A stretch of 64,000 nucleotides of DNA, from the NCBI RefSeq assembly GCF_028561275.1, contig NZ_JAQQTF010000004.1, positions 310,001 through 374,000 of the forward strand, read 5' to 3'. Positions 1 through 64,000 of this stretch are shown here, in pieces (position 1 is the stretch's first letter; every line of letters begins with the position of its first letter). The notes under the pieces are model-generated. The model was not told the DNA's origin and did no database searches. It saw only the letters and a program-made list of their open reading frames with translations. This DNA is from Aureisphaera galaxeae. GTDB lineage: Bacteria > Bacteroidota > Bacteroidia > Flavobacteriales > Flavobacteriaceae. The translations under genes and the position numbers were made by a program.

Positions 1-387
1 GACGCAGGTCAAGTACTTTGTTGCTATCCAACTTCTATCGCAGGCGATTCCGTAGATTTTCGTGTTATCGGTACAGACCGAGGTGGAGTAGGAAGTATAA
101 GTGTACGGGTTTTGCACAACCAAGTAAGCAATGTTAGAATTATAGGGCATCCGGATATTGTTCCCACTGTTGCCAATGTGCCCGCTACAAACCATAAGGA
201 TATTTTTGTTTCCTTTGATGTACCAAGAACCTCATACATTCTGGCGTTCGAAGTAAACAATGCAGGAGAAATCCTAACTCTAGATGTTACCACAAACGAT
301 TTTTCCAATAATGCCACTTCTATACCGGCGGTAAACACAGATGAGCCAAGCGTACAGGTGGTGGATTTGCAGTTAAGTTGTAACTAA
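1..387 (+). CDS. C-terminal part of an unrecognised, probably exported protein
   Basis: The frame is open from the first base of the window to a TAA at 385-387, so this is the last 128 residues of a protein that begins upstream. The translation is rich in Val, Thr, Asn and Asp with alternating hydrophobic residues, as in beta-sandwich extracellular domains. It ends in DLQLSCN and shows no type IX sorting domain. An intrinsic terminator follows 26 bases after the stop. I do not recognise a family; an extracellular or adhesin-like role is an inference from composition only. Confidence 0.7.
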   Translation, partial: DAGQVLCCYPTSIAGDSVDFRVIGTDRGGVGSISVRVLHNQVSNVRIIGHPDIVPTVANVPATNHKDIFVSFDVPRTSYILAFEVNNAGEILTLDVTTNDFSNNATSIPAVNTDEPSVQVVDLQLSCN

Positions 388-412
388 CTCAGATTGGTGG
401 AAAAAATAGTAC

Positions 413-442
413 GGCCAGTTCCAATTAGGGGCTGGCTTTTTT
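413..442 (+). terminator. Intrinsic terminator between convergent genes
   Basis: GCCAG at 414-418 pairs with CTGGC at 432-436, followed by a run of six T (437-442). It lies between the end of the partial plus-strand gene and the end of rmuC on the minus strand. The T run overlaps the first bases of the rmuC stop region. Confidence 0.7.
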
Positions 443-1760
443 ATTCGCTTTCTTTGGCCCGTTTCATAATGTTCTCGGGAAGCGACTTTTTGGCCTTGGC
501 ACCCATTTTTTTCAGCTTTTCCACACTGGTAATGAGATTGCCTCGACCTTCCACTAATTTGTTCATGGCGGCAGAATAATCCCTTTTGGCATCGTCCATT
601 TTCTTTCCAATCCCCGTAAGATCTTTCAGCAAGCCTTCAAATTTATCATACAATGCACCTGCTTGTCTCGCGATTTCAATGGCATTCCGCTGTTGCTTTT
701 CGTTATTCCACATAGTGTCGATCGTACGCAGGGTCGCTAGAAGGGTGGAAGGGGTTACAATCACAATGTTCTTTTCGAAGGCCTTGGTGTAGAGATTATT
801 GTCTTGGTTTATGGCGACCGCGAAGGCAGGTTCAATAGGAATGAACATAAGGACAAAATCTGGGGATTCGATATCGTAAAGGTCCTGATAGTTTTTGTCC
901 GAAAGCTGCTCCACGTGTTTGTTTATGGAATTGATATGGGCCTTTAAGTGAATCTCCTTTTCTTCATCCTCGGCATTTACATAACGATTGTAATCGGTAA
1001 TAGATACCTTGGAGTCGATCACCATTTTCTTTTTATCGGGTAGGTGAATCACGACATCAGGCATAACACGACTGCCATCTTCCTGGGCAAAACTTTGCTG
1101 CACGAAGTACTCTCGGTCCTTTTCCAATCCCGACTTCTCAAGTACGCGCTCCAGCACCAATTCGCCCCAATTCCCTTGTAATTTGCTATCTCCCTTCAGA
1201 GCACGCGTAAGGTTGGTGGCGTCCTTGGTCATTTGCAGGTTGAGGTCCTTTAACCCCAAAAGTTGCTCTTTAAGAGCCGCATGCATGGTAAGGCTTTCCT
1301 TTTGTGACGTATCTACTTTCTTTTCAAATCGATCGATCTTTTCCTGTAATGGCTTTAAGATGGTATCGATTTGCTCCTTATTTTGCTTGGTAAACTTTTC
1401 CGATTTGTTATCCAGAATCTTATTGGCAAGGTTTTCGAATTCCTTGGTGAATTTTTCCTGGAGTTGCTCCAATTCATCCTTTTGTTCGATCAGTTTTTTC
1501 TCCAAGTGATCGTTTTCGGAATTACGGCGCACCAATTCAGCATTGAGAAAGTCCTTTTCCTCCCGTATCTTTTCCTTATCATTCAGAGCGGTTTGAAAGC
1601 GTTCATTCAATCGTTCCTCTTGATCCTTAAGCTGTGATAAGCGCTCTTCCATTTTCCCTGTTTCGGACTTGATCTTTAAGCGCGCAATGAGATTGCCCAC
1701 ATAGGCCCCGGCCAGTGCAGAAATGGCTCCGATAAGGAAAATGATGAATGGTTCGCTCAT
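441..1760 (-). CDS. rmuC: DNA recombination protein RmuC
   Basis: 439 residues. An N-terminal membrane segment (about residues 5-22) is followed by a long Lys/Glu-rich coiled coil (about 30-170) and the RmuC nuclease-fold domain (about 190-390). Recognisable blocks are GNWGELVLERVLE near 196, MPDVVIHLP near 233 and DSKVSITDY near 249. RmuC family proteins limit DNA inversions and are thought to be membrane-anchored endonuclease-like proteins. The gene stands alone, convergent with the upstream gene and divergent from the PD40 lipoprotein. Length is typical for the family. Confidence 0.93.
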   Translation of the reverse strand: MSEPFIIFLIGAISALAGAYVGNLIARLKIKSETGKMEERLSQLKDQEERLNERFQTALNDKEKIREEKDFLNAELVRRNSENDHLEKKLIEQKDELEQLQEKFTKEFENLANKILDNKSEKFTKQNKEQIDTILKPLQEKIDRFEKKVDTSQKESLTMHAALKEQLLGLKDLNLQMTKDATNLTRALKGDSKLQGNWGELVLERVLEKSGLEKDREYFVQQSFAQEDGSRVMPDVVIHLPDKKKMVIDSKVSITDYNRYVNAEDEEKEIHLKAHINSINKHVEQLSDKNYQDLYDIESPDFVLMFIPIEPAFAVAINQDNNLYTKAFEKNIVIVTPSTLLATLRTIDTMWNNEKQQRNAIEIARQAGALYDKFEGLLKDLTGIGKKMDDAKRDYSAAMNKLVEGRGNLITSVEKLKKMGAKAKKSLPENIMKRAKESE

Positions 1761-1891
1761 GAATTATATTTTGTCTAAAAGTAAGAAATATTACAGAGGT
1801 GGTTCCGGTCTAATTTTGATTATATTTGAGTATATCCCGTATTCAATCCTGAGCAATTCGGTTTGAAGATTTTATCATTCGAGCGATAAAG

Positions 1892-2815
1892 ATGAAAGCT
1901 TATCATATAATAGCGTTGTGTTTGCTACAACTTTTCATTGTAGCCAGTTGCGATAGTGGTCAGGCGAGTGGGAAGCCCGTACTATTCGAACCCAATAATG
2001 TATCCACAGAAATAGTAGAGTACGGCCCCTCATTTTCGGCCTCGGGACAGGAAATGTATTTTGCCAGAAGTGCCGATAAATGGGGGCAAGGACCACTGAC
2101 TAGTGCCATATATCATTCCGTAAAAGAGAATGAGATGTGGTCGAAGCCAGAACTCGTATCGTTTTCGGGAGTATATGACGACAGCGATCCTCATATAACG
2201 AACGATAGAAACACCCTATATTTCATTTCCAAAAGAGCTTCAGAAACTGGACAAACTTCGGCCGATATCTGGAAGGTGAACAAAGATGAGGACGGAAAAT
2301 GGGGTACGCCCATACGTTTGCAGGAACCCATTAATTCCGAAGGTAATGAATACAGCCCCAAAACTGATGATCAAGGCAATCTGTATTTTGCTTCCGATCG
2401 ATCCGGTGGTTACGGGCAAGGCGATTTATACGTGGCAAAGACAGAGGGCGGCCAGTTTGCAGCGCCTGCAAATCTTGGGGATGCTGTAAATACGGATCAA
2501 GGCGAATGGAATTTGGAAATAAGTCGGGATGGGAAGATACTTATTTTCGAAGCTTCAGGAAGACCAGAAAACGTTTCTTCGTATGGTGATCTTTATATTA
2601 GTTTCAAAGAAAATGATGGGTGGACCGTACCACAAAATATAACTGAATTGAATACAAGCGGAAGCGATCTTTCAGCTTGTTTAACGAATAAAAACAAGAC
2701 ACTTTATTACGCCAGTAGCGATAGTATTAAGAATCCCAGTGTGAATATCTATCGGGTGGATTTCAAAACCATCTTTGACCATTACAAGAAAAATGCTACG
2801 GCAACAGAAAAATAG
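1892..2815 (+). CDS. PD40 / TolB-like beta-propeller lipoprotein
   Basis: 307 residues. The N-terminus has a lipoprotein signal with a lipobox ending in ASC at residue 20. The body contains repeated PD40/WD40-like units such as YGPSFSASGQEMYFARS, DSDPHITNDRNTLYFISK, NEYSPKTDDQGNLYFASDR and WNLEISRDGKILIFEAS, which fit blades of a TolB-type propeller. In Bacteroidota such proteins are usually periplasmic or surface lipoproteins, often related to OmpA/PD40 envelope proteins. The exact ligand is unknown. It is followed 25 bases later by the alkylation-repair gene. Confidence 0.8.
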   Translation: MKAYHIIALCLLQLFIVASCDSGQASGKPVLFEPNNVSTEIVEYGPSFSASGQEMYFARSADKWGQGPLTSAIYHSVKENEMWSKPELVSFSGVYDDSDPHITNDRNTLYFISKRASETGQTSADIWKVNKDEDGKWGTPIRLQEPINSEGNEYSPKTDDQGNLYFASDRSGGYGQGDLYVAKTEGGQFAAPANLGDAVNTDQGEWNLEISRDGKILIFEASGRPENVSSYGDLYISFKENDGWTVPQNITELNTSGSDLSACLTNKNKTLYYASSDSIKNPSVNIYRVDFKTIFDHYKKNATATEK

Positions 2816-2840
2816 ACGTACATATTAAAAAGTTTCAATC

Positions 2841-3548
2841 ATGACAGTTAATGAAGTACTTCAGGAATTAGAGCAGTATGGGGACGAAAGGACCAAGAAT
2901 ACGCTCATGAGCCACGGTGCCAAGGAGCCCTTCTTTGGGGTGAAGGTGGCCGATTTAAAAAAGATCCTCAAGAAAACGAAAAAGAACCACGAACTATCCT
3001 TGGCCTTGTACGACACGGGAAATTCGGACGCCATGTATTTGGCGGGCCTAATGGCCGATGAAAAACGAATCACCAAGGAACAATTAAACGGTTGGGTAGA
3101 GAAGGCCTATTGGTCGTATCTAAGCGAATATGCTGTGCCTTGGGTGGCTTCGGAAACCGACTTTGGTTTTGAGCTGGGATTGGAATGGATTGAATCCTCG
3201 GACGAATGCATTGCTTCAGCAGGATGGTCTACCTTGGCTTCGTATACCACGGTAAATGATGATGAGGTATTGGATATTGCAAAGTACGAAGCACTTTTGG
3301 ATCGAGTGGCTGCTGAAATAGATGACGCTCAAAATCGAGTAAAATATACCATGAACGGTTTTGTCATTACAGTAGGAACCTATGTGAAGGGGTTAACGGC
3401 GAAGGCCACTCAGATTGCCGAGAAAATAGGAGCTATAACGGTAGACATGAATGGTACGGCCTGTAAGGTGCCTTTAGCGACTACCTATATTCAGAAAGTG
3501 ATAGATAAGCAACGCGTGGGGAAGAAACGGAAAACGGCGCGGTGTTAA
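2841..3548 (+). CDS. DNA alkylation repair protein, AlkD-like HEAT-repeat glycosylase family
   Basis: 235 residues. The sequence fits the PF08713-type family of HEAT-like helical repeats: FFGVKVADLKKILKK near the N-terminus, a WxYLSEYAVPWVASE block around residue 90-105, and NRVKYTMNGFVITVGTYV near 173-190. Family members recognise or excise alkylated purines. An AlkB-like demethylase lies about 7 kb downstream, so the region carries two alkylation-repair functions, not in one operon. The basic C-terminus GKKRKTARC may contact DNA (inference). Confidence 0.85.
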   Translation: MTVNEVLQELEQYGDERTKNTLMSHGAKEPFFGVKVADLKKILKKTKKNHELSLALYDTGNSDAMYLAGLMADEKRITKEQLNGWVEKAYWSYLSEYAVPWVASETDFGFELGLEWIESSDECIASAGWSTLASYTTVNDDEVLDIAKYEALLDRVAAEIDDAQNRVKYTMNGFVITVGTYVKGLTAKATQIAEKIGAITVDMNGTACKVPLATTYIQKVIDKQRVGKKRKTARC

Positions 3549-3683
3549 ACAAAGAACCAAACCAATAGATTTATCGAAAACCCTGTTTGTAGCACGTAAT
3601 TAAAGAATCCAGATAGATTCCCAGATCCATCTGGGGTAAACCTGTGATAAAACACTAGCTTTACAAGTAAAGATATTTGTATT

Positions 3684-4103
3684 ATGAAAAAACTAGTCAT
3701 AGCATTTCTACTCATTCCTCTATTGTCCTTTACTTTTTCCGATAGGGACACGTATGATTTTGTGGGGAAATGGGAAGTTGAAAATGAATATGGGATATTG
3801 TATTTCACCTTCGAGAAGGATGGATATTTTTCATTTGAAGATAATCGGAGATTTTATAATGGAAAAGGATTTGAAGTAGATGGAAACAAGGTAACAATGC
3901 AATACAGCGTAGACTCTAAAAAGAATCCGATGTATTTTGATTTGGTGTTAATTAATCACGGGAAGAATGAAGAAAAAACGTTTTTAGGAATTGCAGAGTT
4001 TGTTGATAAGAATATATTACGCATAAATGTAGGACTACTTCCCAACGAACGTCCAACCAATTTTAGTGACCCCAGAACTATGCACTTAAAACGGATTGAG
4101 TGA
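3684..4103 (+). CDS. Small exported protein, lipocalin-like fold possible
   Basis: 139 residues. A clear signal peptide (MKKLVIAFLLIPLLSFTFS) precedes a compact beta-rich region starting FVGKWEVENEYGILYFTFEKDGYFSFED, the arrangement seen in many small lipocalin-like or TIGR03067-like Bacteroidota proteins where the opening GxW starts the barrel. No catalytic residues are evident. It precedes a small membrane-anchored protein and a fatty-acid-hydroxylase-family gene, but a shared function is not demonstrated. Confidence 0.65.
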   Translation: MKKLVIAFLLIPLLSFTFSDRDTYDFVGKWEVENEYGILYFTFEKDGYFSFEDNRRFYNGKGFEVDGNKVTMQYSVDSKKNPMYFDLVLINHGKNEEKTFLGIAEFVDKNILRINVGLLPNERPTNFSDPRTMHLKRIE

Positions 4104-4127
4104 TGTTTTTAATTTAATAGCTGAAAC

Positions 4128-4511
4128 ATGAAAAACAAGATCATAAAAGTTGCCACACTCACCTTGTTCTCAAGTCTTATTATTGGATTTGTGGCCTTTC
4201 AATCCGGTTATTTCGGAGGAAAGAAATCTTCCGTTTCTGGAAGTCCCAACGGAAGCACGTTGATCAATCAGGCAGACACGATTCAAAAGGTTGATTCCAT
4301 TAAATGGAAGAAGTCATTTTTAATTTCTTCCTCCAAATCATTCGTCATTCATGATCCCTTGAAAGGTTTGGAAGATAGTACGAAGTTGGATTCTTCCTTA
4401 CAAATCGATCCCTTAATCTATAGTTCTAAATCAGGAATCATTGTTACTCCCGAAGATCTAAAGAAAATGGTCAAGGATTCCCTGGAGCAAGATTCGATTA
4501 AACGCAAATGA
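4128..4511 (+). CDS. Hypothetical membrane-anchored protein
   Basis: 127 residues. One N-terminal hydrophobic segment (about 6-28) is followed by a polar Ser/Lys/Asp-rich tail without recognised domains. The stop codon overlaps the ATG of the hydroxylase gene by four bases (ATGA), which indicates translational coupling. It may be an accessory protein of that hydroxylase; this is inference from coupling only. Confidence 0.65.
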   Translation: MKNKIIKVATLTLFSSLIIGFVAFQSGYFGGKKSSVSGSPNGSTLINQADTIQKVDSIKWKKSFLISSSKSFVIHDPLKGLEDSTKLDSSLQIDPLIYSSKSGIIVTPEDLKKMVKDSLEQDSIKRK

Positions 4512-5323
4512 CCTTGGCAGAGTTCTATAGCGCTCTAGAAGCAATGGGCATAAGCCTGGTATTTCTTATGCTGGTTTTTGTACCCATGGAGAAGGTATTT
4601 CCCGCCAAAAAGCATCAGAAAATATTGCGACCGAAGTGGTTGTTGGATTTTTGTTTTTTTCTTGGGCAGTACCTACTTTGGAGTGGATTGGTGCTATGGA
4701 CACTCAATTACTTTGCAGATTACCTAACATCGATTATTCCCAATTCGTTTCAACAAAAAATAGCCTCACAACCCTTTTTGTTACAGGTTTTTGAAGTACT
4801 GGTGCTAAGTGATTTCCTTATTTATTGGGGACACCGATTGCAGCACAATGTAGATTTCTTATGGCGTTTTCATAAGGTGCATCACAGTGCTGAGCATTTG
4901 GACTGGTTAGCGGCGCATCGGGAACATCCGTTGGACTCTATTTACACCATTGGGTTGATTAATTTACCAGCCTTCATCATGGGATTTCCTTTGGAGTCCA
5001 TAGCCGGAGTGATTGCCTTTAGAGGTATTTGGGCCATTTACATTCACTCCAACGTAAGATTGCCTATTGGTAAACTCAGAATATTGATTGGCGCTCCTGA
5101 ATTGCATCATTGGCACCATGATTTGGACAGAAGAGCCGGAAACTACGCGAATATTTCGCCCATTATGGATGTTATTTTCGGAACTTACAAATGTCCGGAT
5201 AAAGAACCCGAGAAATTTGGGATACAGGAAGAAACGCCAAATAGCTATTTAGGGCAATTGATAGAGCCGCTTTTACCCAAACGGGTTTGGGATCGCATAA
5301 AACAGGGGTCGGAAAAGTTGTAA
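4508..5323 (+). CDS. Sterol desaturase / fatty acid hydroxylase family protein
   Basis: 271 residues with several membrane segments. The histidine clusters that bind the di-iron centre are all visible: HRLQH at 109-113, FHKVHH at 121-126, HREHP at 137-141 and ELHHWHH at 199-204. The family (PF04116) hydroxylates or desaturates lipids such as sterols, carotenoids or fatty acids, with oxygen as oxidant, in the cytoplasmic membrane. The actual substrate cannot be told; in flavobacteria fatty-acid or carotenoid hydroxylation is plausible. Coupled to the upstream membrane-anchored protein by a 4-bp overlap. Confidence 0.9.
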   Translation: MTLAEFYSALEAMGISLVFLMLVFVPMEKVFPAKKHQKILRPKWLLDFCFFLGQYLLWSGLVLWTLNYFADYLTSIIPNSFQQKIASQPFLLQVFEVLVLSDFLIYWGHRLQHNVDFLWRFHKVHHSAEHLDWLAAHREHPLDSIYTIGLINLPAFIMGFPLESIAGVIAFRGIWAIYIHSNVRLPIGKLRILIGAPELHHWHHDLDRRAGNYANISPIMDVIFGTYKCPDKEPEKFGIQEETPNSYLGQLIEPLLPKRVWDRIKQGSEKL

Positions 5324-5373
5324 ATTTCTTTTTAGGACCGAATAAAAATAATTCAAAACAATTCAGTTAGTTC

Positions 5374-5910
5374 ATGTTCGATAAGCATAGGGAAGAACAT
5401 TTTCGACGTCTTCTTCGGTCAGGTCCAATTTTGGAGATCAAACTTTTTCAGGTAAACGATTATTTTTTTGAATTTCCCGAAAAGGGCCAATGGGTTATCG
5501 ATGGAGGCGTTGAACTGGTATTTGCCAAGGGCATTTGCTGTATGGGTTGGAACTCACGGGAGGAGATCATGGCGATGGAAGACTATGGCTTTAATCAAAT
5601 GTTCGATTCCACAGAATATATGCAACTGGAGAATGATAACATTCTCAAATTAAAGAGCTATCTCATTCAGGAAATTACGAATATTGAGTTCATAACCCGA
5701 GAATTCGACTTCATAAAGGACTATACCATGACCAAGATCGTAGAGAATAGGGTGGTTGGAATGAATTTGGAATTTGAAAATGGTTCAAAACTCCAAATAG
5801 CCTTTATAAACTATCAACTTGAAGAGAGTGACGCTCCTAAGGACTATTATTATGATGTTACGGGAGAACTTCTGGTTTCTATAAAGGGAGATGTGGAAAT
5901 AGATAATTGA
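5374..5910 (+). CDS. Hypothetical cytoplasmic protein
   Basis: 178 residues, acidic, with no signal peptide or membrane segment. The sequence includes GQWVIDGGVELVFAKGICCMGWN, an adjacent Cys pair, and a long region of alternating hydrophobic residues. I recognise no family. It may form a unit with the next small membrane protein, whose TTG start is 13 bases after its stop. Confidence 0.6.
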   Translation: MFDKHREEHFRRLLRSGPILEIKLFQVNDYFFEFPEKGQWVIDGGVELVFAKGICCMGWNSREEIMAMEDYGFNQMFDSTEYMQLENDNILKLKSYLIQEITNIEFITREFDFIKDYTMTKIVENRVVGMNLEFENGSKLQIAFINYQLEESDAPKDYYYDVTGELLVSIKGDVEIDN

Positions 5911-5923
5911 ATAAACATTTCTT

Positions 5924-6316
5924 TTGAAGATATATAGACCAATTTTTTCTATTGTTGTAATTACAGTCCAACTGATCCTTTCGATCATAGACTATCACTA
6001 TTATGTTGAATGGGGTAAAGCCAATCCTGCATTGGATGGATTGATTAATCGATACTTTTTGGGAGACACATTATTTCTATTTGTAGTTGCCATTGGGTTT
6101 TACGAAATGCTGACTGCACCAGGAAAACTTAAGACCCTAATTCGAGTTATTTTAATTTGCATTGTGCTAGGCACCCAATTTTCCCAATTCGTTCCTATTG
6201 ATGATTTTTACTTCGGAGTTTATAATACGGCTTGGTTTATGGCTGTAGTGGCACTGATTCTTATAATTATTAGGTTGGGAAGAGTTTTTATTGAAAAGAA
6301 GAACATCGAGATATGA
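5924..6316 (+). CDS. Small four-helix membrane protein
   Basis: 130 residues beginning at a TTG (no ATG fits without losing the first membrane helix). Four hydrophobic segments are visible at about 7-25, 45-62, 72-88 and 100-118. No motif is recognised. The 13-base gap to the preceding gene suggests cotranscription. Function unknown. Confidence 0.6.
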   Translation: MKIYRPIFSIVVITVQLILSIIDYHYYVEWGKANPALDGLINRYFLGDTLFLFVVAIGFYEMLTAPGKLKTLIRVILICIVLGTQFSQFVPIDDFYFGVYNTAWFMAVVALILIIIRLGRVFIEKKNIEI

Positions 6317-6356
6317 GGGGTAATATAATTTTGGAAACTGAAAGAAGAAAAGAAAC

Positions 6357-6899
6357 ATGAACTATATAATATTCGACCTAGAAGCCACTTGTTGGGAAGG
6401 ATGGGACAAGAGCCAGAATGAAACCATTGAGATTGGCGCCGTTTTGGTCAATGATAGAAAAGAAATCATTTCCGAGTTCGAACAATTCGTACGACCTCTT
6501 AAGCACCCCGTATTAAGTGATTTTTGCAAAGATCTTACTTCGATAACCCAAAGTGATGTAGACAATGCTCCCTACTTTGGAGAAGCCATAGAAAAATTCA
6601 AAAAATGGTTTAACAATGATGAGGAGTACGTGCTTTGTTCATGGGGTTTTTACGACAAAAAACAGTTGGAGAGCGACTGTGAAATTCATGGTCTTAATGC
6701 CGATTGGGTAGAGAAGCATATCAGTTTGAAACATCAATATGGCAAGTTTAAAAAATTGAGGCGTGCCATAGGGATGAAGAATGCATTACTTCATGAGAAA
6801 ATGAACTTGGAAGGCACGCATCACCGCGGCATCGACGATGCCAGAAACATTGCTAAAATTTTCATTAAGTATTTCGAGGAATGGGAGTTTCGGAAATAA
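6357..6899 (+). CDS. DEDDh-type 3'-5' exonuclease, ERI1-like
   Basis: 180 residues, nearly all exonuclease domain. The DEDDh residues are in place: D7 and E9 in IIFDLEATCW, D100 in WGFYDKKQL, and H156/D161 in HHRGIDDARNIAKI (H-x4-D). The DLEATCWEG start and GIDDARNIA block match the ERI1/Snipper-like RNA or DNA exonuclease subgroup rather than the DNA polymerase III epsilon type. Substrate (structured RNA or DNA) is not certain. No partner gene is evident. Confidence 0.9.
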   Translation: MNYIIFDLEATCWEGWDKSQNETIEIGAVLVNDRKEIISEFEQFVRPLKHPVLSDFCKDLTSITQSDVDNAPYFGEAIEKFKKWFNNDEEYVLCSWGFYDKKQLESDCEIHGLNADWVEKHISLKHQYGKFKKLRRAIGMKNALLHEKMNLEGTHHRGIDDARNIAKIFIKYFEEWEFRK

Positions 6900-6959
6900 G
6901 GGTAACATTTCTTTCTGCCATGACACTTATTAGCGGTACTACTTAACACAAACAACTAT

Positions 6960-7835
6960 ATGAAATTAAAAGTTCTACTATGGGCTACCTTATTTACGGG
7001 CCTTTTGGCGCATGCCCAAAATCTTGATGAGCTTGAAATCATGGGCGAATGGAACGTACTAAGCGTTTATGTTCCAGATCAAGTAAAAGAAAAGGAAGCT
7101 GTCACTATGATGAAGGATGCATTTACAGGAGCCAAATTCAATTTTAGGGGAGATAGGGTTTTTGAAATAAAGCTTAGCGAAAAGGCCGATGAAAGATTTA
7201 AGGAATTGTTTTTTCTGAATGGAGAGAACTGGATCATTCAAAAGTCGCAAGTCCTTATTGGAACGGAAGAAGAAGGATTTTCTACCATGCACATTACGGT
7301 TCAGGAACAGGAGGGTAAAACCTATTTTATGCTTCCCATGATGGGATTGCAAGTTGAAAAAATAAGCAACGACACCCCCCGTGATCCCAAAATGGTTAAA
7401 TCAAAGAAAAAGAAACAAGCAGGACTGACTGATACCGATGTAGTATTGATTCAGAGGGAAATTGATGAAAATCTAATTGTTCCATATGCTATTATTCAGG
7501 ATCCACCCTTGGCACCCGGCTGTAAATCGAAATGGGATACAGGTAAAAAGAAAAAATGTACCTCATTGTTCATCCAACAACACTTGCAACGTAAATTCAA
7601 TACTGAATTGGCGAATGATCTAGGAATATCGGGTACCATAAGAATAGCTATTGAGTTTGTTATAGATTCCGACGGAAAAGTAGTAAACATTACAGCCAAT
7701 GGCGGCCCAGAAGAAATGAACGAAAACGCCATACTGTCTGTTGGAAAGCTCCCCCAGCTAAAGCCGGGTCAACAGGATGGAACAGCCGTTCCTACATCCT
7801 ATAGATTACCTCTTCAATTTACTGTGGTGGATTAG
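6960..7835 (+). CDS. Exported protein with C-terminal TonB domain
   Basis: 291 residues. A signal peptide (MKLKVLLWATLFTGLLAHA) leads into an N-terminal lipocalin-like region with MGEWNVLSVYV, a Lys-rich linker near 145-155, and a C-terminal TonB_C-type domain (about 205-291) with GTIRIAIEFVIDSDGKV and a final PLQFTVVD. In Bacteroidota such domains occur in many periplasmic proteins that are not true energy transducers. Lack of the usual N-terminal membrane anchor and proline-rich spacer argues against a classical TonB. Confidence 0.75.
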   Translation: MKLKVLLWATLFTGLLAHAQNLDELEIMGEWNVLSVYVPDQVKEKEAVTMMKDAFTGAKFNFRGDRVFEIKLSEKADERFKELFFLNGENWIIQKSQVLIGTEEEGFSTMHITVQEQEGKTYFMLPMMGLQVEKISNDTPRDPKMVKSKKKKQAGLTDTDVVLIQREIDENLIVPYAIIQDPPLAPGCKSKWDTGKKKKCTSLFIQQHLQRKFNTELANDLGISGTIRIAIEFVIDSDGKVVNITANGGPEEMNENAILSVGKLPQLKPGQQDGTAVPTSYRLPLQFTVVD

Positions 7836-7977
7836 CCCTGTGACTGAAAATAATTAATAAGGCGGTCATCGTTATACTCAAGTTTTAGCTAACTTTGAGT
7901 GCTCCCCAGTTTGTATGTTTTTGAAATAAGAACATTCATTACATACCATATTCAACGAACCAAATTTTAAACTGACC

Positions 7978-8730
7978 ATGACCGCCACTACCATAGACGA
8001 AGTCCTTGGATTTTTAGATGAGATTATTGAGACCTCCAAAGAGGAACAAAGTACCTTAGGCTATTTTGCTGCCCTGTATCGCAAGGTAACCCAGCAAGTA
8101 AAGGACAAAATAGGGCAACACTTTTTCGATGATGATGCGAGGATGGAATTGCTCGATGTTACCTTCGCCAATCGGTATCTAGCTGCTTACACAGGCTATA
8201 AAGCAGGAACAGAGATTACCGAATCTTGGCAAGTGGCCTTCGAAGCTTCCGAAAACAGCAAATTGATTGTGCTTCAGCATTTGTTAGCAGGGATGAATGC
8301 CCATATCAATCTGGATTTGGGAATCGCCGCTGCAGAGATTACAGATACCCAAACCATTCATAGTTTGCAGGGGGATTTCAACAAGATCAATGATATTCTG
8401 GGCGCCTTGGTTGGTGAGGTGGAAAAGGACCTTTCGGAAATATGGCCTTTTCTCCTTTGGATTCTGAAAGTGACCAAGAAAGTGGATAATTTTCTGATCA
8501 ACTTCAGTATGAACATTGCTAGGGAAGGTGCATGGCTCTTTGCCAACGAATTGGTGTTTCGGGATGCTGGGACTACCTTAAACGAAATGATCGCCAAACG
8601 GGATAAGAAAATAGCCAAGTTGGGGCAATCCATTGTTAAACCAGGTCGTATTGAGCGATTCATCTTCAGAATCATTAGATTTGGAGAACGGGGTACCGTA
8701 GCCGACAAGATTACTGCCCTGCAGAATTAA
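7978..8730 (+). CDS. DUF5995 family protein
   Basis: 250 residues. The pattern TIDEVLGFLDEII...LGYFAALYRKVTQQVKDKI...FFDDDARMELLDVTFANRYLAAY and the later HLLAGMNAHINLDLGIAAAE resembles DUF5995, an all-helical family of unknown biochemical role. The conserved His/Asn/Asp in MNAHINLDLG could bind metal or substrate (inference). The TfoX-like gene starts 15 bases downstream, suggesting cotranscription. Confidence 0.7.
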   Translation: MTATTIDEVLGFLDEIIETSKEEQSTLGYFAALYRKVTQQVKDKIGQHFFDDDARMELLDVTFANRYLAAYTGYKAGTEITESWQVAFEASENSKLIVLQHLLAGMNAHINLDLGIAAAEITDTQTIHSLQGDFNKINDILGALVGEVEKDLSEIWPFLLWILKVTKKVDNFLINFSMNIAREGAWLFANELVFRDAGTTLNEMIAKRDKKIAKLGQSIVKPGRIERFIFRIIRFGERGTVADKITALQN

Positions 8731-8744
8731 CAATAAACAAGGAA

Positions 8745-9083
8745 ATGGCCGTAAGTGAAGAGTATGCGAAGTTTGTAGAGGACCAACTTTCTGAATTTGG
8801 ACCTGTGGACATGAAGCGAATGTTTGGTGGTATTGGGATTTTCCGGGAAGGCCTTATGTTTGGGAAGATTGGAAGTGATATTTTTCGGTTAAAGGTAGAT
8901 GAGACCAATCAGAAGGAATATGAAGAAAATGGGATGAAGCCCTATTATTCAGAAAAAAAGAAGAAGGGCATGCCTTATTGGGAGGTTCCTCAAGAGGTTT
9001 TGGAAGACAGAACCCTTTTGGCCGAATGGGCAGGTAAATCCTTCGAAATTGCCAAGAAAGCGGCCGCCAAGAAAAAGAAATAA
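8745..9083 (+). CDS. TfoX/Sxy N-terminal domain protein
   Basis: 112 residues. The sequence KRMFGGIGIFREGLMFGKIGSDIFRLKVD is the hallmark of the TfoX_N domain, and MPYWEVPQEVLED completes it; the C-terminus is a Lys/Ala-rich tail (AKKAAAKKKK). TfoX_N stand-alone proteins are widespread and most are not competence regulators. A second TfoX_N-like protein occurs at 54945-55313. The next gene starts one base after this stop. Confidence 0.85.
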   Translation: MAVSEEYAKFVEDQLSEFGPVDMKRMFGGIGIFREGLMFGKIGSDIFRLKVDETNQKEYEENGMKPYYSEKKKKGMPYWEVPQEVLEDRTLLAEWAGKSFEIAKKAAAKKKK

Positions 9084-9084
9084 T

Positions 9085-9522
9085 ATGACTGAAAAGAAAC
9101 TACCAGAAAGGCTCGTGTTGTCCTTTTTTGATCGAGTATGGCACAGTCCCCATGAGTTGGATGCCATAGACGAATTAATGGCAGAAGACTACCGAATCAC
9201 TACTGCCGGAAAAGTAGTGGAAGGCCGTTCTGAATTCAAAAAATGGGTAGGAGAGTTCCACAAGCAATTGTTAGATGCCAAAACGGAAAGTGTAGATCTT
9301 TTTTACAACGAAAGTCAGGACAAGGTTGTTTCCCGTTGGGTATGTTCAGGAAGAAACAATGGACTTTTTGGTTTGGCGGCAGACGATCGATTCATATCCT
9401 TCACGGGCATTGCCATTTGGACGATTAGAGATGGCAGATTGGCAGAATGTTGGGTAGAACGCAGTGCCTACGAAATGTATCAGGAACTTATTTCCGGAAG
9501 CAAGGAAAGTGATTTTGTGTAA
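9085..9522 (+). CDS. SnoaL-like / ester cyclase family (NTF2 fold) protein
   Basis: 145 residues from the ATG at 9085; an upstream in-frame start at 9049 would lie inside the TfoX-like gene and is rejected. The sequence FFDRVWHSPHELDAIDELMAEDYRITTAGKVVEGR and the ending TGIAIWTIRDGRLAECWVERS fit the SnoaL-like NTF2 fold used by small cyclases and hydrolases. Specific substrate is unknown. It is packed one base after the TfoX-like gene. Confidence 0.8.
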   Translation: MTEKKLPERLVLSFFDRVWHSPHELDAIDELMAEDYRITTAGKVVEGRSEFKKWVGEFHKQLLDAKTESVDLFYNESQDKVVSRWVCSGRNNGLFGLAADDRFISFTGIAIWTIRDGRLAECWVERSAYEMYQELISGSKESDFV

Positions 9523-9538
9523 TGTTTAAATTTCAACA

Positions 9539-9952
9539 ATGAGAAGCTTTGCGATAATACTATGTCTGCTTATTTTTTCGACGACGAATGCCCAGAGAAT
9601 GCAGTTCGAAACCAAATTAGATTCCTTGGCAGAGGAGATCGACTTTCATTACCATACCGGGAAGTTGAAAAATGATAAAGAGCTTTTCCAGGAAATAGCA
9701 GAAGAGATCTTAAACTCAGATTATGAAACTGTTAGTGTAGAAGCGCATACGGACAGTAGAGGATATATGAAAGACAATTTTATTCTCTCCGAAGAAGTAG
9801 CAGAAAAGGTGAAGCATCTTCTTGTACAATTTGGAGTACCCCTTGAGGATATTAAAACGATGGGATGGGCTGAATCAAGGCCAAGAGGCTGTGTGATGAA
9901 CCCAAAGTCGAATTATGAATGGAACCGTAGGGTTGAGATTATTTTGGAATAG
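9539..9952 (+). CDS. Exported OmpA-family C-terminal domain protein
   Basis: 137 residues. A signal peptide (MRSFAIILCLLIFSTTNA) is followed directly by an OmpA-like peptidoglycan-binding domain: SVEAHTDSRGYMKDNFILSEEVAEKV and GWAESRPRGCVMNPKSNYEWNRRVEI contain the HTD, the SxxRA-like region and the NRRVE signature. It lacks a beta-barrel and is therefore a periplasmic peptidoglycan-binding protein. The acetyltransferase gene starts one base after its stop. Confidence 0.85.
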   Translation: MRSFAIILCLLIFSTTNAQRMQFETKLDSLAEEIDFHYHTGKLKNDKELFQEIAEEILNSDYETVSVEAHTDSRGYMKDNFILSEEVAEKVKHLLVQFGVPLEDIKTMGWAESRPRGCVMNPKSNYEWNRRVEIILE

Positions 9953-9953
9953 T

Positions 9954-10397
9954 ATGCACTCGATTAACGAATTATCATCGGACAATTTGAAAGTGATTGC
10001 CGAACTTGCATTTACGCTATGGCCAGATAGCTCATTGCAGGAAGAACTGGATTATTTTGCTAAGGCCATCGAAGATGTTGGAAAAAGTGCCTTTCTTTTA
10101 AAGGTGGCAGATAAAGATGCGGGGTTCGTCCACGTCTCCCTACGGAATGATTATGTAGAAGGCACTACGACCAAACCGGTTTGTTATTTAGAAGGTATTT
10201 ATATAGAACCAGAGTACAGGCGTAAGGGATATGCGGAACTATTGATGCAACAAGCAGAGCAGTGGGGAAAGCAAATGAATTGCACGGAAATAGCTTCCGA
10301 TGCCGAAATAGGAAACGAAGCCAGTATCGCCCTTCATAAACATGTTGGTTTTAAGGAAATAAACAGGATCGTTTGCTTTGCGAAGCGGATCAAATAA
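9954..10397 (+). CDS. GNAT acetyltransferase resembling aminoglycoside 6'-N-acetyltransferase
   Basis: 147 residues from ATG 9954; a longer version from 9915 would overlap the OmpA-type gene. The protein follows the AAC(6')-I pattern closely: LWPDSSLQEE near residue 22, SLRNDYVEGTTTKPVCYLEG, then the acetyl-CoA loop EYRRKGYAELLMQQAEQWGK, CTEIASDAEIGNEASIALHK and VGFKEINRIVCFAKRI. Family members acetylate the 6'-amino group of kanamycin-type aminoglycosides. Whether this chromosomal copy confers resistance or serves a native substrate is not shown by sequence. Confidence 0.82.
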   Translation: MHSINELSSDNLKVIAELAFTLWPDSSLQEELDYFAKAIEDVGKSAFLLKVADKDAGFVHVSLRNDYVEGTTTKPVCYLEGIYIEPEYRRKGYAELLMQQAEQWGKQMNCTEIASDAEIGNEASIALHKHVGFKEINRIVCFAKRIK

Positions 10398-10420
10398 TGT
10401 TTTAAAGTAGTATTCAGGGT

Positions 10421-10933
10421 ATGAACGGAATTACCTTTATAGAAGATTTTATCGATAGTCCACAGGACTTATTCAATACATTGAAAACCAATGTAGCTTG
10501 GGACGAGCGCATGTCGGCCCGAAAGACAGCTAGCTACGGGAAAGCCTATAACTATTCCCAAATGAGCTATCCCTTTCAGGAGTTCACAGATGAATTGAAT
10601 ATGATCATTGATGCCATCGAGGCCACCCTCAAGTTTAGACCCAACAATTGTCTTATTAATTATTATTTGGATGGGAAATCCAAGATGGGGTTTCATTCCG
10701 ATCAGACCGATATTTTACACGAAGGCACTGGCGTGGCCATTGTTTCCATAGGCGAAACAAGAACCCTTCGCTTCCGGAATATTGAAAATAGGGAAATCAT
10801 CGAAGACTATGATCTGCCTTCTGGTTCGTTAATCTATATGACGAATGAAGTACAGGACGAATGGCAGCATGCAATTCCGAAGTCAGACACCGAAAATGGA
10901 CGGATGAGTCTTACGTTTCGGAAAATGATTTGA
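10421..10933 (+). CDS. AlkB-like 2-oxoglutarate/Fe(II) dioxygenase
   Basis: 170 residues. Iron ligands HxD are H92 and D94 in MGFHSDQTD, the distal His is H150 in DEWQHAIPK, and the 2-oxoglutarate-binding arginines are R161 and R167 in GRMSLTFRKM. NCLINYYLDGKSKMGFHSD matches the nucleotide-dealkylation AlkB/ALKBH2-3 pattern. The enzyme oxidatively removes methyl groups from damaged bases. Follows the GNAT gene by 23 bases on the same strand. Confidence 0.9.
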   Translation: MNGITFIEDFIDSPQDLFNTLKTNVAWDERMSARKTASYGKAYNYSQMSYPFQEFTDELNMIIDAIEATLKFRPNNCLINYYLDGKSKMGFHSDQTDILHEGTGVAIVSIGETRTLRFRNIENREIIEDYDLPSGSLIYMTNEVQDEWQHAIPKSDTENGRMSLTFRKMI

Positions 10934-11238
10934 TGTTCAATTGTTTATGCGTTGATTTGTTTAGATGGTATATTGGTAATAATTTTTACACGTGTAAATA
11001 ATATTGTCATGGGGTATTAAAAGCAAACAGCTCACAGACACTTAATCCTTCGGTTTGCAAGCAAACCTTTGGATCACTCAGTGTCCTTTCGGGGAATTAC
11101 CTGCCTACTGCTACTGTCAACTGAGAACTGTACACTGCCCACTCGGAGTCCAAAATGCCGAATTGGAAACCCGCAAACCTTGAACCCGTAACCCATAAAC
11201 TTGCCAACTGCTACTGCCAACTGTCCACAGAAAACCGT
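10934..11238. repeat. Gene-free repeat patch with REP-like pieces
   Basis: No convincing gene. The stretch holds a perfect inverted repeat (GGTTTGC, 2-nt loop, GCAAACC; 11052-11067), then low-complexity word-like DNA built from CAACTG/ACTGCC motifs (11100-11235) and one copy of ACTCGGAGTCC (11141-11151). The last motif is the reverse complement of the conserved end of the dispersed repeat found at 37.5, 45.7 and 59.2-59.3 kb. Confidence 0.65.
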
Positions 11239-13008
11239 CTAATAAAACCTAAGTGCAAACTCACAAAAAGGTGCGTCCCCCTCGTTTAGTTCGATACCTA
11301 ATTTGAGAATTCCTTTAGCAATTTCAGAGGCTTTTGTACGGTCTTCACTACGCTTCTTAAAATAGGCAAACAACGCATGGTTAGAAAAAGCACCATCCCG
11401 AAGGGTTCGGCTTTTGGGGTTGTTGGATTTGATGTCGCGATACAGTTTTCCAGCTTTTTCAATGTTACCCTCGTAAAGATATTCTATGGCTGCCTTTTCG
11501 TCTTCAGTTTTGTGGAAGCTTTGCGCAGTCCCATCAGGAAGACGAAGTACAGTTACCCCATTTCCCAATTGCACACTCAATCCTTTTACTTCAGTAGTTA
11601 ATGAGCCGTCAGTGCCTGTGTATATCGGGGTGGTAAGAGATTCAGAGATTTCGAGTTGTAAATGACCGTTTTTGGACTCCAGGATGAGGTGTCGATCTTC
11701 ATCATAATGATAACGTCCCAAATAGTCCGTGTACTTGTCTGAGGAAGCCTTTTCAGGAATTTGGGTATTATAGTTAACGATGTAGTGATAGGCCGCATCT
11801 TCACCCTTCGAATATTCCTCCCAAGAAATTTCAATGAATTGATCCATGGGAATTTTAGGGCGCATGTCATTTGGAAAGACTGAAGGATGAAAAACACTGG
11901 AGAGCTGTACTTCAATACCGGTATTTTCCAAGGTATAGGATTTCGGATCTCCCGAAGAAGCCGCATAATCCCCTGGAGGTTCCCCAATGATGGTGGCATT
12001 GCTTTTTACCTCCAGTTTTCTTAGCAGGTCCAAAGCTGCCGAAAAGGTATCGTAACCGGATATAATAAAAAGTTTTCCAGGCGCATTGATCTTAGGTCGA
12101 TCCAATATCCCCTGAATAAAGGCCATGCTTCTGGCGAATTGTCCACCACCATTATTCCGAATATCGAATACGAATTTATCTACCTCCAAGGAATCGACTT
12201 GCCCCCACATACGGTTTGCAAATTGGGAAACCCGTTCTTTCTCCATGGTGCCCACTCTTTTGTAGTTGCAATAGAATATTTTTAGATCGGCGTCATACCG
12301 AAACCAATAGTAGTCGTCGTAGTTCTTTCGATAGATGGGAATTTTCTCGGCAAGATCATCAAAGTGAACAAAGGTCGTTTGCTCGTAGGCTTCATCGGTC
12401 ATGTTTTCGAAAACGGCATTGACCGTTTTATTGTTTTTCGAAAGGGTAAAGGAAGCTCGGTCGGCATCATTGGTAATTCCTAGACCGTATAGTAATCCAG
12501 GCATTCGGAGGTAGGCGTAGGCAAATTTCTTAAATCGGGAATCGTTTCCGTGAGGCAATACAGTTCTTATTTTGTCCAATACTTCGTCAATAGGTACATC
12601 ATTAATCGCTTCTAATCGGCTTCCTAGCAGATCGGTTCGGGAGTCGGGTACTCGGGTTACGTAGAGCCCTTCCTTAAACCAAGTAACGGTGAGGGGCATA
12701 AATCCGAAGAGCTTTTCCCGGGAACTGGTTCTAACGACCGAATGCCCGTCGCGAAGTGCGGCAACTATCTTTAGTAATGCTACATAACAAGTTTCATCGC
12801 AGGCTTCTTTGGCTCCTATATAGTCTTTGGCCTCTTGTATAACAGACGCTAACTTCTTTTTCGAAACCAAGCGATAGGGCCGAATGTGTTTCGTTTCGAT
12901 AAGTTCCTCTAACTGATCGATATCTGCTAAAAGTTGGGTAGGGGACACCTGAGCGGAACAAGTCCAAAAAGAAAGGAATACGCCTACAAAGAAAAATAGA
13001 AGCCTCAT
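11239..13008 (-). CDS. Exported S41-family peptidase
   Basis: 589 residues with a signal peptide (about 1-19). The N-terminal helical region is followed by an S41 core: KFVFDIRNNGGGQFARSMAF is the family's conserved strand-turn with NGGG, and FIISGYDTFSAALDLL carries the region of the catalytic serine. No separate PDZ domain is obvious. The C-terminal part after about residue 440 has a beta-rich domain and a short helical tail. Probably periplasmic or secreted. It diverges from the Lrp/AsnC gene across a pair of palindromes, so regulation by that protein is plausible. Confidence 0.82.
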   Translation of the reverse strand: MRLLFFFVGVFLSFWTCSAQVSPTQLLADIDQLEELIETKHIRPYRLVSKKKLASVIQEAKDYIGAKEACDETCYVALLKIVAALRDGHSVVRTSSREKLFGFMPLTVTWFKEGLYVTRVPDSRTDLLGSRLEAINDVPIDEVLDKIRTVLPHGNDSRFKKFAYAYLRMPGLLYGLGITNDADRASFTLSKNNKTVNAVFENMTDEAYEQTTFVHFDDLAEKIPIYRKNYDDYYWFRYDADLKIFYCNYKRVGTMEKERVSQFANRMWGQVDSLEVDKFVFDIRNNGGGQFARSMAFIQGILDRPKINAPGKLFIISGYDTFSAALDLLRKLEVKSNATIIGEPPGDYAASSGDPKSYTLENTGIEVQLSSVFHPSVFPNDMRPKIPMDQFIEISWEEYSKGEDAAYHYIVNYNTQIPEKASSDKYTDYLGRYHYDEDRHLILESKNGHLQLEISESLTTPIYTGTDGSLTTEVKGLSVQLGNGVTVLRLPDGTAQSFHKTEDEKAAIEYLYEGNIEKAGKLYRDIKSNNPKSRTLRDGAFSNHALFAYFKKRSEDRTKASEIAKGILKLGIELNEGDAPFCEFALRFY

Positions 13009-13021
13009 GGGAATGATGAAA

Positions 13022-13054
13022 TTAATGCATTAAATTTATATTTTTTATGCATAA
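13022..13054. promoter_or_regulatory. Twin ATGCAT palindromes, probable operator of the Lrp/AsnC regulator
   Basis: TTAATGCATTAA (13022-13033) and TTATGCATAA (13045-13054) are perfect palindromes whose centres are 22 bases apart, about two helical turns, in the divergent promoter region between the S41 peptidase and the Lrp/AsnC gene. Such phased sites suit the oligomeric binding of Lrp-type proteins. Binding by the adjacent regulator is inferred. Confidence 0.55.
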
Positions 13055-13093
13055 TATGCTAAATAATTAACAATATTTGGTTATTTTTACTGT

Positions 13094-13543
13094 ATGGTAG
13101 ATTCTAAAGACTCGGAAATCATTCGTTTGGTTCAGACCAATGGGAAGCTCTCATATGCAGAAATTGGGGAACAAGTGGGCCTGTCTATCACGGCTGTAAA
13201 AGAGCGTATCAAGAAGATGGTCAACTCAGGGATACTTAGAGATAATGTCTACATTCCCGATCCTGATCTGCTGGGTTTCGACATCTGCGCATTTGTACAA
13301 GTATTGATGCCTGTCCCGGCCGAAGAAGCCAATTTTGCAAAGACGATTAACGAGGTAGATGAAGTACAGGAATGTCATTTCATCACGGGCGAATATTCCT
13401 ATCTACTAAAAATCAGGGTACGAAATACCAAGGCTTTAGAGCGGGTATTGGGAGAGAAAATAAAAACCATTCCCGGGGTTGTGCGTACCAATACCATTAT
13501 GTCGCTAACCACTTCAAAGGAGACACTTCGGTTGAGTCTGTAA
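13094..13543 (+). CDS. Lrp/AsnC family transcriptional regulator
   Basis: 149 residues. The N-terminal helix-turn-helix (NGKLSYAEIGEQVGLSITAVKERIKKM, about 15-45) is followed by the RAM/AsnC effector domain (about 65-145) with VQECHFITGEYSYLLKIRV, the typical G-Y-L core. These proteins usually sense amino acids and autoregulate. The twin palindromes upstream are candidate sites. It precedes the unrecognised 457-residue gene by 91 bases on the same strand. Confidence 0.92.
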   Translation: MVDSKDSEIIRLVQTNGKLSYAEIGEQVGLSITAVKERIKKMVNSGILRDNVYIPDPDLLGFDICAFVQVLMPVPAEEANFAKTINEVDEVQECHFITGEYSYLLKIRVRNTKALERVLGEKIKTIPGVVRTNTIMSLTTSKETLRLSL

Positions 13544-13570
13544 TTCTCAGTTTATATAATGAAAATTTGA

Positions 13571-13591
13571 CTACGCAAATAGATTGCGTAG
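13571..13591. promoter_or_regulatory. Perfect 8-bp inverted repeat upstream of the tRNA-linked gene
   Basis: CTACGCAA (13571-13578) and TTGCGTAG (13584-13591) are separated by five bases. The element sits just upstream of a TAATCTTG sequence (13600-13607) that differs by one base from the Bacteroidota -7 consensus TAnnTTTG, and 43 bases ahead of the 457-residue gene. No T run follows, so an operator is more likely than a terminator. Confidence 0.5.
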
Positions 13592-13634
13592 AACTGCTAT
13601 AATCTTGTCCCTGTAAACAATAAATGAATTAATC

Positions 13635-15008
13635 ATGACCGACTTTGCAGCATTATACAAAAGTTTGCAGGAACGAAAAAGACCTGAAGATGTAGCCGAA
13701 ATGATTCTCGAGGTATTGAGTGGTCAACTATCCAACTCTGAAAGGAGAATTTTGGAACGAGCAGCTAAGGGTTCCCTAAAGCGTTACGTATTTGGGTATA
13801 CGTCTATGTTGCAGGAATTCTCAAGGGCAGTTGGTGCTAATAAGCAAATAAACAAGGCCATCGAAATTTTCGAATTGGAATCTGTTGAGAATATCAATGG
13901 AAACCACGCACCCGACATAGAGAACTTTTTAAGGAAAGTTTCTCCGCTTATTCATAAGGAATATGGTCGAAACAACTTTGTTGCCGATCGTTTAAATAAG
14001 TATGAGCGGGAGGCCAAAGGAATGGATATTTCCAAAAGGAATTACAACAAAAAATGGCGGCTTATTAAGCGTTTGGAAAACAAACTTCTTAAGTTTCAAC
14101 GGGAACAAAAGAAAGTTGAATTTCAAATGATCGCTAAGCACGGTATTGTACACCGCTTGGATTTTGAAGAATTCAAAAAAGACAAGAACACTGCTTGTTT
14201 TATAGCGTACTTTAATGCGAGATGTAACCTAAGAAGTGTATTCACGAATAAGAGTCAGGCTAGGGCCTATGATGAGATCAGTGATATGTTATTCAAAAGA
14301 TGCCAACGACAAGATGCTTCTTTCTTAAAGAAGATGAGAGGTAAAAGGAGTGGAGTTGCTGAAGGAAAAACCAATTGGTTCGCCATATCCCATATCTATA
14401 CTTCTAAGGAGGTATTAGATCACTTAAGTGAAGTTCAGAAGGGCTGGCTTTTGGGAAAATGGACGACTATTCTTCAGGAAATTGCCGAATTGTTGGGTGA
14501 GGTTTGGAGCAGTAGTTCTATGAATCGCGCTACCATGATCGTTAGACGAGGTAACGATTCCACTACCTGGAACAACACCGCCGGTGCTTGGAATAAAGCA
14601 AGGGATCATTGGATGAATCTTATCTATGCCATGGGTATGGATTTTATTCTCGACGATTTGTGTTTTGGAAAAGTGATGCGATTAATGGCGGCAGATGTAG
14701 CTTCCTGGCACCATTTCTCGGGTGGAGGTTTAGATCCAAACACAGCGGTTTGGAATGATTTACCATTACCTTGGGAAGTGTTTAAAGGACAAGCTACATG
14801 TAATAAGCAGATGGTCATTGCCAGCTGTCGAAAAGTGAGCTTGGATCCCGAAAAGTCGGGCTGGATAGCCCCACGAACACATGGTGTAGAGAAATTTACG
14901 CCAACACCAGAGTTGGTGCATGGCGTACAAGTGGCTAATGCGTATTTGGCCACCGTATTGAAGAAGCATAAATTTTACTCCGGTAAAAAAGCTAAAATAT
15001 ATACGTAG
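13635..15008 (+). CDS. Unrecognised 457-residue protein linked to two tRNA-like genes
   Basis: I recognise no family. The protein has no signal peptide or membrane segment. Its N-terminal half is helical and strongly basic (ISKRNYNKKWRLIKRLENK, about residues 132-150). The C-terminal half is Trp/His-rich: WKARDH-like WNKARDHWMNLIYAMGMD near 317-334 and ADVASWHHFSGGGLDPNTAV near 354-373, followed by a Lys-rich tail. Basic regions fit RNA binding. Its stop is only 11 bases before the first tRNA-like gene, so protein and RNAs are probably cotranscribed. A resemblance in arrangement to Ro60/Y-RNA loci is only organisational: I see no TROVE or vWA motifs. Confidence 0.75.
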   Translation: MTDFAALYKSLQERKRPEDVAEMILEVLSGQLSNSERRILERAAKGSLKRYVFGYTSMLQEFSRAVGANKQINKAIEIFELESVENINGNHAPDIENFLRKVSPLIHKEYGRNNFVADRLNKYEREAKGMDISKRNYNKKWRLIKRLENKLLKFQREQKKVEFQMIAKHGIVHRLDFEEFKKDKNTACFIAYFNARCNLRSVFTNKSQARAYDEISDMLFKRCQRQDASFLKKMRGKRSGVAEGKTNWFAISHIYTSKEVLDHLSEVQKGWLLGKWTTILQEIAELLGEVWSSSSMNRATMIVRRGNDSTTWNNTAGAWNKARDHWMNLIYAMGMDFILDDLCFGKVMRLMAADVASWHHFSGGGLDPNTAVWNDLPLPWEVFKGQATCNKQMVIASCRKVSLDPEKSGWIAPRTHGVEKFTPTPELVHGVQVANAYLATVLKKHKFYSGKKAKIYT

Positions 15009-15019
15009 TATTAAGCAAG

Positions 15020-15091
15020 GATGGGTTAATTCAGTGGTAGAATACCCGGCTCTTACCCGGGCAGACGCAGGTTCGAGCCCTGCACCCATCT
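15020..15091 (+). tRNA. tRNA-like gene, anticodon CTT (nominal Lys), Gly-like body with U73
   Basis: A full cloverleaf can be drawn: 7-bp acceptor GATGGGT/ACCCATC, D stem ATTC/GAAT with loop AGTGGTA, anticodon stem CCCGG/CCGGG with loop CTCTTAC (anticodon CTT at 15052-15054), five-base variable region, T stem GCAGG/CCTGC with loop TTCGAGC. All stems pair perfectly, and U8, A14, G15-C48, G18G19, A21, U54U55C56 and A58 are present. Oddities are A10 instead of G10, U73 discriminator (seen in bacterial tRNA-Gly, not tRNA-Lys), and no encoded CCA. Charging identity is uncertain. Confidence 0.85.
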
Positions 15092-15094
15092 AAT

Positions 15095-15167
15095 TCTGAT
15101 ATAGCTCAGCGGTAGAGCGCCCGGCTCCGGTTCCGGGAGGACGTAGGTTCGAGCCCTGCTATCAGAA
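15095..15167 (+). tRNA. tRNA-like gene with 8-nt anticodon loop (nominal Arg CCG)
   Basis: Acceptor TCTGATA/TATCAGA, D stem GCTC/GAGC with loop AGCGGTA, anticodon stem CCCGG/CCGGG, T stem GTAGG/CCTGC with loop TTCGAGC; discriminator A167 followed by CCT, so CCA is not encoded. The anticodon loop is CTCCGGTT (15125-15132), eight bases instead of seven, giving anticodon CCG or a four-base CCGG. Tertiary-structure positions (U8, A14, G15-C48, GG, A21, UUC, A58) are kept, but base 20 is U rather than the A20 typical of tRNA-Arg. It starts three bases after the first tRNA-like gene. Confidence 0.82.
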
Positions 15168-15180
15168 CCTTTTTGAAAGC

Positions 15181-15209
15181 AGGGGTTATTTCCATTGGAG
15201 GTAACCCCT
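15181..15209. other. Perfect 8-bp hairpin after the tRNA-like pair
   Basis: AGGGGTTA (15181-15188) pairs with TAACCCCT (15202-15209) around a 13-base loop that itself holds TCC/GGA. It begins 13 bases after the second tRNA-like gene. There is no T run on either side, so it is not a normal intrinsic terminator; it may mark the 3' end of the tRNA-like transcript or act as a processing or protein-binding structure. Confidence 0.5.
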
Positions 15210-15314
15210 TAAAAACCCAAGGCAAAATACGGGCATAATCTGGAGGTTATAACTATGTTTAAAATGCTGATTATCAGTTAATTTTGATTTAACAAACATT
15301 TAAAATTAATAGTT

Positions 15315-15569
15315 ATGCCACATTATGCTCAAGGGACCACAGGTTGGACCAAATTAAGCGGGTACCAAGCCCTTTGGGACCCAAAAATTGACCTAGGTAA
15401 ATTTTACTTCACCACATTTCAGGGGAAACGAGAAGAAACCCCTTATATGACATCCGAAAACTTTGCCCGCGTTATCGATATTCTAAGAAATGAAACACCT
15501 GTATATGGTAATGCCAGTACAGGATCGGTAACGACGCAAGGAGAAGCCGTAGGGGAAGAAGAAAGTTAA
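15315..15569 (+). CDS. 84-residue orphan protein downstream of the tRNA-like genes
   Basis: 84 residues from ATG 15315 to a TAA followed by a strong terminator. The sequence starts MPHYAQGTTGWTKLSGYQAL, has an aromatic core (KFYFTTFQGKREE), and a Gly/Thr/Glu-rich tail ending GEEES. No signal peptide or membrane segment. I recognise no family. Its place after the 457-residue protein and two tRNA-like RNAs, and a terminator immediately after it, suggest it belongs to that locus or has its own promoter in the AT-rich 15212-15314 stretch. Confidence 0.65.
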   Translation: MPHYAQGTTGWTKLSGYQALWDPKIDLGKFYFTTFQGKREETPYMTSENFARVIDILRNETPVYGNASTGSVTTQGEAVGEEES

Positions 15570-15596
15570 TTGACAACCCTTTTACAAAGGAATGAG

Positions 15597-15622
15597 GGCA
15601 TGCTTTAAGGCGTGCCTTTTTT
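15597..15622 (+). terminator. Intrinsic terminator of the tRNA-like locus
   Basis: GGCATGC (15597-15603) pairs with GCGTGCC (15610-15616) including one G-T pair, six-base loop, followed by TTTTTT (15617-15622). It lies 28 bases after the 84-residue gene and closes the locus. Confidence 0.85.
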
Positions 15623-15697
15623 AGTTGAAACAACCTTTTCTATGATTTTTGCGTCTTAATAGATAACACAACCAGTTAGGGATAAAATTCACCTTAT

Positions 15698-16096
15698 ATG
15701 GAACCATTAAGCACCGTTTGGCATTTTCCCATAATGATCCTAGCCTCCTTGCTCTTATTTTTCGTAATTATTGCTTTAGTTATTGGTAAGTTAGCATTCC
15801 AAAGGCAAAGTAGCATCATTATCATTCTGTCCTTATTTGTTGTGGTCGTAGGAATGTTATTTGGTAAATACGGGGCGCAATGGGGACTACCTTGGTGGGT
15901 ATATTATCCCGTTCCCATGCTCATGACCGTCCTGTTACCTCCCGTAGTCCTTAAAATGAGAACAAGACAAACCGTATTTTATTTAGTACTTAGCTTCCTG
16001 TCCGCACCCCTTATCCATGTCCTCTTTTCCTTTTTCTTGGGTTGGCAGGAGTACATGCCCTTTTTGGATATTCCATACATAGGCGATCTTTTTTGA
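15698..16096 (+). CDS. Four-helix membrane protein of unknown function
   Basis: 132 residues with four hydrophobic segments (about 10-29, 38-54, 66-84 and 92-112). Charged residues are few. No recognised motif. It is separated from the previous locus by a terminator and from tspO by 134 bases. Function unknown. Confidence 0.65.
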   Translation: MEPLSTVWHFPIMILASLLLFFVIIALVIGKLAFQRQSSIIIILSLFVVVVGMLFGKYGAQWGLPWWVYYPVPMLMTVLLPPVVLKMRTRQTVFYLVLSFLSAPLIHVLFSFFLGWQEYMPFLDIPYIGDLF

Positions 16097-16230
16097 TCTT
16101 TTTATGGTACCATTCCCTAAGGGAAAAAGATTCTCTTTTTAACACCTTCTTGTCCTTGCATTAATGCGTATATTTATTTGTTCTTTTTCGGACCCAAAAT
16201 CATACCGAATCATTTTATCCGAACCATCAC

Positions 16231-16689
16231 ATGATATATAGAATTATTGCATTTCTCATTGTCAACTTTGCTGCCTTGGGAATTAGTAGTTACTTCACCG
16301 GTATAGGTGTTCCCGGCGATTGGTACATCAATCTAAATAAAGCTCCATGGACACCCCCAGGATGGGTATTTGGAGCTGCCTGGTCTACCATTATGATTTG
16401 TTTTTCTATCTATATGGCTTATGGCTGGGGCATGGTTTCAAATAGAAAGCGCTTGGCAACCCTGTTTGTTGTGCAGTGGTTTCTAAACGTAGCCTGGAGC
16501 CCCGTTTTCTTCTTCTACCAAAATACCCAGTTAGGATTTGTGGTCATCGCATCATTGGCCATCGTAGTAGGGTATATGCTATTTTCGTATGGACGAAAAT
16601 TTAAATCCTATTCGTACCTTTTACTACCCTATTTTTTGTGGTTAGTATTGGCCAGTTCACTGAATGGATATATACTTTTTAACAATTAA
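16231..16689 (+). CDS. tspO: TspO/MBR family tryptophan-rich sensory protein
   Basis: 152 residues, five membrane helices. NLNKAPWTPPGWVFGAAWSTIM is the TspO signature with the conserved PxWxPPxWxFxxxW pattern, and NVAWSPVFFFYQNTQLGF matches the third-helix NxxWxxxFF block. TspO proteins bind porphyrins and related ligands in the membrane and are linked to light or oxidative stress responses. The gene is not adjacent to carotenoid or heme synthesis genes here. Confidence 0.93.
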   Translation: MIYRIIAFLIVNFAALGISSYFTGIGVPGDWYINLNKAPWTPPGWVFGAAWSTIMICFSIYMAYGWGMVSNRKRLATLFVVQWFLNVAWSPVFFFYQNTQLGFVVIASLAIVVGYMLFSYGRKFKSYSYLLLPYFLWLVLASSLNGYILFNN

Positions 16690-16721
16690 TTCCTTCAGTA
16701 ACCTCATTCAGAAAAACCAAA

Positions 16722-17135
16722 ATGATGACCTCTAAAGAAGACCAAATTCGATACATCGCCCGGCATCTTATGGAGTTAGGGGACGTAGACGTAGTGCGTA
16801 AGGCCTTTACGGCAAATTACGTAGCTCATGCCGAAGGCAAAGACTATAAAGGGCATAATTTTCTAGAGCAATTTTCCAAACTGATCCGAAAATCCATTCC
16901 GGATATCAAGGTGACGATTATAAAGGTGTTAGTAGAAAAAGAGGACACAATCGCATGGCTACGTACATTAGAAGGAACCCATACCGAGAACATGATGGGG
17001 ATTCCAGCATCGAATAAGAAGATCGTATGGAATGAAATGATAGTGAGCCGTTTCGAAGAAGACAGAATAGCCGAGGAATGGGTGGTTTCCGAATTACTGG
17101 GGCAGCTATTACTAAAACAATCTTTCAAGAAATAA
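16722..17135 (+). CDS. SnoaL-like / ester cyclase protein
   Basis: 137 residues; an alternative ATG lies at 16725. FTANYVAHAEGKDYKGHNFLEQFSKLIRKSIPDIKVTI and EDTIAWLRTLEGTHTENMMGIPASNKKIVWNEMIVSRF are typical of the SnoaL-like polyketide-cyclase/ester-cyclase family. No lipoprotein signal. Reaction unknown. Follows tspO by 32 bases. Confidence 0.78.
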   Translation: MMTSKEDQIRYIARHLMELGDVDVVRKAFTANYVAHAEGKDYKGHNFLEQFSKLIRKSIPDIKVTIIKVLVEKEDTIAWLRTLEGTHTENMMGIPASNKKIVWNEMIVSRFEEDRIAEEWVVSELLGQLLLKQSFKK

Positions 17136-17182
17136 GTAAGTGGATATTTAGTAATTTTAGGACTATAGCAAAATGACCTAAT

Positions 17183-18016
17183 ATGAAAACAAGACCAACC
17201 TACCTTTTTGGCTCTTTATTGATGCTTTCGCTACTCTTTATAGGTTGTAAGGAACAAACGGAGTCAACGGAAGAAGATACCTCGACCAAAGAAATACAGC
17301 CAAAAATCGTTGACCTCTCCCATGAATATTCGCGAGAGACTATCTACTGGGTGACTGCCAAGGAATTCGAACTCGATACCGTTTTTGAGGGTCATACCGA
17401 AAAGGGATATTACTATTCTGCCAACAACTTTACCACAGCCGAACATGGAGGGACCCACATTGATGCACCCATCCACTTTGCGGAAGGAAGGCAAGCCGTG
17501 AATGAAATACCATTGGAAAAATTAATCGGTGATGCCATTAAAATTGATGTCTCTGCCAGAGCTTCCAATAATCCGGATTATGAAGTGAGCATTGAGGATT
17601 TTACCAATTGGGAAACCAAAGAGCAAACCACCATTCCCGATGGAAGTATTGTTTTGCTGTACACCGGATACTCTAAATTTTATCCCGATAAGCTGAAGTA
17701 TTTGGGCACTGATCAGCGAGGGGAGGAGGCCGTGAAATTACTGCACTTTCCAGGACTATCGCCTGCTGCGGCCGATTGGTTGGTAAAGAACCGAAACATC
17801 AATGCTATTGGTTTGGATACTCCCAGTATCGATTATGGCCAATCGCAGAATTTTGAAAGCCATGTCATATTGCTTTCTGAAAACATTCCCGCTTTCGAAA
17901 ATCTAACAAACTTAGAAGGATTACCTTCCCAAGGATTTGAAGTCATTGCGCTACCCATGAAAATAAAAGGAGGGAGTGGAGCGCCGCTTCGTATCATAGC
18001 TTTGGTAAAAGAATAA
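17183..18016 (+). CDS. Cyclase family lipoprotein (kynurenine-formamidase-like metal hydrolase)
   Basis: 277 residues. Lipobox FIGC gives a lipidation site at about residue 22. The metal-binding signature HGGTHIDAPIHFAEG (about 93-107) is the HxGTHxDxPxH motif of the cyclase/KynB family, and GIDTPSIDYG-like GLDTPSIDYGQ follows near 213. Family enzymes hydrolyse formamides, lactones or similar bonds with bound Zn or Mn. An exported lipidated form suggests a periplasmic substrate. The next gene begins three bases later. Confidence 0.88.
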   Translation: MKTRPTYLFGSLLMLSLLFIGCKEQTESTEEDTSTKEIQPKIVDLSHEYSRETIYWVTAKEFELDTVFEGHTEKGYYYSANNFTTAEHGGTHIDAPIHFAEGRQAVNEIPLEKLIGDAIKIDVSARASNNPDYEVSIEDFTNWETKEQTTIPDGSIVLLYTGYSKFYPDKLKYLGTDQRGEEAVKLLHFPGLSPAAADWLVKNRNINAIGLDTPSIDYGQSQNFESHVILLSENIPAFENLTNLEGLPSQGFEVIALPMKIKGGSGAPLRIIALVKE

Positions 18017-18019
18017 CTT

Positions 18020-18526
18020 ATGCGTAGTACCGCCCAAATAAAAACCGCTCTTTTTCTCTTACTTTTCGTCATTTTCTATGGTTGTCAATACGATCCTTAT
18101 GCCAAGGATTACAACACTAAAAAGCCCAGTACGGTAGACATGGTGGGACGGTATTTTCTGGAGAAACAGACAGTGGATCATGATATGACTGACTTTAAAA
18201 ATGCTGAAACACAGGAAGTCGTAACGCCCGAAATTCGGATTCACTCCAATGGCACCTATAAAGTGATGAACCTTCCAAGATTTAATAGGGAAGGTCCCCA
18301 TGAATTTCTCGGATTGATAAGCCATGATGGAAATTGGACCTTTACAGAACGAGGAACTGTGGATAAAGGAGGGGATAAATTGGAAACGACTTGGGGCATT
18401 CTTTTGGAAGGATTACCCGACGAAGTCCTTGTGCCCGGAATCATGTACAATAAATCACCACACAAACTAATTTTTGGTTTTGGCGATCCCGATAATGGAA
18501 ATGCCATGTTGTTTAGGAGGGAATGA
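18020..18526 (+). CDS. Hypothetical lipoprotein
   Basis: 168 residues. Signal and lipobox FYGC near residue 23. The mature part has the features of a lipocalin-like or calycin-type protein (MVGRYFLEKQTVDH, HDGNWTFTERG) but no confident family. It is three bases from the cyclase gene and overlaps the next gene by four bases, so it sits in an operon of exported proteins. Confidence 0.68.
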   Translation: MRSTAQIKTALFLLLFVIFYGCQYDPYAKDYNTKKPSTVDMVGRYFLEKQTVDHDMTDFKNAETQEVVTPEIRIHSNGTYKVMNLPRFNREGPHEFLGLISHDGNWTFTERGTVDKGGDKLETTWGILLEGLPDEVLVPGIMYNKSPHKLIFGFGDPDNGNAMLFRRE

Positions 18527-19107
18527 GACGAAGATTCAGATATAGGAGTACGAGAATTATTTGCGCTATTTCAATTGGAATAGTTTTAAGCATTACTGGG
18601 TGTTCGAAAAGGGTCGCTGTATGCGGAGGATTGGCTGCTCCTGAATTAGGAACGAACTATGATGAAAGTAAACTGGTTTTCCTTGTTGATTCCACATGGC
18701 AAGGGATTGACCAAATTGATAGTGAAATTACCGAATTGCAACCATCTAGAATTAATGATGCCACCTCGGCAATTCTCTATGGAGATGTCTTCTATAAAAC
18801 TTTTACGTCTTCGGATTCAGAAAACGAGCCCATGGCATTTGCAATAATTACGGCCCGCGATATTAAAACGGATTCCATATATGAAGAGTATTCTCGCCTA
18901 AATGGGGCTTACAAGCTTAAAGTGAGTGCATCTTGTTATGATTTCGAAGTAAGTTACGTGGGTTACAATACAGTAAAGGTTACTAATGTTTGTTTGCAGG
19001 AAGGGGAACTCCTTGGATTTACCACTAAAATGGGAGTTGGGAATTCTGTTAACGAATATTATGTCGATGAGGGAAAATTAGTCAGAACAGATAGTAATAC
19101 CAAATAA
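18523..19107 (+). CDS. Lipoprotein with a CarboxypepD_reg-like domain
   Basis: 194 residues. N-terminal basic stretch, hydrophobic core and lipobox ITGC (Cys about 27). The mature region ILYGDVFYKTF...AFAIITARDI...NGAYKLKVSASCYDFEVSYVGYNTVKV follows the carboxypeptidase regulatory-like beta-sandwich seen at the start of many Bacteroidota surface proteins (the VSYVGY block is diagnostic). It overlaps the previous gene by four bases and the Crp/Fnr gene by one base. Confidence 0.72.
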   Translation: MRRRFRYRSTRIICAISIGIVLSITGCSKRVAVCGGLAAPELGTNYDESKLVFLVDSTWQGIDQIDSEITELQPSRINDATSAILYGDVFYKTFTSSDSENEPMAFAIITARDIKTDSIYEEYSRLNGAYKLKVSASCYDFEVSYVGYNTVKVTNVCLQEGELLGFTTKMGVGNSVNEYYVDEGKLVRTDSNTK

Positions 19108-19730
19108 TGAAAACCCAATTCCTTGCCCAGTGTTTTCCCCTTTTAGAACGAAGCTTGCTCGAAGAGATGGAGGCGTCGGCTTCTATTAAAAGCTTTGCTG
19201 CTGGGGAATATATTGTTAGGCAAGGGCAGTACATTCGGTTTTTGCCCATGGTGTTGAGTGGTAATGTGAAGGTATTCAATCAGGAAGATGCGATTCAGTT
19301 TCTATTATACTATATCGCTTCGGGAGAGACCTGTATTTTTAGTTTTGCCCATATCCTAAACGAAGGCCCTTCCGAATTTTCTGCCATTGCCGAACTCGAT
19401 AGTGAACTCTTGTTGCTTCCTATGGATAAAGTACGTTTGTGGCTTACGAAATATCCTTCCTTTTGCAATATGGTGCTCAAAGATTATCAAAAACATTACG
19501 AAGATCTATTGCACACTACCAAACAGATCGTTTGTCATAACCTAGAAAGTCGATTGCTCAATTATCTTCAGAACAAATCCGAAAGGGAACAATCGGATGT
19601 ATTGAAAATATCCCATCAGGACATTGCGGACGATTTGGGAACCTCTAGGGAGGTCATTTCCCGATTAATGCGTAAACTCGCGGCCGATGGAAAGGCCATT
19701 CAGGAAGGTCGCAAAATAAAAATACTCTAG
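19107..19730 (+). CDS. Crp/Fnr family transcriptional regulator
   Basis: 207 residues. N-terminal cyclic-nucleotide-binding-type beta-roll (about 20-130), long dimer helix and C-terminal winged helix with ISHQDIADDLGTSREVISRLMRKLAADG (about 168-195). No Cys cluster for an Fe-S centre is evident, so it is not an Fnr-type oxygen sensor. Its ATG overlaps the preceding stop by one base. A GTGAC-N4-GTTAC site follows immediately and precedes the heme-protein gene, a likely target. Confidence 0.92.
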   Translation: MKTQFLAQCFPLLERSLLEEMEASASIKSFAAGEYIVRQGQYIRFLPMVLSGNVKVFNQEDAIQFLLYYIASGETCIFSFAHILNEGPSEFSAIAELDSELLLLPMDKVRLWLTKYPSFCNMVLKDYQKHYEDLLHTTKQIVCHNLESRLLNYLQNKSEREQSDVLKISHQDIADDLGTSREVISRLMRKLAADGKAIQEGRKIKIL

Positions 19731-19731
19731 T

Positions 19732-19745
19732 GTGACATATGTTAC
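19732..19745. promoter_or_regulatory. Crp/Fnr (HcpR-type) operator ahead of the heme-protein gene
   Basis: GTGACATATGTTAC differs by one base from a perfect GTAAC-N4-GTTAC palindrome, the site type known for HcpR/NnrR-like Crp/Fnr regulators of nitrosative stress. It is two bases after the regulator's stop codon and about 50 bases before the HTHP gene. Confidence 0.6.
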
Positions 19746-19796
19746 TGTTTTGGAAAGGACCAGGGACTACTTTTGAAAACATCAAAATTCAACATT

Positions 19797-20036
19797 ATGT
19801 CCGATTCCATAGAACTCATCCCTGGAAATTCATTACTTACCTATTCCCCGGAAGCGGGACGTGCCTTGGCCATTAAAATGGCACGCTTGTCCATTAAAGT
19901 GACCCAGCCCGATGCTACAGTACGAGAGAAATTGCGTCCGGATTATGCCAATGACGCCGATATGCTCATTTCCATTGCCCATGTCATTGCGGCCGAGTTT
20001 GCCACTATTGCCCAAGCGAATAATTACTGGAGATAG
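19797..20036 (+). CDS. Hexameric tyrosine-coordinated heme protein (HTHP)
   Basis: 79 residues from ATG 19797 (a TTG at 19773 would add eight residues but is less likely). The sequence LTYSPEAGRALAIKMARLSIKVTQPDATVREKLRPDYANDADMLI and the end EFATIAQANNYWR match the small HTHP family, in which a tyrosine (here Y in the RPDY region is the candidate) ligates heme and hexamers show peroxidase/catalase-like activity. It lies directly downstream of a Crp/Fnr gene and its apparent site, suggesting induction by nitrosative or oxidative stress. Confidence 0.85.
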   Translation: MSDSIELIPGNSLLTYSPEAGRALAIKMARLSIKVTQPDATVREKLRPDYANDADMLISIAHVIAAEFATIAQANNYWR

Positions 20037-20226
20037 ACTACAATTCGTGATTCTATCCTTTATGGGATAATTCTTCAAGCTAAAGCTTAGAAATTTGTTT
20101 TTTTGGTACTCATGGGAATCAATTAGAGGTCATTATATTTAAATAAACATGTTCTTTAAAGTATTTTGGCTAAGAAATATTGATTTTTACAATCAATACA
20201 TGAACCTGTAAAGTTCAAATCACTTA

Positions 20227-21228
20227 ATGTTAACAACTGGTCTCATCTTAATTCTTGCATCCATTGGCTTGGCACAAGGACTGTTCTTAAGTTTTTATGT
20301 TTTCAGTCTTAAAAATGGACACGGTAAAAAACACTTTTTCCTGGGGCTATTCTTATTGGGATTAACCATTAGAATTGGTAAATCTGTATTGAATTATTAT
20401 GTGTCACTGGAAAATTGGCAAAACAACATAGGTATATCGGGAATCCTCATTGCCTCTCCTGCCTTATGGTTGTATGGGATCGCTCTTTTTGAAAAAAGCA
20501 AAACCATTCGACCAAGGGCATACTTACATTTTGTACCCTTTGTTCTATTTCTCTTTTTTATCCCTTTTGTTCCTAGAAGTGGAAACTTTGAGTCCTTCTG
20601 GAACTATGGCATTGCAGTGTTTCATTTGTTGTTCTACCTAATTGCCTCTTGGAGATACCTATACAAGAACAAATCGAAGGTAAACAGAAGCCTTTATAAT
20701 TGGTACCTGAAAATTTTGATTGGCGCCACACTCATTTGGATTCATTACGTTGGAAACCTATTGGATTTCACGTATTACTACATCAGAGGTCCGATCTTCT
20801 ATTCCTTATTAATCTACGCCTTTAGCTATCTCTTTTTGCATCAGCATCGCTTGCAGTTACAGAAATACGGTAGCTCTCAACTGGATAAAAAAAGTTCGCA
20901 AAGGCTGTACCATCAAATTAAAATGTTGTTTGAAGATGAAGACGTCTACCTAAACGAGAAGGTAACCCTCGAAACCATTGCGAAAAAGTTGAATGTAAAA
21001 CCACGAGAGGTTTCTCAAGCGATAAATGAGAATGCGAATCAGAATTTTTATGATTTTGTCAATCAGCATCGAATAGAAAAAGCCCAAGTGCTTTTAAAAG
21101 ATTCCACCTACAAGAATGAAAAAATTGCCACCATAGCCTACGAATCGGGCTTTGGTAATGTTACTTCTTTCAATTTAGCCTTCAAGAAAAAAACAGGTAC
21201 AACTCCTTCAGCGTATAGAAAAGCGTAA
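20227..21228 (+). CDS. AraC-family regulator with membrane sensor domain
   Basis: 333 residues. The N-terminal half has about seven membrane segments (residues 1-210) as in the Bacteroidota group of membrane-bound AraC proteins. The C-terminal half (about 230-333) carries two helix-turn-helix motifs: VTLETIAKKLNVKPREVSQAIN and IATIAYESGFGNVTSFNLAFKKKTGTTPSAYRK, the standard AraC signature. It probably responds to an envelope signal and acts on a nearby promoter, unknown which. Stands alone with about 190 bases of AT-rich upstream DNA. Confidence 0.92.
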   Translation: MLTTGLILILASIGLAQGLFLSFYVFSLKNGHGKKHFFLGLFLLGLTIRIGKSVLNYYVSLENWQNNIGISGILIASPALWLYGIALFEKSKTIRPRAYLHFVPFVLFLFFIPFVPRSGNFESFWNYGIAVFHLLFYLIASWRYLYKNKSKVNRSLYNWYLKILIGATLIWIHYVGNLLDFTYYYIRGPIFYSLLIYAFSYLFLHQHRLQLQKYGSSQLDKKSSQRLYHQIKMLFEDEDVYLNEKVTLETIAKKLNVKPREVSQAINENANQNFYDFVNQHRIEKAQVLLKDSTYKNEKIATIAYESGFGNVTSFNLAFKKKTGTTPSAYRKA

Positions 21229-21305
21229 TTCCTTTTTTTCGTTAACAGGAACATGTTTTTTTAAGTGTTTTAGTCTCTTATTTCTGAATATTGAGCAAAG
21301 AATCA

Positions 21306-21836
21306 ATGTTCGGTATGAATAGACAAAAATTCATTTTCGGTTCACTTTTAGGTTTAGGAACGGCCATCGCTGTGCCAACCTATTTTCTTTCCACATCAAA
21401 AAATGAACAATCCAATAGTGCCAAAAGCGAGCCTGATCAATTAGACATTGGCCTTATAAAAGAGTTCGTAATCTCGGGCCATTCGGATTTGAAATTGGTT
21501 AAAGAGATGCTTAACGAACATCCTAATCTCATTAACGCCGCTTACGATTGGGGAAATGGCGATTACGAACAAGCCATAGAAGGAGCTATACATATGGGCA
21601 ACAAGGAGATTGCGAACTACCTTATGACACAGGGAGCCAGACCCAATATTTTCGCTTTTACAATGCTGAGCATGACAGATTTGGTGAAATCAATTATTGA
21701 AACCTATCCAGAATTACTTTTTGCAAGAGGACCACATGGCCTAACGCTATTGCATCATGCGCAGGTGGGCGAATCTAAAGAACTTGAAAGCTACTTTTTG
21801 CAAAAGGGCTTGACAAAACGAATGATTAAAAATTAG
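21306..21836 (+). CDS. Ankyrin-repeat-like exported protein
   Basis: Start taken at ATG 21306 (a TTG at 21291 and an ATG at 21315 are alternatives). An N-terminal hydrophobic segment (about 10-27) is followed by helical repeats with ankyrin-like spacing: SDLKLVKEMLNEHPNLINAAYDWGNGDYEQAIEGAIHMGNKEIANYLMTQGARPN and GLTLLHHAQVGESKELESYFLQKG. Likely a periplasmic protein for protein-protein contacts. The DinB-like lipoprotein follows 11 bases later. Confidence 0.75.
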   Translation: MFGMNRQKFIFGSLLGLGTAIAVPTYFLSTSKNEQSNSAKSEPDQLDIGLIKEFVISGHSDLKLVKEMLNEHPNLINAAYDWGNGDYEQAIEGAIHMGNKEIANYLMTQGARPNIFAFTMLSMTDLVKSIIETYPELLFARGPHGLTLLHHAQVGESKELESYFLQKGLTKRMIKN

Positions 21837-21847
21837 ATAAAACTTCC

Positions 21848-22447
21848 ATGAGAAAACTTTTAATGCTATTCATCTTTGTGTTATTCATTCAATGTTCCAG
21901 CGATAATAGTGTGTTGTCTAAAAAGGAGCGAGACTACGCCATTTCCCAATTAAATACCTCCAAAAACCAACTATTAACGGCTATTGAAGGCTTAAGCGAT
22001 GCCCAGCTTCATTTTAAAAGTGACGAAGCATCTTGGTCCATTGCAGAATGCACCGAACACATCACCCTTTTTGTAGATGAAGTTTTTGAAATACTTGAAG
22101 AATCCCTCGAGCTTCCCGCCAATCCAGAAAGACGTAAGGATGTGAAGTATTCGGATGAAGAATTAATGGCTTATGTACAAGACAGGACCGATAAAACCAA
22201 AACTGATGAAGATTACGAGCCTAATAAGATATATGGTGATCACACGGCAACCATAAATGCCTATAAGAAGAAAATGGAAAAGCATGTGTATTATATACAA
22301 ACCACAGAAGACGATTTAAGGAATCATTATGTGAATTTTGGAACAGTAGACACCTTTCAACTATTCCTGTATATGGCCGCGCATACCCATCGCCATATTG
22401 CACAGATTAATGAAGTTAAAAACGATAAAAACTTTCCTAAGAACTAA
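21848..22447 (+). CDS. DinB-superfamily lipoprotein
   Basis: 199 residues. Lipobox IQC near residue 16. The four-helix DinB fold is supported by QLLTAIEGLSDAQLHFKSDEASWSIAECTEHIT with its conserved Trp-Ser-x-x-E-x-x-x-H, and MAAHTHRHIAQINEV near the C-terminus; His residues at these places bind metal in the family. An exported, lipidated DinB protein is less usual than the cytoplasmic form. Probably in an operon with the following SnoaL-like lipoprotein (11 bases). Confidence 0.82.
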   Translation: MRKLLMLFIFVLFIQCSSDNSVLSKKERDYAISQLNTSKNQLLTAIEGLSDAQLHFKSDEASWSIAECTEHITLFVDEVFEILEESLELPANPERRKDVKYSDEELMAYVQDRTDKTKTDEDYEPNKIYGDHTATINAYKKKMEKHVYYIQTTEDDLRNHYVNFGTVDTFQLFLYMAAHTHRHIAQINEVKNDKNFPKN

Positions 22448-22458
22448 ATAAGATCCAT

Positions 22459-22893
22459 ATGAAGAAAATAGCAATTTTTGGGGTACTACTATTATTAATA
22501 ATAGCCTGCAAAGACGGTTCAAGGGGCAATAACAATTCAGAGGTTGCACAAAATTATTCTAGTCTAACACCCGTAGAAGTAGTAAATAAAAGGATGAACT
22601 ACTTTAATGAACACAATTACGATGCGTTCATAAAACTCTACAACACCAACGTGGAGATTTACACCTACCCGGATAAGCTAATGGGAAGAGGTTCGGATAG
22701 ATTAGCATCCATTTTTAAATCCGATTTCGAAAACAAATTGGTGTCTGTGGAAATTGTAAATCAAATGGATAATGGCCCTTATGTTATCAATCATGAAATT
22801 GTAACCAACGATGGCGAGGAAACCAAGTATATTTCAATTTATAAAGTGGAGAAGGGACTTATTAGCAGCGTTAGTTTTGTACGCGATTTTTAG
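22459..22893 (+). CDS. SnoaL-like (NTF2 fold) lipoprotein
   Basis: 144 residues. Signal with lipobox IIAC at residue 16. The mature part, TPVEVVNKRMNYFNEHNYDAFIKLYNTNVEIYTYPDKLMGRGSDRLASIFKSDF, matches the SnoaL/NTF2-like fold, often seen as small steroid-isomerase-like proteins. Substrate unknown. Third of three exported genes in a row (ankyrin, DinB, SnoaL). Confidence 0.75.
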   Translation: MKKIAIFGVLLLLIIACKDGSRGNNNSEVAQNYSSLTPVEVVNKRMNYFNEHNYDAFIKLYNTNVEIYTYPDKLMGRGSDRLASIFKSDFENKLVSVEIVNQMDNGPYVINHEIVTNDGEETKYISIYKVEKGLISSVSFVRDF

Positions 22894-22980
22894 CACCAGA
22901 CAAAAGAAGTATAAAGAACAAAGAAAAATTGTAACGGGGCTTGCATTCATGCCGTCTAACTAGACCATCAAACTAACAAT

Positions 22981-23682
22981 ATGAACTTAACCAACGAATC
23001 CTCCACAGCCAACCAAAAAGGCTTCTTACTCGATCTAATCATTTACCTATCTGTAATGTTCCTCATACGGGAAGTATATTTCGAGGATCTACACTTTATC
23101 GCCAATGGCCTTATGTGGTCATCATCAACTTTAATCGTGGCCATGTGGAGAATGAAAGTACGAAACATTTCGTGGAAGGATCTTGGACTTCGAAAACCCG
23201 AAAACCTCTTGAAGACCTTCTTGGTCACAGTTGGGATTTTAGCTGCAATCCCAGTGGGTATTATGATTTTTAAGATCACTCAAGACTTTTTGCCCTTTAC
23301 GTTGGCGCCAGATATGTCATCCGAAAACGCAGCTTCAAAGTTTGGGGATTTAAAGGGGAATTGGATTCACTTTTTTACCATTATCCCTTTTGTGTTAATA
23401 CAATCCACGTTGGAAGAATTGCTAGATAGAGGCTTTTTAATTACGTGGTTTGAACGGTTGTTTTCTTCAACCACTTTTGCCACTGTCATAGCTGTCCTTG
23501 CCCAGGCTATGATTTTTGGCTTTAGGCATTCTTATGATCTATCGGAAAGATCTGTTACGGTAGGCATTATAGGATTAGTTATGGGAATAGCTTATGTGAA
23601 GTTTGGCAGAAACTTATGGCCCTTAATCATCGCCCATTGCGTTTTGAATACGATCTCCATGGCAGGAAGGGTAATGGATTAA
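22981..23682 (+). CDS. CPBP family intramembrane metalloprotease
   Basis: 233 residues, about seven membrane helices. The CPBP/Abi motifs are present: EELLDRGFL (EExxxR, about residue 145-153), FGFRHS (FxxxH, about 179-184) and IIAHCVLNT (HxxxN type, about 218-226). Family proteins cleave prenylated or membrane peptides, and in bacteria some give self-immunity to bacteriocins. No bacteriocin gene is seen nearby. Confidence 0.88.
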   Translation: MNLTNESSTANQKGFLLDLIIYLSVMFLIREVYFEDLHFIANGLMWSSSTLIVAMWRMKVRNISWKDLGLRKPENLLKTFLVTVGILAAIPVGIMIFKITQDFLPFTLAPDMSSENAASKFGDLKGNWIHFFTIIPFVLIQSTLEELLDRGFLITWFERLFSSTTFATVIAVLAQAMIFGFRHSYDLSERSVTVGIIGLVMGIAYVKFGRNLWPLIIAHCVLNTISMAGRVMD

Positions 23683-23806
23683 ATAGCAAGGGTACCCCAG
23701 TCGAATTCCGAACTACACGAAAATTGTTAGCGTTAAATACTAGGAGTAACTGTAACAAAATTCAGTTTGGGGGCGTTATTAATTTACAACCAATTACTTA
23801 ATCGTT

Positions 23807-24304
23807 ATGCGAGCGCTTTCCTTTTGGACACTCTTTCTATCCACTTTTCTGGTCTATTCCCAATCTGCAGATCATTTCGATTTTTGGAAAAATGGCAAAT
23901 GGGAATCAGAAATCACCATTTATAATAACGACACCATCCCTGAAAAAGACAGTTTTATAGTACGAAAGCTGGAAGGCATGAATGCTTTTACAGAAAATTG
24001 GAAGATTTTCATTGGGGATGGCGAATACGTTGATGCGAACGTTACCCGAGCCTTTGATAAGGAAACCAATCGGTGGAAGCTTTTCTATGTGGACGACCTC
24101 AATGCTCAGTTATGGGATAGTCAAAATGTGGATGGCAGATTGTATTTCTTTAAAGAGTTTAGTTATAAGGGAAAGAAGTTCTACTCAAGACAAACGTGGA
24201 TTCCTCAATCCGATGGAAGTGTTGTCCGAATTATAGAACGTTCTGAAGATAATAGGGAATGGCGTATTCGGTACTGGCAGCTTTTTAAACTTATTTCACC
24301 CTAA
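23807..24304 (+). CDS. Hypothetical exported protein, DUF1579-like
   Basis: 165 residues with signal peptide (about 1-18, ending VYSQ). The mature part FDFWKNGKWESEITIYNNDTIPEKDSFIV, VTRAFDKETNRWKLFYVDD and FYSRQTWIPQSDGSVVRIIERSEDN follows small beta-barrel proteins of unknown function like DUF1579. Its 3' end overlaps the convergent ABC ATPase gene by 14 bases. Confidence 0.68.
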   Translation: MRALSFWTLFLSTFLVYSQSADHFDFWKNGKWESEITIYNNDTIPEKDSFIVRKLEGMNAFTENWKIFIGDGEYVDANVTRAFDKETNRWKLFYVDDLNAQLWDSQNVDGRLYFFKEFSYKGKKFYSRQTWIPQSDGSVVRIIERSEDNREWRIRYWQLFKLISP

Positions 24305-25082
24305 AACTTCCCGTTTCCTCATCGAAAAAGATGGAATCCTTAGGGAACAGGTCGGTGAAGTGACCCTGCGAAATCAGATTACAAGGTTCGTCAACAACGA
24401 TGGAATCGGTCGTCATCACAATCATCTTATCGGATAGCTGAATGGCCAAATCGATCTCGTGCGTGGAGAAAAGGATGGTCTTTTGGGTGTCGTTGGCGAG
24501 GCGCTTCAGGAGCTTTAAAATATAAGCACGGTGATATAAGTCCAAGTGCGTAGTAGGCTCGTCCAGAATGATCAATGGAGTGTCCTGTGCCAAAGCCCTG
24601 GCAATAGCGACCCGTTGCATTTGCCCATCGCTCAATTCGAAGCACTTTCTTTCCCGTATTTCTAGTGTATCTGTCTGTTCCATGGCCCAAAGGATCATTT
24701 CTCGATCCTTTTCGCTCAATCGCCCCAACCAATTGGTATGCGGTTGTCGTCCCAAGGAAATAAATTCGGTGACCGACAGGTTTTTGGAGCTAGGAGCTTC
24801 GGTCAATACGACACTTAACTGCGTTGCTAATGCTGCGGGAGGGAAGGAGCTAAGGGGTCTTTTCAAAATGGAAACGTCACCGTCTAGGGCCTTTTGCATC
24901 CCACTTAATGTTCGCAATAGCGTAGATTTACCAATACCGTTGGCTCCAACAAGACCGACCAATTCTCCTTCAGAAAATTGAAACTGAATCCCTTCAGCAA
25001 TCACGCTCCTTTGTTTTTTGGAAGTATAGCCAATGGCAAGCGCTTTAGCCTCTAATACGATATGTTCTTTTTCTGAAGCCAT
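24291..25082 (-). CDS. btuD: ABC transporter ATP-binding protein, cobalamin uptake type
   Basis: 263 residues. Walker A GANGIGKST (about 43-51), the signature LSDGQMQRVAIARALA (S-D-G-Q variant of LSGGQ, about 139-154) and Walker B LIILDEPTTHLDL are clear, with the H-loop at STHEID. FecE/BtuD-like. It overlaps the permease gene by one base. Assigned to vitamin B12 import because of the cobalamin riboswitch and BtuB-like receptor divergently adjacent; a siderophore substrate would be the alternative by sequence alone. Confidence 0.82.
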   Translation of the reverse strand: MASEKEHIVLEAKALAIGYTSKKQRSVIAEGIQFQFSEGELVGLVGANGIGKSTLLRTLSGMQKALDGDVSILKRPLSSFPPAALATQLSVVLTEAPSSKNLSVTEFISLGRQPHTNWLGRLSEKDREMILWAMEQTDTLEIRERKCFELSDGQMQRVAIARALAQDTPLIILDEPTTHLDLYHRAYILKLLKRLANDTQKTILFSTHEIDLAIQLSDKMIVMTTDSIVVDEPCNLISQGHFTDLFPKDSIFFDEETGSFRVK

Positions 25083-26113
25083 TAGAAGAACAATTTACGT
25101 TTTCTTACCAAGAGCCAAATGACTACGGGCGCTCCAATGAGCGAGGTGATGGCATTAATGGGTAAGGTATATTCAGAAAAGGGGAGCTGTGCTACGGCAT
25201 CACAAACGAGCATAATGATACTTCCGAAGAGCAACACGGCCGGAATTAAAATACGGTGATCTGAACTGGTAATCCACTGTCTTGTAATATGCGGTACCGC
25301 CAAACCAATGAAGGCAATAGGACCGGCAAAGGCCGTAATAGCTCCTGCTAAAATACTGGTGGTAATGATAATGACCAATGTGGTTCTTTTCATACGGACC
25401 CCAAGACTTCGCGCATAATTTTCACCCAAGAGCAAAGCATTTAGGGATTTACTCGAAATAAAAGCAATGATGATACCTACTATAGTGCAAAGGCTTAAAA
25501 TACCAATGCCACCCCACGACTGATTCCCCAAACTTCCGAAGGACCAAAACACATACTGTTGCAGCTTTTCAGCACTACTGAAATAGGACAAAACAGCCAC
25601 TACGGCCGCAGTCACACTCCCAAACATCAATCCGATAATAAGAATGGCCATGGTGTCTTTTACACGTAGGGTTACTGCCAGTACCGCCAATAACACCAGA
25701 AAACTCCCAAGGGCGGAAGCAATGACCAAACTCCAAGAACTGGTAAGCCATGTACCCAAAACACCTCCAAAAACACCGGCACCCAAAATGAGGACTGCCA
25801 CACCTAAACTGGCTCCACTACTAAGCCCCAAAACAAAGGGTCCTGCCAATGGATTACGAAACAAAGTTTGCATGAGCAAGCCCGAAATGGCCAATCCACT
25901 TCCTACCAATACGGCCGTAAGCGCTTTGGGCAATCTATAGTCTGTAATAATATATTGCCAAGACGATTTGGAAACTTCTCCACCCGTCAATGCGTTGAAA
26001 ACTTCAGAAAAGGGGATGGTGACCGAACCGAGACTCACATTGAGAAAGAAAATGACCACCAGCAAAAGTGCTAGGAGAATAAATATTCGGCTATACGATC
26101 GTGGTGATTTCAT
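25082..26113 (-). CDS. btuC: FecCD-family ABC transporter permease, cobalamin uptake type
   Basis: 343 residues and about nine to ten membrane helices. FecCD landmarks are DYRLPKALTAVLVGSGLAISGLLMQTLFRNPLAGP near 55-90 and GPIAFIGLAVPHITR near 258-272. Forms the inner-membrane channel with the ATPase. Overlaps the binding-protein gene by four bases and the ATPase by one, so all three are one operon. Confidence 0.87.
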   Translation of the reverse strand: MKSPRSYSRIFILLALLLVVIFFLNVSLGSVTIPFSEVFNALTGGEVSKSSWQYIITDYRLPKALTAVLVGSGLAISGLLMQTLFRNPLAGPFVLGLSSGASLGVAVLILGAGVFGGVLGTWLTSSWSLVIASALGSFLVLLAVLAVTLRVKDTMAILIIGLMFGSVTAAVVAVLSYFSSAEKLQQYVFWSFGSLGNQSWGGIGILSLCTIVGIIIAFISSKSLNALLLGENYARSLGVRMKRTTLVIIITTSILAGAITAFAGPIAFIGLAVPHITRQWITSSDHRILIPAVLLFGSIIMLVCDAVAQLPFSEYTLPINAITSLIGAPVVIWLLVRKRKLFF

Positions 26114-27258
26114 TCTTCAAGCAAAGAAAAAAAGTATAATTCGTGATCGGGGATGACCTCTGGATGCAATATTTTAATGATGTCTTTTAGTACGATATCG
26201 GGTCGGTTAGGAGCCAACTCATAGTATAGAACTCCGCCCGTTTCTCCTTTTTTGGTAGTAAAACTATACACCTGTTGGTTTTTAAAAGCATCAAACTCGG
26301 TATATACGGTATGTGCTTCTTGTAGTTGTGAAAAGCTGGAAAAGCTTCCTGGACCGATCCAGAATTCGGCATGTTGTCCCTTTTCCAAAACGGATTCTAG
26401 GTTTAAGGAAATACTCCCTGTTCCTTCGCTGTCTTTCCAGAGATACTCCCCTCCGGCATCTTCAATAAATCGGGCGGCCCAACTATCTCCTTGTGGGAGA
26501 TGCCAAATATCCTTAAACATAGCACCACTCAATACCGTAGGTCGGGTAGTGGTTTGTGAGGCCAATGCCTTCGCTTGATTGTAATTCTGCTCTATTTCAT
26601 TGAAAATACTATCTGCTTCTTTTTCTTTATTATAAAGCGCTCCAAAGAATTTGATCCATTCGGCCTTTCCCAAGGGATGGGTTTCGGTCCAATCGCTATT
26701 GTACAATACAGGAATGCCCATTTTCTTTATGTTCGCCACGGTTTTGTTAGAACCTTCTACCGCGAAGGTGACTACCACATCTGGGTTCATATCGATAAGC
26801 ATTTCCGTATTGAGGTCTTCATTCTTTCCGAGCTCCTTTATCTTTCCTTCTGCAATCAATCCACGGGTTTTTTCGGACGAGATATAATCTAAATTCGGGA
26901 AACCTATCAAAGACTCTGCTTCACCAAGCATTTCCAGAGAGGGAATATGCGTGGTTGAGGTCACGACCAAATTGTCAATTGGAACGTCGAGGACTGCGTC
27001 AACTTCGATTTCACCTTCCAAAGCGGTATTGGCATCTTTTAGTACATAGCGAAAGCTCGCATTTGCTCCCGGCCACGGATTCGTTAGGGTTATATGTTTA
27101 AAACCGTCACGATTTTCTATCGTAAAACCTTGGGCATATTTAATCTCGGTCTTGTATTGGGGTTGGGTAGTTTCTTGCTCGGCAGACTCGTTGGTTTTCT
27201 TACAACCCACTGCCAAAAGAGCTAATGAAATGAATAGGATTAGGTTTCGCATGCCCAA
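26110..27258 (-). CDS. btuF: Periplasmic cobalamin-type substrate-binding lipoprotein
   Basis: 382 residues. Lipobox AVGC at about residue 19. Two alpha/beta lobes of the BtuF/FepB fold joined by a long helix: THIPSLEMLGEAESLIGFPNLDYISSEKTRG (about 108-138) in lobe one and ALYNKEKEADSIFNEIEQNYNQAKALA (about 212-238) as hinge region. It delivers substrate to the permease. First gene of the minus-strand operon, divergent from the riboswitch-controlled receptor gene; no riboswitch is visible on its own side. Confidence 0.82.
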   Translation of the reverse strand: MGMRNLILFISLALLAVGCKKTNESAEQETTQPQYKTEIKYAQGFTIENRDGFKHITLTNPWPGANASFRYVLKDANTALEGEIEVDAVLDVPIDNLVVTSTTHIPSLEMLGEAESLIGFPNLDYISSEKTRGLIAEGKIKELGKNEDLNTEMLIDMNPDVVVTFAVEGSNKTVANIKKMGIPVLYNSDWTETHPLGKAEWIKFFGALYNKEKEADSIFNEIEQNYNQAKALASQTTTRPTVLSGAMFKDIWHLPQGDSWAARFIEDAGGEYLWKDSEGTGSISLNLESVLEKGQHAEFWIGPGSFSSFSQLQEAHTVYTEFDAFKNQQVYSFTTKKGETGGVLYYELAPNRPDIVLKDIIKILHPEVIPDHELYFFSLLEE

Positions 27259-27311
27259 AAATAGGAGTTTTTATTTGGTGCTACCGTATACGCGCCTTAT
27301 TTTCGCGTCGA

Positions 27312-27500
27312 ATTTTGGTGAGGGTTTTCCTCCACAGGAAAACTTTCTTAAAAGGGAATTTGGTGCAAATCCAAAGCTGTTCCCGCAACTGTAAGCCGTC
27401 CGTCATGGATAGTGTACAACTTCAACACCACTGTTCTTAGGAAGAATGGGAAGGTATACACAAGAGGCGAGCCAGGAGACCTGCCAGTTTTCACATTTTG
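27312..27500 (+). promoter_or_regulatory. Cobalamin riboswitch
   Basis: The stretch contains the conserved core elements in order: AAAGGGAATTTGGTGCAAAT (about 27352-27370), CCGCAACTGTAAG (about 27383-27395), and the B12 box GCCAGGAGACCTGCC (27471-27485). These mark an adenosylcobalamin-type riboswitch on the plus strand, upstream of the TonB-dependent receptor. Ends are approximate. Confidence 0.93.
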
Positions 27501-27529
27501 TCAAACTTTCGGGATAAAGGTTTGGGAAC

Positions 27530-27570
27530 GTAAGGGAAGAGCGTGAGCTCTACTTACTTCTATCTTTTTC
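27530..27570 (+). terminator. Candidate expression platform of the riboswitch
   Basis: GTAAG/CTTAC (27530-27534 with 27553-27557) and inner AGAGC/GCTCT (27538-27542 with 27547-27551) form a stacked hairpin, followed by the T-rich TTCTATCTTTTTC. It lies between the riboswitch and the receptor ATG at 27588, so premature termination on B12 binding is a plausible mechanism. Confidence 0.5.
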
Positions 27571-27587
27571 CGTTTTAATCATGTAAA

Positions 27588-29516
27588 ATGAAAAAACACC
27601 TATTCTGGGCATTGACCCTTTGTGCATCTTCCTTCATCGTTGCACAAGAAACACAAAAGGTAGAGCAATTGGACTCGGTATTTATAGATACCAAGGTCCC
27701 ATTAGCTCGAAAAAACAGTGGTAAGGTGGTCGTTTCCATCACCGCAGAAGACCTAAAACAACAAACCGGTAAAAGTGTTGCACAAATCGTAAACGAAGTT
27801 TCCGGAATCGAAATCAATGGAAGCCGAAGTAACGACGGACAAAACCTCGGGTACTTTGTACGTGGGGGACGTAACCGACAGGTAGTGATTATGGTAGATG
27901 GGGTTCAGTTAAATGATCCTTCTCAAATTTCCAATGATTACGACCTACGATTGGTTCCCGCGACTGCCGTGGAATCCATCGAGATTATTAAAGGAGCTTC
28001 CAGTGTGCTCTATGGAAGTGGTGCCGCAACAGCGGTAATTAGTATTACCACCAAAAAGGAAGCCGAAAAGGGAATCTCTGGAGACTTTACGACAAGTATT
28101 GCTACCAATGCACCGGCAGATGCCGACGAACGTAAACTGGGACAGTTTGTGAATCATGCGACCATAAATGGTACCTTAGGTAAGTTCCTCTATAATGCGA
28201 GTTTCAGTAATCGCTATACGGACGGACTTTCGGCTGTGGCTGCACCCGAAGGAGAAGATGCTTTTGAAGCGGATATATTCAACAGTTTTAGTACCAAAGT
28301 AGATTTGGGCTACAAAATTACTGATGCCATCACCATTAAGCGATTCTTCGCATCCGATCAGTTTGAGACCGAATTCGACGATTTCAGTTATACAGATGCT
28401 GATTATTTGGGAACTACCGAGCAAATCAGAACAGGGGGAACCTTCCGATGGAAATATAACAAAGGGAGCTTGGTTATTAACGATAGCCATAGTTGGATAG
28501 ATCGCGAGTTTGCTTCTTCCTTTCCTTCAAAGTCAGACGCACAGACCAGTACGTTCGATGCCTACGCTAGCTACCAAGTAACTTCCGAATTAACGGTTTT
28601 GGCCGGGGTAAATGGGAACTTCAGTAAGTTCAATTCATTCTCCGTTCCATTTGGGGCTACCGATTTTATTCAGAATGTAGACGAAGAAACCGCCAAGTTC
28701 GATATCATCGACCCGTATGTGAATGCTACTTACATTTCCGATTTTGGATTGCAGGTAAATGCCGGGGCACGACTGAACAACCATAGCAACTATGGTACGC
28801 ACATCGTATATAATGTAAACCCGTCTTATGGATTCGATTTTGGGAACAATAACTTAAAGGTCTTGGGATCGTATAGCACAGCCTATATCACTCCATCCTT
28901 GTTCCAGTTGTACGATCCTTTGTATGGAAATGAGGAATTGGAGCCAGAAGAGAACACTACGATAGAGGGTGGATTAGAGTTCACCGCTGGAAAAGATTTT
29001 AGAGTAAGTGCAGTGTACTTTACAAGAAACGAAACCAATTTTGTGGATTTCGTAACTGTAGATCCGGAATTGTTTGTTTTCCAATATCAGAACATTTCCG
29101 ACGAATTCGATACCAGTGGAGTAGAAGTAGAGGTATCCAAACAATTTGGGGATTGGTTGAAGGTTGCTGCCAATTATACCAATACCCAAGCCGATGATCG
29201 TTTTGCCTTGCGAATCCCCGAGCACAAAGCCAACGCAAGAGTAAGTTATGCGCCTGATAACAAAACCTTTATCAACCTTAGCTATTTATATACCAGCGAT
29301 AGGGATGATAGCTTCTTTAATTCGGAAACTTTTTTAAGTGAGACCGTGGTCTTGGAAAGTTTCGGATTGCTGAATTTCACTGCCAGTCGTCAGTTTACCG
29401 ACAACGTTCGCGTATTTGCTGGTGTGAGTAATATTCTGGATGAGGAGTACGAAGAATTGTACCGTTTCCAGACCCGTGGAAGGAATTTTCAGTTTGGACT
29501 GAACTTAAGTTTTTAA
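27588..29516 (+). CDS. btuB: TonB-dependent receptor, BtuB-like
   Basis: 642 residues. Signal peptide (about 1-19), plug domain (about 45-155) with VVSITAEDLKQQTGKSVAQIVNEV, FVRGGRNRQVVIMVDGVQLND and VESIEIIKGASSVLYGSGA, then a 22-strand-type barrel ending in NFQFGLNLSF with the C-terminal aromatic. A cobalamin riboswitch lies upstream, which supports vitamin B12 as substrate. Works with the TonB complex and hands cargo to the divergently encoded binding protein and ABC permease. Confidence 0.92.
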   Translation: MKKHLFWALTLCASSFIVAQETQKVEQLDSVFIDTKVPLARKNSGKVVVSITAEDLKQQTGKSVAQIVNEVSGIEINGSRSNDGQNLGYFVRGGRNRQVVIMVDGVQLNDPSQISNDYDLRLVPATAVESIEIIKGASSVLYGSGAATAVISITTKKEAEKGISGDFTTSIATNAPADADERKLGQFVNHATINGTLGKFLYNASFSNRYTDGLSAVAAPEGEDAFEADIFNSFSTKVDLGYKITDAITIKRFFASDQFETEFDDFSYTDADYLGTTEQIRTGGTFRWKYNKGSLVINDSHSWIDREFASSFPSKSDAQTSTFDAYASYQVTSELTVLAGVNGNFSKFNSFSVPFGATDFIQNVDEETAKFDIIDPYVNATYISDFGLQVNAGARLNNHSNYGTHIVYNVNPSYGFDFGNNNLKVLGSYSTAYITPSLFQLYDPLYGNEELEPEENTTIEGGLEFTAGKDFRVSAVYFTRNETNFVDFVTVDPELFVFQYQNISDEFDTSGVEVEVSKQFGDWLKVAANYTNTQADDRFALRIPEHKANARVSYAPDNKTFINLSYLYTSDRDDSFFNSETFLSETVVLESFGLLNFTASRQFTDNVRVFAGVSNILDEEYEELYRFQTRGRNFQFGLNLSF

Positions 29517-29546
29517 ACTGTTTTATTCATAATTGTTTGCAAATAC

Positions 29547-29572
29547 CCCCAACCATTCGGTTGGGGTTTTTT
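29547..29572 (+). terminator. Intrinsic terminator of the receptor gene
   Basis: CCCCAACC (29547-29554) and GGTTGGGG (29559-29566) pair perfectly around ATTC, followed by six T (29567-29572). Thirty bases after the receptor stop. Confidence 0.93.
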
Positions 29573-29619
29573 ATTGAGGTATTAACGATCTCTTGTGAAA
29601 AGTAACGGGCAAGGCTTCC

Positions 29620-29627
29620 TATCTTTG
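29620..29627 (+). promoter_or_regulatory. -7 element TATCTTTG with likely leaderless start
   Basis: TATCTTTG is an exact match to the Bacteroidota -7 box TAnnTTTG. The ATG of the next gene begins only four bases further on (29632), so transcription should start at or very near the start codon. A -33 TTTG is not clearly present (TTG at 29593). Confidence 0.55.
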
Positions 29628-29631
29628 AGAT

Positions 29632-30114
29632 ATGAGGATTGTTATAAGTGCACTATTTCTAATTGTTTTGGGCTGTAAATCGAATGATACTGAAGTATCT
29701 GAAGATTTATTGAAGAGTCAGGCTCTGATTGGGAAATGGGAAGTTGTAGCATCAGATCAATACTATGCGTATCACCCACCATCATGTCCCAGAATAGGCG
29801 TTGGAACCGTGATGGAGTTTAGCAATGATGGAAGAATAAGGGTGTATTATGAAGGGGAAACCTTCTATAGCTGCAATGGGGAGCAATCGTATTGGATTGA
29901 AGACAACAAACTTATTTTCTTCGAACTGGAAAGTACATGGGAGAGCGAAATTCTTGAGCTTTCCGAGGATAGATTAACCACAAAAACAGCTTCCTATCAA
30001 TACAATCTTTCTCCGTGGTTAATTTATGGTTTAATGACCTGCGAACCCATTACAAACCCTGTTAATATGCCAGAGGACGACATCGTAATGAGTTTTAGAA
30101 AAGTGATTTTATGA
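29632..30114 (+). CDS. Hypothetical lipoprotein, lipocalin-like
   Basis: 160 residues. Lipobox VLGC at residue 15 fixes the start at 29632. The mature part has IGKWEVVASDQYYAY, VMEFSNDGRIRVYYEG and SYWIEDNKLIFFE, the GxW-and-strand pattern of lipocalin-like Bacteroidota lipoproteins. Four Cys lie in the mature chain. Overlaps the next membrane protein gene by four bases. Confidence 0.7.
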   Translation: MRIVISALFLIVLGCKSNDTEVSEDLLKSQALIGKWEVVASDQYYAYHPPSCPRIGVGTVMEFSNDGRIRVYYEGETFYSCNGEQSYWIEDNKLIFFELESTWESEILELSEDRLTTKTASYQYNLSPWLIYGLMTCEPITNPVNMPEDDIVMSFRKVIL

Positions 30115-30569
30115 GCAAATTGAAGTCGAAAAGCATCTTTATTTCCTACCTCTTCGGACTACCTTTTGGAGGCTTGTCTATTGCGGCCACGATTTTCCTT
30201 CCGGGACTCATTTCAGGAGAAGGGCTCTTTACCATGGCCATGCTAGCTGTTTATGGCAAGGCCGCTATTGGATTGACCGTGGGGTTTCTCGTTGCTCTTT
30301 GGATTGGGGGTGTTTTGGTATACAAAAGTGTGGTAAAGGGAATACCTGTGTTATGGACAGCGTTGCGGTATTCCCTAACCACGAATTCGATTATTTGGAT
30401 GATCTTTTGCGTGATCGTGCTGCTCACTGTAAAAGAAGAGCCCTTTTTGTTTCTTATCCCTGCTGCCATTGCTTTCACCTTTTGCGTAGTGGGAACCACA
30501 TTTACCTTGGGATTCCTTATTTCCTATATCGTACAGCAGATGCATAAGAATGCATTTCCTAAACAATAG
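30111..30569 (+). CDS. Four-helix membrane protein of unknown function
   Basis: 152 residues with four predicted membrane segments (about 10-32, 44-68, 86-103, 110-135). Translationally coupled to the upstream lipoprotein by a 4-bp overlap and convergent with the SIMPL gene, three bases away. No motif is recognised. Confidence 0.65.
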   Translation: MSKLKSKSIFISYLFGLPFGGLSIAATIFLPGLISGEGLFTMAMLAVYGKAAIGLTVGFLVALWIGGVLVYKSVVKGIPVLWTALRYSLTTNSIIWMIFCVIVLLTVKEEPFLFLIPAAIAFTFCVVGTTFTLGFLISYIVQQMHKNAFPKQ

Positions 30570-30572
30570 TTT

Positions 30573-31280
30573 TTAAAGGATCTCGAAACAGACCGTAACT
30601 TCGGCCTGTACCTTAATTTGTTTGAATCCTATATAGGTTTCATTTTTAATTCCATATCCTCTTGCCACTCTGGAGCGATAACTATTTGCTCCTCGCACTA
30701 AAATGCCTGTTTGAAGATGCACATCTGTAGTTTCAATATCTGATGCGAATAATACTTTTCCAGTTTTTTGTTGTAAGGGTTGTAATATAGCATTAGCCTG
30801 TCGTTTTGCTTTACTCACTGCCTTTCCCCTTAATTCTATTTTCAGTTCTTCGAACTTCGAATATTCATATTTTTCGAGACCAATGTTAGAAATATTGATG
30901 AGTTCCAATTCTCTCATTACCTGTCCCGCTGTTTTGCCGTCATAAACCAACAGGGTATAGGACTTGTTTTTAAGGATGTCCGTCTTTCTAAGGAGATACT
31001 TTCGAAAATCGCTGTCAAGGTCTGATAGGAATAATTGCTTATCGGTATCAATTCCTATGGCTTTGAGCTTTACCATCATTCGGGTTTCTAACTCCTCTAC
31101 CGAAATTTTTCCTCGGGTATCTTTTTCTGAAATGGTGATGGACAAATAAATTCTGTCGGGAATCACCTCGGTGGTATAGGTGGCCGAAGTTTCCAAATAA
31201 GGCTTCTCTAAGAAATTCTGATTCTGGGAGAAAACATTACATGTCAATAAGAATAGTGCAAAGAATAGTAATTTTTTCAT
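30573..31280 (-). CDS. SIMPL domain (DUF541) exported protein
   Basis: 235 residues from ATG 31280; a start seven codons further upstream would put non-signal residues before the clear signal peptide MKKLLFFALFLLTCNVFSQ. The SIMPL domain spans most of the rest: SATYTTEVIPDRIYLSITISEKD, then AVSKAKRQANAILQPLQQKTGKVLFAS. Related periplasmic proteins (e.g. YggE) limit oxidative stress or form rings; biochemical role is not settled. Confidence 0.85.
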   Translation of the reverse strand: MKKLLFFALFLLTCNVFSQNQNFLEKPYLETSATYTTEVIPDRIYLSITISEKDTRGKISVEELETRMMVKLKAIGIDTDKQLFLSDLDSDFRKYLLRKTDILKNKSYTLLVYDGKTAGQVMRELELINISNIGLEKYEYSKFEELKIELRGKAVSKAKRQANAILQPLQQKTGKVLFASDIETTDVHLQTGILVRGANSYRSRVARGYGIKNETYIGFKQIKVQAEVTVCFEIL

Positions 31281-31376
31281 GGCTTGTAATTTTATGATCA
31301 CAAACCTAAGATTTCACTAATCGTTGAGGTAACCGTATTGAGGGAACCCTTCTTTTAGTTTAGGGAAAATCCAACA

Positions 31377-32783
31377 CTATCTATTGCCGTCTACATACAT
31401 AATCTGATAGGCAGGCGAAAAGGCCTTACTTTCAGATACGGTCTTCAAAGGAACAAAGGAAGCTCTAGGTCGAGGTGCAGGAACGCCTGTAATTTCTGCT
31501 ATGGCGGCTGCTAGTAAAGGCTCATTGGGATCACCCAATTGACCCAAATTGGCATAATCCTCCTCTACAAGAACATCGGGGGGCAATCCATCCACAAAAT
31601 CGGTTACACCATTCTTGTTAGCCGTTTTAAAGACCAAAGGCAACATGGCGTAGGTATGGTTAGGATTGGCCTGTGTACGGCTAAAATTAGGTGCTGGAGC
31701 ATCGTAGAGTAGGAAAGAGGCCTGAAACTTACCAGTAGTGGTATCACCCACCTTTACGGTATTGATATGAGCATCCAGTCCGTTAATTACCAATTCACTG
31801 GCTGATGCCGATCTTCTGGTCGTTAAGAAGTACACTTCGTTTAAGTTTAAGCTGTTGATAGCATCTCCCGTAGATATGGAGGTGTTAAATAACCCTGCGC
31901 CCGCATATTCTGCCTGGCGATCGGCATTCCATTGTTCGGTATAAAATACATCGCCGCTAAACTGCCCAGTTACCATGGCACCAAGATCTACTGCGGTTTC
32001 TACAGATCCTCCGCCATTGTAACGAAGATCGATTACCAAATCCGTAACCCCGTCCGCTTGAAACTGTGCAAAAGCATTATTAAGTTGGGGGTCGAACTCG
32101 TTGGTAAAGGCATTGTACATGAGATACCCAATCTTTTGTCCGTTGATATCCAAGGTGCGTACAATATGTACCGGATTTTCGGTATACTGTTCTTTTACCA
32201 ATCCAACGGTTTCGTTAGTGGGCGTAACTGTTTGTCCATCGAAAGTGGCCAATCCAATAGTGTAACCACTTGGGGATAACAGATCGTTGAAGTTATTTTC
32301 GGTAATCTGGGTACCGTCAATTCTATTGAATATCATGCCCCGTTCAAGTCCGGCCTGTGAAGCACTGGTATTGGGTAGCACATAGCGTACGTATCCAAAA
32401 ACATTACCGCTCCCATCCGGATAGAATACCAATCCAAATTCCATTCCATTGGTTTCGGTAGTTCCTCCCAGTGCATTTTCTAAAGCAATGTAATCGTCTA
32501 CAAGAATACTGAAACGGTCTTGGTTCGATTTCAAATAGTCAAAGAAGCTTTCAGGGGTGTCGAAACCATTCAAAAATGTATTGTATTCGTCATTGGTAGC
32601 AAAAGCATCGTCTGCCAGTTCGGGGGTATCGGCTTTATAGAGGTAAAAGAAATTAAGCCCGCGCCAAATAAAATCGTTAATGGAAGAGGTAGAAGCAGGG
32701 GTTAAATTATCATCATTATCTTCCCAACAGGAATAACAGATGAGAAATACGATAAGCAATAGGGGCAAAAAGCGCTTTTTCAT
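31377..32783 (-). CDS. S41-family C-terminal-processing-type peptidase, lipoprotein
   Basis: 468 residues. Lipobox YSC near residue 19. A PDZ-like region (about 110-195) is followed by the S41 catalytic core: IDLRYNGGGSVETAVDLG (about 251-268), the catalytic Ser in SASASE (325-330) and the general-base Lys in TTGK (about 352). The layout is that of CtpA-type proteases anchored outside the cytoplasm. Divergent from the ECF sigma gene, with about 150 bases between them. Confidence 0.9.
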   Translation of the reverse strand: MKKRFLPLLLIVFLICYSCWEDNDDNLTPASTSSINDFIWRGLNFFYLYKADTPELADDAFATNDEYNTFLNGFDTPESFFDYLKSNQDRFSILVDDYIALENALGGTTETNGMEFGLVFYPDGSGNVFGYVRYVLPNTSASQAGLERGMIFNRIDGTQITENNFNDLLSPSGYTIGLATFDGQTVTPTNETVGLVKEQYTENPVHIVRTLDINGQKIGYLMYNAFTNEFDPQLNNAFAQFQADGVTDLVIDLRYNGGGSVETAVDLGAMVTGQFSGDVFYTEQWNADRQAEYAGAGLFNTSISTGDAINSLNLNEVYFLTTRRSASASELVINGLDAHINTVKVGDTTTGKFQASFLLYDAPAPNFSRTQANPNHTYAMLPLVFKTANKNGVTDFVDGLPPDVLVEEDYANLGQLGDPNEPLLAAAIAEITGVPAPRPRASFVPLKTVSESKAFSPAYQIMYVDGNR

Positions 32784-32933
32784 GGCAAATTTTATTTTCA
32801 GAATCTATAGCATAAGTCTATAAAACCCCTAAAGTACTTACATTATTGTGATTTAAAAATAAAATGTAACAAAAATAATTGTGGGTCGTCGTAGAGATAG
32901 AATGGCATCATTAATGTCTGTAAACTAACCATC

Positions 32934-33440
32934 ATGAACCAAAAAGAGTTTTTAGCCAAAGTGCTACCCTATAAGGACAAACTGTACCGTTTGGCAAAGC
33001 GACTTTTGGTTTCAGCGGAAGAAGCAGAAGACGCCGTTCAGGAAGTGTATTTGAAATTGTGGAAAGGAAGGGAGAATATTGGAAACTATAAAAACCCAGA
33101 GGCGTTTGCCGTGACCATGACAAAGAATTATTGTTTGGACCGATTAAAATCGAAGCAGGCTTCGAACTTGAAAATTGTGCACAGCAATTTTCAGAACGGC
33201 GAGAACCTTCAGAAAAAGGTCGAGGTAAACGATGGGGTAGAATTGGTTTTCAAAATCATGCAAACCCTACCTGAAAAGCAAAGAATGGTCCTTCAGTTAA
33301 GGGATGTAGAGCAGTTCGATTTCGACGAGATCGCTGAAATGATGGAAAGTACAGAAACTGCCGTAAGGGTAACCTTATCCCGAGCACGAAAGGCCGTTAG
33401 GGAACAATTAATAAAACAATACAACTATGGAGTTAGCTGA
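32934..33440 (+). CDS. ECF-family RNA polymerase sigma factor
   Basis: 168 residues. Sigma region 2 (LYRLAKRLLVSAEEAEDAVQEVYLKLWKGRENI, about 17-50) and region 4 (LPEKQRMVLQLRDVEQFDFDEIAEMMESTETAVRVTLSRARKAVREQL, about 117-164) are both intact. It overlaps the next gene by 14 bases; together with two DUF4252 genes it forms an operon type common in flavobacteria, in which the sigma factor probably responds to an envelope signal through the membrane protein. Confidence 0.93.
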   Translation: MNQKEFLAKVLPYKDKLYRLAKRLLVSAEEAEDAVQEVYLKLWKGRENIGNYKNPEAFAVTMTKNYCLDRLKSKQASNLKIVHSNFQNGENLQKKVEVNDGVELVFKIMQTLPEKQRMVLQLRDVEQFDFDEIAEMMESTETAVRVTLSRARKAVREQLIKQYNYGVS

Positions 33441-33900
33441 AATTGAAAAATTATTGGAAGTCTATTTCCAAGGGGAAACCACCCTGGGAGAAGAGGAATT
33501 ACTGCAAGAGTTTTTCGCTTCTAAACAAGTGCCCGGCCACTTAGAAGTATACCGTCCCATGTTCGTAGCCTTTGGTCAGGCTAAGGAAGAAACCATACAG
33601 ACGGAGATTGTACTTCCCAAGAGCAGAACTTTCAACTATTGGAAGTGGGGTATTGCGGCTTCCTTCGTAATCCTTTTAGGGATTGTAGGTTTTATGTTCA
33701 ATGACGGAGGTGGGCTCACCGACGAAGAAGAACTAGCTTTGGCCGAATACAATAAGGCCAGGGAGACCATGATGCTACTTTCGGCAAACTTCAATCAAGG
33801 AACGGATGCGATGCTCCATTTAAACGAATTTAACAATGGGATTGCCAATATGTCGGTAATCGATCAATTCAATGAATCTAAAAAATTAATCCTAAAGTAA
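33427..33900 (+). CDS. Membrane protein, likely anti-sigma factor of the ECF operon
   Basis: 157 residues. A cytoplasmic N-terminal part with IEKLLEVYFQGETTLGEEELLQEFFA (about 4-29) precedes one membrane segment (about 75-95) and a short outer part. This arrangement, overlapping the sigma gene by 14 bases, fits an anti-sigma factor; no zinc-binding ZAS motif is present, so the call rests on context. Confidence 0.7.
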   Translation: MELAEIEKLLEVYFQGETTLGEEELLQEFFASKQVPGHLEVYRPMFVAFGQAKEETIQTEIVLPKSRTFNYWKWGIAASFVILLGIVGFMFNDGGGLTDEEELALAEYNKARETMMLLSANFNQGTDAMLHLNEFNNGIANMSVIDQFNESKKLILK

Positions 33901-33925
33901 AACCCAAAATTTAAAAATAGAAACG

Positions 33926-34459
33926 ATGAAGAAGATAGCAATTTTAATGGCCTTACTAATCACCCCGATGTTAGTGACTGCACAAAGTGTGTTCGATTCT
34001 TATGAAGAAGAGAGTGAAGTGACTTCGGTGGTAGTAACCAAGAATATGTTCAAATTATTGAGCAAGATCGAGGTAGATTCCAACGATCCAGAGGTGCAGG
34101 AGTATATGGAGATGGTGAACAGCCTAAACAATATCAAGGTGTTTATTACCGAAGATGATGGCATAGGCTCCCGTATGAAGGCCGACGTTCAGAAATACGT
34201 ATCTGCTTCCAAAGGATTGGAAGAGTTAATGCGAGTTAGGGACGATGGAAAGAATGTGAAGTTCTACTCCAAACAAGGAAAGGACGAGAACCATGTAAGC
34301 GAACTGTTGATGTTCTTGGAAGGGGAAATGGATGGTAAGGAAGGAACCGTGATCATGAGTATCACCGGGGATATCGACCTGAAGCAAATCTCCAAGTTGA
34401 CCAAGGACCTTAATGTTCCAGGAAGTGATGAATTAGAGAACGTAAAAAACAAAGGATAA
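33926..34459 (+). CDS. DUF4252 exported protein
   Basis: 177 residues with signal peptide (about 1-20, ending VTAQ). SVVVTKNMFKLLSKIEVDSNDPEVQEYMEMVNSLNNIKVFITE and the later IMSITGDIDLKQISKLTKDL match the Bacteroidota DUF4252 family. It follows the putative anti-sigma gene and is followed three bases later by a second DUF4252 protein. Probably an envelope component of the ECF signalling unit. Confidence 0.82.
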   Translation: MKKIAILMALLITPMLVTAQSVFDSYEEESEVTSVVVTKNMFKLLSKIEVDSNDPEVQEYMEMVNSLNNIKVFITEDDGIGSRMKADVQKYVSASKGLEELMRVRDDGKNVKFYSKQGKDENHVSELLMFLEGEMDGKEGTVIMSITGDIDLKQISKLTKDLNVPGSDELENVKNKG

Positions 34460-34462
34460 GTC

Positions 34463-35008
34463 ATGCAACTTGTAAAAATTCTAACCGCCCTAACCATTGC
34501 TCTCCTTACTATGGCGAGCTGTACAAATGACAAATCTTTGCAGCGTTATTTGGTCGATAAGCAAGAGGACGATCGATATTTGAAAGTAGATCTTGCCACC
34601 AGTTTGCTGCAAAGTGATGAAGCCACCTTTACCGAAGAGCAGCAGGAAATCCTGAACACTATTAAAAAAGTGAACATGGTAGCCTATCCGCTCAAGAGTG
34701 GAAATGAAGCCGAGTATAACGCCGAGAAGAGCAAAGTGCGCGAAATCATAGATCAGGAGAAGTATAAAACACTTTCCAAGATGAAATCGAAAGACACCCA
34801 CATTACCTTAAAGTATTTGGGTGAAGAAGATGCCATAGACGAAGTGATCGTGTTTGCGAGTAATGAAGAAAAAGGATTCGGGGTATTCCGATTGCTTTGT
34901 GACGATATGAAACCCGCACAGGTATTGCAACTTATGAATTCTATAGATAGTGGCGATATAGACGTATCGAAACTGTCCGGATTCAGCGAAGTATTCGATG
35001 CTATGTAG
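34463..35008 (+). CDS. DUF4252 lipoprotein
   Basis: 181 residues with lipobox MASC at about residue 19. The mature region, with LQRYLVDKQEDDRYLKVDLATSLLQ near the start and VFASNEEKGFGVFRLLCDDMKPAQVLQLMNSIDSGDIDVSKL at the end, is homologous in layout to the upstream DUF4252 protein. Last gene of the sigma operon, closed by a strong terminator. Confidence 0.8.
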   Translation: MQLVKILTALTIALLTMASCTNDKSLQRYLVDKQEDDRYLKVDLATSLLQSDEATFTEEQQEILNTIKKVNMVAYPLKSGNEAEYNAEKSKVREIIDQEKYKTLSKMKSKDTHITLKYLGEEDAIDEVIVFASNEEKGFGVFRLLCDDMKPAQVLQLMNSIDSGDIDVSKLSGFSEVFDAM

Positions 35009-35035
35009 AAAAGAAAATAAACTATAAGTATCTGA

Positions 35036-35062
35036 AAGCCTCTATGTTAGAGGCTTTTTTTT
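35036..35062 (+). terminator. Intrinsic terminator of the ECF/DUF4252 operon
   Basis: AAGCCTCTA (35036-35044) pairs perfectly with TAGAGGCTT (35048-35056) around TGT, followed by a T run. Twenty-seven bases after the last gene. Confidence 0.93.
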
Positions 35063-35221
35063 GTGCCCAATTTTCAGCTTTTTTTGAAATTTTCATGTCG
35101 TTCATAGAATTGTGAATGCCTTTGAGCGAAAACCAATTTTTGTAGGAGGTGTTTGTAGGAAATCATGCCTACATTCGTATTGTTAGCTTAATGTAGAGTG
35201 ATGGTGTTTTAGAGGACAACA

Positions 35222-35307
35222 AACATTTCCGGTCCAGAGACCCCTACGGTTGAAAGGGATAGGTGAAGAAATGTTGAAGGCTCCGGGTGGGGATTCGGGG
35301 CCTTTTT
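35222..35307 (+). ncRNA. Structured small RNA, copy 1, with its own terminator
   Basis: Outer stem AACATTTC/GAAATGTT (35222-35229 with 35268-35275) encloses the conserved core CGGTCCAGAGACCCCTA and AAAGGGATAGGTG, within which GGTC/GACC and CCCT/AGGG can pair. An intrinsic terminator follows: AAGGCTCCG (35277-35285) with CGGGGCCTT (35296-35304, one G-T pair) and a T run. No open reading frame fits here. Copy 2 keeps the core but has a different, still complementary outer stem, which is covariation evidence for structure. Confidence 0.8.
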
Positions 35308-35442
35308 CTTTGAAAAATTGAATTTATCTAAAAATATCGGCTGTATACCGAAAACTACTTTTTAAAGGTATTAGGTTTGGCACATTGGTATACAGTTTGA
35401 ACTTAGCCTATTGTGGTTGCAAAGCCCCCGAACTACGCAACC

Positions 35443-35525
35443 TTTATTTCCGGTCCAGAGACCCCTAATTTAAAAGGGATAGGTGGTGAAATAAAAAGAC
35501 AGGCTCCCTGCGGGGAGCCTTTTTA
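35443..35525 (+). ncRNA. Structured small RNA, copy 2, with its own terminator
   Basis: Outer stem TTTATTTC/GAAATAAA (35443-35450 with 35488-35495) around the same core CGGTCCAGAGACCCCTA ... AAAGGGATAGGTG, followed by a perfect terminator AGGCTCCC (35501-35508) with GGGAGCCT (35513-35520) and T run. It starts 221 bases after copy 1 and ends three bases before the purB stop on the other strand, so the terminator may serve both directions. Function unknown; it could be a small RNA or cis-acting element. Between the copies (35308-35442) I see no gene. Confidence 0.8.
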
Positions 35526-35528
35526 CTT

Positions 35529-36872
35529 TTAGATACCTGTATAATTTCCTGGGGTAATCACCCGCATTTCCGCCTTTATCGCTTCCGAAACCTCCAAGGT
35601 TTCAATAAAATCTGCAATGGATTGTTGCGTAACGGTCTCATTGGTCCGTGTAAGCCCTTTTAAGGCTTCATAGGGGTTAGGATACCCTTCACGTCGTAGA
35701 ATGGTCTGAATGGCCTCTGCTACCACGGCCCAGTTGTTTTCCAGGTCTTCAGCAAACTTGGCTTCGTTCAATAATAATTTGTTCAGTCCTTTAAGGGTCG
35801 ATTGCAATCCGATAACGGTATGCCCCATAGGCACACCAATATTGCGCAATACGGTACTATCGGTAAGATCTCTTTGAAGTCTACTAATGGGTAATTTGGC
35901 CGACAGATGCTCAAACACCGCATTGGCGATTCCCAAATTCCCTTCACTGTTCTCAAAATCGATAGGATTTACTTTGTGCGGCATAGCACTACTTCCTATT
36001 TCCCCTTTTTTGATTTTCTGTTTGAAGTAGTCCATCGATACATACGTCCAAATATCACGATCCAAATCAATTAAGATAGTATTGATTCGCTTAAGGCAGT
36101 CGAATAGGGCCGCCATATGATCGTAATGCTCTATCTGGGTCGTAGGGAAGGAGTGATGCAAGTACAGTCGCTCCTGAACGAATTGGGTTCCGAATGCTTT
36201 CCAATCGATATCGGGATAGGCTACCTTATGCGCATTGAAATTTCCCGTGGCACCTCCAAATTTGGCGGCACTTTTTATGTCGTTCAATAAATCGAATTGT
36301 TCTTCGATTCGGGTTACGAACACTTGAATTTCCTTGCCCAGTCGAGTAGGGGAAGCCGGTTGTCCGTGGGTACGAGCCAACATAGGTACGTCTTTCCATT
36401 CTTCAACCAGTTCTTTCAGTTTGTCCTTTACCGAAAGTAATTGGGGAACATACACCTCATTCATGGCTTCCTTAAGGGAAAGTGGAATAGCCGTGTTATT
36501 GATGTCCTGAGAGGTGAGCCCAAAGTGAATGAACTCCTTATATTTTTCTAGTCCAAGTGCATCGAATTTCTCCTTAATAAAGTACTCTACAGCCTTTACA
36601 TCGTGATTAGTCACCTTTTCGGTGTTTTTAATGTGTTGGGCATCCTCGGTAGAAAATTCCTGATACAACTTTCTAAGTTCTGGGAACAGGGAAGTATCGA
36701 AATCGGATAATTGTGGCAATGGGATTTCTACCAATGCGATGAAATATTCAATTTCAACCTGAATACGGTACTTTATAAGAGCCTCTTCAGAAAAGAAAGG
36801 AATCAATCCAGAAGTTTTTGAAGCGTAGCGACCGTCGATGGGAGAAATGGCTTGTAATGCGTGGTTGGACAT
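35529..36872 (-). CDS. purB: Adenylosuccinate lyase
   Basis: 447 residues from ATG 36872; a longer form would start within the promoter's -7 box (TATCTTTG on the minus strand at 36893-36900). The fumarase/aspartase signature SSAMPHKVNPIDFENSEGN (about 283-301) is present with the catalytic-loop Ser, as are TSQDINNTA and ARTHGQPASPT (His of general acid). It cleaves adenylosuccinate and SAICAR in purine synthesis. Length is standard. Confidence 0.96.
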   Translation of the reverse strand: MSNHALQAISPIDGRYASKTSGLIPFFSEEALIKYRIQVEIEYFIALVEIPLPQLSDFDTSLFPELRKLYQEFSTEDAQHIKNTEKVTNHDVKAVEYFIKEKFDALGLEKYKEFIHFGLTSQDINNTAIPLSLKEAMNEVYVPQLLSVKDKLKELVEEWKDVPMLARTHGQPASPTRLGKEIQVFVTRIEEQFDLLNDIKSAAKFGGATGNFNAHKVAYPDIDWKAFGTQFVQERLYLHHSFPTTQIEHYDHMAALFDCLKRINTILIDLDRDIWTYVSMDYFKQKIKKGEIGSSAMPHKVNPIDFENSEGNLGIANAVFEHLSAKLPISRLQRDLTDSTVLRNIGVPMGHTVIGLQSTLKGLNKLLLNEAKFAEDLENNWAVVAEAIQTILRREGYPNPYEALKGLTRTNETVTQQSIADFIETLEVSEAIKAEMRVITPGNYTGI

Positions 36873-36892
36873 AGGCGCAAATTTTGAAAGCG

Positions 36893-36900
36893 CAAAGATA
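36893..36900 (-). promoter_or_regulatory. -7 element of the purB promoter
   Basis: TATCTTTG on the minus strand, exact match to TAnnTTTG, 21 bases upstream of the purB ATG at 36872. It supports the short 5' leader and the chosen start. No TTTG at -33 is clear. Confidence 0.55.
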
Positions 36901-37011
36901 CGGAACATCTTGGTTTTGGGTTCTGGGTTTTTGGGTTTTTTGACGGAAGGTTGAATTGTTTAGCCGTTGAATCGTTTGATCGAGTGATACCCTATTTTAT
37001 TAGGACTTAAA

Positions 37012-37425
37012 TTAGTTGAAGAAATAAGTTTTAAATCCACTAGCCAAGGCGATAATCACAAAAAACAACCCAAATATTATAGCAAACTTGGGGAATGCAG
37101 ATTTTTTTAGCTCCGATTCGGACACTATCAAAATTTCCTTGTCTTCAATATGATAATAGATGTTTTCCTTAGTCTTGTTGGGTTTTCTGCCCGTTCCGAG
37201 ATCACCTTTTTGCGTAATGATGGTACCGTCGGTTAATCGAAATCGATATACAGGAAAGTAGAAATAGTTTTCTTTCTTTTTTTCTTTAACATATTCGATA
37301 ATTTCGGCTTCGGTTTTTACGCCCTTGTTTGCAATTCTCCTATTACTTTTAATGATATATAGGCCAGCGAGTACAAAGGCTGATCCAATAATGAAAAAGA
37401 AAATAGCACCTGCGATATCTCTCAT
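37012..37425 (-). CDS. DUF3592-like membrane protein
   Basis: 137 residues. Membrane helices at about 4-22 and 112-132 flank a soluble beta-rich segment with GVKTEAEIIEYVKEKKKENYFYFPVYRFRLTDGTIITQKG, the usual DUF3592 arrangement (NGxxTxAxVxxY...xYxPVxxFxxxdG). Function unknown. A repeat-bearing stretch lies upstream. Confidence 0.72.
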   Translation of the reverse strand: MRDIAGAIFFFIIGSAFVLAGLYIIKSNRRIANKGVKTEAEIIEYVKEKKKENYFYFPVYRFRLTDGTIITQKGDLGTGRKPNKTKENIYYHIEDKEILIVSESELKKSAFPKFAIIFGLFFVIIALASGFKTYFFN

Positions 37426-37477
37426 TTTTCAATTAAACCATTAAACGTTTCAACATCTCAACCGAGAACTCTTAAAT

Positions 37478-37538
37478 GACTCCTCGATACATTCTACTTC
37501 GCTTCCATGCTCTCAGCTTCGTAGAACACTCGGAGTCC
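37478..37538 (-). repeat. Dispersed intergenic repeat, long variant, reverse orientation
   Basis: Ends are GACTCCTCGATAC and CACTCGGAGTCC, the reverse complements of the conserved ends of the 45-bp repeats at 45.7 and 59.2-59.3 kb; the middle is longer here (61 bp in total). Surrounded by word-like low-complexity DNA. Confidence 0.7.
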
Positions 37539-37594
37539 AACTAGGAAACCTTGAACCCGAAACCATCAAATCCGTCAACTGCCACTGCATACAG

Positions 37595-38161
37595 CTAACT
37601 GCGTCTGATTTTCGCCAAAATCTTCCCACCCCGGTTCTTGTATCCGGCGCTACCTGTATGGATATTCCGTTCAATAATCTGTTCCAGTTCGGGATGAATC
37701 CAATCGTATTCCGTGCCTAGGTAGTACAAACAGATCATTGCACGGGCCTGGCAGGCCACTTTCTGATCGGTAATCATCCAATCGAAGCAGAATTCGGTCA
37801 TCTGTAATTTATGTTCTTCGGTGAGGAGCTTTCGCAATTCGGGATTTCGTTTTTTGTAATAGTCCAAACACAGCTTTTCACAGAGATTGGCCAAGGGGCG
37901 AACGGACTGATCTTTCTTCACTTTCGGAATGCTTTCAAAGAAATAATCCAAATGGGGAAAGAGGATGGGAGGTTGTTTCAAAAACACGAATTCCATTACC
38001 CAAGCGGCTTTATGAGAAAGCTCGTCCTGTTTGTCATTAAAAACATAGTCCAACAGTTCCCTAAAAGTTTCCGGATGATCCAGTACCCATAAGGCACCAT
38101 TCATCCGATTTTCTCGGTACGCCTTCTCATAGCTTATTTGTTCAAGTAATCCTGAATCCAT
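37595..38161 (-). CDS. HEAT-repeat-like hypothetical protein
   Basis: 188 residues, all-helical by pattern (for example HPETFRELLDYVFNDKQDELSHKAAWVMEFVFLKQP), reminiscent of HEAT repeats. No catalytic motif. Its ATG overlaps the sirtuin stop by one base, indicating coupling to the sirtuin gene. Function unknown. Confidence 0.7.
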   Translation of the reverse strand: MDSGLLEQISYEKAYRENRMNGALWVLDHPETFRELLDYVFNDKQDELSHKAAWVMEFVFLKQPPILFPHLDYFFESIPKVKKDQSVRPLANLCEKLCLDYYKKRNPELRKLLTEEHKLQMTEFCFDWMITDQKVACQARAMICLYYLGTEYDWIHPELEQIIERNIHTGSAGYKNRGGKILAKIRRS

Positions 38162-38841
38162 TAGGAAAATGAATTTATAGCTTGGATTGCTTTAGGTACT
38201 CCTGTGGTTGCTTTTTCGGCGTATACGGAAATACGATGGGAGGAAGAAATGGACGGATTAGGATCTATAAAATGCACTTGTGCCCCCGGAGTTGTATATT
38301 GAATAAGTCCGGCAGCCGGATATACTTGCATCGAAGTCCCAACGATCATAACGCAGTCGGCCGCAGCCACCAATTCTACCGCAACTTCGATCATGGGTAC
38401 CGCTTCTCCAAACCATACGATATGTGGACGTAACTGATGGTTATTCTCACACATATCGCCCAAATTGAGATCTTCCTTCCAATCCATGACCAAGGTTTCA
38501 TCGAAAGTACTTCTCACTTTAAGAAGTTCGCCATGCAAGTGAACAATGCGAGAGCTCCCAGCCCGTTCGTGCAAATCGTCCACATTTTGGGTAATGATCA
38601 CCACTTCGTGCTCCTTTTCCATTTCGGCCAATGCGAGATGAGCGGCATTGGGGCCAACTTCCAATAATTGGCGCCTACGTTGGTTGTAGAATTCTAACAC
38701 CAATTCTGGATTTCTTGCAAAGCCCTCTGGGGAAGCTACTTCCATCACATCATGACCTTCCCAAAGGCCGTTACTATCCCTAAAAGTTTTAAGTCCACTT
38801 TCGGCACTGATTCCAGCTCCTGTGAGCACTGCAATTTTCAT
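38161..38841 (-). CDS. cobB: Sirtuin-family NAD-dependent protein deacylase
   Basis: 226 residues. NAD site GAGISAESGLKTFRDSNGLW (8-27), TQNVDDLHERAGS (84-96) and catalytic H103 in HLHGE are clear, and RPHIVWFGE follows. The usual four zinc-binding cysteines are missing: only C131 is present where a CxxC pair is normally found, so this belongs to a zinc-less or altered class III sirtuin group. Removes acyl groups from lysines with NAD. Coupled to a HEAT-like gene. Confidence 0.9.
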   Translation of the reverse strand: MKIAVLTGAGISAESGLKTFRDSNGLWEGHDVMEVASPEGFARNPELVLEFYNQRRRQLLEVGPNAAHLALAEMEKEHEVVIITQNVDDLHERAGSSRIVHLHGELLKVRSTFDETLVMDWKEDLNLGDMCENNHQLRPHIVWFGEAVPMIEVAVELVAAADCVMIVGTSMQVYPAAGLIQYTTPGAQVHFIDPNPSISSSHRISVYAEKATTGVPKAIQAINSFS

Positions 38842-38856
38842 ATATAGCGTATTTTT

Positions 38857-38864
38857 TATCTTCG
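38857..38864 (+). promoter_or_regulatory. -7-like element upstream of trmH
   Basis: TATCTTCG, one mismatch to TAnnTTTG, 20 bases before the TTG start at 38885. Position suits a short leader. Confidence 0.4.
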
Positions 38865-38884
38865 TTTAAAATTAGTCTTTTCCA

Positions 38885-39538
38885 TTGGATTTACAACTGT
38901 TCGAATACCTGCAATCCTATCTCACCGAAAGACGCCGTCATTTGTTCGATTTCGTTCTTCGGGAACGCACACGACATTTTACGGTGGTCACCGAGGATGT
39001 GTACCAAATGCACAATGCCAGTGCCGTTATGCGTAGCTGCGATGTGTTTGGCATTCAGGAGTTGCATGTTGTTGAAGAGCGTTTCGGCAAAAAAATGGAT
39101 CGTGAGATTGCCATGGGGGCCCAAAAATGGGTCGATGTACACCGGCATCAAAAGGTGGAAGATTGTATTCAATTCCTACGTGCCCAAGGGTATCAGATTG
39201 TGGCGACCACACCGCATGACGATTCGTGCATGCTTCAGGAATTCGATGTAACCCAAAAGAGTGCCTTTTTCTTTGGTACTGAAAAGGAAGGAGTGAGCAA
39301 TATTGTTTTGGAAAATGCCGATCAGTTTTTAAAGATTCCCATGTTCGGATTTACAGAAAGTCTCAACATTTCGGTATCGGCGGCCATCATTCTTCAAGAT
39401 GTGGTAACCCGTATGCGGACCGCCAATGTTCCGTGGCAGCTTTCCGAAGAGGAAATCTTGGAACTGAAGATGCAATGGACCCGCAGAAGCATAAAAAGCG
39501 CAGACAAAATTGTGGCCCGCTATTACAGGGAAAATTGA
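38885..39538 (+). CDS. trmH: SpoU/TrmH-type tRNA (guanosine-2'-O)-methyltransferase
   Basis: 217 residues from a TTG start; no upstream or near ATG fits. SPOUT knot motifs: NASAVMRSCDVFGIQELHVVE (about 44-64), FFFGTEKEGVSN (about 128-139) and LNISVSAAIILQDVV (about 159-173). The tail ending RRSIKSADKIVARYY is typical of tRNA Gm18 methyltransferases. It likely modifies G18 in the tRNA D loop. Confidence 0.92.
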   Translation: MDLQLFEYLQSYLTERRRHLFDFVLRERTRHFTVVTEDVYQMHNASAVMRSCDVFGIQELHVVEERFGKKMDREIAMGAQKWVDVHRHQKVEDCIQFLRAQGYQIVATTPHDDSCMLQEFDVTQKSAFFFGTEKEGVSNIVLENADQFLKIPMFGFTESLNISVSAAIILQDVVTRMRTANVPWQLSEEEILELKMQWTRRSIKSADKIVARYYREN

Positions 39539-39548
39539 TTTTTATACC

Positions 39549-39556
39549 TATCTTTT
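39549..39556 (+). promoter_or_regulatory. -7-like element upstream of the SRPBCC gene
   Basis: TATCTTTT, one mismatch to TAnnTTTG, 27 bases before ATG 39584. Confidence 0.35.
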
Positions 39557-39583
39557 AACCTTAGTAACCAAAATAAATTAGTT

Positions 39584-40108
39584 ATGATTTTTCTTTACAT
39601 CCTAGCCGGTATTGTGGGTCTTATCATTTTGTTGGCCCTGTTAGCTCCCAAAAAATATCATGTACACAGAAGCATATCGATAAATCGACCTATAGGGGAA
39701 GTGTTTACGTACCTAAAGAGTGTTAAGAACCAAGACGAATGGTCTCCTTGGAAGAAACGGGATCCCGGCATGAAACAGATTTTTACGGGCGAAGACGGAA
39801 CCGTGGGATTTGTATCCCGATGGGAAAGTGACCATAAGAATGTTGGATGGGGAGAGCAAGAGATTATGAATATTGTTGAAAACGAAAAGATAGTGACCGA
39901 ATTACGTTTCCTAAAACCCTTTAAATCGCAAAGTGATGCCTATATCGCTACCGAGCCCGATGGTGATGGTACCAAAGTTATTTGGGGGTTCCACGGGAAG
40001 CACAAAATGCCTATGAACATTATGATGATGTTCTTTAATATGGACAAGGCCGTTGGAAAGGATTTTGATGAAGGCTTGGCCGATCTTAAGGGTGTACTTG
40101 AAAAATAA
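39584..40108 (+). CDS. SRPBCC (START-like) protein with membrane anchor
   Basis: 174 residues. N-terminal hydrophobic helix (about 3-22) then the polyketide-cyclase/START-like domain: HVHRSISINRPIGEVFTYLKSVKNQDEWSPWKKRDPG and a C-terminal helix DEGLADLKGVLE. These proteins bind hydrophobic ligands. First of four closely spaced small genes (SRPBCC, VOC, thioesterase, SnoaL). Confidence 0.85.
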   Translation: MIFLYILAGIVGLIILLALLAPKKYHVHRSISINRPIGEVFTYLKSVKNQDEWSPWKKRDPGMKQIFTGEDGTVGFVSRWESDHKNVGWGEQEIMNIVENEKIVTELRFLKPFKSQSDAYIATEPDGDGTKVIWGFHGKHKMPMNIMMMFFNMDKAVGKDFDEGLADLKGVLEK

Positions 40109-40113
40109 CATCT

Positions 40114-40488
40114 ATGAAACATAATCCGTTTGTTTGGATCGAAATACCCGTAAACGACATGGCACGAGCAGTGGCGTTTTATGAAAAGGTGTTCGAGTTT
40201 AAGATTCAGTTGGTCGATTTTGGAGGATTAAAGATGGGATGGTTTCCCAATGCAGGCGATGCTCCTGGAGCGACCGGAACCCTGATTCAACAGGAAAGTT
40301 ATATCCCAAGTCAAGAAGGCCCCTTGGTGTATTTTTACTCAGAGAACCTTCAAAACGAATTGGATCGCGTGGAAGACGCAGGAGGAAAGATTTTACATCC
40401 TAAGACCCAGATTTCTGAAGATCATGGCTATATGGGTGTTTTCGAAGATAGTGAAGGCAATCGTGTCGCCTTGCATTCTAATGCATAG
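40114..40488 (+). CDS. VOC family (glyoxalase-like) protein
   Basis: 124 residues. NPFVWIEIPVNDMARAVAFYEKVFEF is the VOC start, and LYFYSENLQNELDRVEDAGGKILHPKTQ and YMGVFEDSEGNRVALHS complete one module with likely metal ligands at the ends. Function unassigned. Five bases after the preceding gene. Confidence 0.88.
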   Translation: MKHNPFVWIEIPVNDMARAVAFYEKVFEFKIQLVDFGGLKMGWFPNAGDAPGATGTLIQQESYIPSQEGPLVYFYSENLQNELDRVEDAGGKILHPKTQISEDHGYMGVFEDSEGNRVALHSNA

Positions 40489-40493
40489 CGAGT

Positions 40494-40940
40494 ATGAACT
40501 TTACACCTAAAGATCCCAATTTTAAACAGAAAGTAAAAGATAGTTTTCGGCGTCAAAAATTCATGGAATTGATTGGCGCCGAACTTGTTGCTGTAGATGC
40601 CGGTTATTGTGAAATTAGATTGCCCTTTCGGGAGGATCTAACACAGCAACACGGCTTTTTTCATGCAGGGGTTGTCGGAACTTTGGCCGATAATACCGCG
40701 GGATATGCAGGTTATTCATTGATGCAGGAGAACGCTTCGGTCCTTACGGTCGAGTTTAAACTCAACTTATTGGCTCCGGGAAAAGGAGAGGCACTGGTAG
40801 CCAAAGCAAATGTCCTGAAGAGCGGAAGAACCCTCACGGTTTGCAGATGCGATGTTTATGCGGTTTCTGAAGGACAAGAGAAACTGTGTGCAGCGGCTCA
40901 GGTAACGCTTATTCAATTAGAAAACACAAGTGATCAATAG
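40494..40940 (+). CDS. PaaI-family hotdog thioesterase
   Basis: 148 residues. Hotdog domain: HGFFHAGVVGTLADNTAGYAGYS (about 52-74) with the PaaI-like HGG/D pattern (H near 52, D near 65), then LTVEFKLNLLAP. Hydrolyses an acyl-CoA or similar; substrate unknown. Five bases after the VOC gene. Confidence 0.85.
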   Translation: MNFTPKDPNFKQKVKDSFRRQKFMELIGAELVAVDAGYCEIRLPFREDLTQQHGFFHAGVVGTLADNTAGYAGYSLMQENASVLTVEFKLNLLAPGKGEALVAKANVLKSGRTLTVCRCDVYAVSEGQEKLCAAAQVTLIQLENTSDQ

Positions 40941-40944
40941 CACA

Positions 40945-41322
40945 ATGGATTTAGAAAAGAACAAGGCCAATGCCGTTGCCTTCTACAAAATGGCCTACGA
41001 AGGAAACCCCGCAGAAGCGGTAGCAAAATATGTGGGGGATAGGTACATACAGCACAATCCCGATGTAGCCGATGGTCCACAAGGATTTATTGAATATTTT
41101 GAAAGAATGCAGGCCGAATATCCCGAGAAGTCGATCGAGTTTTTACGATGCATTGCCCAAGAGGATTTGGTAGCTTTGCATACCCATCAGAAATGGCCGG
41201 GTAATGAAGAATATGTCACCATGGATTTCTTTCGTTTCGAAGAAAATGGAAAGATTGTTGAGCACTGGGATGCCATTCAGAAAGTTCCTGATACGATGGC
41301 CCATGACAATGGGATGGTGTGA
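40945..41322 (+). CDS. SnoaL-like (NTF2 fold) protein
   Basis: 125 residues from ATG 40945; a GTG at 40930 would overlap the thioesterase gene. KYVGDRYIQHNPDVADGPQGFIEYFERMQAEYPEKSIEF and FRFEENGKIVEHWDAIQKVPD are the SnoaL-like signature with the conserved HxD-type residues. Close relatives appear at 9085 and 16722. Last of the closely spaced group. Confidence 0.85.
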   Translation: MDLEKNKANAVAFYKMAYEGNPAEAVAKYVGDRYIQHNPDVADGPQGFIEYFERMQAEYPEKSIEFLRCIAQEDLVALHTHQKWPGNEEYVTMDFFRFEENGKIVEHWDAIQKVPDTMAHDNGMV

Positions 41323-41401
41323 TAGAAACAATTATTTTCACGGAGATTATAATGAGGGTTGAAGTTGAACGTTATGATTTTTAAATTAAATTGACTTCAC
41401 C

Positions 41402-41953
41402 ATGCGCTATCTTTTTCTCTGTTTCGCCCTGTTGTTCTGCAATTTGTCATTTTCTCAGCATACGCCTCATTTTCTGGAACGGACTCAAAGCATACAACCT
41501 TCGGATACCTCTTTGGTGCAGCGGCACTACAAGAATGGAGTGATTAAGGAAGAGGGAAAAAACTTGGCCTACAAAATGCCCGAATACACCTATTTCAGGA
41601 AATATGGTCTTTATAAAACCTATTATAAAGATGGTATTTTGAAAAGTGAAGTCACCTACGACCGATTCGGAAATCCGCTTACCTCCATTTTTTATAATCG
41701 AGATGGGACCACTTGGTGGAAATCGAAAACCCTAGAAATCGATTTGGCCATTGAGGATCCTTCCCTGTATTTTTTGACCCGAACTCCGGTATCCGTCACA
41801 AAATGGGATAAAGAATTGAAGTATGGACAGGGAATAGCAGCCATGTTCATTAAGACAGAGGGGAAATTGGTAGATGGCCGAAAGGTAGGCGTCTGGAAGG
41901 TCTATGACGAATTAGGAAGATTGGAAGGAGAGGTAAACTATGATAACCGATAA
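41402..41953 (+). CDS. Exported MORN-variant (YwqK-like) repeat protein
   Basis: 183 residues with signal peptide (about 1-19). MORN-like repeats occur: HYKNGVIKEEGKN, LYKTYYKDGILKSEVTYDRFGNP and GVWKVYDELGRLEGEVNYD. These are found in many Bacteroidota proteins of unknown role, often annotated as toxin-antitoxin YwqK antitoxin; no toxin is adjacent. RdgB starts 12 bases downstream. Confidence 0.75.
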   Translation: MRYLFLCFALLFCNLSFSQHTPHFLERTQSIQPSDTSLVQRHYKNGVIKEEGKNLAYKMPEYTYFRKYGLYKTYYKDGILKSEVTYDRFGNPLTSIFYNRDGTTWWKSKTLEIDLAIEDPSLYFLTRTPVSVTKWDKELKYGQGIAAMFIKTEGKLVDGRKVGVWKVYDELGRLEGEVNYDNR

Positions 41954-41965
41954 ATACATAACACC

Positions 41966-42544
41966 TTGAAACTTGTATTCGCAACCCATAATCAGCATAA
42001 ATTTAGAGAAGTAAAGGCATTGATGCCTAGCCATATTGAATTGGTAAACCTTACCGATATTGGGTGTTTTGATGATATTCCGGAAACAGCCGAAACGATA
42101 GAGGGCAATGCCAAATTGAAGGCCGACTATGTACGCGATCATTATAGTCTACCTTGCTTTGCCGATGATACGGGATTGGAGGTGACTGCCCTCAATGGAG
42201 CTCCAGGTGTTTATAGTGCACGATATGCTGGTGCCGAAAAGAGCGCCGAAGCCAATATGGATTTACTACTGGAGAACCTAGAAGGGGCTCAGGATCGTTC
42301 GGCTCAATTTAAAACGGTAATTGCCCTTTCCATGCAAGGAAAGGAAGAACTGTTTCCCGGAATTTGCAAAGGAGAAATCATTCACGAGCGCAAAGGAGAT
42401 CAGGGATTTGGTTATGACCCCATATTTCTTCCCCAGGGATATGACAAAACCTTTGCGGAAATGGAACAAGAGGAAAAGGGGAAAATAAGCCATCGCGGTA
42501 GGGCCATTGCACTGCTTTTAGACTACCTAAATACTTCGGTATAG
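41966..42544 (+). CDS. rdgB: RdgB/HAM1 non-canonical purine NTP pyrophosphatase
   Basis: 192 residues starting at a TTG so that the N-terminus [17 protein letters not shown] has the conserved THNxxKxxE motif. [25 protein letters not shown] (about 67-91) and [20 protein letters not shown] (about 145-164), plus SHRGRAI near the end, are diagnostic. Hydrolyses dITP/XTP to keep them out of DNA. Confidence 0.96.
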
Positions 42545-42699
42545 CCCCTAAAAAATATTTATCCGTATATTTTCAAAGAATTTTATTGAAGAAAACCCCT
42601 ACATTTTGTTTCAAGAACAAGAAATGTTCTGAAGGTGGAGTAAAGAACATTTGGATTTTTTTGTGAAGGGTTGGATTCGATAAAAGCTAACTAACCGCC

Positions 42700-44649
42700 A
42701 TGAAAAAATACTCTCTTTTAGTAGGGTTCCTTCTCCTATGGAACCTCGTGGGAGCACAGACCCCTCTGGACTCACTCCTAACCGTTTGGGAAGACACTGC
42801 TCGGCCCGATTCCGTTCGTATTTACGCTTATCGCGATTACATTTGGGACGGTTATCTGTATTCCAAACCCGACAGTGCTTTGGTCCTTTCAGATAGTTTG
42901 TATGAGTTTTCGATGGCCTCCGGGTATAAAAAAGGAATCGCATCTGTATTAAACATGCAGGGCTTTACACATTTTATGCAAGGGGACTACATTAAAGCCT
43001 TGTCGCATCATCAAAGGAGTTTGAAAATTAGAAAAGAAATTGGCGACAAGCGTGGGATAGCGAGCTCATTGAACAATATCGGACTCATTTATGTAGAACG
43101 TAATAATTATACCAAGGCGTTGAATCATTATATGCAAAGCCTTAAGATTAAGGAAGAAATAGGCGATAAGCGTGGTATTTCTGTTACACTGAATAATATT
43201 GGGAGCATCTATAACAATCAGGAGGCCTATGATAAGGCTTTGGATTGTTACAAGAGGAGTATGGCGATAAAAGAAGAGATTGGCGATCAACGAGGGATAG
43301 CCGTTTCCTTGGTGAACATAGGACAGATTTACTCCCAACAGGGCGATCAGACAAGTGCGCTCGATTATTACGGACGAGCCCTCGAAATGGCAGAAAGCAT
43401 GTCCGACAAGCGCTCCATGTCTCAGATCCTTGAAAATATGGGCGATGTAAAATATGAACAAGGCAATTTTAGTGATGCGCTGGATAATCATAAAAGAAGT
43501 TTAGCCCTTCGTGATGAGATTGGGGATAAAGATGGATCGGCCAGTTCGTTGAACAGTATTGGATTCACCTATTTTAAACAAAAACAATATCAAAGCGCCA
43601 CCACGTACTGTAAGCGGGGCTTGAAGCTAGCTCAAACCATTGGAGCCATTTGGGAACAGAAAGAAGGTTGCGAATGCCTTTTCAACATTAATAAAGCTAC
43701 CAACAATAGTGCAAAGGCCTTGGAGTACCACGAGCAAATGATTGCTTTAACAGATAGCCTTCAGAAGGAAGAAACCATTCAAGAACTGCAGCGGATCGAG
43801 TTCAATAGAAAAGTTAAGGAAGACAGCTTGTTGCAGGTGGAGAAAGCCATGAAACGAGAAATGGTGTTTCAGGAGGAGACGAATAGAAAAGATAGGAACA
43901 AGAACATTGCGATGGGCGTGGGGCTATTTTTCATTTTGCTTTCGGCAGGACTGTATAGTCGATGGCGCTATGTGAAGAAATCGAAGGCCGTTATTGAAGA
44001 GGAAAAAGACCGATCGGAAAACTTGTTGCTGAATATTTTACCTTCAGAAATTGCCGAAGAACTTAAAACCAAGGGAAGTGCTGATACTCGGGATTTTGAG
44101 AATGTATCCATCCTCTTTACCGACTTCGTAGGCTTTACGGAGGCTTCAGAAAAACTATCGGCCAAGGAACTGATCGAAGAAATAAATCACTGTTTTAAAA
44201 CTTTCGATATTCTTTGTGATAAATATGGTATCGAAAAAATAAAAACCATTGGCGATGCCTATATGGCGGCTGGGGGAATCCCTATACCTTCAGATGTTTC
44301 GGTAAAAAATACAGTGTTGGCGGCTTTAGAAATGCAAGCCTTTATGGCCCATCGTGTGTTAGAAAGAAAGGCGAAAAATGAAATCCCTTTCGAAATGCGC
44401 CTTGGGATTCATACAGGCCCTGTAGTAGCTGGTATTGTAGGAGTGAAGAAATTTCAATACGACATCTGGGGAGATACCGTAAATACCGCATCCCGAATGG
44501 AGAGTGGCGGAGATATTGGCAAAGTGAATATTTCTGAAGATACCTATCAGTGTATAAAAGACAACCCCGCTTTTGTTTTTGAAGCCCGTGGAGAAGTCGA
44601 GGTCAAAGGAAAAGGGGAGATGACCATGTACTTTGTTTCCTACGCCTAA
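42700..44649 (+). CDS. TPR-repeat adenylate/guanylate cyclase (class III)
   Basis: 649 residues. Signal-like N-terminus, then about six TPR units (about 80-320) each with a characteristic KRGIASSLNNIGLIY-type pattern, a coiled segment, a membrane helix (about 405-425) and a C-terminal class III cyclase domain (about 465-649). Metal-binding Asp residues are D475 (LFTDFVGFT) and D519 (IGDAYMAAGG), and WGDTVNTASRME is present. Sensor TPRs are outside or periplasmic and the cyclase inside. Likely makes cAMP; the signal is unknown. Confidence 0.92.
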   Translation: MKKYSLLVGFLLLWNLVGAQTPLDSLLTVWEDTARPDSVRIYAYRDYIWDGYLYSKPDSALVLSDSLYEFSMASGYKKGIASVLNMQGFTHFMQGDYIKALSHHQRSLKIRKEIGDKRGIASSLNNIGLIYVERNNYTKALNHYMQSLKIKEEIGDKRGISVTLNNIGSIYNNQEAYDKALDCYKRSMAIKEEIGDQRGIAVSLVNIGQIYSQQGDQTSALDYYGRALEMAESMSDKRSMSQILENMGDVKYEQGNFSDALDNHKRSLALRDEIGDKDGSASSLNSIGFTYFKQKQYQSATTYCKRGLKLAQTIGAIWEQKEGCECLFNINKATNNSAKALEYHEQMIALTDSLQKEETIQELQRIEFNRKVKEDSLLQVEKAMKREMVFQEETNRKDRNKNIAMGVGLFFILLSAGLYSRWRYVKKSKAVIEEEKDRSENLLLNILPSEIAEELKTKGSADTRDFENVSILFTDFVGFTEASEKLSAKELIEEINHCFKTFDILCDKYGIEKIKTIGDAYMAAGGIPIPSDVSVKNTVLAALEMQAFMAHRVLERKAKNEIPFEMRLGIHTGPVVAGIVGVKKFQYDIWGDTVNTASRMESGGDIGKVNISEDTYQCIKDNPAFVFEARGEVEVKGKGEMTMYFVSYA

Positions 44650-44664
44650 CCACCGATCATATTT

Positions 44665-45564
44665 ATGAGGGATACCATTCACCAACTTCCTAAAGCCGAT
44701 GTGCACAACCATTTTCATTTGGGAGGTACCATGCAACGCCTGAATACTCAGTACCCGCAAGCTAATATAACCGTTCCTGATGCCTTTAACGGTCTAGAAG
44801 GCATGATCGATTTCATTTACGGAACCTTAAATGAGGTGATGTGTACTACGGAAGATGTTGTATTCTTTATGGAAATGGCGTTGGAAAGTGCCATAGCGGA
44901 TAACGTCACCCTTTTAAGGGCCAGTGTGGATATTGGTTTAGCACGCTTTTTCGATCATTCTATCGACCGCGTACTTGCGGAAGTGGTTCGATTACAGGAA
45001 AAGTATAAAGACCAGATCGACTTTCGTCCCGATGTTGGAGTGAATAAGGACCTTGCATTGGAGAAGGTATATTCAGACGGGGTGCGATGTATTTCTAGCG
45101 GACTCTTTCATGGAGTGGATATTTACGGTAAAGAAAATGGCAAGGATTTAACCCCTTTTAATGAGTTGTTTCAGGAAGCCAGGAAGCATGAACTAAAAAC
45201 GAAGGTGCATATTGGTGAATTTTCGGATCATCAAACCATAGAAGAAACGATTTTACTATTGAGCCCGGATGAGATTCAGCACGGCATACGCGCGGTCGAT
45301 TCAGAAAAGACCATGGATCTCATTTTGGAGCATAAAATTCGGCTTAATATCTGTCCTCATAGTAATGTCGCTTTGGGCGCTACCAAAAGCCTGAAGGAGC
45401 ATCCTATGCGAACCTTGTTCGATCATGGGATTAACATTACCGTAAACACCGATGATCTCCTACTGTTCGATGCCACCCTTACCGATCAGTTTGTCGATTT
45501 GTTGAACGAGGGTGTTTTTTCTTTTGAAGAGGTGAATCGGATTCGGGAGAATGCGTTTGACTAA
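44665..45564 (+). CDS. Adenosine deaminase family protein
   Basis: 299 residues, slightly short for the family. Metal ligands H14/H16 in ADVHNHFHLGG, then HIGEFSDHQ (His/Glu), ICPHSNVALGA, and the DD pair in VNTDDLLLFDATLTDQF match ADA-type enzymes. It likely deaminates adenosine or an adenine derivative. It follows the cyclase by 15 bases, so both may act in adenine nucleotide turnover (inference from place). Precedes a large repeat patch. Confidence 0.87.
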   Translation: MRDTIHQLPKADVHNHFHLGGTMQRLNTQYPQANITVPDAFNGLEGMIDFIYGTLNEVMCTTEDVVFFMEMALESAIADNVTLLRASVDIGLARFFDHSIDRVLAEVVRLQEKYKDQIDFRPDVGVNKDLALEKVYSDGVRCISSGLFHGVDIYGKENGKDLTPFNELFQEARKHELKTKVHIGEFSDHQTIEETILLLSPDEIQHGIRAVDSEKTMDLILEHKIRLNICPHSNVALGATKSLKEHPMRTLFDHGINITVNTDDLLLFDATLTDQFVDLLNEGVFSFEEVNRIRENAFD

Positions 45565-45683
45565 TTAAGTTTTAAGTTTTAAGTTTTAGGTTTTAAGTGC
45601 TAAGTGCTAAGTTTTAAGTGCTAAGTGCTAAGTGCTAAGTGTTAAGTGCTAAGTTTTAAGTGCTAAGTGTTAAGTGCTAGGTT
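45565..45683. repeat. Seventeen-unit heptamer tandem array
   Basis: Exactly 119 bases divide into 17 units of seven matching YTARGTK: mainly TTAAGTT, CTAAGTG and TTAAGTG. It begins directly after the adenosine deaminase stop and runs to 45683. The reverse-complement style words recur at 54880-54935. There is no coding potential and no spacer pattern, so it is a microsatellite rather than CRISPR. Confidence 0.85.
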
Positions 45684-45721
45684 GATCGGTTTCAAAGTTC
45701 TGGATTCAAAGTTGACATACT

Positions 45722-45766
45722 GGACTCCGAGTGGGCCGACAGAAAGGAGGGTTGTATCGAGGAGTC
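45722..45766 (+). repeat. 45-bp dispersed intergenic repeat
   Basis: GGACTCCGAGTG (12 bases), a 20-base middle, and GTATCGAGGAGTC (13 bases). The ends contain inverted GACTCC/GGAGTC, so a hairpin is possible. Copies of the same 45-bp length are at 59173-59217 and 59303-59347. Confidence 0.85.
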
Positions 45767-45864
45767 AATTTACTCAACCGTTAAACGCCTCAAGAACTCA
45801 ATAGTAAAGACATCAATAAATCAACCCAAAACAACGCAACAAATCAACTCTAAACTAAAAAACC

Positions 45865-45872
45865 TATCTTTG
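45865..45872 (+). promoter_or_regulatory. -7 element of the DEAD-box helicase promoter
   Basis: TATCTTTG matches TAnnTTTG exactly and leaves a leader of about 90 bases before ATG 45970, an interval that has no gene. Cold-shock or autoregulatory leader elements could lie there but none is recognisable. Confidence 0.6.
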
Positions 45873-45969
45873 CCCGCAAATTCCTCAGGGTGAGGAAGTG
45901 TTGAAGCGGGGCATTTGGGTTTAATTGTCGTCTACCTCCAATCAACACACTAACAATTAAACACAGTAA

Positions 45970-47766
45970 ATGTCTGCATTTCAGCAATTGGGCTTGCAAG
46001 AGAACCTTCTGCAAGCCATTTCGGATATGGGCTTTGAGACCCCTTCCGAAGTTCAGGAAAAAACCATTCCCATTTTATTAGATCAGGAAACCGATATCGT
46101 TTCCTTAGCGCAAACCGGAACCGGAAAAACAGCCGCTTTCGGATTCCCCATGCTTCAAAAAATCAATCCCGAGAGTAGAACCACACAAGGTCTTATCCTT
46201 TCGCCTACACGGGAACTTTGTCTTCAGATTACGTCGGAATTGAAGAACTATGGTAAGTACGTTCAAGGATTGAATGTCGTGGCCGTTTATGGAGGGGCAA
46301 GCATTACGGATCAGGCTTCAAAAATTAAGAAAGGAGCACAGATCATTGTGGCTACACCAGGAAGGATGAAGGATATGATCGGTCGACGTATGATCGATAT
46401 TTCAAAAATTGAATACTGCGTACTCGACGAAGCGGATGAGATGCTAAATATGGGATTCTATGAGGATATAACCGACATTCTTTCGCATTCTCCAGAAGAT
46501 AAAAGCACTTGGCTATTTAGTGCCACCATGCCAAAAGAAGTGGCAGTGATTGCCAAGAAGTTCATGCATAAACCTATCGAAATCACGGTAGGAACTAGGA
46601 ATACAGGATCGGCAAACGTTTCCCACGAATACTATTTAGTAAATGCACGGGATCGTTATCAGGCATTGAAACGTTTAGCAGATATCAATCCCGAGATTTT
46701 CTCCGTGGTGTTCTGTAGAACCAAGCGCGATACCCAAAAAGTGGCCGAAATGTTGATCGAAGATGGCTATAGTGCTGCGGCTTTGCATGGGGATTTGAGT
46801 CAGAACCAACGGGATTTGGTGATGAAATCCTTCCGTACTCGCCAGATACGCATGTTGGTGGCGACCGATGTGGCTGCTCGTGGAATTGATGTAGATGATA
46901 TTACCCACGTAATCAACTATCAGTTGCCCGATGAAATAGAAACCTATACCCACCGAAGTGGAAGAACAGGACGTGCCGGTAAGACAGGGATTTCTATGGT
47001 GATCGTTTCCAAAAGTGAGCAACGAAAGATCAAACGCATTGAGAAGATCATAAATAAGGAATTCGTAAAGAAAGATGTTCCTAACGGAATGGAAATTTGC
47101 GAAATCCAATTGTTCCACTTGGCCAATAAGGTGAAGAATACCGATGTAAACCATGAAATCGATGTGTATTTGCCGAAGATTAGTGAGGTATTGGAAGAAT
47201 TCACCAAGGAAGAATTGATAAGGAAGGTATTTTCGGTAGAGTTCTCTCGTTTTTACAATTACTATCGTAAAGCCAAGGACCTTAATGTTGCTGAGGGTAG
47301 TGGAGGCAGTGGAGCCGATAGATCTCCTAAGGACAGTGCGCGTTACTTCATCAATTTAGGTAGAAAGGATGGTTTGGAATGGATGGATTTGAAAGATCTT
47401 ATCCGTGAGATTACGCAATTAGGAAAGGACGATGTATTCCATGTGGATACCATGAACAGTTTCTCCTTTTTCAATACGGAAACTGCGCATATTGACAAGG
47501 TAATGGAAGCCTTTAAAGATGTTCAGTTCAATAACCGAAAGATCGATATCGAGATTTCTACCAAAGGCAGAAGCGGAGGACGAGGAAGAAAGAAAGAAGG
47601 TCGTGGAAAAGGCTTTAAGGGCAAAGGAAAAAGAGGCGATGATCGCGGTGGAAAGTTCCGTGGAAAAGGAGGTGATGACCGTGGCGGAAAATTTAAAGGG
47701 AAGAGTCGTAGAAAGAACGATCGCCCAAAAGAAAAGGGAACAGGAGGAAGAAGGCGTAGAAGATAA
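45970..47766 (+). CDS. DEAD-box RNA helicase with DbpA-type RNA-binding domain
   Basis: 598 residues. Motifs: Q-motif region near 25, AQTGTGKT (about 48-55), PTRELCLQ, DEADEM (about 153-158), FSATMPKE, HRSGRTGRAG (about 323-332). Then a linker, a DbpA C-terminal RRM-like region (about 450-525) and a strongly basic GR/GK-rich tail (residues 530-598) with RGG-like repeats. Similar to DeaD/CsdA ribosome-assembly and cold-shock helicases. A 20-bp tandem duplication overlaps its stop codon. Confidence 0.93.
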   Translation: MSAFQQLGLQENLLQAISDMGFETPSEVQEKTIPILLDQETDIVSLAQTGTGKTAAFGFPMLQKINPESRTTQGLILSPTRELCLQITSELKNYGKYVQGLNVVAVYGGASITDQASKIKKGAQIIVATPGRMKDMIGRRMIDISKIEYCVLDEADEMLNMGFYEDITDILSHSPEDKSTWLFSATMPKEVAVIAKKFMHKPIEITVGTRNTGSANVSHEYYLVNARDRYQALKRLADINPEIFSVVFCRTKRDTQKVAEMLIEDGYSAAALHGDLSQNQRDLVMKSFRTRQIRMLVATDVAARGIDVDDITHVINYQLPDEIETYTHRSGRTGRAGKTGISMVIVSKSEQRKIKRIEKIINKEFVKKDVPNGMEICEIQLFHLANKVKNTDVNHEIDVYLPKISEVLEEFTKEELIRKVFSVEFSRFYNYYRKAKDLNVAEGSGGSGADRSPKDSARYFINLGRKDGLEWMDLKDLIREITQLGKDDVFHVDTMNSFSFFNTETAHIDKVMEAFKDVQFNNRKIDIEISTKGRSGGRGRKKEGRGKGFKGKGKRGDDRGGKFRGKGGDDRGGKFKGKSRRKNDRPKEKGTGGRRRRR

Positions 47767-47795
47767 TTTGACTTAGTAGAAGATAATTTGACTTA
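47756..47795 (+). repeat. 20-bp perfect tandem duplication at the helicase 3' end
   Basis: GTAGAAGATAATTTGACTTA occurs twice back to back (47756-47775 and 47776-47795). The helicase stop TAA (47764-47766) lies in the first copy. Confidence 0.9.
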
Positions 47796-47812
47796 ATTGC
47801 ATGAATTAAGCC

Positions 47813-50278
47813 CTATTTCTTTATAAGTCTTTTAACTTCAAACTCCCCTGAGGCATTTTTTATTTTCAAGAAATACATACCGCTTGGGTATTTTGAAATA
47901 TTTAATGAGTTTTTGTTTTCAAGTTTTAAGATTTCTTGACCAATGTTATTCATTAATTCGATGGATAAGATAGTGTCTTTAGAGTCAATATTAACTATTG
48001 TACTGGCAGGATTAGGATAAAGATTGAAAATGCCTATTTTGTTCTGATTCACCGACAAATTTCCGGAGTTCTCGCTAATTTTTAGTCTATATGCATCGGC
48101 TGCTATTATATCTATTTCGTCATTTCCAGTCAGGTCCAAGCCTCCTAAAAAAACACCTACACCTCCTCCTAAATTATCAATAAGAACACCTCTAAGCTCG
48201 AACGTGCCGACCCCATCTGTGTTTTCTGACCAAACGATTCCGCCAGGCCCACTATGAACTAAATCTAAGTCGCCATCACTATCAATATCCACTGCTATAG
48301 GTATATGATGGACATTGACTAAGTCATGTACAATATGAATTTCACCAAACGAACCGTCTTCGAGCCTTTCGAACCATCCAACTTCATCACCGTCGAATGT
48401 ACCGTAGATCAAATCGGAAAAACCATCTCCATTTATATCCCCTAGGCTTAAATTTAGATCTCCATAATCAGACTCAGAAGTTAATTGATTTCTAGATCCA
48501 AAGTTCCCATTACCATCCAAATTATAGTAAGCATCTATCAAACCTCCTGCTAATGAAACTACGGTATCGAGATCGCCGTCTTCATCGATATCAAGAATAT
48601 GTAAATTACCAAAACTGGATGTGTCAACTTCAGCTATTAATCTTTTTGGTCCAATAGCTCCACTTCCATCAATATTTTCAAACCAAAACACTTCATTAAT
48701 AATATTGCGATAAATGAAGTCTAAGTTGCCATCTCCATTCAAATCTTCCATAAGGAAATCTTCGATATTGAATTCGGTATCGATTAGAATTTGCGGAAGG
48801 CCAAAATTACCATGACCATTTAGATTTTCGAGCCAAATAGTTTCTTGTTGGAAATTGCTGAAAGTGACAATATCCGGATCACCATCATGGTCAAAATCTA
48901 GGGTATAAACGTGCGTGGGGTTACCCACATAATTGTTGATAATGTGTTGGGTTTGAAAATTGAAAGCTCCATTTTGATTAGGATACCAGGCAATTTCGTT
49001 ATCGAGAAATGAAGATGCGACTATATCCATTTCACCATCTCCATTGAGGTCAGCAAAATCGACAGAAGAAAAAACATCTCCATTTTTTAAGATACTAATA
49101 GGGAGTCCAAAATCTCCATTACCATCTCTGTTTCTATACCATACTATTTTGTCGTCTTGGGATGATGCAGAAGCGACATCTAAGTCTCCATCGTTGTCAA
49201 TATCTCCAACTGCAATCATTCGAGTGTCGTTGGCTACATTGGTAATTATGTTTTGCGGCCCAAAAATACCATCGCCTAAGTTCTCATACCATGCTATTTT
49301 ATCATCTATGTAAGAAGATGCTACAATATCTAATTTTGAGTCACCATTGAAGTCCCCAACAGAACAAAATGTTGTTTGAATTGATAATTCGCTAATAGTA
49401 AGTTCATCTCCAAAATTTCCATTTCCATCTAAATTTTCTATCCAAGATACATTATTGTTATAGGTGTAGGCAATATCTAAATCACCGTCATCATCTAAAT
49501 CAGCTAGGCATGCAGAAGAAAACCCATCTGAACTGTAAGAGTCCAATACTTGTGCTTCCCCAAAATTACCATTACCGTCAATGTTCGCGATCCAATATAA
49601 TTTTCCTAAATTGAAATCTCTTGTATACACGACATCCAAATCACCATCTCCGTCTATATCTCCAGTGGAAATTGTACCAGCGCGCGAGTCGTTGAGGATT
49701 ACATTTGCTGGCCCAAATGTTCCATTGCCATCTAGGTTTTCATACCAAATTAAATTTCCGAAATTACTATTGACACCAATAATTATATCAATATCGGTAT
49801 CCCCATCAAGATCTTCCGCATGTATTACTGTTGCACCTCTAATATCGGTTGAAATGACATTTTCAGTACCGAAGTTACCTTGTCCGTCCAAATTTTCATG
49901 CCATGCGATTTTAAAATCATCAAACAACCCACCACCACAGTGTATTATGTCTAGGTGTCCATCTCCATTTAAATCTGCCGCATGCGATGCATTTTGAAGA
50001 AATGTATCTTCGGCCGCAGTTAGTGCATTACTGAAATTTCCAGTGCCATTTTTATTACGAAACCAAACTACCTTAATAGAATTACCCCTGCCTAATGCAT
50101 CCAAATCTCCATCCGAATCTAGATCAAATAGTTTTACCTGATTTACTCCATTGGTTGAATAAAGATCATCTACGATTGCATATTGATTAAACCCTACTTG
50201 AGCAGTTATGTTTGAGAATATGAGTGATAGAATTAAAAAAAGCAAAAAGCGAAGATGTTCGTGCTTAATGAAAATCAT
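47813..50278 (-). CDS. FG-GAP/VCBS-repeat protein secreted by type IX system
   Basis: 821 residues. Signal peptide (about 1-27). About fourteen FG-GAP/VCBS-type units with Asp-rich metal loops such as DLDSDGDLDALG, DIDGDGDLDVVY and DLNGDGNLDFIY recur across residues 45-735. The last about 70 residues, from FNLYPNPASTIVNIDSKD to FEVKRLIKK, are a type-A type IX secretion C-terminal sorting domain. Probably a cell-surface, calcium-binding propeller protein for adhesion. Convergent with the helicase. Confidence 0.92.
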   Translation of the reverse strand: MIFIKHEHLRFLLFLILSLIFSNITAQVGFNQYAIVDDLYSTNGVNQVKLFDLDSDGDLDALGRGNSIKVVWFRNKNGTGNFSNALTAAEDTFLQNASHAADLNGDGHLDIIHCGGGLFDDFKIAWHENLDGQGNFGTENVISTDIRGATVIHAEDLDGDTDIDIIIGVNSNFGNLIWYENLDGNGTFGPANVILNDSRAGTISTGDIDGDGDLDVVYTRDFNLGKLYWIANIDGNGNFGEAQVLDSYSSDGFSSACLADLDDDGDLDIAYTYNNNVSWIENLDGNGNFGDELTISELSIQTTFCSVGDFNGDSKLDIVASSYIDDKIAWYENLGDGIFGPQNIITNVANDTRMIAVGDIDNDGDLDVASASSQDDKIVWYRNRDGNGDFGLPISILKNGDVFSSVDFADLNGDGEMDIVASSFLDNEIAWYPNQNGAFNFQTQHIINNYVGNPTHVYTLDFDHDGDPDIVTFSNFQQETIWLENLNGHGNFGLPQILIDTEFNIEDFLMEDLNGDGNLDFIYRNIINEVFWFENIDGSGAIGPKRLIAEVDTSSFGNLHILDIDEDGDLDTVVSLAGGLIDAYYNLDGNGNFGSRNQLTSESDYGDLNLSLGDINGDGFSDLIYGTFDGDEVGWFERLEDGSFGEIHIVHDLVNVHHIPIAVDIDSDGDLDLVHSGPGGIVWSENTDGVGTFELRGVLIDNLGGGVGVFLGGLDLTGNDEIDIIAADAYRLKISENSGNLSVNQNKIGIFNLYPNPASTIVNIDSKDTILSIELMNNIGQEILKLENKNSLNISKYPSGMYFLKIKNASGEFEVKRLIKK

Positions 50279-50411
50279 GCTAGAAAGTTTATATTCGAAG
50301 TTACTTAATTCTGCCTTATTCTTTCGTTTCTAAAGACAAAATTTCGTGCTTAACGAAACTTTGGCAAGGATTTCGCGTCTAAATGATTACTTTTAAGCCC
50401 AATTAGTCGCT

Positions 50412-51185
50412 ATGAAGAAAGCATTTTACCTACTATTGTTGGCATTGCTACCCATGACCGTTTTGGCCCAAGACGGAGACGTTATCAATGGAGTGGTATT
50501 AAATGATGCCACAGATGCTGCTTTGGAGAACGTGAACATCGTAAACCTGAATCAGGTAATCGGGACGACTTCCGATAAAGATGGGAAGTTTGCCTTACGA
50601 GCCGCTGTAAACGATACCCTTTATTTTTCATATCTAGGTTTTAAATCCATTCGGGTTCGTGTAACCAATGACTGGATGAAGTTTGGTGAGGTAAAGGTGA
50701 AAATGACTGAGTTGGGTATCGCTTTAGAAGAGGTAGTAGTGCGTCCGGTAGAGCTTACGGGTTATGTTGAAGTAGATGCGAAGTTGATTCCTATTTACGA
50801 CGACTATCGTTACCGTATTGCTGGATTGGGAGGCGGTTATGAAGGAGGCCAGTCGCAACCTGGAGCCGTTTCTAAAGTATTGAGTTCTATATTTAACCCT
50901 GCGGATTTCCTCTACAATGTCTTTGGCAAACGACCGAAACAGATGCGGAAACTCCGGAAGATGAAGGAAGACGACCATATTCGGAATATACTGCAGTCCA
51001 AATTCGATAGGGAAACCCTCATGGCGGTCCTTCAATTGGAAGAAAATGATATCGATGAGATCCTGAGCAATTGCAACTATTCCAAAGGCTTTATACAGAC
51101 GGCCAATGACCTTCAGATATTGGACGCCATTAGCGACTGCTACGAGCAGTATCGCGTTCTTGCACGGGACAAGGGTAAAGGATAA
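50412..51185 (+). CDS. Exported CarboxypepD_reg-like domain protein
   Basis: 257 residues. Signal peptide (about 1-19, ending VLAQ), then the carboxypeptidase regulatory-like beta-sandwich (about 24-110): VINGVVLNDATDAALENVNIVNLNQVIGTTSDKDGKFALRA and LYFSYLGFKSIRV. The C-terminal half is helical with a basic stretch KRPKQMRKLRKMKEDDH and no recognised domain. Such proteins are outer-membrane or periplasmic. Next gene begins three bases later. Confidence 0.82.
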   Translation: MKKAFYLLLLALLPMTVLAQDGDVINGVVLNDATDAALENVNIVNLNQVIGTTSDKDGKFALRAAVNDTLYFSYLGFKSIRVRVTNDWMKFGEVKVKMTELGIALEEVVVRPVELTGYVEVDAKLIPIYDDYRYRIAGLGGGYEGGQSQPGAVSKVLSSIFNPADFLYNVFGKRPKQMRKLRKMKEDDHIRNILQSKFDRETLMAVLQLEENDIDEILSNCNYSKGFIQTANDLQILDAISDCYEQYRVLARDKGKG

Positions 51186-51188
51186 TCC

Positions 51189-51503
51189 ATGTTACAGTCG
51201 ATTGTACATTATTCCCTGCATTTATGGGTGCCGGGAGTGTTGGCGTATGTGTTTTTCAGAAAACACTGGAAGAGGGCTTGGTTACTTATGGTACTGACCA
51301 TGGTGATCGATCTGGATCATCTTATGGCTTCCCCTATTTTCGATCCAAATCGCTGCAGTATTAATTTCCACCCACTGCATACGTATTGGGCGCTTGCCAT
51401 TTATGTGTTGCTACTATTCTTCAGAAAAACAAGAGTCATAGGACTGGGGCTGGTATTGCATATCATAGCGGATAGCATTGACTGTCTTTGGATGCAATCG
51501 TAG
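51189..51503 (+). CDS. DUF6122 family membrane protein
   Basis: 104 residues, three to four membrane helices. MLQSIVHYSLHLWVPGVLAY, IDLDHLMASPIFDPNRCSINFHPLHTYWA and LHIIADSIDCLW match DUF6122, a family with conserved His/Asp residues suggestive of a membrane hydrolase-like site. Overlaps the next gene by 16 bases. Confidence 0.82.
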   Translation: MLQSIVHYSLHLWVPGVLAYVFFRKHWKRAWLLMVLTMVIDLDHLMASPIFDPNRCSINFHPLHTYWALAIYVLLLFFRKTRVIGLGLVLHIIADSIDCLWMQS

Positions 51504-52918
51504 AATTAAATCCTTCAAAATTTCATACCTTTCTGTATCCAAATACACCTACGATTTTGAAGGAACTCATAGACAACCAACGATGGTTTTTTAATACCCA
51601 TACAACCAAAGATATACGCTTCCGTTTGCAACAATTGAGGACGTTGAAACGTGCTTTGAAAGCAAACGAACAACTCCTTTATGATGCTATTTATGCCGAT
51701 TTCAAGAAGTCGGAATTCGATACCTATGCGACCGAATTGGCACTGGTTTATCATGATATTGATGATGCTGTTAAGAACCTGCACAAATGGTCGAGAAAAA
51801 AGAAAGTAAAAACCAATCTGGTAAACTTTCCTGCTAAGAGTTACGTGATACCACAACCTTTGGGCGTGGCATTGGTCATTGGGGCTTGGAACTATCCCTA
51901 TCAATTATCCCTAGCACCTGTAGTGGCTGCCATGGCCGCTGGTTGTACAATCGTATTGAAGCCCAGTGAAATTCCTTCTGGGACCTCTGCCACCATGAAA
52001 AAGGTCATTTCTGAACACTTTTCTGAAGAATACTTCGCTGTAGTGGAAGGAGGAGTTCCGGAGACTACGGAATTGTTGAAACAGAAATTCGATAAGATCT
52101 TCTTCACCGGCAGCACCTTTGTAGGCAAGATAATTTACAAAGCTGCTGCGGAGCATCTTACCCCAGTGACATTGGAACTCGGTGGAAAAAGCCCGGCCTT
52201 TGTTACGGAAGATTGTAATTTGAAGATGGCCGTAAAACGTCTTGTTTGGGGTAAATTCCTGAATGGAGGACAAACCTGTATCTCTCCCGATTATATCCTC
52301 GTACATCGTTCCATTGAACAGCGCTTCTTAGAACTCACCAAGGCAGAGATTGAAAAGGAGCATTATAGTGTAGAGAACGGAAATTACGTTCAGATCATTA
52401 ACGATCGAAATGTGGAACGATTGCAAAAAATGATTGATCCGGAAAAAGTATATCATGGCGGAGAAGTAGATGAGGAAGAACGTATCATTTCACCTACCGT
52501 CATGCACAATGTCACTTTCGGTGATGCTGTGATGCAAGAGGAAATATTTGGGCCAATTATGCCAGTAATCGCCTATGACTCCTTAGATGAAGCGGTAAAC
52601 AAGGTAATCGATTTGCCCAAGCCGTTGTCTTGCTATGTGTTTACCAATAGTAAAAAAGCTAAGAACAAGGTGTTGAATGAAATTCTCTTTGGCGGTGGCG
52701 GCGTGAATGAGAATGTCGTGCATATTGCTAATCCCAACTTGCCGTTTGGAGGCGTGGGTACCAGTGGAATGGGTAGTTATCATGGGGAAGATGGTTTTCG
52801 TGCTTTTTCTCACTACAAAAGTATTATAGAGAAAACAACCCTGTTCGAATTGCCACTGAAGTACTATCCACATACGCCCAGAAAACTATGGTGGATCAAA
52901 CAATTCTTTAAATTTTAG
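51488..52918 (+). CDS. Aldehyde dehydrogenase family protein
   Basis: 476 residues. ALDH landmarks: GAWNYPYQLSLAPVVAAMAAG (about 120-140), FTGSTFVGK (about 208-216), catalytic Glu in VTLELGGKSP (about 228-237), and catalytic Cys in NGGQTCISPDY (about 259-269). The shape without an N-terminal extension and with a C-terminal hydrophobic tail resembles fatty-aldehyde dehydrogenases of the ALDH3 group. Oxidises an aldehyde with NAD(P). Confidence 0.93.
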   Translation: MDAIVELNPSKFHTFLYPNTPTILKELIDNQRWFFNTHTTKDIRFRLQQLRTLKRALKANEQLLYDAIYADFKKSEFDTYATELALVYHDIDDAVKNLHKWSRKKKVKTNLVNFPAKSYVIPQPLGVALVIGAWNYPYQLSLAPVVAAMAAGCTIVLKPSEIPSGTSATMKKVISEHFSEEYFAVVEGGVPETTELLKQKFDKIFFTGSTFVGKIIYKAAAEHLTPVTLELGGKSPAFVTEDCNLKMAVKRLVWGKFLNGGQTCISPDYILVHRSIEQRFLELTKAEIEKEHYSVENGNYVQIINDRNVERLQKMIDPEKVYHGGEVDEEERIISPTVMHNVTFGDAVMQEEIFGPIMPVIAYDSLDEAVNKVIDLPKPLSCYVFTNSKKAKNKVLNEILFGGGGVNENVVHIANPNLPFGGVGTSGMGSYHGEDGFRAFSHYKSIIEKTTLFELPLKYYPHTPRKLWWIKQFFKF

Positions 52919-52994
52919 AAAAAAATAAAAAAAGTGTCCCTTTTATGGATACCTATCGCGTCTTAGCTATAGAAACTTTAAAAAACGAACAATT

Positions 52995-53342
52995 ATGAAA
53001 GATTTTATGATGATTTTCATCGGTCCCGATTACGGGGATTTGGGGCTTTCCCCAGAAGAGATGCAAGGTAGAATGGGCAAGTGGTTTACTTGGCACGAAA
53101 AAATGACCGAGCAAGGCATTGTTAAAGAAGGAAATGCCCTAACCGCTCAGGTACGTCGTGTTACGGGAAAAGATCGAACAGTTACCGATGTGCCTTCTGC
53201 CGAAATCAAAGAATTGGTAGGTGGGTATTATGTGATACAGGCAAAAGACTTTGACGAGGTAGAACAGATAGCACAGGACTTTCCCGATTACGATTTGGGA
53301 GGTACCGTGGAGATTCGTGAAATCATGGTGTTCGATCAGTAA
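52995..53342 (+). CDS. YCII-related domain protein
   Basis: 115 residues. KDFMMIFIGPDYGDLGLSPEEMQGRMGKWFTWHEKMTEQGIVKEGNALT followed by GGYYVIQAKDFDEVEQIAQDFP is the YCII/DGPF type. It overlaps the ECF sigma gene by one base. In many bacteria such genes are linked to ECF42-type sigma factors and are their likely targets. Confidence 0.88.
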   Translation: MKDFMMIFIGPDYGDLGLSPEEMQGRMGKWFTWHEKMTEQGIVKEGNALTAQVRRVTGKDRTVTDVPSAEIKELVGGYYVIQAKDFDEVEQIAQDFPDYDLGGTVEIREIMVFDQ

Positions 53343-54583
53343 TGGAACCCAAACTCATAGACCATCTTTTCCGTCATCATTATGGGAAGATGGTCTCTGT
53401 GTTAACGCGAATTTTTGGTCTCGCCCATATAGAGACCATCGAGGATGCTGTGCAAGATGCTTTCGTGAAAGCGACGGTTTCATGGACGCATACTATGCCC
53501 GACAATCCGGAAGCATGGCTTACCCAAGCTGCGAAGAATCGGGTACTGGATATTTTCAGGAAGCTAAAGACGCACAAGAAGCATGTGCCTCAATTGTCTA
53601 CTGGGCCCAGTGCCATAGCCCTCAGTGATTTGTTTTTGGATACGGAGATTGAAGACAGTCAATTACGGATGATCTTCACAGCCTGTCACCCACAATTGGA
53701 TCCTAGGGACCGTATCGCGTTTGCCTTGAAGACGGTTTCTGGATTCAGTATCAAGGAGATCGCCTCTGCCTTATTAACCAAGGAGGATAGTATTAAGAAG
53801 CGGATTCAACGGGCACGAAAGGCCATTAAGAAGAAAGACATCCGTTTTGCGATTCCTCAAGGAAAGGAATTGCCAGAACGTAATGATAGTGTGCTGGAAG
53901 TGGTATACCTCATATTCAATGAAGGATTTCATTCTAACAGAAAGGACATGCTAGTACGAAAGGATTTGTGTGGCGAGGCACTGCGTTTATGTCAATTGAT
54001 TTTGAAAAGGGAAGCCACTCGATCTCCAGAAGGCTATGCATTATTGGCGCTCATGTGTTTTCATGCGGCACGATTAGACAGTAAGATAAACGATGCTAAT
54101 GAGATCATAGATTTAAGGCATCAGGACCGATCTAAATGGCATTTTCCACTTGTGAAATTAGGAAATCATGCGATGGTTCGAGCGGTAGAGGATGATGTGT
54201 ATTCGCATTACCATTATGAAGCTGCGATTGCTGCAGAGCATATCAAGGCACGTTCTTTCGAGGAGACCAATTGGGAGGCTATTTTTAAATGGTATGAGGC
54301 GTTGTATGCCATACAGCCTAGTCCGAGTGTAGCTTTAAATATGGTAATGACACAGATACAACGGGGTAATTTTGAAGATGCCAAGGAACGGCTTCAGCAA
54401 ATTGAACCGGCAGATTTAGAACAGCGTTCCTATTTGTATTATGGTACCTATGCAGAGTACTATCAGTTACAGGGAGAGCGGAAAAAAGCGGTATCTTGTA
54501 TGGAGTTGGCCTTATTGGCCGTTCAAAACGATGCCGAACGAAAATACCTGGAGCGGAAGAAGGAGGCTCTTTTGGAGATGTAG
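53342..54583 (+). CDS. ECF42-type RNA polymerase sigma factor with long C-terminal extension
   Basis: 413 residues. Sigma region 2 (IETIEDAVQDAFVKATVSW, about 25-50) and region 4 (GFSIKEIASALLTKEDSIKKRIQRARKAIKKK, about 137-168) precede a roughly 220-residue helical extension (DUF6596/TPR-like) with PEGYALLALMCFHAARLDS and YLYYGTYAEYYQLQGERKKAVSCMELAL. Such sigma factors lack a cognate anti-sigma factor; the extension is regulatory. Paired with the upstream YCII gene. Confidence 0.92.
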   Translation: MEPKLIDHLFRHHYGKMVSVLTRIFGLAHIETIEDAVQDAFVKATVSWTHTMPDNPEAWLTQAAKNRVLDIFRKLKTHKKHVPQLSTGPSAIALSDLFLDTEIEDSQLRMIFTACHPQLDPRDRIAFALKTVSGFSIKEIASALLTKEDSIKKRIQRARKAIKKKDIRFAIPQGKELPERNDSVLEVVYLIFNEGFHSNRKDMLVRKDLCGEALRLCQLILKREATRSPEGYALLALMCFHAARLDSKINDANEIIDLRHQDRSKWHFPLVKLGNHAMVRAVEDDVYSHYHYEAAIAAEHIKARSFEETNWEAIFKWYEALYAIQPSPSVALNMVMTQIQRGNFEDAKERLQQIEPADLEQRSYLYYGTYAEYYQLQGERKKAVSCMELALLAVQNDAERKYLERKKEALLEM

Positions 54584-54944
54584 TTTTTTAGTTTTCAGTT
54601 GGCAGTGACAGTTCTCAGTTTTCACTTGGCAGTATGCAGCTTGTCATCCTGAGCCTGTCGAAGGATGGTTGTGTCAAGGAGTCGAAACGTCGAAGGATGT
54701 TAGGGGTTCAGGGTCCAAGGTTTGCGGGTTTCAAGTTCAAGGTTTAAACAGTTGACAGTCTCAGTTTCCAGCAAACAACCAATGATAAAAATAGTTACAC
54801 CTGCAAAAATTATTGTCAATGCTTCAATTCAACACCTAAACGATTCAACAACCCAACACTTAAAAACCCAACACCCAACACTCAGCACTTAAAACCCAAC
54901 ACTGAAAACTTAAAATCTAACACTAAGCACTTAAAACTTGAAAA
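54584..54944. repeat. Gene-free repeat patch with REP-like element
   Basis: No gene is supported. It opens with CAGTTGGCAGT/CAGTTTTC words, contains a variant repeat unit (54643-54683) with CATCCT/AGGATG inverted arms and an AAGGAGTC end like the 45-bp repeat, and closes with a run of AGCACTTAAAAC/CCCAACAC words (54850-54935), the reverse-strand counterpart of the heptamer array at 45.6 kb. Confidence 0.7.
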
Positions 54945-55313
54945 ATGGCTTACGATCAGTACACCGCAGACCGAATCAAAAACTTTCTAGAAACCCGAAA
55001 GGTAGACTACTATGCCAAATCGATGATGGGAGGATTATTGTTCATGGTCGATGAAAAGATGTTCTGTGGTATTCATTACGATAAGAAGAAACAAACCGAT
55101 CTACTGATGGCCCGTATTGGGGAAGATGCCGCCGAAGAGGCTATGCAGAAGGAAGGATGCCATCCTATGGACTTTACTGGGCGACCCATGAAAGGTTATG
55201 TGTTTGTAACACCGGATGGATACGATAGTGAGGAAGATATGGAGTATTACCTTCAAAAGTGTTTGGACTTCAATCCCTTGGCAAAAGCTAGTAAGAAGCG
55301 GAAGAAGAAATAA
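54945..55313 (+). CDS. TfoX/Sxy N-terminal domain protein
   Basis: 122 residues. YAKSMMGGLLFMVDEKMFCGIHYDKKKQTDLLMARIG is a TfoX_N-like core and GRPMKGYVFVTPDGYDSEEDMEYYLQKCLDFNPL the second half; the tail is Lys-rich (KKRKKK). Second TfoX_N-like protein of the window (the other is at 8745-9083). Specific role unknown. Confidence 0.8.
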   Translation: MAYDQYTADRIKNFLETRKVDYYAKSMMGGLLFMVDEKMFCGIHYDKKKQTDLLMARIGEDAAEEAMQKEGCHPMDFTGRPMKGYVFVTPDGYDSEEDMEYYLQKCLDFNPLAKASKKRKKK

Positions 55314-55334
55314 GCTAACCAACCATTAGAAATC

Positions 55335-55835
55335 ATGAAACCATTCAAAATATTCATTTTCGCCATTTGCATCAGTTATGGAGCGTTGGCTCAAAACACG
55401 TTGACATTAAAGGATAAACAGGAATCTCCAAAGGCTGATTTAGGTTCCATTGCTTGGATGGCCGGACATTGGAAAGGGGAGGCTTTTGGTGGAATTACCG
55501 AAGAGGTATGGACGCCACCTTTAGGAGGCTCCATGATGTGTACCTTCAAATTGGTCGTAAATAACGAAGTGAACTTCTATGAAATCGTAACGATTACAGA
55601 AGAAGAAGGCACTCTAATGCTTCGGCTCAAGCACTTCCATTCCAATTTAAAGGGATGGGAAGAAAAGGATGAAACGGTCGATTTCAAATTGGTAAAAGTG
55701 ACAGAGGATCGCGTGTATTTCGAGGGATTCACTTTTGAACGTGTAAGCGATGACGAAGTGAATTTGTATGTAGTCATTAACGAAGGGGAAGGAAAGGTGG
55801 AAGAAGTGAAATTTAACTACAAGAAGGTAGGATAG
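55335..55835 (+). CDS. DUF6265 exported protein
   Basis: 166 residues. Signal peptide (about 1-19, ending GALAQ). LGSIAWMAGHWKGEAFGGITEEVWTPPLGGSMMCTFKL and LRLKHFHSNLKGWEEKDE follow DUF6265, small beta-barrel proteins of unknown ligand. Follows the TfoX-like gene by 21 bases. Confidence 0.8.
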   Translation: MKPFKIFIFAICISYGALAQNTLTLKDKQESPKADLGSIAWMAGHWKGEAFGGITEEVWTPPLGGSMMCTFKLVVNNEVNFYEIVTITEEEGTLMLRLKHFHSNLKGWEEKDETVDFKLVKVTEDRVYFEGFTFERVSDDEVNLYVVINEGEGKVEEVKFNYKKVG

Positions 55836-55914
55836 GACAATATTCATGAATTCCGAGTGATGATTTCTTGAAATGTTCTAATTTGGATGCGATCAACCAT
55901 TCAAACCGTTCAAT

Positions 55915-56775
55915 TTGCAGCAACGTTACTATGCCCACGACCCAGAAACTCCTTTATCTAATAAGCTTTTATGTATTCTCCTTGGGATCGTTATCATATT
56001 CCTTTTGGCTTATGTTCATGGTATTGTTATTTCTATCAATCCCGTAATTTATCTAAGCTTTGTCATAACCATTGGCTTTGGCTTTATTTTCGGAATACTG
56101 TACCGGGTAATTTCAAAAATCGCGAAGGTTCGAGATTCAAAATTCGTTATCATCTCTGGTCTAGCCATTATGCTGTTGGGGATGTATTTTTCCTGGGGAG
56201 CTTATTTATTGATGCTTTCTGGAGAATTGGAGTATTATTTCCCTTCCTTGGGACTACTATTGTCTCCGGTCTGGGTATTTGGAAGTATAGGTGACCTTTA
56301 CACCTATGGCTCTTGGAGTCTTTTCGGAGGGGCCGTAGTAAATGGAATATTTCTAGGGTTGATTTGGATAGGCGAACTCATCATGGTGCTTTATATGACC
56401 TTTCATGTCTTACGAGCTTATGAGATTGCTCCCTTTAGTCAGCGGTTTAATAAATGGTTCATTAAGTACAAACTTCACGACGAATACCAAAGCCTCGCGG
56501 ACGCGGATATGTTTTTTGAAAAAGAAGGCAATACACTTACCGAAAAAGTAAAGAATTTGGGTAGGGGTCATTCCACACGCTATGGGCGTATATCCATCTT
56601 TTATTTGGAGAATGCAGGAGAAGCTTATTTCTTATATGAGAATGTGGGAAGAGATAGTAAGGGTAAAAAGGAAACGGGGACAGCGGTTATCGATCATTTA
56701 GCCATCCCCAATACCGAGGCTGCCCAACTGATAAAGACTTACTATGGTAAGAAAGAATTTTATTTTGAATATTGA
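55915..56775 (+). CDS. Hypothetical membrane protein
   Basis: 286 residues from a TTG start. Four to five membrane segments (about 16-35, 40-62, 76-95, 108-130, 140-160) are followed by a soluble C-terminal region of about 110 residues with GRISIFYLENAGEAYFLYENVGRDSKGKKETGTAVIDHLAIPN. I recognise no family. It precedes a hypothetical lipoprotein by 12 bases, so an operon is likely. Confidence 0.68.
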   Translation: MQQRYYAHDPETPLSNKLLCILLGIVIIFLLAYVHGIVISINPVIYLSFVITIGFGFIFGILYRVISKIAKVRDSKFVIISGLAIMLLGMYFSWGAYLLMLSGELEYYFPSLGLLLSPVWVFGSIGDLYTYGSWSLFGGAVVNGIFLGLIWIGELIMVLYMTFHVLRAYEIAPFSQRFNKWFIKYKLHDEYQSLADADMFFEKEGNTLTEKVKNLGRGHSTRYGRISIFYLENAGEAYFLYENVGRDSKGKKETGTAVIDHLAIPNTEAAQLIKTYYGKKEFYFEY

Positions 56776-56787
56776 TTTAAACAAAAA

Positions 56788-57705
56788 ATGAAGCGATTAT
56801 TTTTCTTTGGAACAGTACTAGTTATGATACTTAGTTCTTGCGATAAATCCCATTCACAAGAACGCGTAGAAGACCGAATGATGGAATGTATGTATGCAGC
56901 TTATGAAGACAATGGAGCCGAATTTAAGCAAGCCATGAAGGATTTTGAAGCGGAACTTATTCAGGAACAAATAATTCCAGATGGAACGGGAAAAGGGTAT
57001 AGAAGTGTTTACCAAAAGATGGCCGCTGGAGAAGATTTGGGTTTTGGCACGAATCTGTCGTTTACCAAGCTAGTTAGGGGAATTGGTGCTCCCAATATGG
57101 ATTCCATAGAGCTATGTCAATCCCGTATTATGGATATGGATAGCCTATCCTCCGAGGATTCTAAACTGCAAAAGTTATTGAACATAGCAATGGATAACAA
57201 TGTTTCAGATACGGACGCCATGGCTAAAAGTGTCCTGTCCATATTGGATGAGAAAGACTTTGAATTGGATTATTACAAAATGGTAGTCTTCTTTATGGTC
57301 GAAACCATTTCTTATGTAGATGATTCTGGTATCACTCGAAGACTTCCGCCTAAGACTAAGGAACCTGATTACGACCCGAATGATGCATTGGAGATACGTG
57401 TTACCGAAAATGAAGAATTATTTATAGGGGATGAGGACATAGCGCTTTCCAAATTGCGCAGCAAAGTGATCGCTCACATTAAACAAGCTCCATTGAAGTC
57501 TGTTGTTAGTATTGCCAATGATAGACTTGTGCCCTATACCTTCTATATAGCGGTGCAAAATGAAGTGGTAGCCGCTTACAATTTTCTAAGGGACGAGGAA
57601 GCACAGAAGCGGTTTGGAAAGGTGATGAGCGACTTGACCGAAGAAGAACAGAAACTCATTAAAACTGAAATTCCATTAAATTTGGTTGAAAATGTAAATG
57701 AATAA
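56788..57705 (+). CDS. Hypothetical lipoprotein
   Basis: 305 residues. Lipobox LSSC near residue 18. The mature chain is mostly helical and acidic, with two regions: residues 25-190 (MMECMYAAYEDNGAEFKQAMKDFEAE...) and 195-305. No family recognised. Followed three bases later by a DUF1059-like gene. Confidence 0.68.
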   Translation: MKRLFFFGTVLVMILSSCDKSHSQERVEDRMMECMYAAYEDNGAEFKQAMKDFEAELIQEQIIPDGTGKGYRSVYQKMAAGEDLGFGTNLSFTKLVRGIGAPNMDSIELCQSRIMDMDSLSSEDSKLQKLLNIAMDNNVSDTDAMAKSVLSILDEKDFELDYYKMVVFFMVETISYVDDSGITRRLPPKTKEPDYDPNDALEIRVTENEELFIGDEDIALSKLRSKVIAHIKQAPLKSVVSIANDRLVPYTFYIAVQNEVVAAYNFLRDEEAQKRFGKVMSDLTEEEQKLIKTEIPLNLVENVNE

Positions 57706-57708
57706 CTC

Positions 57709-57948
57709 ATGAAAACAATGACTTGCAAACAATTAGGAGGCCCTTGTGATGTAGAATTTAAAGCCGAAACCTTCGAGCAAATGGCCGAACTTAGTAAGCA
57801 ACACGGCATGGAAATGTTTCAAAAAGGGGACGAAGCGCACCTTAACGCTATGAAAGCCATGCGTGAATATGCCCAGAAACCCGGAGCTATGGAAGAATGG
57901 TATGAAGCGAGGCGCAAGGAATTCGAAGCATTACCAGAGGACCAATAG
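57709..57948 (+). CDS. DUF1059-like small protein
   Basis: 79 residues. MKTMTCKQLGGPCDVEFKAETFEQMAELSKQHGMEMFQKGD follows the DUF1059 pattern of two Cys in a TCxxLGxxCD core. It probably binds metal (inference). A terminator follows. Confidence 0.75.
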   Translation: MKTMTCKQLGGPCDVEFKAETFEQMAELSKQHGMEMFQKGDEAHLNAMKAMREYAQKPGAMEEWYEARRKEFEALPEDQ

Positions 57949-57957
57949 CTATTTTAG

Positions 57958-57985
57958 AACCACTTTTTAGGTGGTTTTTCTTTTT
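57958..57985 (+). terminator. Intrinsic terminator
   Basis: AACCAC (57958-57963) and GTGGTT (57971-57976) pair around a seven-base loop, followed by a T-rich tract. Ten bases after the DUF1059-like gene. Confidence 0.8.
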
Positions 57986-58059
57986 CCATATTTTCCCTAA
58001 ATTTCCAAAAGCAAATTCCTAAAAGTATTTGCCTTACTAACCCTATACGATCGTAACGT

Positions 58060-59121
58060 ATGTACACCAGAAAAGTTTTCAAGTTAAAAGACATGGCAAG
58101 ATGGACTCGATTCTCGACCCTCTTGTTTTTTATTATCAGCGCTTCCGTTGTTGGACTCTATCATGTATTAGATCTACATTGGCTCAAAATTCCGTGGACA
58201 CCACTGGCTTTAATAGGTACTGCTGTTGCCTTTGTTATTGGTTTTCAGAATAACTCAGCTTATGGAAGAATTTGGGAAGCCCGTAAAATCTGGGGTGGTA
58301 TTGTAAATACGTCAAGAACCTTTGGGATGTTCGTTCAAGATATGGTGACCAATGAGCATGCCTCCGAAAAACTTTCGGATAAGGAATTGCACGGTGAGGT
58401 AAAAACCCTGACCTATCGCCATATTGCTTGGATGACAGCCCTACGGCACGCCATGCGAGCACCCCGAACTTGGGAAACGGTATTGAACGAGAAAACCAAT
58501 CAGGAGTGGACCAAAATCCTGCAACCGCCAGAAAGGAAATCCACCTTAGAGGATGATCTTAAGCCTTATCTTTCCGAAGAGGACATGAAATATGTATTGA
58601 GCAAGGGGAATAAGCAAACGGCCTTGTTGTACTTGCAGTCCCACCATCTTAGAAGGTTAAAAGAAAAGGGCACCATCTGGGAGTTTTCTTTTTTAGAATT
58701 AGAAGGCGTTCTGGAAGAATTGTTCACATTACAGGGTAAATCCGAACGAATTAAAAACTTCCCATATCCGCGTCATTTCGCTTCCTTGAATCATTATTTC
58801 ATGTGGGTTTTTGTCCTACTATTACCGTTGGCCATCGTACCTCAGTTTGCTGAAATCGGTAGTGAAATAGCAGAAAAAATGCCCATGATCGGAAAATACT
58901 TTATCTGGCTATCCATTCCCTTTTACATTATAGTGGCTTGGGTATTCCATACCATGGAACGTATAGGACGAACTGGGGAAAACCCATTCGAAGGATCGGC
59001 CAATGACGTACCTATTTCGACCATCGCGAGAGGTATTGAAATCGATTTACGCCAAAACCTCGGAGAAACCGATGAAGAAATTCCAGATCAGTTCCCGGTG
59101 ATATACGATACGCAGATGTAG
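58060..59121 (+). CDS. Bestrophin family anion channel-like protein
   Basis: 353 residues. Four membrane segments with the bestrophin pattern: WTRFSTLLFFIISASVVGLYHVL, TAVAFVIGFQNNSAYGRIWEARKIWGGIVNTSR (the NNxxYxRxWExR block, about 60-90), and PRHFASLNHYFMWVFVLLLPLAIV near 230-250. Bacterial homologues form pentameric ion channels. Followed by a repeat patch. Confidence 0.92.
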   Translation: MYTRKVFKLKDMARWTRFSTLLFFIISASVVGLYHVLDLHWLKIPWTPLALIGTAVAFVIGFQNNSAYGRIWEARKIWGGIVNTSRTFGMFVQDMVTNEHASEKLSDKELHGEVKTLTYRHIAWMTALRHAMRAPRTWETVLNEKTNQEWTKILQPPERKSTLEDDLKPYLSEEDMKYVLSKGNKQTALLYLQSHHLRRLKEKGTIWEFSFLELEGVLEELFTLQGKSERIKNFPYPRHFASLNHYFMWVFVLLLPLAIVPQFAEIGSEIAEKMPMIGKYFIWLSIPFYIIVAWVFHTMERIGRTGENPFEGSANDVPISTIARGIEIDLRQNLGETDEEIPDQFPVIYDTQM

Positions 59122-59172
59122 AAGGGTTTCGGGTTTAAGGTTTACGGGTTTCGAGTTCAAGGTTGATGAATC

Positions 59173-59217
59173 GGACTCCGAGTGTTTCGAGGGAAACGAG
59201 AAATGTATCGAGGAGTC
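59173..59217 (+). repeat. 45-bp dispersed intergenic repeat
   Basis: GGACTCCGAGTG end, 20-base middle beginning TTTCGAGGGAAACGAG, then GTATCGAGGAGTC. Same length and ends as copies at 45722 and 59303. Confidence 0.88.
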
Positions 59218-59302
59218 ATTCTGGTTCCAGGTTTACTCGTTCCGAGTTTTGGGTTGATTTGTTGATGTCTTTACTATTGAGTTGTTGAGGTGATGAATCG
59301 AT

Positions 59303-59347
59303 GGACTCCGAGTGGTTCGACTGGAAGGAGTGTTGTATCGAGGAGTC
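59303..59347 (+). repeat. 45-bp dispersed intergenic repeat
   Basis: GGACTCCGAGTG end, 20-base middle beginning GTTCGACTGGAAGGAG, then GTATCGAGGAGTC. Middles of the three 45-bp copies share a CGA near the start and AA-GAG further in, with many changes elsewhere. Confidence 0.88.
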
Positions 59348-59538
59348 GGTTTGCCGTTGATGCGTTGAATCGTTTAACTGTTTAATCGTTGAGATTACTT
59401 CTCGTTTCTCAATGCTCAATAATGAATATTCAATTATCAATCTTCAATGACATAAAGTTTTGTTATATCCTCTCCGTAAAACCCCTTGTTTGCTAAATTA
59501 GCGTAGCGTCCTAACTAACAGCATCTAATAGAACCTAT

Positions 59539-60030
59539 ATGAAGCATCTATTACCACTACTTATCATTATAATACTTTCGTCCTGCAAAGAAAAGAAACC
59601 AGAAGTTATTGTAGCATCGGAAGAAACGACAACCCAAATCGAAACGGAATGGGATATGGAAACGGAAATGGAAAAACTTCGGTTCCTTAAGGAGGTAGAA
59701 TGGCCCAAAGCCTACCGAGAGCAGGATACGGTTTTGTTAGATCGCATCTTGGGCAACGACTTTCAAATGGTTCGGAATGATGGGGAATGGTCCAATAAGG
59801 AAAAGGAGTTGGAATGGATTAAAAACAACGCCATGAACCATGATTTCTTCCGATATGAGATCAAACGATTGGAAGTATTCGAAAATGGAACGGCCATCAT
59901 CGCGGGTACAGGCCATATGGTGAATGGAGGTGATAAAACCGACTACGAATCCAGTAATGTGCTTATCTATCGGGATGGAATTTGGAAAGCAGTGTTGTCC
60001 CATGTGTCTGGCGTACGTAATGTAGACTAA
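59539..60030 (+). CDS. NTF2-like lipoprotein (DUF4440/SnoaL type)
   Basis: 163 residues. Lipobox LSSC at residue 16. The mature part EKLRFLKEVEWPKAYREQDTVLLDRILGNDFQMVRNDGEWSNKEKELEWIKN and DYESSNVLIYRDGIWKAVLSHVSGV match the DUF4440 NTF2-like group. Ligand unknown. Confidence 0.8.
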   Translation: MKHLLPLLIIIILSSCKEKKPEVIVASEETTTQIETEWDMETEMEKLRFLKEVEWPKAYREQDTVLLDRILGNDFQMVRNDGEWSNKEKELEWIKNNAMNHDFFRYEIKRLEVFENGTAIIAGTGHMVNGGDKTDYESSNVLIYRDGIWKAVLSHVSGVRNVD

Positions 60031-60098
60031 GTATAGTAACAAATTGAACTTTATTGTCACTCATAAACAAACCATTGTATAATTAATACGCTTTTCTA

Positions 60099-60728
60099 TT
60101 GAATATTATTGAAGAACTAAGGTATCATGAAACTAATCAATTGGATGAATGGTACGACACCAAAGAAAAAGAGCAGAAGAGATTTTTGAAGGGAATTGTA
60201 AAGTACGGAGAGCAGCACCCGGATGAGTTGAAACATTACTGTAGTTCGACCATTCCCGACGAATTTTCCAGTCTAAGTTTGGTTTATGAAGCCTTGTCTG
60301 AATACTCCGTGAGTTGGAATCAATTTCTTTTCGATGAAATCCAACGAGTAGTTTTATTGGCAAAAAACGGAAGGATAGATCCCGAATACCTAGAGGTATT
60401 GGAAGATATTGAGACAGAAGATATTTACTCTAAAACAGAAGAAATCTACGTTCAGATTATCGATTTCCTAGTTGGAAATCTGAGTCTTACCGGAAATGGA
60501 AAATTTAATTTCCAGCTTTTGGAATTATTGGATTGGTACTTAACTGACTATGATGAAGACGATGATGTTCATGATGGAGAAGTTTGGGTAGCACGGATAA
60601 AAGAATTTGCCATAGAAGGCAGTCCAGAAATAAAAGAAAAGGCTAGGGAGGTTTTGGATAACTTCGACCTCGATTTTTCTTTTTCGCCCTTAACTTTTAA
60701 AGAAAGAATAAGTAGGTTTTTCAAGTGA
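60099..60728 (+). CDS. Hypothetical acidic helical protein
   Basis: 209 residues from a TTG start; no signal peptide or membrane helices. Acidic with a helical repeat look (DEFSSLSLVYEALSEYS, LLELLDWYLTDYDEDDD). I recognise no family; immunity-protein-like helical architecture is possible but not supported by any toxin gene nearby. Confidence 0.6.
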   Translation: MNIIEELRYHETNQLDEWYDTKEKEQKRFLKGIVKYGEQHPDELKHYCSSTIPDEFSSLSLVYEALSEYSVSWNQFLFDEIQRVVLLAKNGRIDPEYLEVLEDIETEDIYSKTEEIYVQIIDFLVGNLSLTGNGKFNFQLLELLDWYLTDYDEDDDVHDGEVWVARIKEFAIEGSPEIKEKAREVLDNFDLDFSFSPLTFKERISRFFK

Positions 60729-60778
60729 TGATAACTCGGTAATAAATATTCCGTAGGCGTAAAACCCAACTTTCGATT

Positions 60779-61222
60779 TTGATCAAAAAACTCAAACACT
60801 CTGAAACCGCTATAGCGCAAGAAATCCGATCTGTCTTTCAGGATTCATATGCTGTGGAAGCGGAACTATTAAATGCTATCGATTTCCCTCCCCTTAAAAG
60901 ACCTTTGGAAGCATTTGTAGATTGTCCTAATGTTTTCTATGGCTTTCATAAAGATGGGGAGCTAGCGGGGGTTACGGAAATAGCCACCGAAGGAAGCGCA
61001 ACCCATATTCAGAGTTTGGTGGTGCATCCAAAGTTCTTCCGGCTGGGCATTGCCGGTAAAATGCTCGAATATGTATTCAATGCATATCATTCCGAATTGT
61101 TCACAGTAGAAACTGGAGCCGATAATGGCCCAGCGAGAAAACTGTATGAAAAATTTGGATTTGCTATAGTTAAGGAGTGGGACACAGATCACGGCATTCG
61201 TAAAGTTCGATTCGAAAAGTAA
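60779..61222 (+). CDS. GNAT family N-acetyltransferase
   Basis: 147 residues from a TTG start. Acetyl-CoA binding region ATHIQSLVVHPKFFRLGIAGKMLEYVFNAY (about 77-105), then TVETGADNGPARKLYEKFGFAIVKEW, the GNAT end. Substrate unknown. Upstream gene ends 50 bases earlier. Confidence 0.88.
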   Translation: MIKKLKHSETAIAQEIRSVFQDSYAVEAELLNAIDFPPLKRPLEAFVDCPNVFYGFHKDGELAGVTEIATEGSATHIQSLVVHPKFFRLGIAGKMLEYVFNAYHSELFTVETGADNGPARKLYEKFGFAIVKEWDTDHGIRKVRFEK

Positions 61223-61410
61223 AGGGGCCGATTTTACGCTTTGGATTCAATTAAGCTCTTCTCCTTAAAGACAAGCCTTATATTGATAAAGGCGTATACC
61301 GTTTTATTTTGCTGATCTCCTATGATTTATCATAGAAATACAGGAAAAATCCTATAAAATTCTTATATCCATTTTAAGTACATTTATGTATTCAAAACTC
61401 CCATGGTAGA

Positions 61411-61557
61411 ATGAAATACAGATGCTATAATTGCAAAACTATACAAGATATTAAAAAGGACATCGAAGGAGAACTTGTTATGGAGATGAAAACGGATGTA
61501 GAAGAAATCGTGGAGAAATGTCCTAACTGTGGAGCCAGTAACACACTAAAGCCATAA
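61411..61557 (+). CDS. 48-residue zinc-ribbon protein
   Basis: A short gene from ATG 61411 to TAA 61555-61557. The two pairs MKYRCYNCK and EKCPNCGAS give a CxxC...CxxC zinc ribbon separated by about 28 residues, with an acidic middle. It is three bases from the next membrane protein, so cotranscription is almost certain. Likely a metal-binding adaptor or regulator. Confidence 0.75.
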   Translation: MKYRCYNCKTIQDIKKDIEGELVMEMKTDVEEIVEKCPNCGASNTLKP

Positions 61558-61560
61558 TAT

Positions 61561-61974
61561 ATGCCAGAAGAAGCTAAAGCGGAATTCCCAGAAGGCAAGC
61601 CCACCACAGATGAAGAACTCTTTTACCTTGAGTGGGGAAGGGAATCCCTGAAAAACGGAATTGCACTGGCAAATTCAGTGTTGAAACAATTGCTCACCAC
61701 CAACACGGCCATACTAACTATTGTTTTGGTATTTGCAGACCGGCAGGTAATGTCGTCAGATATGAAGAAACCTGTGGTCATAGCATTTTTGGTTGCTCTC
61801 ATCATCTCACTTTTTGGGTTTCTTCCCTATGAGAAAAAGGTCATTTTAAAATCTCCAAGTGCTATAAAAGCACACAAGAAGAAGGCTTTGCGACATAAAA
61901 GGATTTTCTTGTGGCTAAGTGCGACATGTATGTTAGTTGGCTTTATTATGGCCCTGTTTGGAATCGTTAATTGA
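61561..61974 (+). CDS. Membrane protein of the zinc-ribbon/metalloprotease cluster
   Basis: 137 residues. Membrane segments at about 40-58, 70-88 and 112-134 flank a basic stretch (SAIKAHKKKALRHKR). Three bases after the zinc-ribbon gene and 24 bases before the HExxH gene. No family recognised. Confidence 0.7.
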   Translation: MPEEAKAEFPEGKPTTDEELFYLEWGRESLKNGIALANSVLKQLLTTNTAILTIVLVFADRQVMSSDMKKPVVIAFLVALIISLFGFLPYEKKVILKSPSAIKAHKKKALRHKRIFLWLSATCMLVGFIMALFGIVN

Positions 61975-61998
61975 ATATAACCTCATAAAAACAGTACC

Positions 61999-63180
61999 AT
62001 GCACGAATGGGAATCTGAAGCACAAATAGAATTCGACAAAGCTTTTATAAATAGGGGAGGGCTCTACTACCTAAGTTCCTTTCATCCTGAGGATCGAGAA
62101 GCAGCAAGGCTTTTTAGGGCCAATGTACAGGAATATTTGGATGAATTATGTGCCGGTGAAGGCCTTAAGGAAAGAGGTATGAAGATTCACTTCGACTTCC
62201 TCAATAATATCGATTTTGATGCCAGTGCCAAATCTACCAAAGACGGATCCCTTCACTTTATTGGGATAAGTATTGGATTATACCAACGCTTGTTCGCAAT
62301 GATGGAGTCTTTTATCGCGAGCACCGATTTGTTTAATGAAATTGAAGGTGTGGACCCCAATGCTTCCGAGAAAAAAATACCCGCCACCGCCATTCTGAAC
62401 AAAACCCTGCCCGAAGTTGCGCAGATTTATCATAGGATTCCTTCCGGGACCGTACGAAGCCATTTAAGCTATGCATGTTGGTACATGATGCTCCAATATA
62501 TTGTGTATCACGAGTTGGCTCATATCCTTACTGGGCATACGGCGTATTTAAATGGACAAGCCCAAGGGGAATTGGCTTTAGGCGAAAATGGGGAAGGACA
62601 ATATCTTGGGGAAATCATTCGAAAAGGAGTGGACGAAGGGATGCTTATCATTAACGAACGACAAGCTATGGAAATCGATGCCGATGAGCATGCCGTCTAT
62701 TGGAGTATTATCGATTTTGTGCGTGGTAATTGCAAAATATTTCCTCAGAAAGGACTTAAGCTTCCCCTTAACATCTATATGCGCCTGCTTACCTATTCGC
62801 TAGGTTTAATGGTTCATTTTTGGGATGAATACAATGGGCATTTCCCCATTATGAAAAGTTTATTGGAATACAATGAACGGCATCATCCGCATAACGAGAT
62901 TCGTTTTAATTGGATGTATTCTGCCATGATTTCATCTCTGGAAAAGGACATTACCGATTATGGAAATTCCATAGACTGGGGAATACAGGGAGCACTTCCG
63001 GGAATTGTGGTTGCCATAGAACGTCATTTGGAAATACCAGCATTTCCTACCTCGTTCCATCCAGATAATGAGGAGAAGGTCGTGAAAAAGGTAATGAAGA
63101 CTATTAATGATGAGATTCTTCCCGATTTTAGGAAAAATTGGAAATCATATAAAATGATTCCAGATCATCCCATGGCGTAA
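61999..63180 (+). CDS. HExxH metalloprotease-like protein
   Basis: 393 residues, no signal peptide. HELAH at 171-175 (IVYHELAHILTGHTAYL) is the zinc-binding HExxH motif, and EIDADEHAVYW (E225 to about 235) provides the Glu/Asp third-ligand type block seen in M48- and ImmA/IrrE-like enzymes. The rest is helical and unrecognised. It may cleave a protein partner; membrane proteins on both sides suggest a sensor or effector unit. Family assignment is uncertain. Confidence 0.75.
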   Translation: MHEWESEAQIEFDKAFINRGGLYYLSSFHPEDREAARLFRANVQEYLDELCAGEGLKERGMKIHFDFLNNIDFDASAKSTKDGSLHFIGISIGLYQRLFAMMESFIASTDLFNEIEGVDPNASEKKIPATAILNKTLPEVAQIYHRIPSGTVRSHLSYACWYMMLQYIVYHELAHILTGHTAYLNGQAQGELALGENGEGQYLGEIIRKGVDEGMLIINERQAMEIDADEHAVYWSIIDFVRGNCKIFPQKGLKLPLNIYMRLLTYSLGLMVHFWDEYNGHFPIMKSLLEYNERHHPHNEIRFNWMYSAMISSLEKDITDYGNSIDWGIQGALPGIVVAIERHLEIPAFPTSFHPDNEEKVVKKVMKTINDEILPDFRKNWKSYKMIPDHPMA

Positions 63181-63339
63181 TTTGAAGTTGATTTTCGGAA
63201 ATTCATAGAACACTTTTTCATGATATCATTAGCTTTTCTATCTTTACTAATGCATTGAAAAGCAGTATTTAGTAATACTAAGATAGTAAGTCAAGCCTAT
63301 TCATAAACTCATAATTTTTCCAAAGAAAAATTTAGAACT

Positions 63340-63861
63340 ATGTCGGAGAAAGAAACCAAACTTGCCCATCTCGACCATCTACAACAACGCATGGAATTTG
63401 TTTCGGCCGAAGCCAATAGTTATTCCAACAAATACCTTATCGGGGGTATCATTGCTATCATAGGCCTTTTGAATATAGATCTGGTCATGGAAGCTGATCT
63501 AAAAGCGAGCGAAAATAGAGATACCGTTATGCGCTATCTGTTCGTCGTTATAGGAATTGGGGTGTACTATTTTAGGATTGTGGGCCAACGCATCCTTCGA
63601 TTTGAAAAAGCCTATCGGAAAACCAAGTTCAAGTATGAAACAGTGCTCTATCATATCCTTGACGACGAGGAACTAGCAAAGAAGTTGGAAACTGGATTGG
63701 AGGACAAGCAATTAAAGAAAGAAAACATTACTTTCGAAGAGCTTAAGGCTCAGCATGCAGAAAAACTAAATACCAACACTATTTGGCCCATCATTCTTCC
63801 TGCGCTTCTCATCATGCTGCTTACCATCATTGCCAAGATCTTTCATGTTTTTATGCTTTGA
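63340..63861 (+). CDS. Membrane protein downstream of the metalloprotease-like gene
   Basis: 173 residues. Membrane helices at about 34-50, 67-83 and 150-170 and a Lys/Glu-rich helical region between (about 95-140). Not recognised. A TATCTTTA -7-like sequence at 63239-63246 may give it its own promoter, so its membership in the cluster is probable rather than certain. Confidence 0.65.
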   Translation: MSEKETKLAHLDHLQQRMEFVSAEANSYSNKYLIGGIIAIIGLLNIDLVMEADLKASENRDTVMRYLFVVIGIGVYYFRIVGQRILRFEKAYRKTKFKYETVLYHILDDEELAKKLETGLEDKQLKKENITFEELKAQHAEKLNTNTIWPIILPALLIMLLTIIAKIFHVFML

Positions 63862-63978
63862 TTCAGCATTTACAGTATTCGAATTAAAAGGAATAGGATT
63901 ATTAACCTTAGATTAAATTTAATAACCCAAATTAATCCTTATCTTACCGCAAAAAATTTCTATAAACCCCTTCTTGCT

Positions 63979-64000
63979 ATGAAATATGTATACTTTTTCC
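63979..64000 (+). CDS. Start of a gene running off the window end
   Basis: ATG at 63979 with the first codons giving MKYVYFF, which looks like a signal peptide or membrane start. A TATCTTAC sequence (63940-63947) upstream resembles a -7 box. Only seven codons are visible, so this is tentative. Confidence 0.4.

What the first reader, a model, noticed from the sequence alone, without database searches (positions are those of the whole stretch)
13635..15622. Undescribed locus: basic 457-residue protein, two non-standard tRNA-like genes and an 84-residue orphan protein
Seen: an unrecognised basic protein ends 11 bases before two back-to-back tRNA-like genes, followed by a perfect hairpin, a short orphan gene and a strong terminator. 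An inverted repeat sits ahead of the first gene. Known: tRNA-mimicking RNAs can act with dedicated proteins (Ro60 with Y RNA is one example). Inference: protein and RNAs form one ribonucleoprotein or tRNA-dependent system, possibly with the 84-residue protein as partner or substrate. Structure conservation of tRNA tertiary positions argues that the RNAs are selected.
Basis: partly seen in the sequence, partly recalled or inferred. Interest (0 to 1): 0.92.

Follow-up and report, generated by a model that had tools for sequence, protein, structure and literature searches.

The report
Protein with its own odd tRNAs
An unknown basic protein is encoded beside its own odd, tRNA-shaped RNAs whose anticodon loops are usually enlarged; the pair turns up together in bacteria, plasmids and virus-like DNA and looks like a new protein-RNA system of still unproven purpose.

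Summary
The 457-residue protein matches no Pfam, NCBIfam, PADLOC or PDB family. Relatives occur in Bacteroidota, in Streptomyces, Hymenobacter and Miltoncostaea plasmids, and in IMG/VR viral contigs. In 46 of 46 loci tested a tRNA gene with the anticodon arm GG-CUC-N3..6-CCR lies within 105 nt on the same strand. Conversely, that signature alone occurs in 31 of 173 genomes of the Chryseobacterium genus, all among the 35 with a protein match; in 2 of 395 Bacteroidota genomes, the two with the protein; and in 8 contigs of the 2.9-million-contig viral collection, all protein-encoding. The RNAs keep a tRNA fold but have 6-9-nt anticodon loops beginning CUC, often a paired -1:73 position, and anticodon-like bases that can change on an otherwise identical body. 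The 84-residue protein is unlinked. Best reading: a dedicated ribonucleoprotein displaying exchangeable anticodon mimics, perhaps a decoy or sensor for anticodon-cutting enzymes. The unit is near certain; the mechanism is inferred (0.35).

The parts
13571..13591 (+). inverted repeat (8-bp stem) ahead of the gene; role unknown, conservation not tested
   Evidence: z -2.1
13635..15008 (+). gene for the 457-aa basic protein of the new family
   Evidence: relatives; no known family; AF2 model pLDDT 88.8
15019..15092 (+). tRNA-like RNA 1: base -1 at 15019, signature GGCTC 15048-15052, anticodon loop CTCTTAC 15050-15056 (7 nt)
15095..15169 (+). tRNA-like RNA 2: signature GGCTC 15123-15127, anticodon loop CTCCGGTT 15125-15132 (8 nt)
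15181..15209 (+). stable hairpin after RNA 2, possibly the 3' end of the transcript (inferred); no long T-run after it, conservation not tested
   Evidence: -19.3 kcal/mol, z -3.3

Best explanation
SHOWN: a two-component unit made of one protein of a new family and one to four tRNA-like RNAs, the nearest within 105 nt and all on the same strand. The RNAs share an invariant frame (tRNA elbow, GG-CUC on the 5' side of the anticodon arm, often a paired -1:73) and a variable segment after CUC that resembles real anticodons. INFERRED: the protein binds the invariant frame (elbow plus GGCUC) and keeps the RNA out of ordinary translation, so that an exchangeable anticodon mimic is displayed. The likeliest use is conflict over tRNAs: decoys or sensors for anticodon-cutting enzymes, in phages to spare the translation pool, in bacteria and plasmids against incoming tRNases or as a tripwire. 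The changing anticodon would then follow the changing enemy.
For: Linkage in both directions: protein to RNA; RNA to protein. Internal control: of 74 distinct tRNAs called in the viral loci, 49 lack even a relaxed signature; of the 25 that have it, 23 flank the protein gene. Joint loss: at one Chryseobacterium site a deletion removed most of the gene and both RNAs. RNA not typical for translation: loops of 8 nt in 69, 7 in 15, 9 in 11 and 6 in 1 of 96 distinct sequences (CUC start is built into the pattern); the base in the place of position 37 is a pyrimidine in 11 of 24 distinct 8-nt loops against 3 of 94 ordinary tRNAs; -1:73 paired in 46 of 56 diverse tRNAs (41 Watson-Crick of all four types, 5 G-U) against 46 of 93 ordinary ones. 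Anticodon mimicry: the first four bases after CUC equal bases 34-37 of an ordinary tRNA in 13 of 24 distinct 8-nt loops (shuffle mean 4.3, reached by 0 of 5000). Exchange: 4 of 17 tRNA-2 bodies occur with 2-4 different segments, one with TTGGA, TTCTT, TTCAC and TGGA. Setting: plasmids and viral contigs, some with phage head genes next door. Precedent for phage tRNAs and anticodon nucleases: PMC10264068 (abstract and passages).
Against: No binding, expression or activity data. Bacterial cassettes do not sit in evident defence islands: of 121 flanking ORFs from 14 loci each of the 25 PADLOC families shown (of 30) matched one ORF, although candidate defence genes (PDC-S02, mad2, PD_DExK) are among them. 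tRNA-1 shows little exchange: 1 of 37 bodies with more than one segment. The -1:73 contrast with ordinary tRNAs is a shift, not absolute. Loop variability could be relaxed constraint, although multi-base changes on identical bodies argue against plain drift. The shuffle test treats related loops as independent, with a reference of 62 pentamers. 7-nt loops equal ordinary 34-38 in 4 of 8, which suits translation too. No decoy protein of this design is known to me (recalled).
Confidence: 0.35

Rival explanations
1. Translation reading: the RNAs are working tRNAs made in a masked form. The protein modifies or trims the anticodon loop (for example removing the inserted C or CU after U33), giving normal or recoded tRNAs that anticodon nucleases do not recognise before maturation.
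For: Removing C from 8-nt loops leaves ordinary-looking loops more often than shuffles do; for 9-nt loops the register after CUCU fits in 6 of 10 (reached by 13 of 5000 shuffles), but the register after CUC also fits in 5 of 10 (104 of 5000), so it is not settled; 7-nt loops equal ordinary 34-38 in 4 of 8. Tertiary positions kept: A58 56, G18G19 55, C48 54, A14 53, TTC 53, U8 52 of 56. Found among ordinary tRNAs in viral arrays. One of the two structural relatives is in Yasminevirus, which carries 70 tRNAs (PMC11946776 passages).
Against: Pyrimidine in the place of position 37 in 11 of 24 distinct 8-nt loops, 3 of 94 in ordinary tRNAs. The same tRNA-2 body carries anticodons of different amino acids. 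Position 73 often paired with -1. 7-nt loops with C34 would be broken by removal of the C. No match to a solved enzyme fold below E 0.77.
Confidence: 0.22
2. Codon-specific blocker: the protein-RNA complex enters the ribosomal A site at matching codons and halts or diverts translation, as a host-takeover or abortive-infection device.
For: Real-looking anticodons that change on a constant body; elbow positions intact.
Against: No elongation or rescue factor among the 50 fold rows shown of 106; 6-9-nt loops should read codons poorly (inference).
Confidence: 0.14
3. Type III toxin-antitoxin-like pair: the protein is a toxin held inactive by the tRNA-like RNA.
For: Protein plus adjacent RNA without a third partner, in plasmids and viral contigs, scattered distribution, joint decay.
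Against: An antitoxin role does not explain the variable anticodon; G580 keeps RNAs with only a gene remnant, as expected of a dead toxin but uninformative; no toxin family or fold found.
Confidence: 0.1
4. Coincidence: a conserved hypothetical gene that sits beside tRNA genes used as integration sites, with decaying tRNA copies.
For: tRNA genes are common integration sites (general knowledge).
Against: The tRNAs carry a family signature, vary with compensated stems and co-occur with the protein in both directions.
Confidence: 0.01

Closest known systems
Ro60/Rsr (TROVE) protein with Y RNA
   Same: A protein with a dedicated RNA, part of which mimics tRNA (recalled); TROVE proteins, with a tRNA-like partner in cellular organisms, are noted in some jumbo phages (PMC7824862, passages).
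   Different: No TROVE match in Pfam; no Ro60-type entry in the PDB sequence matches or in the 50 fold rows shown. Here the RNA is a full tRNA-sized cloverleaf with a variable anticodon loop.
Phage tRNAs that evade anticodon nucleases through loop mutations (van den Berg et al. 2023, PMC10264068)
   Same: Phage tRNAs with altered anticodon loops; proposed arms race with tRNA-cutting enzymes.
   Different: No partner protein appears in the passages read, and the term 'insertion' does not occur in the text.
Phage tRNAs that evade retrons and other defences (PMC11555353)
   Same: tRNA genes as counter-defence.
   Different: No partner protein in what I saw (search listing: title and start of abstract).
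+1 frameshift suppressor tRNAs such as SufB2 (PMC7803779)
   Same: An extra nucleotide in the anticodon loop.
   Different: A variant of an ordinary tRNA; here the extra bases lie after U33, number 0-2 in most, and are tied to a protein (paper seen in search listing only).
Natural 8-nt-loop tRNA: yeast mitochondrial tRNA-Thr (PMC7609411)
   Same: Enlarged 8-nt anticodon loop in a natural tRNA.
   Different: A translating tRNA in mitochondria, no linked protein (passages only).

Membership tests
Ordinary tRNA gene set | cloverleaf passing the tRNA model | tested here: met
   RF00005 65.3 and 60.1 bits
Ordinary tRNA gene set | 7-nt anticodon loop | tested here: not met
   only 15 of 96 distinct sequences have 7 nt; the window's RNA 1 is one of those with 7
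Ordinary tRNA gene set | unpaired discriminator base 73 | tested here: inconclusive
   -1:73 can pair in 46 of 56 diverse special tRNAs but also in 46 of 93 ordinary ones
Ordinary tRNA gene set | occurs independently of the protein gene | tested here: not met
   in G580 only a gene remnant remains
Ro60/TROVE | TROVE domain | tested here: not met
   no Pfam match for P0001 at E up to 10 and no TROVE match for nine relatives; none among PDB sequence matches or the 50 fold rows shown of 106
Ro60/TROVE | protein binds the RNA | not testable with these tools
   needs a pull-down
Type III toxin-antitoxin | antitoxin RNA of short repeats upstream of the toxin gene (definition recalled) | tested here: not met
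   RNA is a tRNA-like unit; the nearest lies downstream in 39 and upstream in 7 of 46 loci
Type III toxin-antitoxin | protein toxic alone | not testable with these tools
   needs expression
Known anti-phage defence systems | match to a PADLOC model | tested here: not met
Nuclease-evading phage tRNAs | functional tRNA with substituted loop bases | tested here: inconclusive
   anticodon-like segment present but loop length differs; function not testable

The most novel reading that the evidence does not exclude
A ribonucleoprotein with interchangeable anticodon cartridges: one protein family, shared by bacteria, phages and, by predicted fold, giant viruses, carries tRNA bodies whose anticodon is capped by a fixed CUC and swapped in evolution while the body stays constant. 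The protein may even excise the C or CU, which would be a one- or two-base tRNA insert.
Probability: 0.3. Interest if true: 0.96.

Novelty: categorically new. Interest (0 to 1): 0.9.

Why it matters
tRNA genes that ARAGORN can only label 'tRNA-???' turn out to be half of a conserved protein-RNA pair. That gives a defined route to ask what non-translational tRNAs do, a protein without a known fold to solve, and possibly a new arm of the conflict over tRNA cleavage between phages and bacteria. The unit is small (about 1.6 kb here) and occurs in named Chryseobacterium and Sphingobacterium strains, so it should be directly testable.

Tried and rejected
The 84-residue gene as partner: rejected. Known families and folds for the protein: Pfam, NCBIfam, PHROGs (best E 0.11), PADLOC, PDB by sequence (best E 0.25) and by fold (best E 0.77) gave nothing convincing. 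A first structure model from 28 sequences was mediocre (pLDDT 75.6) and was replaced by one from 43 (88.8). Shared third partner: flanking ORFs of bacterial loci (121 given of 162 listed) and viral loci (97 of 132) showed no Pfam or PHROG family in more than 4 and 2 members among the 25 families shown per scan. Pairing of GGCUC with the T-loop GAGCC was considered and dropped because Streptomyces and some viral T-loops lack it (sequences). Pure insertion model (remove C or CU, get a normal tRNA): kept only as a rival. INPHARED phage records hold no relative by tblastn with three members. A stricter DNA pattern found nothing in viral contigs and was replaced by a gapped one, which in turn misses 7 of the 15 protein-bearing contigs. 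My first loop test had two special tRNAs left in its reference set; it was rerun without them and those numbers are used. Literature: ten searches of the open-licence PMC library showed no description of this pair in the rows listed (several searches held far more papers than were listed); subscription papers were not searchable.
Full report
WHAT IS IN THE WINDOW. An ORF at 13635-15008 encodes a basic 457-residue protein (pI about 9.6). Ten bases later come two tRNA genes, which ARAGORN calls tRNA-Lys(CTT) and a tRNA with a four-base anticodon; both pass the Rfam tRNA model (65.3 and 60.1 bits). The gene is single-copy in its genome. The neighbours that matched Pfam are ordinary (OmpA, GNAT, 2OG oxygenase, AsnC/Lrp, TspO, cyclase).

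THE PROTEIN. No family matches in Pfam, NCBIfam or PADLOC; PHROGs gives E 0.11 at best. One scan of genome contigs found 29 loci at 51-65% identity in Chryseobacterium, Sphingobacterium, Kordia, Aquimarina, Fluviicola, Taibaiella, Paraflavitalea and others. Plasmid records gave Hymenobacter (51%), five Streptomyces (42-44%) and Miltoncostaea (31%). IMG/VR contigs gave 15 loci at 32-51%, four of them on contigs of 241-436 kb; two further partial ones were not analysed. Flanking ORFs on these contigs include two matches to a phage head maturation protease family and one to a virion protein. GenBank phage records gave none. A model from 43 sequences is confident (pLDDT 88.8, pTM 0.88), nearly all helical, with no PDB match below E 0.77. 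Against predicted viral proteins there are two clear matches, uncharacterised proteins of Edafosvirus (E 1.1e-14, TM 0.64) and Yasminevirus (E 8.8e-13, TM 0.66), both giant viruses (Edafosvirus recalled). Yasminevirus is reported to carry 70 tRNAs, mostly clustered (PMC11946776, passages). Whether special tRNAs lie beside those genes could not be checked.

THE RNAS. A signature was read off the first loci: anticodon stem ending GG, loop beginning CUC, then 3-6 bases, then CCR, usually with a variable loop ending GAC. The pattern scan, which also demanded at least 4 of 5 pairs in the anticodon and T stems, hit 76 of 79 protein-carrying loci; several of the 79 are the same locus fetched twice, and the 76 give 59 distinct tRNA sets. 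The misses are two genes cut by a contig end (L072, L127) and Miltoncostaea (L089), where I see a degenerate tRNA-like stretch upstream by eye. For 46 loci (window, 27 bacterial, 14 viral, 4 plasmid; left out: L071, L072, L079, L089, L091, L092, L127 and the copies L093-L120) the nearest signature tRNA lies at most 105 nt from the gene; 85 tRNAs, all on the gene's strand; nearest downstream in 39 and upstream in 7. In 12 of the 46 the ORF overlaps the tRNA by 1-21 nt; in four (L056, L121, L122, L123) the stop codon is the tRNA's own U8-A9-G10. A shared transcript, in which making the tRNA would cut the message, is the natural inference. In 56 tRNAs from 30 diverse loci the acceptor stem pairs at 53-56 of 56 per position through several pair types, and U8, A14, G18G19, TTC, A58 and C48 are kept in 52-56 of 56.

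RECIPROCAL TEST. Because the signature came from linked loci, I searched for it alone. In 173 genomes of the Chryseobacterium genus it occurs in 31, all among the 35 with a protein match; the four without it are three remnants of 31-54 residues and one gene at a contig end; none of the 138 genomes without a protein match has it. One of the 31, G580, keeps two signature tRNAs about 4.5 kb from a 38-residue remnant. In 395 Bacteroidota genomes (own included) it occurs in 2, exactly the two with the protein. In the viral collection a stricter form occurs in 8 contigs, all eight among the 15 known to encode the protein. In the viral loci, of 74 distinct tRNAs called, 49 lack even a relaxed signature, and 23 of the 25 that have it flank the gene; the other two are a Gln and a Met tRNA elsewhere in their arrays. 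In the own genome the relaxed signature is on the two special tRNAs and one ordinary tRNA-Met of 50. At one Chryseobacterium site a relative shows a deletion that took most of the gene and both tRNAs.

WHAT IS ODD ABOUT THE RNAS. Among 96 distinct sequences the loop has 8 nt in 69, 7 in 15, 9 in 11 and 6 in 1. The bases after CUC look like real anticodons: in 13 of 24 distinct 8-nt loops the next four bases equal positions 34-37 of an ordinary tRNA (reference: 94 tRNAs from the own genome, viral arrays and L047), against 4.3 in shuffles, never reached in 5000; the full five bases match in 5 of 24 (10 of 5000). In 9-nt loops both registers score above shuffles (after CUCU 6 of 10, 13 of 5000; after CUC 5 of 10, 104 of 5000). 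UUC, UUU or UUG follow CUC in 36 of 44 distinct bacterial 8-nt sequences, many from Chryseobacterium. In tRNA 2 these bases change while the rest does not: 4 of 17 bodies occur with more than one version, one with TTGGA, TTCTT, TTCAC and TGGA; in tRNA 1 only 1 of 37 bodies does. Base -1 can pair with base 73 in 46 of 56 diverse tRNAs using AT, GC, TA, CG and G-U, which suggests an 8-bp acceptor stem; ordinary tRNAs of the own genome and viral loci can pair there in 46 of 93, so this is suggestive only. Against normal decoding: a pyrimidine stands in the place of position 37 in 11 of 24 distinct 8-nt and 4 of 10 9-nt loops, against 3 of 94 ordinary tRNAs; the same tRNA-2 body bears anticodons of different amino acids; base 73 varies (C 38, A 22, T 20, G 14 of 94).

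THE 84-RESIDUE GENE. It is found at 93% identity in one of eight other genomes of the genus, a genome without the 457-residue protein, and in 3 of 298 other family genomes at 90-93%. In all four loci the DNA beyond the gene (in one case beyond its 100-nt leader too) is not similar to the window and no signature tRNA or protein relative is present. It is a separate, sparse and strikingly conserved gene.

MECHANISM. Shown: a two-part unit that is kept and lost together, with a constant frame and an anticodon-like segment that changes. Inferred: the protein binds the frame and the RNA is set apart from normal translation. The best-supported use is a decoy or sensor for anticodon-cutting enzymes, because an anticodon-recognising partner is the simplest reason for real-looking anticodons to be displayed and swapped; confidence about 0.35. 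Rivals are loop maturation for translation (0.22), codon-specific blocking (0.14) and a toxin-antitoxin pair (0.10).

NOVELTY. Ten literature searches showed no description in the rows listed. The nearest published ideas are phage tRNAs that evade anticodon nucleases (PMC10264068, abstract and passages) and TROVE proteins with tRNA-like partners (PMC7824862, passages). Neither text, as far as I saw it, has this protein, the CUC signature or the reciprocal linkage.

Noticed in passing
window 15315-15569: An 84-residue protein kept at 90-93% identity in four other genomes of the family in different surroundings; conserved, sparse, no family in Pfam, NCBIfam, PHROGs or PADLOC.
   Followed up: partly
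window 27298-27502: Cobalamin riboswitch (Rfam RF00174, 100 bits).
   Followed up: no
own genome G000 C12:611308-612424 (L032) and C17:521858-522603 (L033): Two dense arrays of tRNA genes (11 and 5 ARAGORN calls), some low-scoring, repeating isotypes found elsewhere in the genome, as in mobile elements.
   Followed up: no
L063 and L104: A single chimeric special tRNA: the 5' side is tRNA 1 and the 3' side tRNA 2, with mismatched acceptor strands, as after a deletion between their T-arms.
   Followed up: no
L121 7353-7362, L122 7368-7377, L123 7380-7389, L056 7338-7347: The stop codon of the protein gene is formed by U8-A9-G10 of the tRNA, so tRNA processing would remove the stop from the message; possible self-regulation.
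   Followed up: partly
L089 (Miltoncostaea plasmid): Within 10 kb of the relative lie two peptidyl-tRNA hydrolase genes, an RNA ligase family gene and a thrS gene; L090 (Streptomyces) also has a thrS gene about 10 kb away.
   Followed up: no
viral loci of alignment A7: One of 97 flanking viral ORFs matches tRNA-His guanylyltransferase (Thg1), an enzyme that adds base -1 (recalled); notable given the -1:73 position.
   Followed up: no
L122 9715-10325: A tmRNA match followed by a group I intron match in a 330-kb viral contig; 19 tRNAs were called in the 13-kb locus.
   Followed up: no
L045 4873-5518: Two group II intron matches about 0.5-1.1 kb upstream of the gene in Aquimarina.
   Followed up: no
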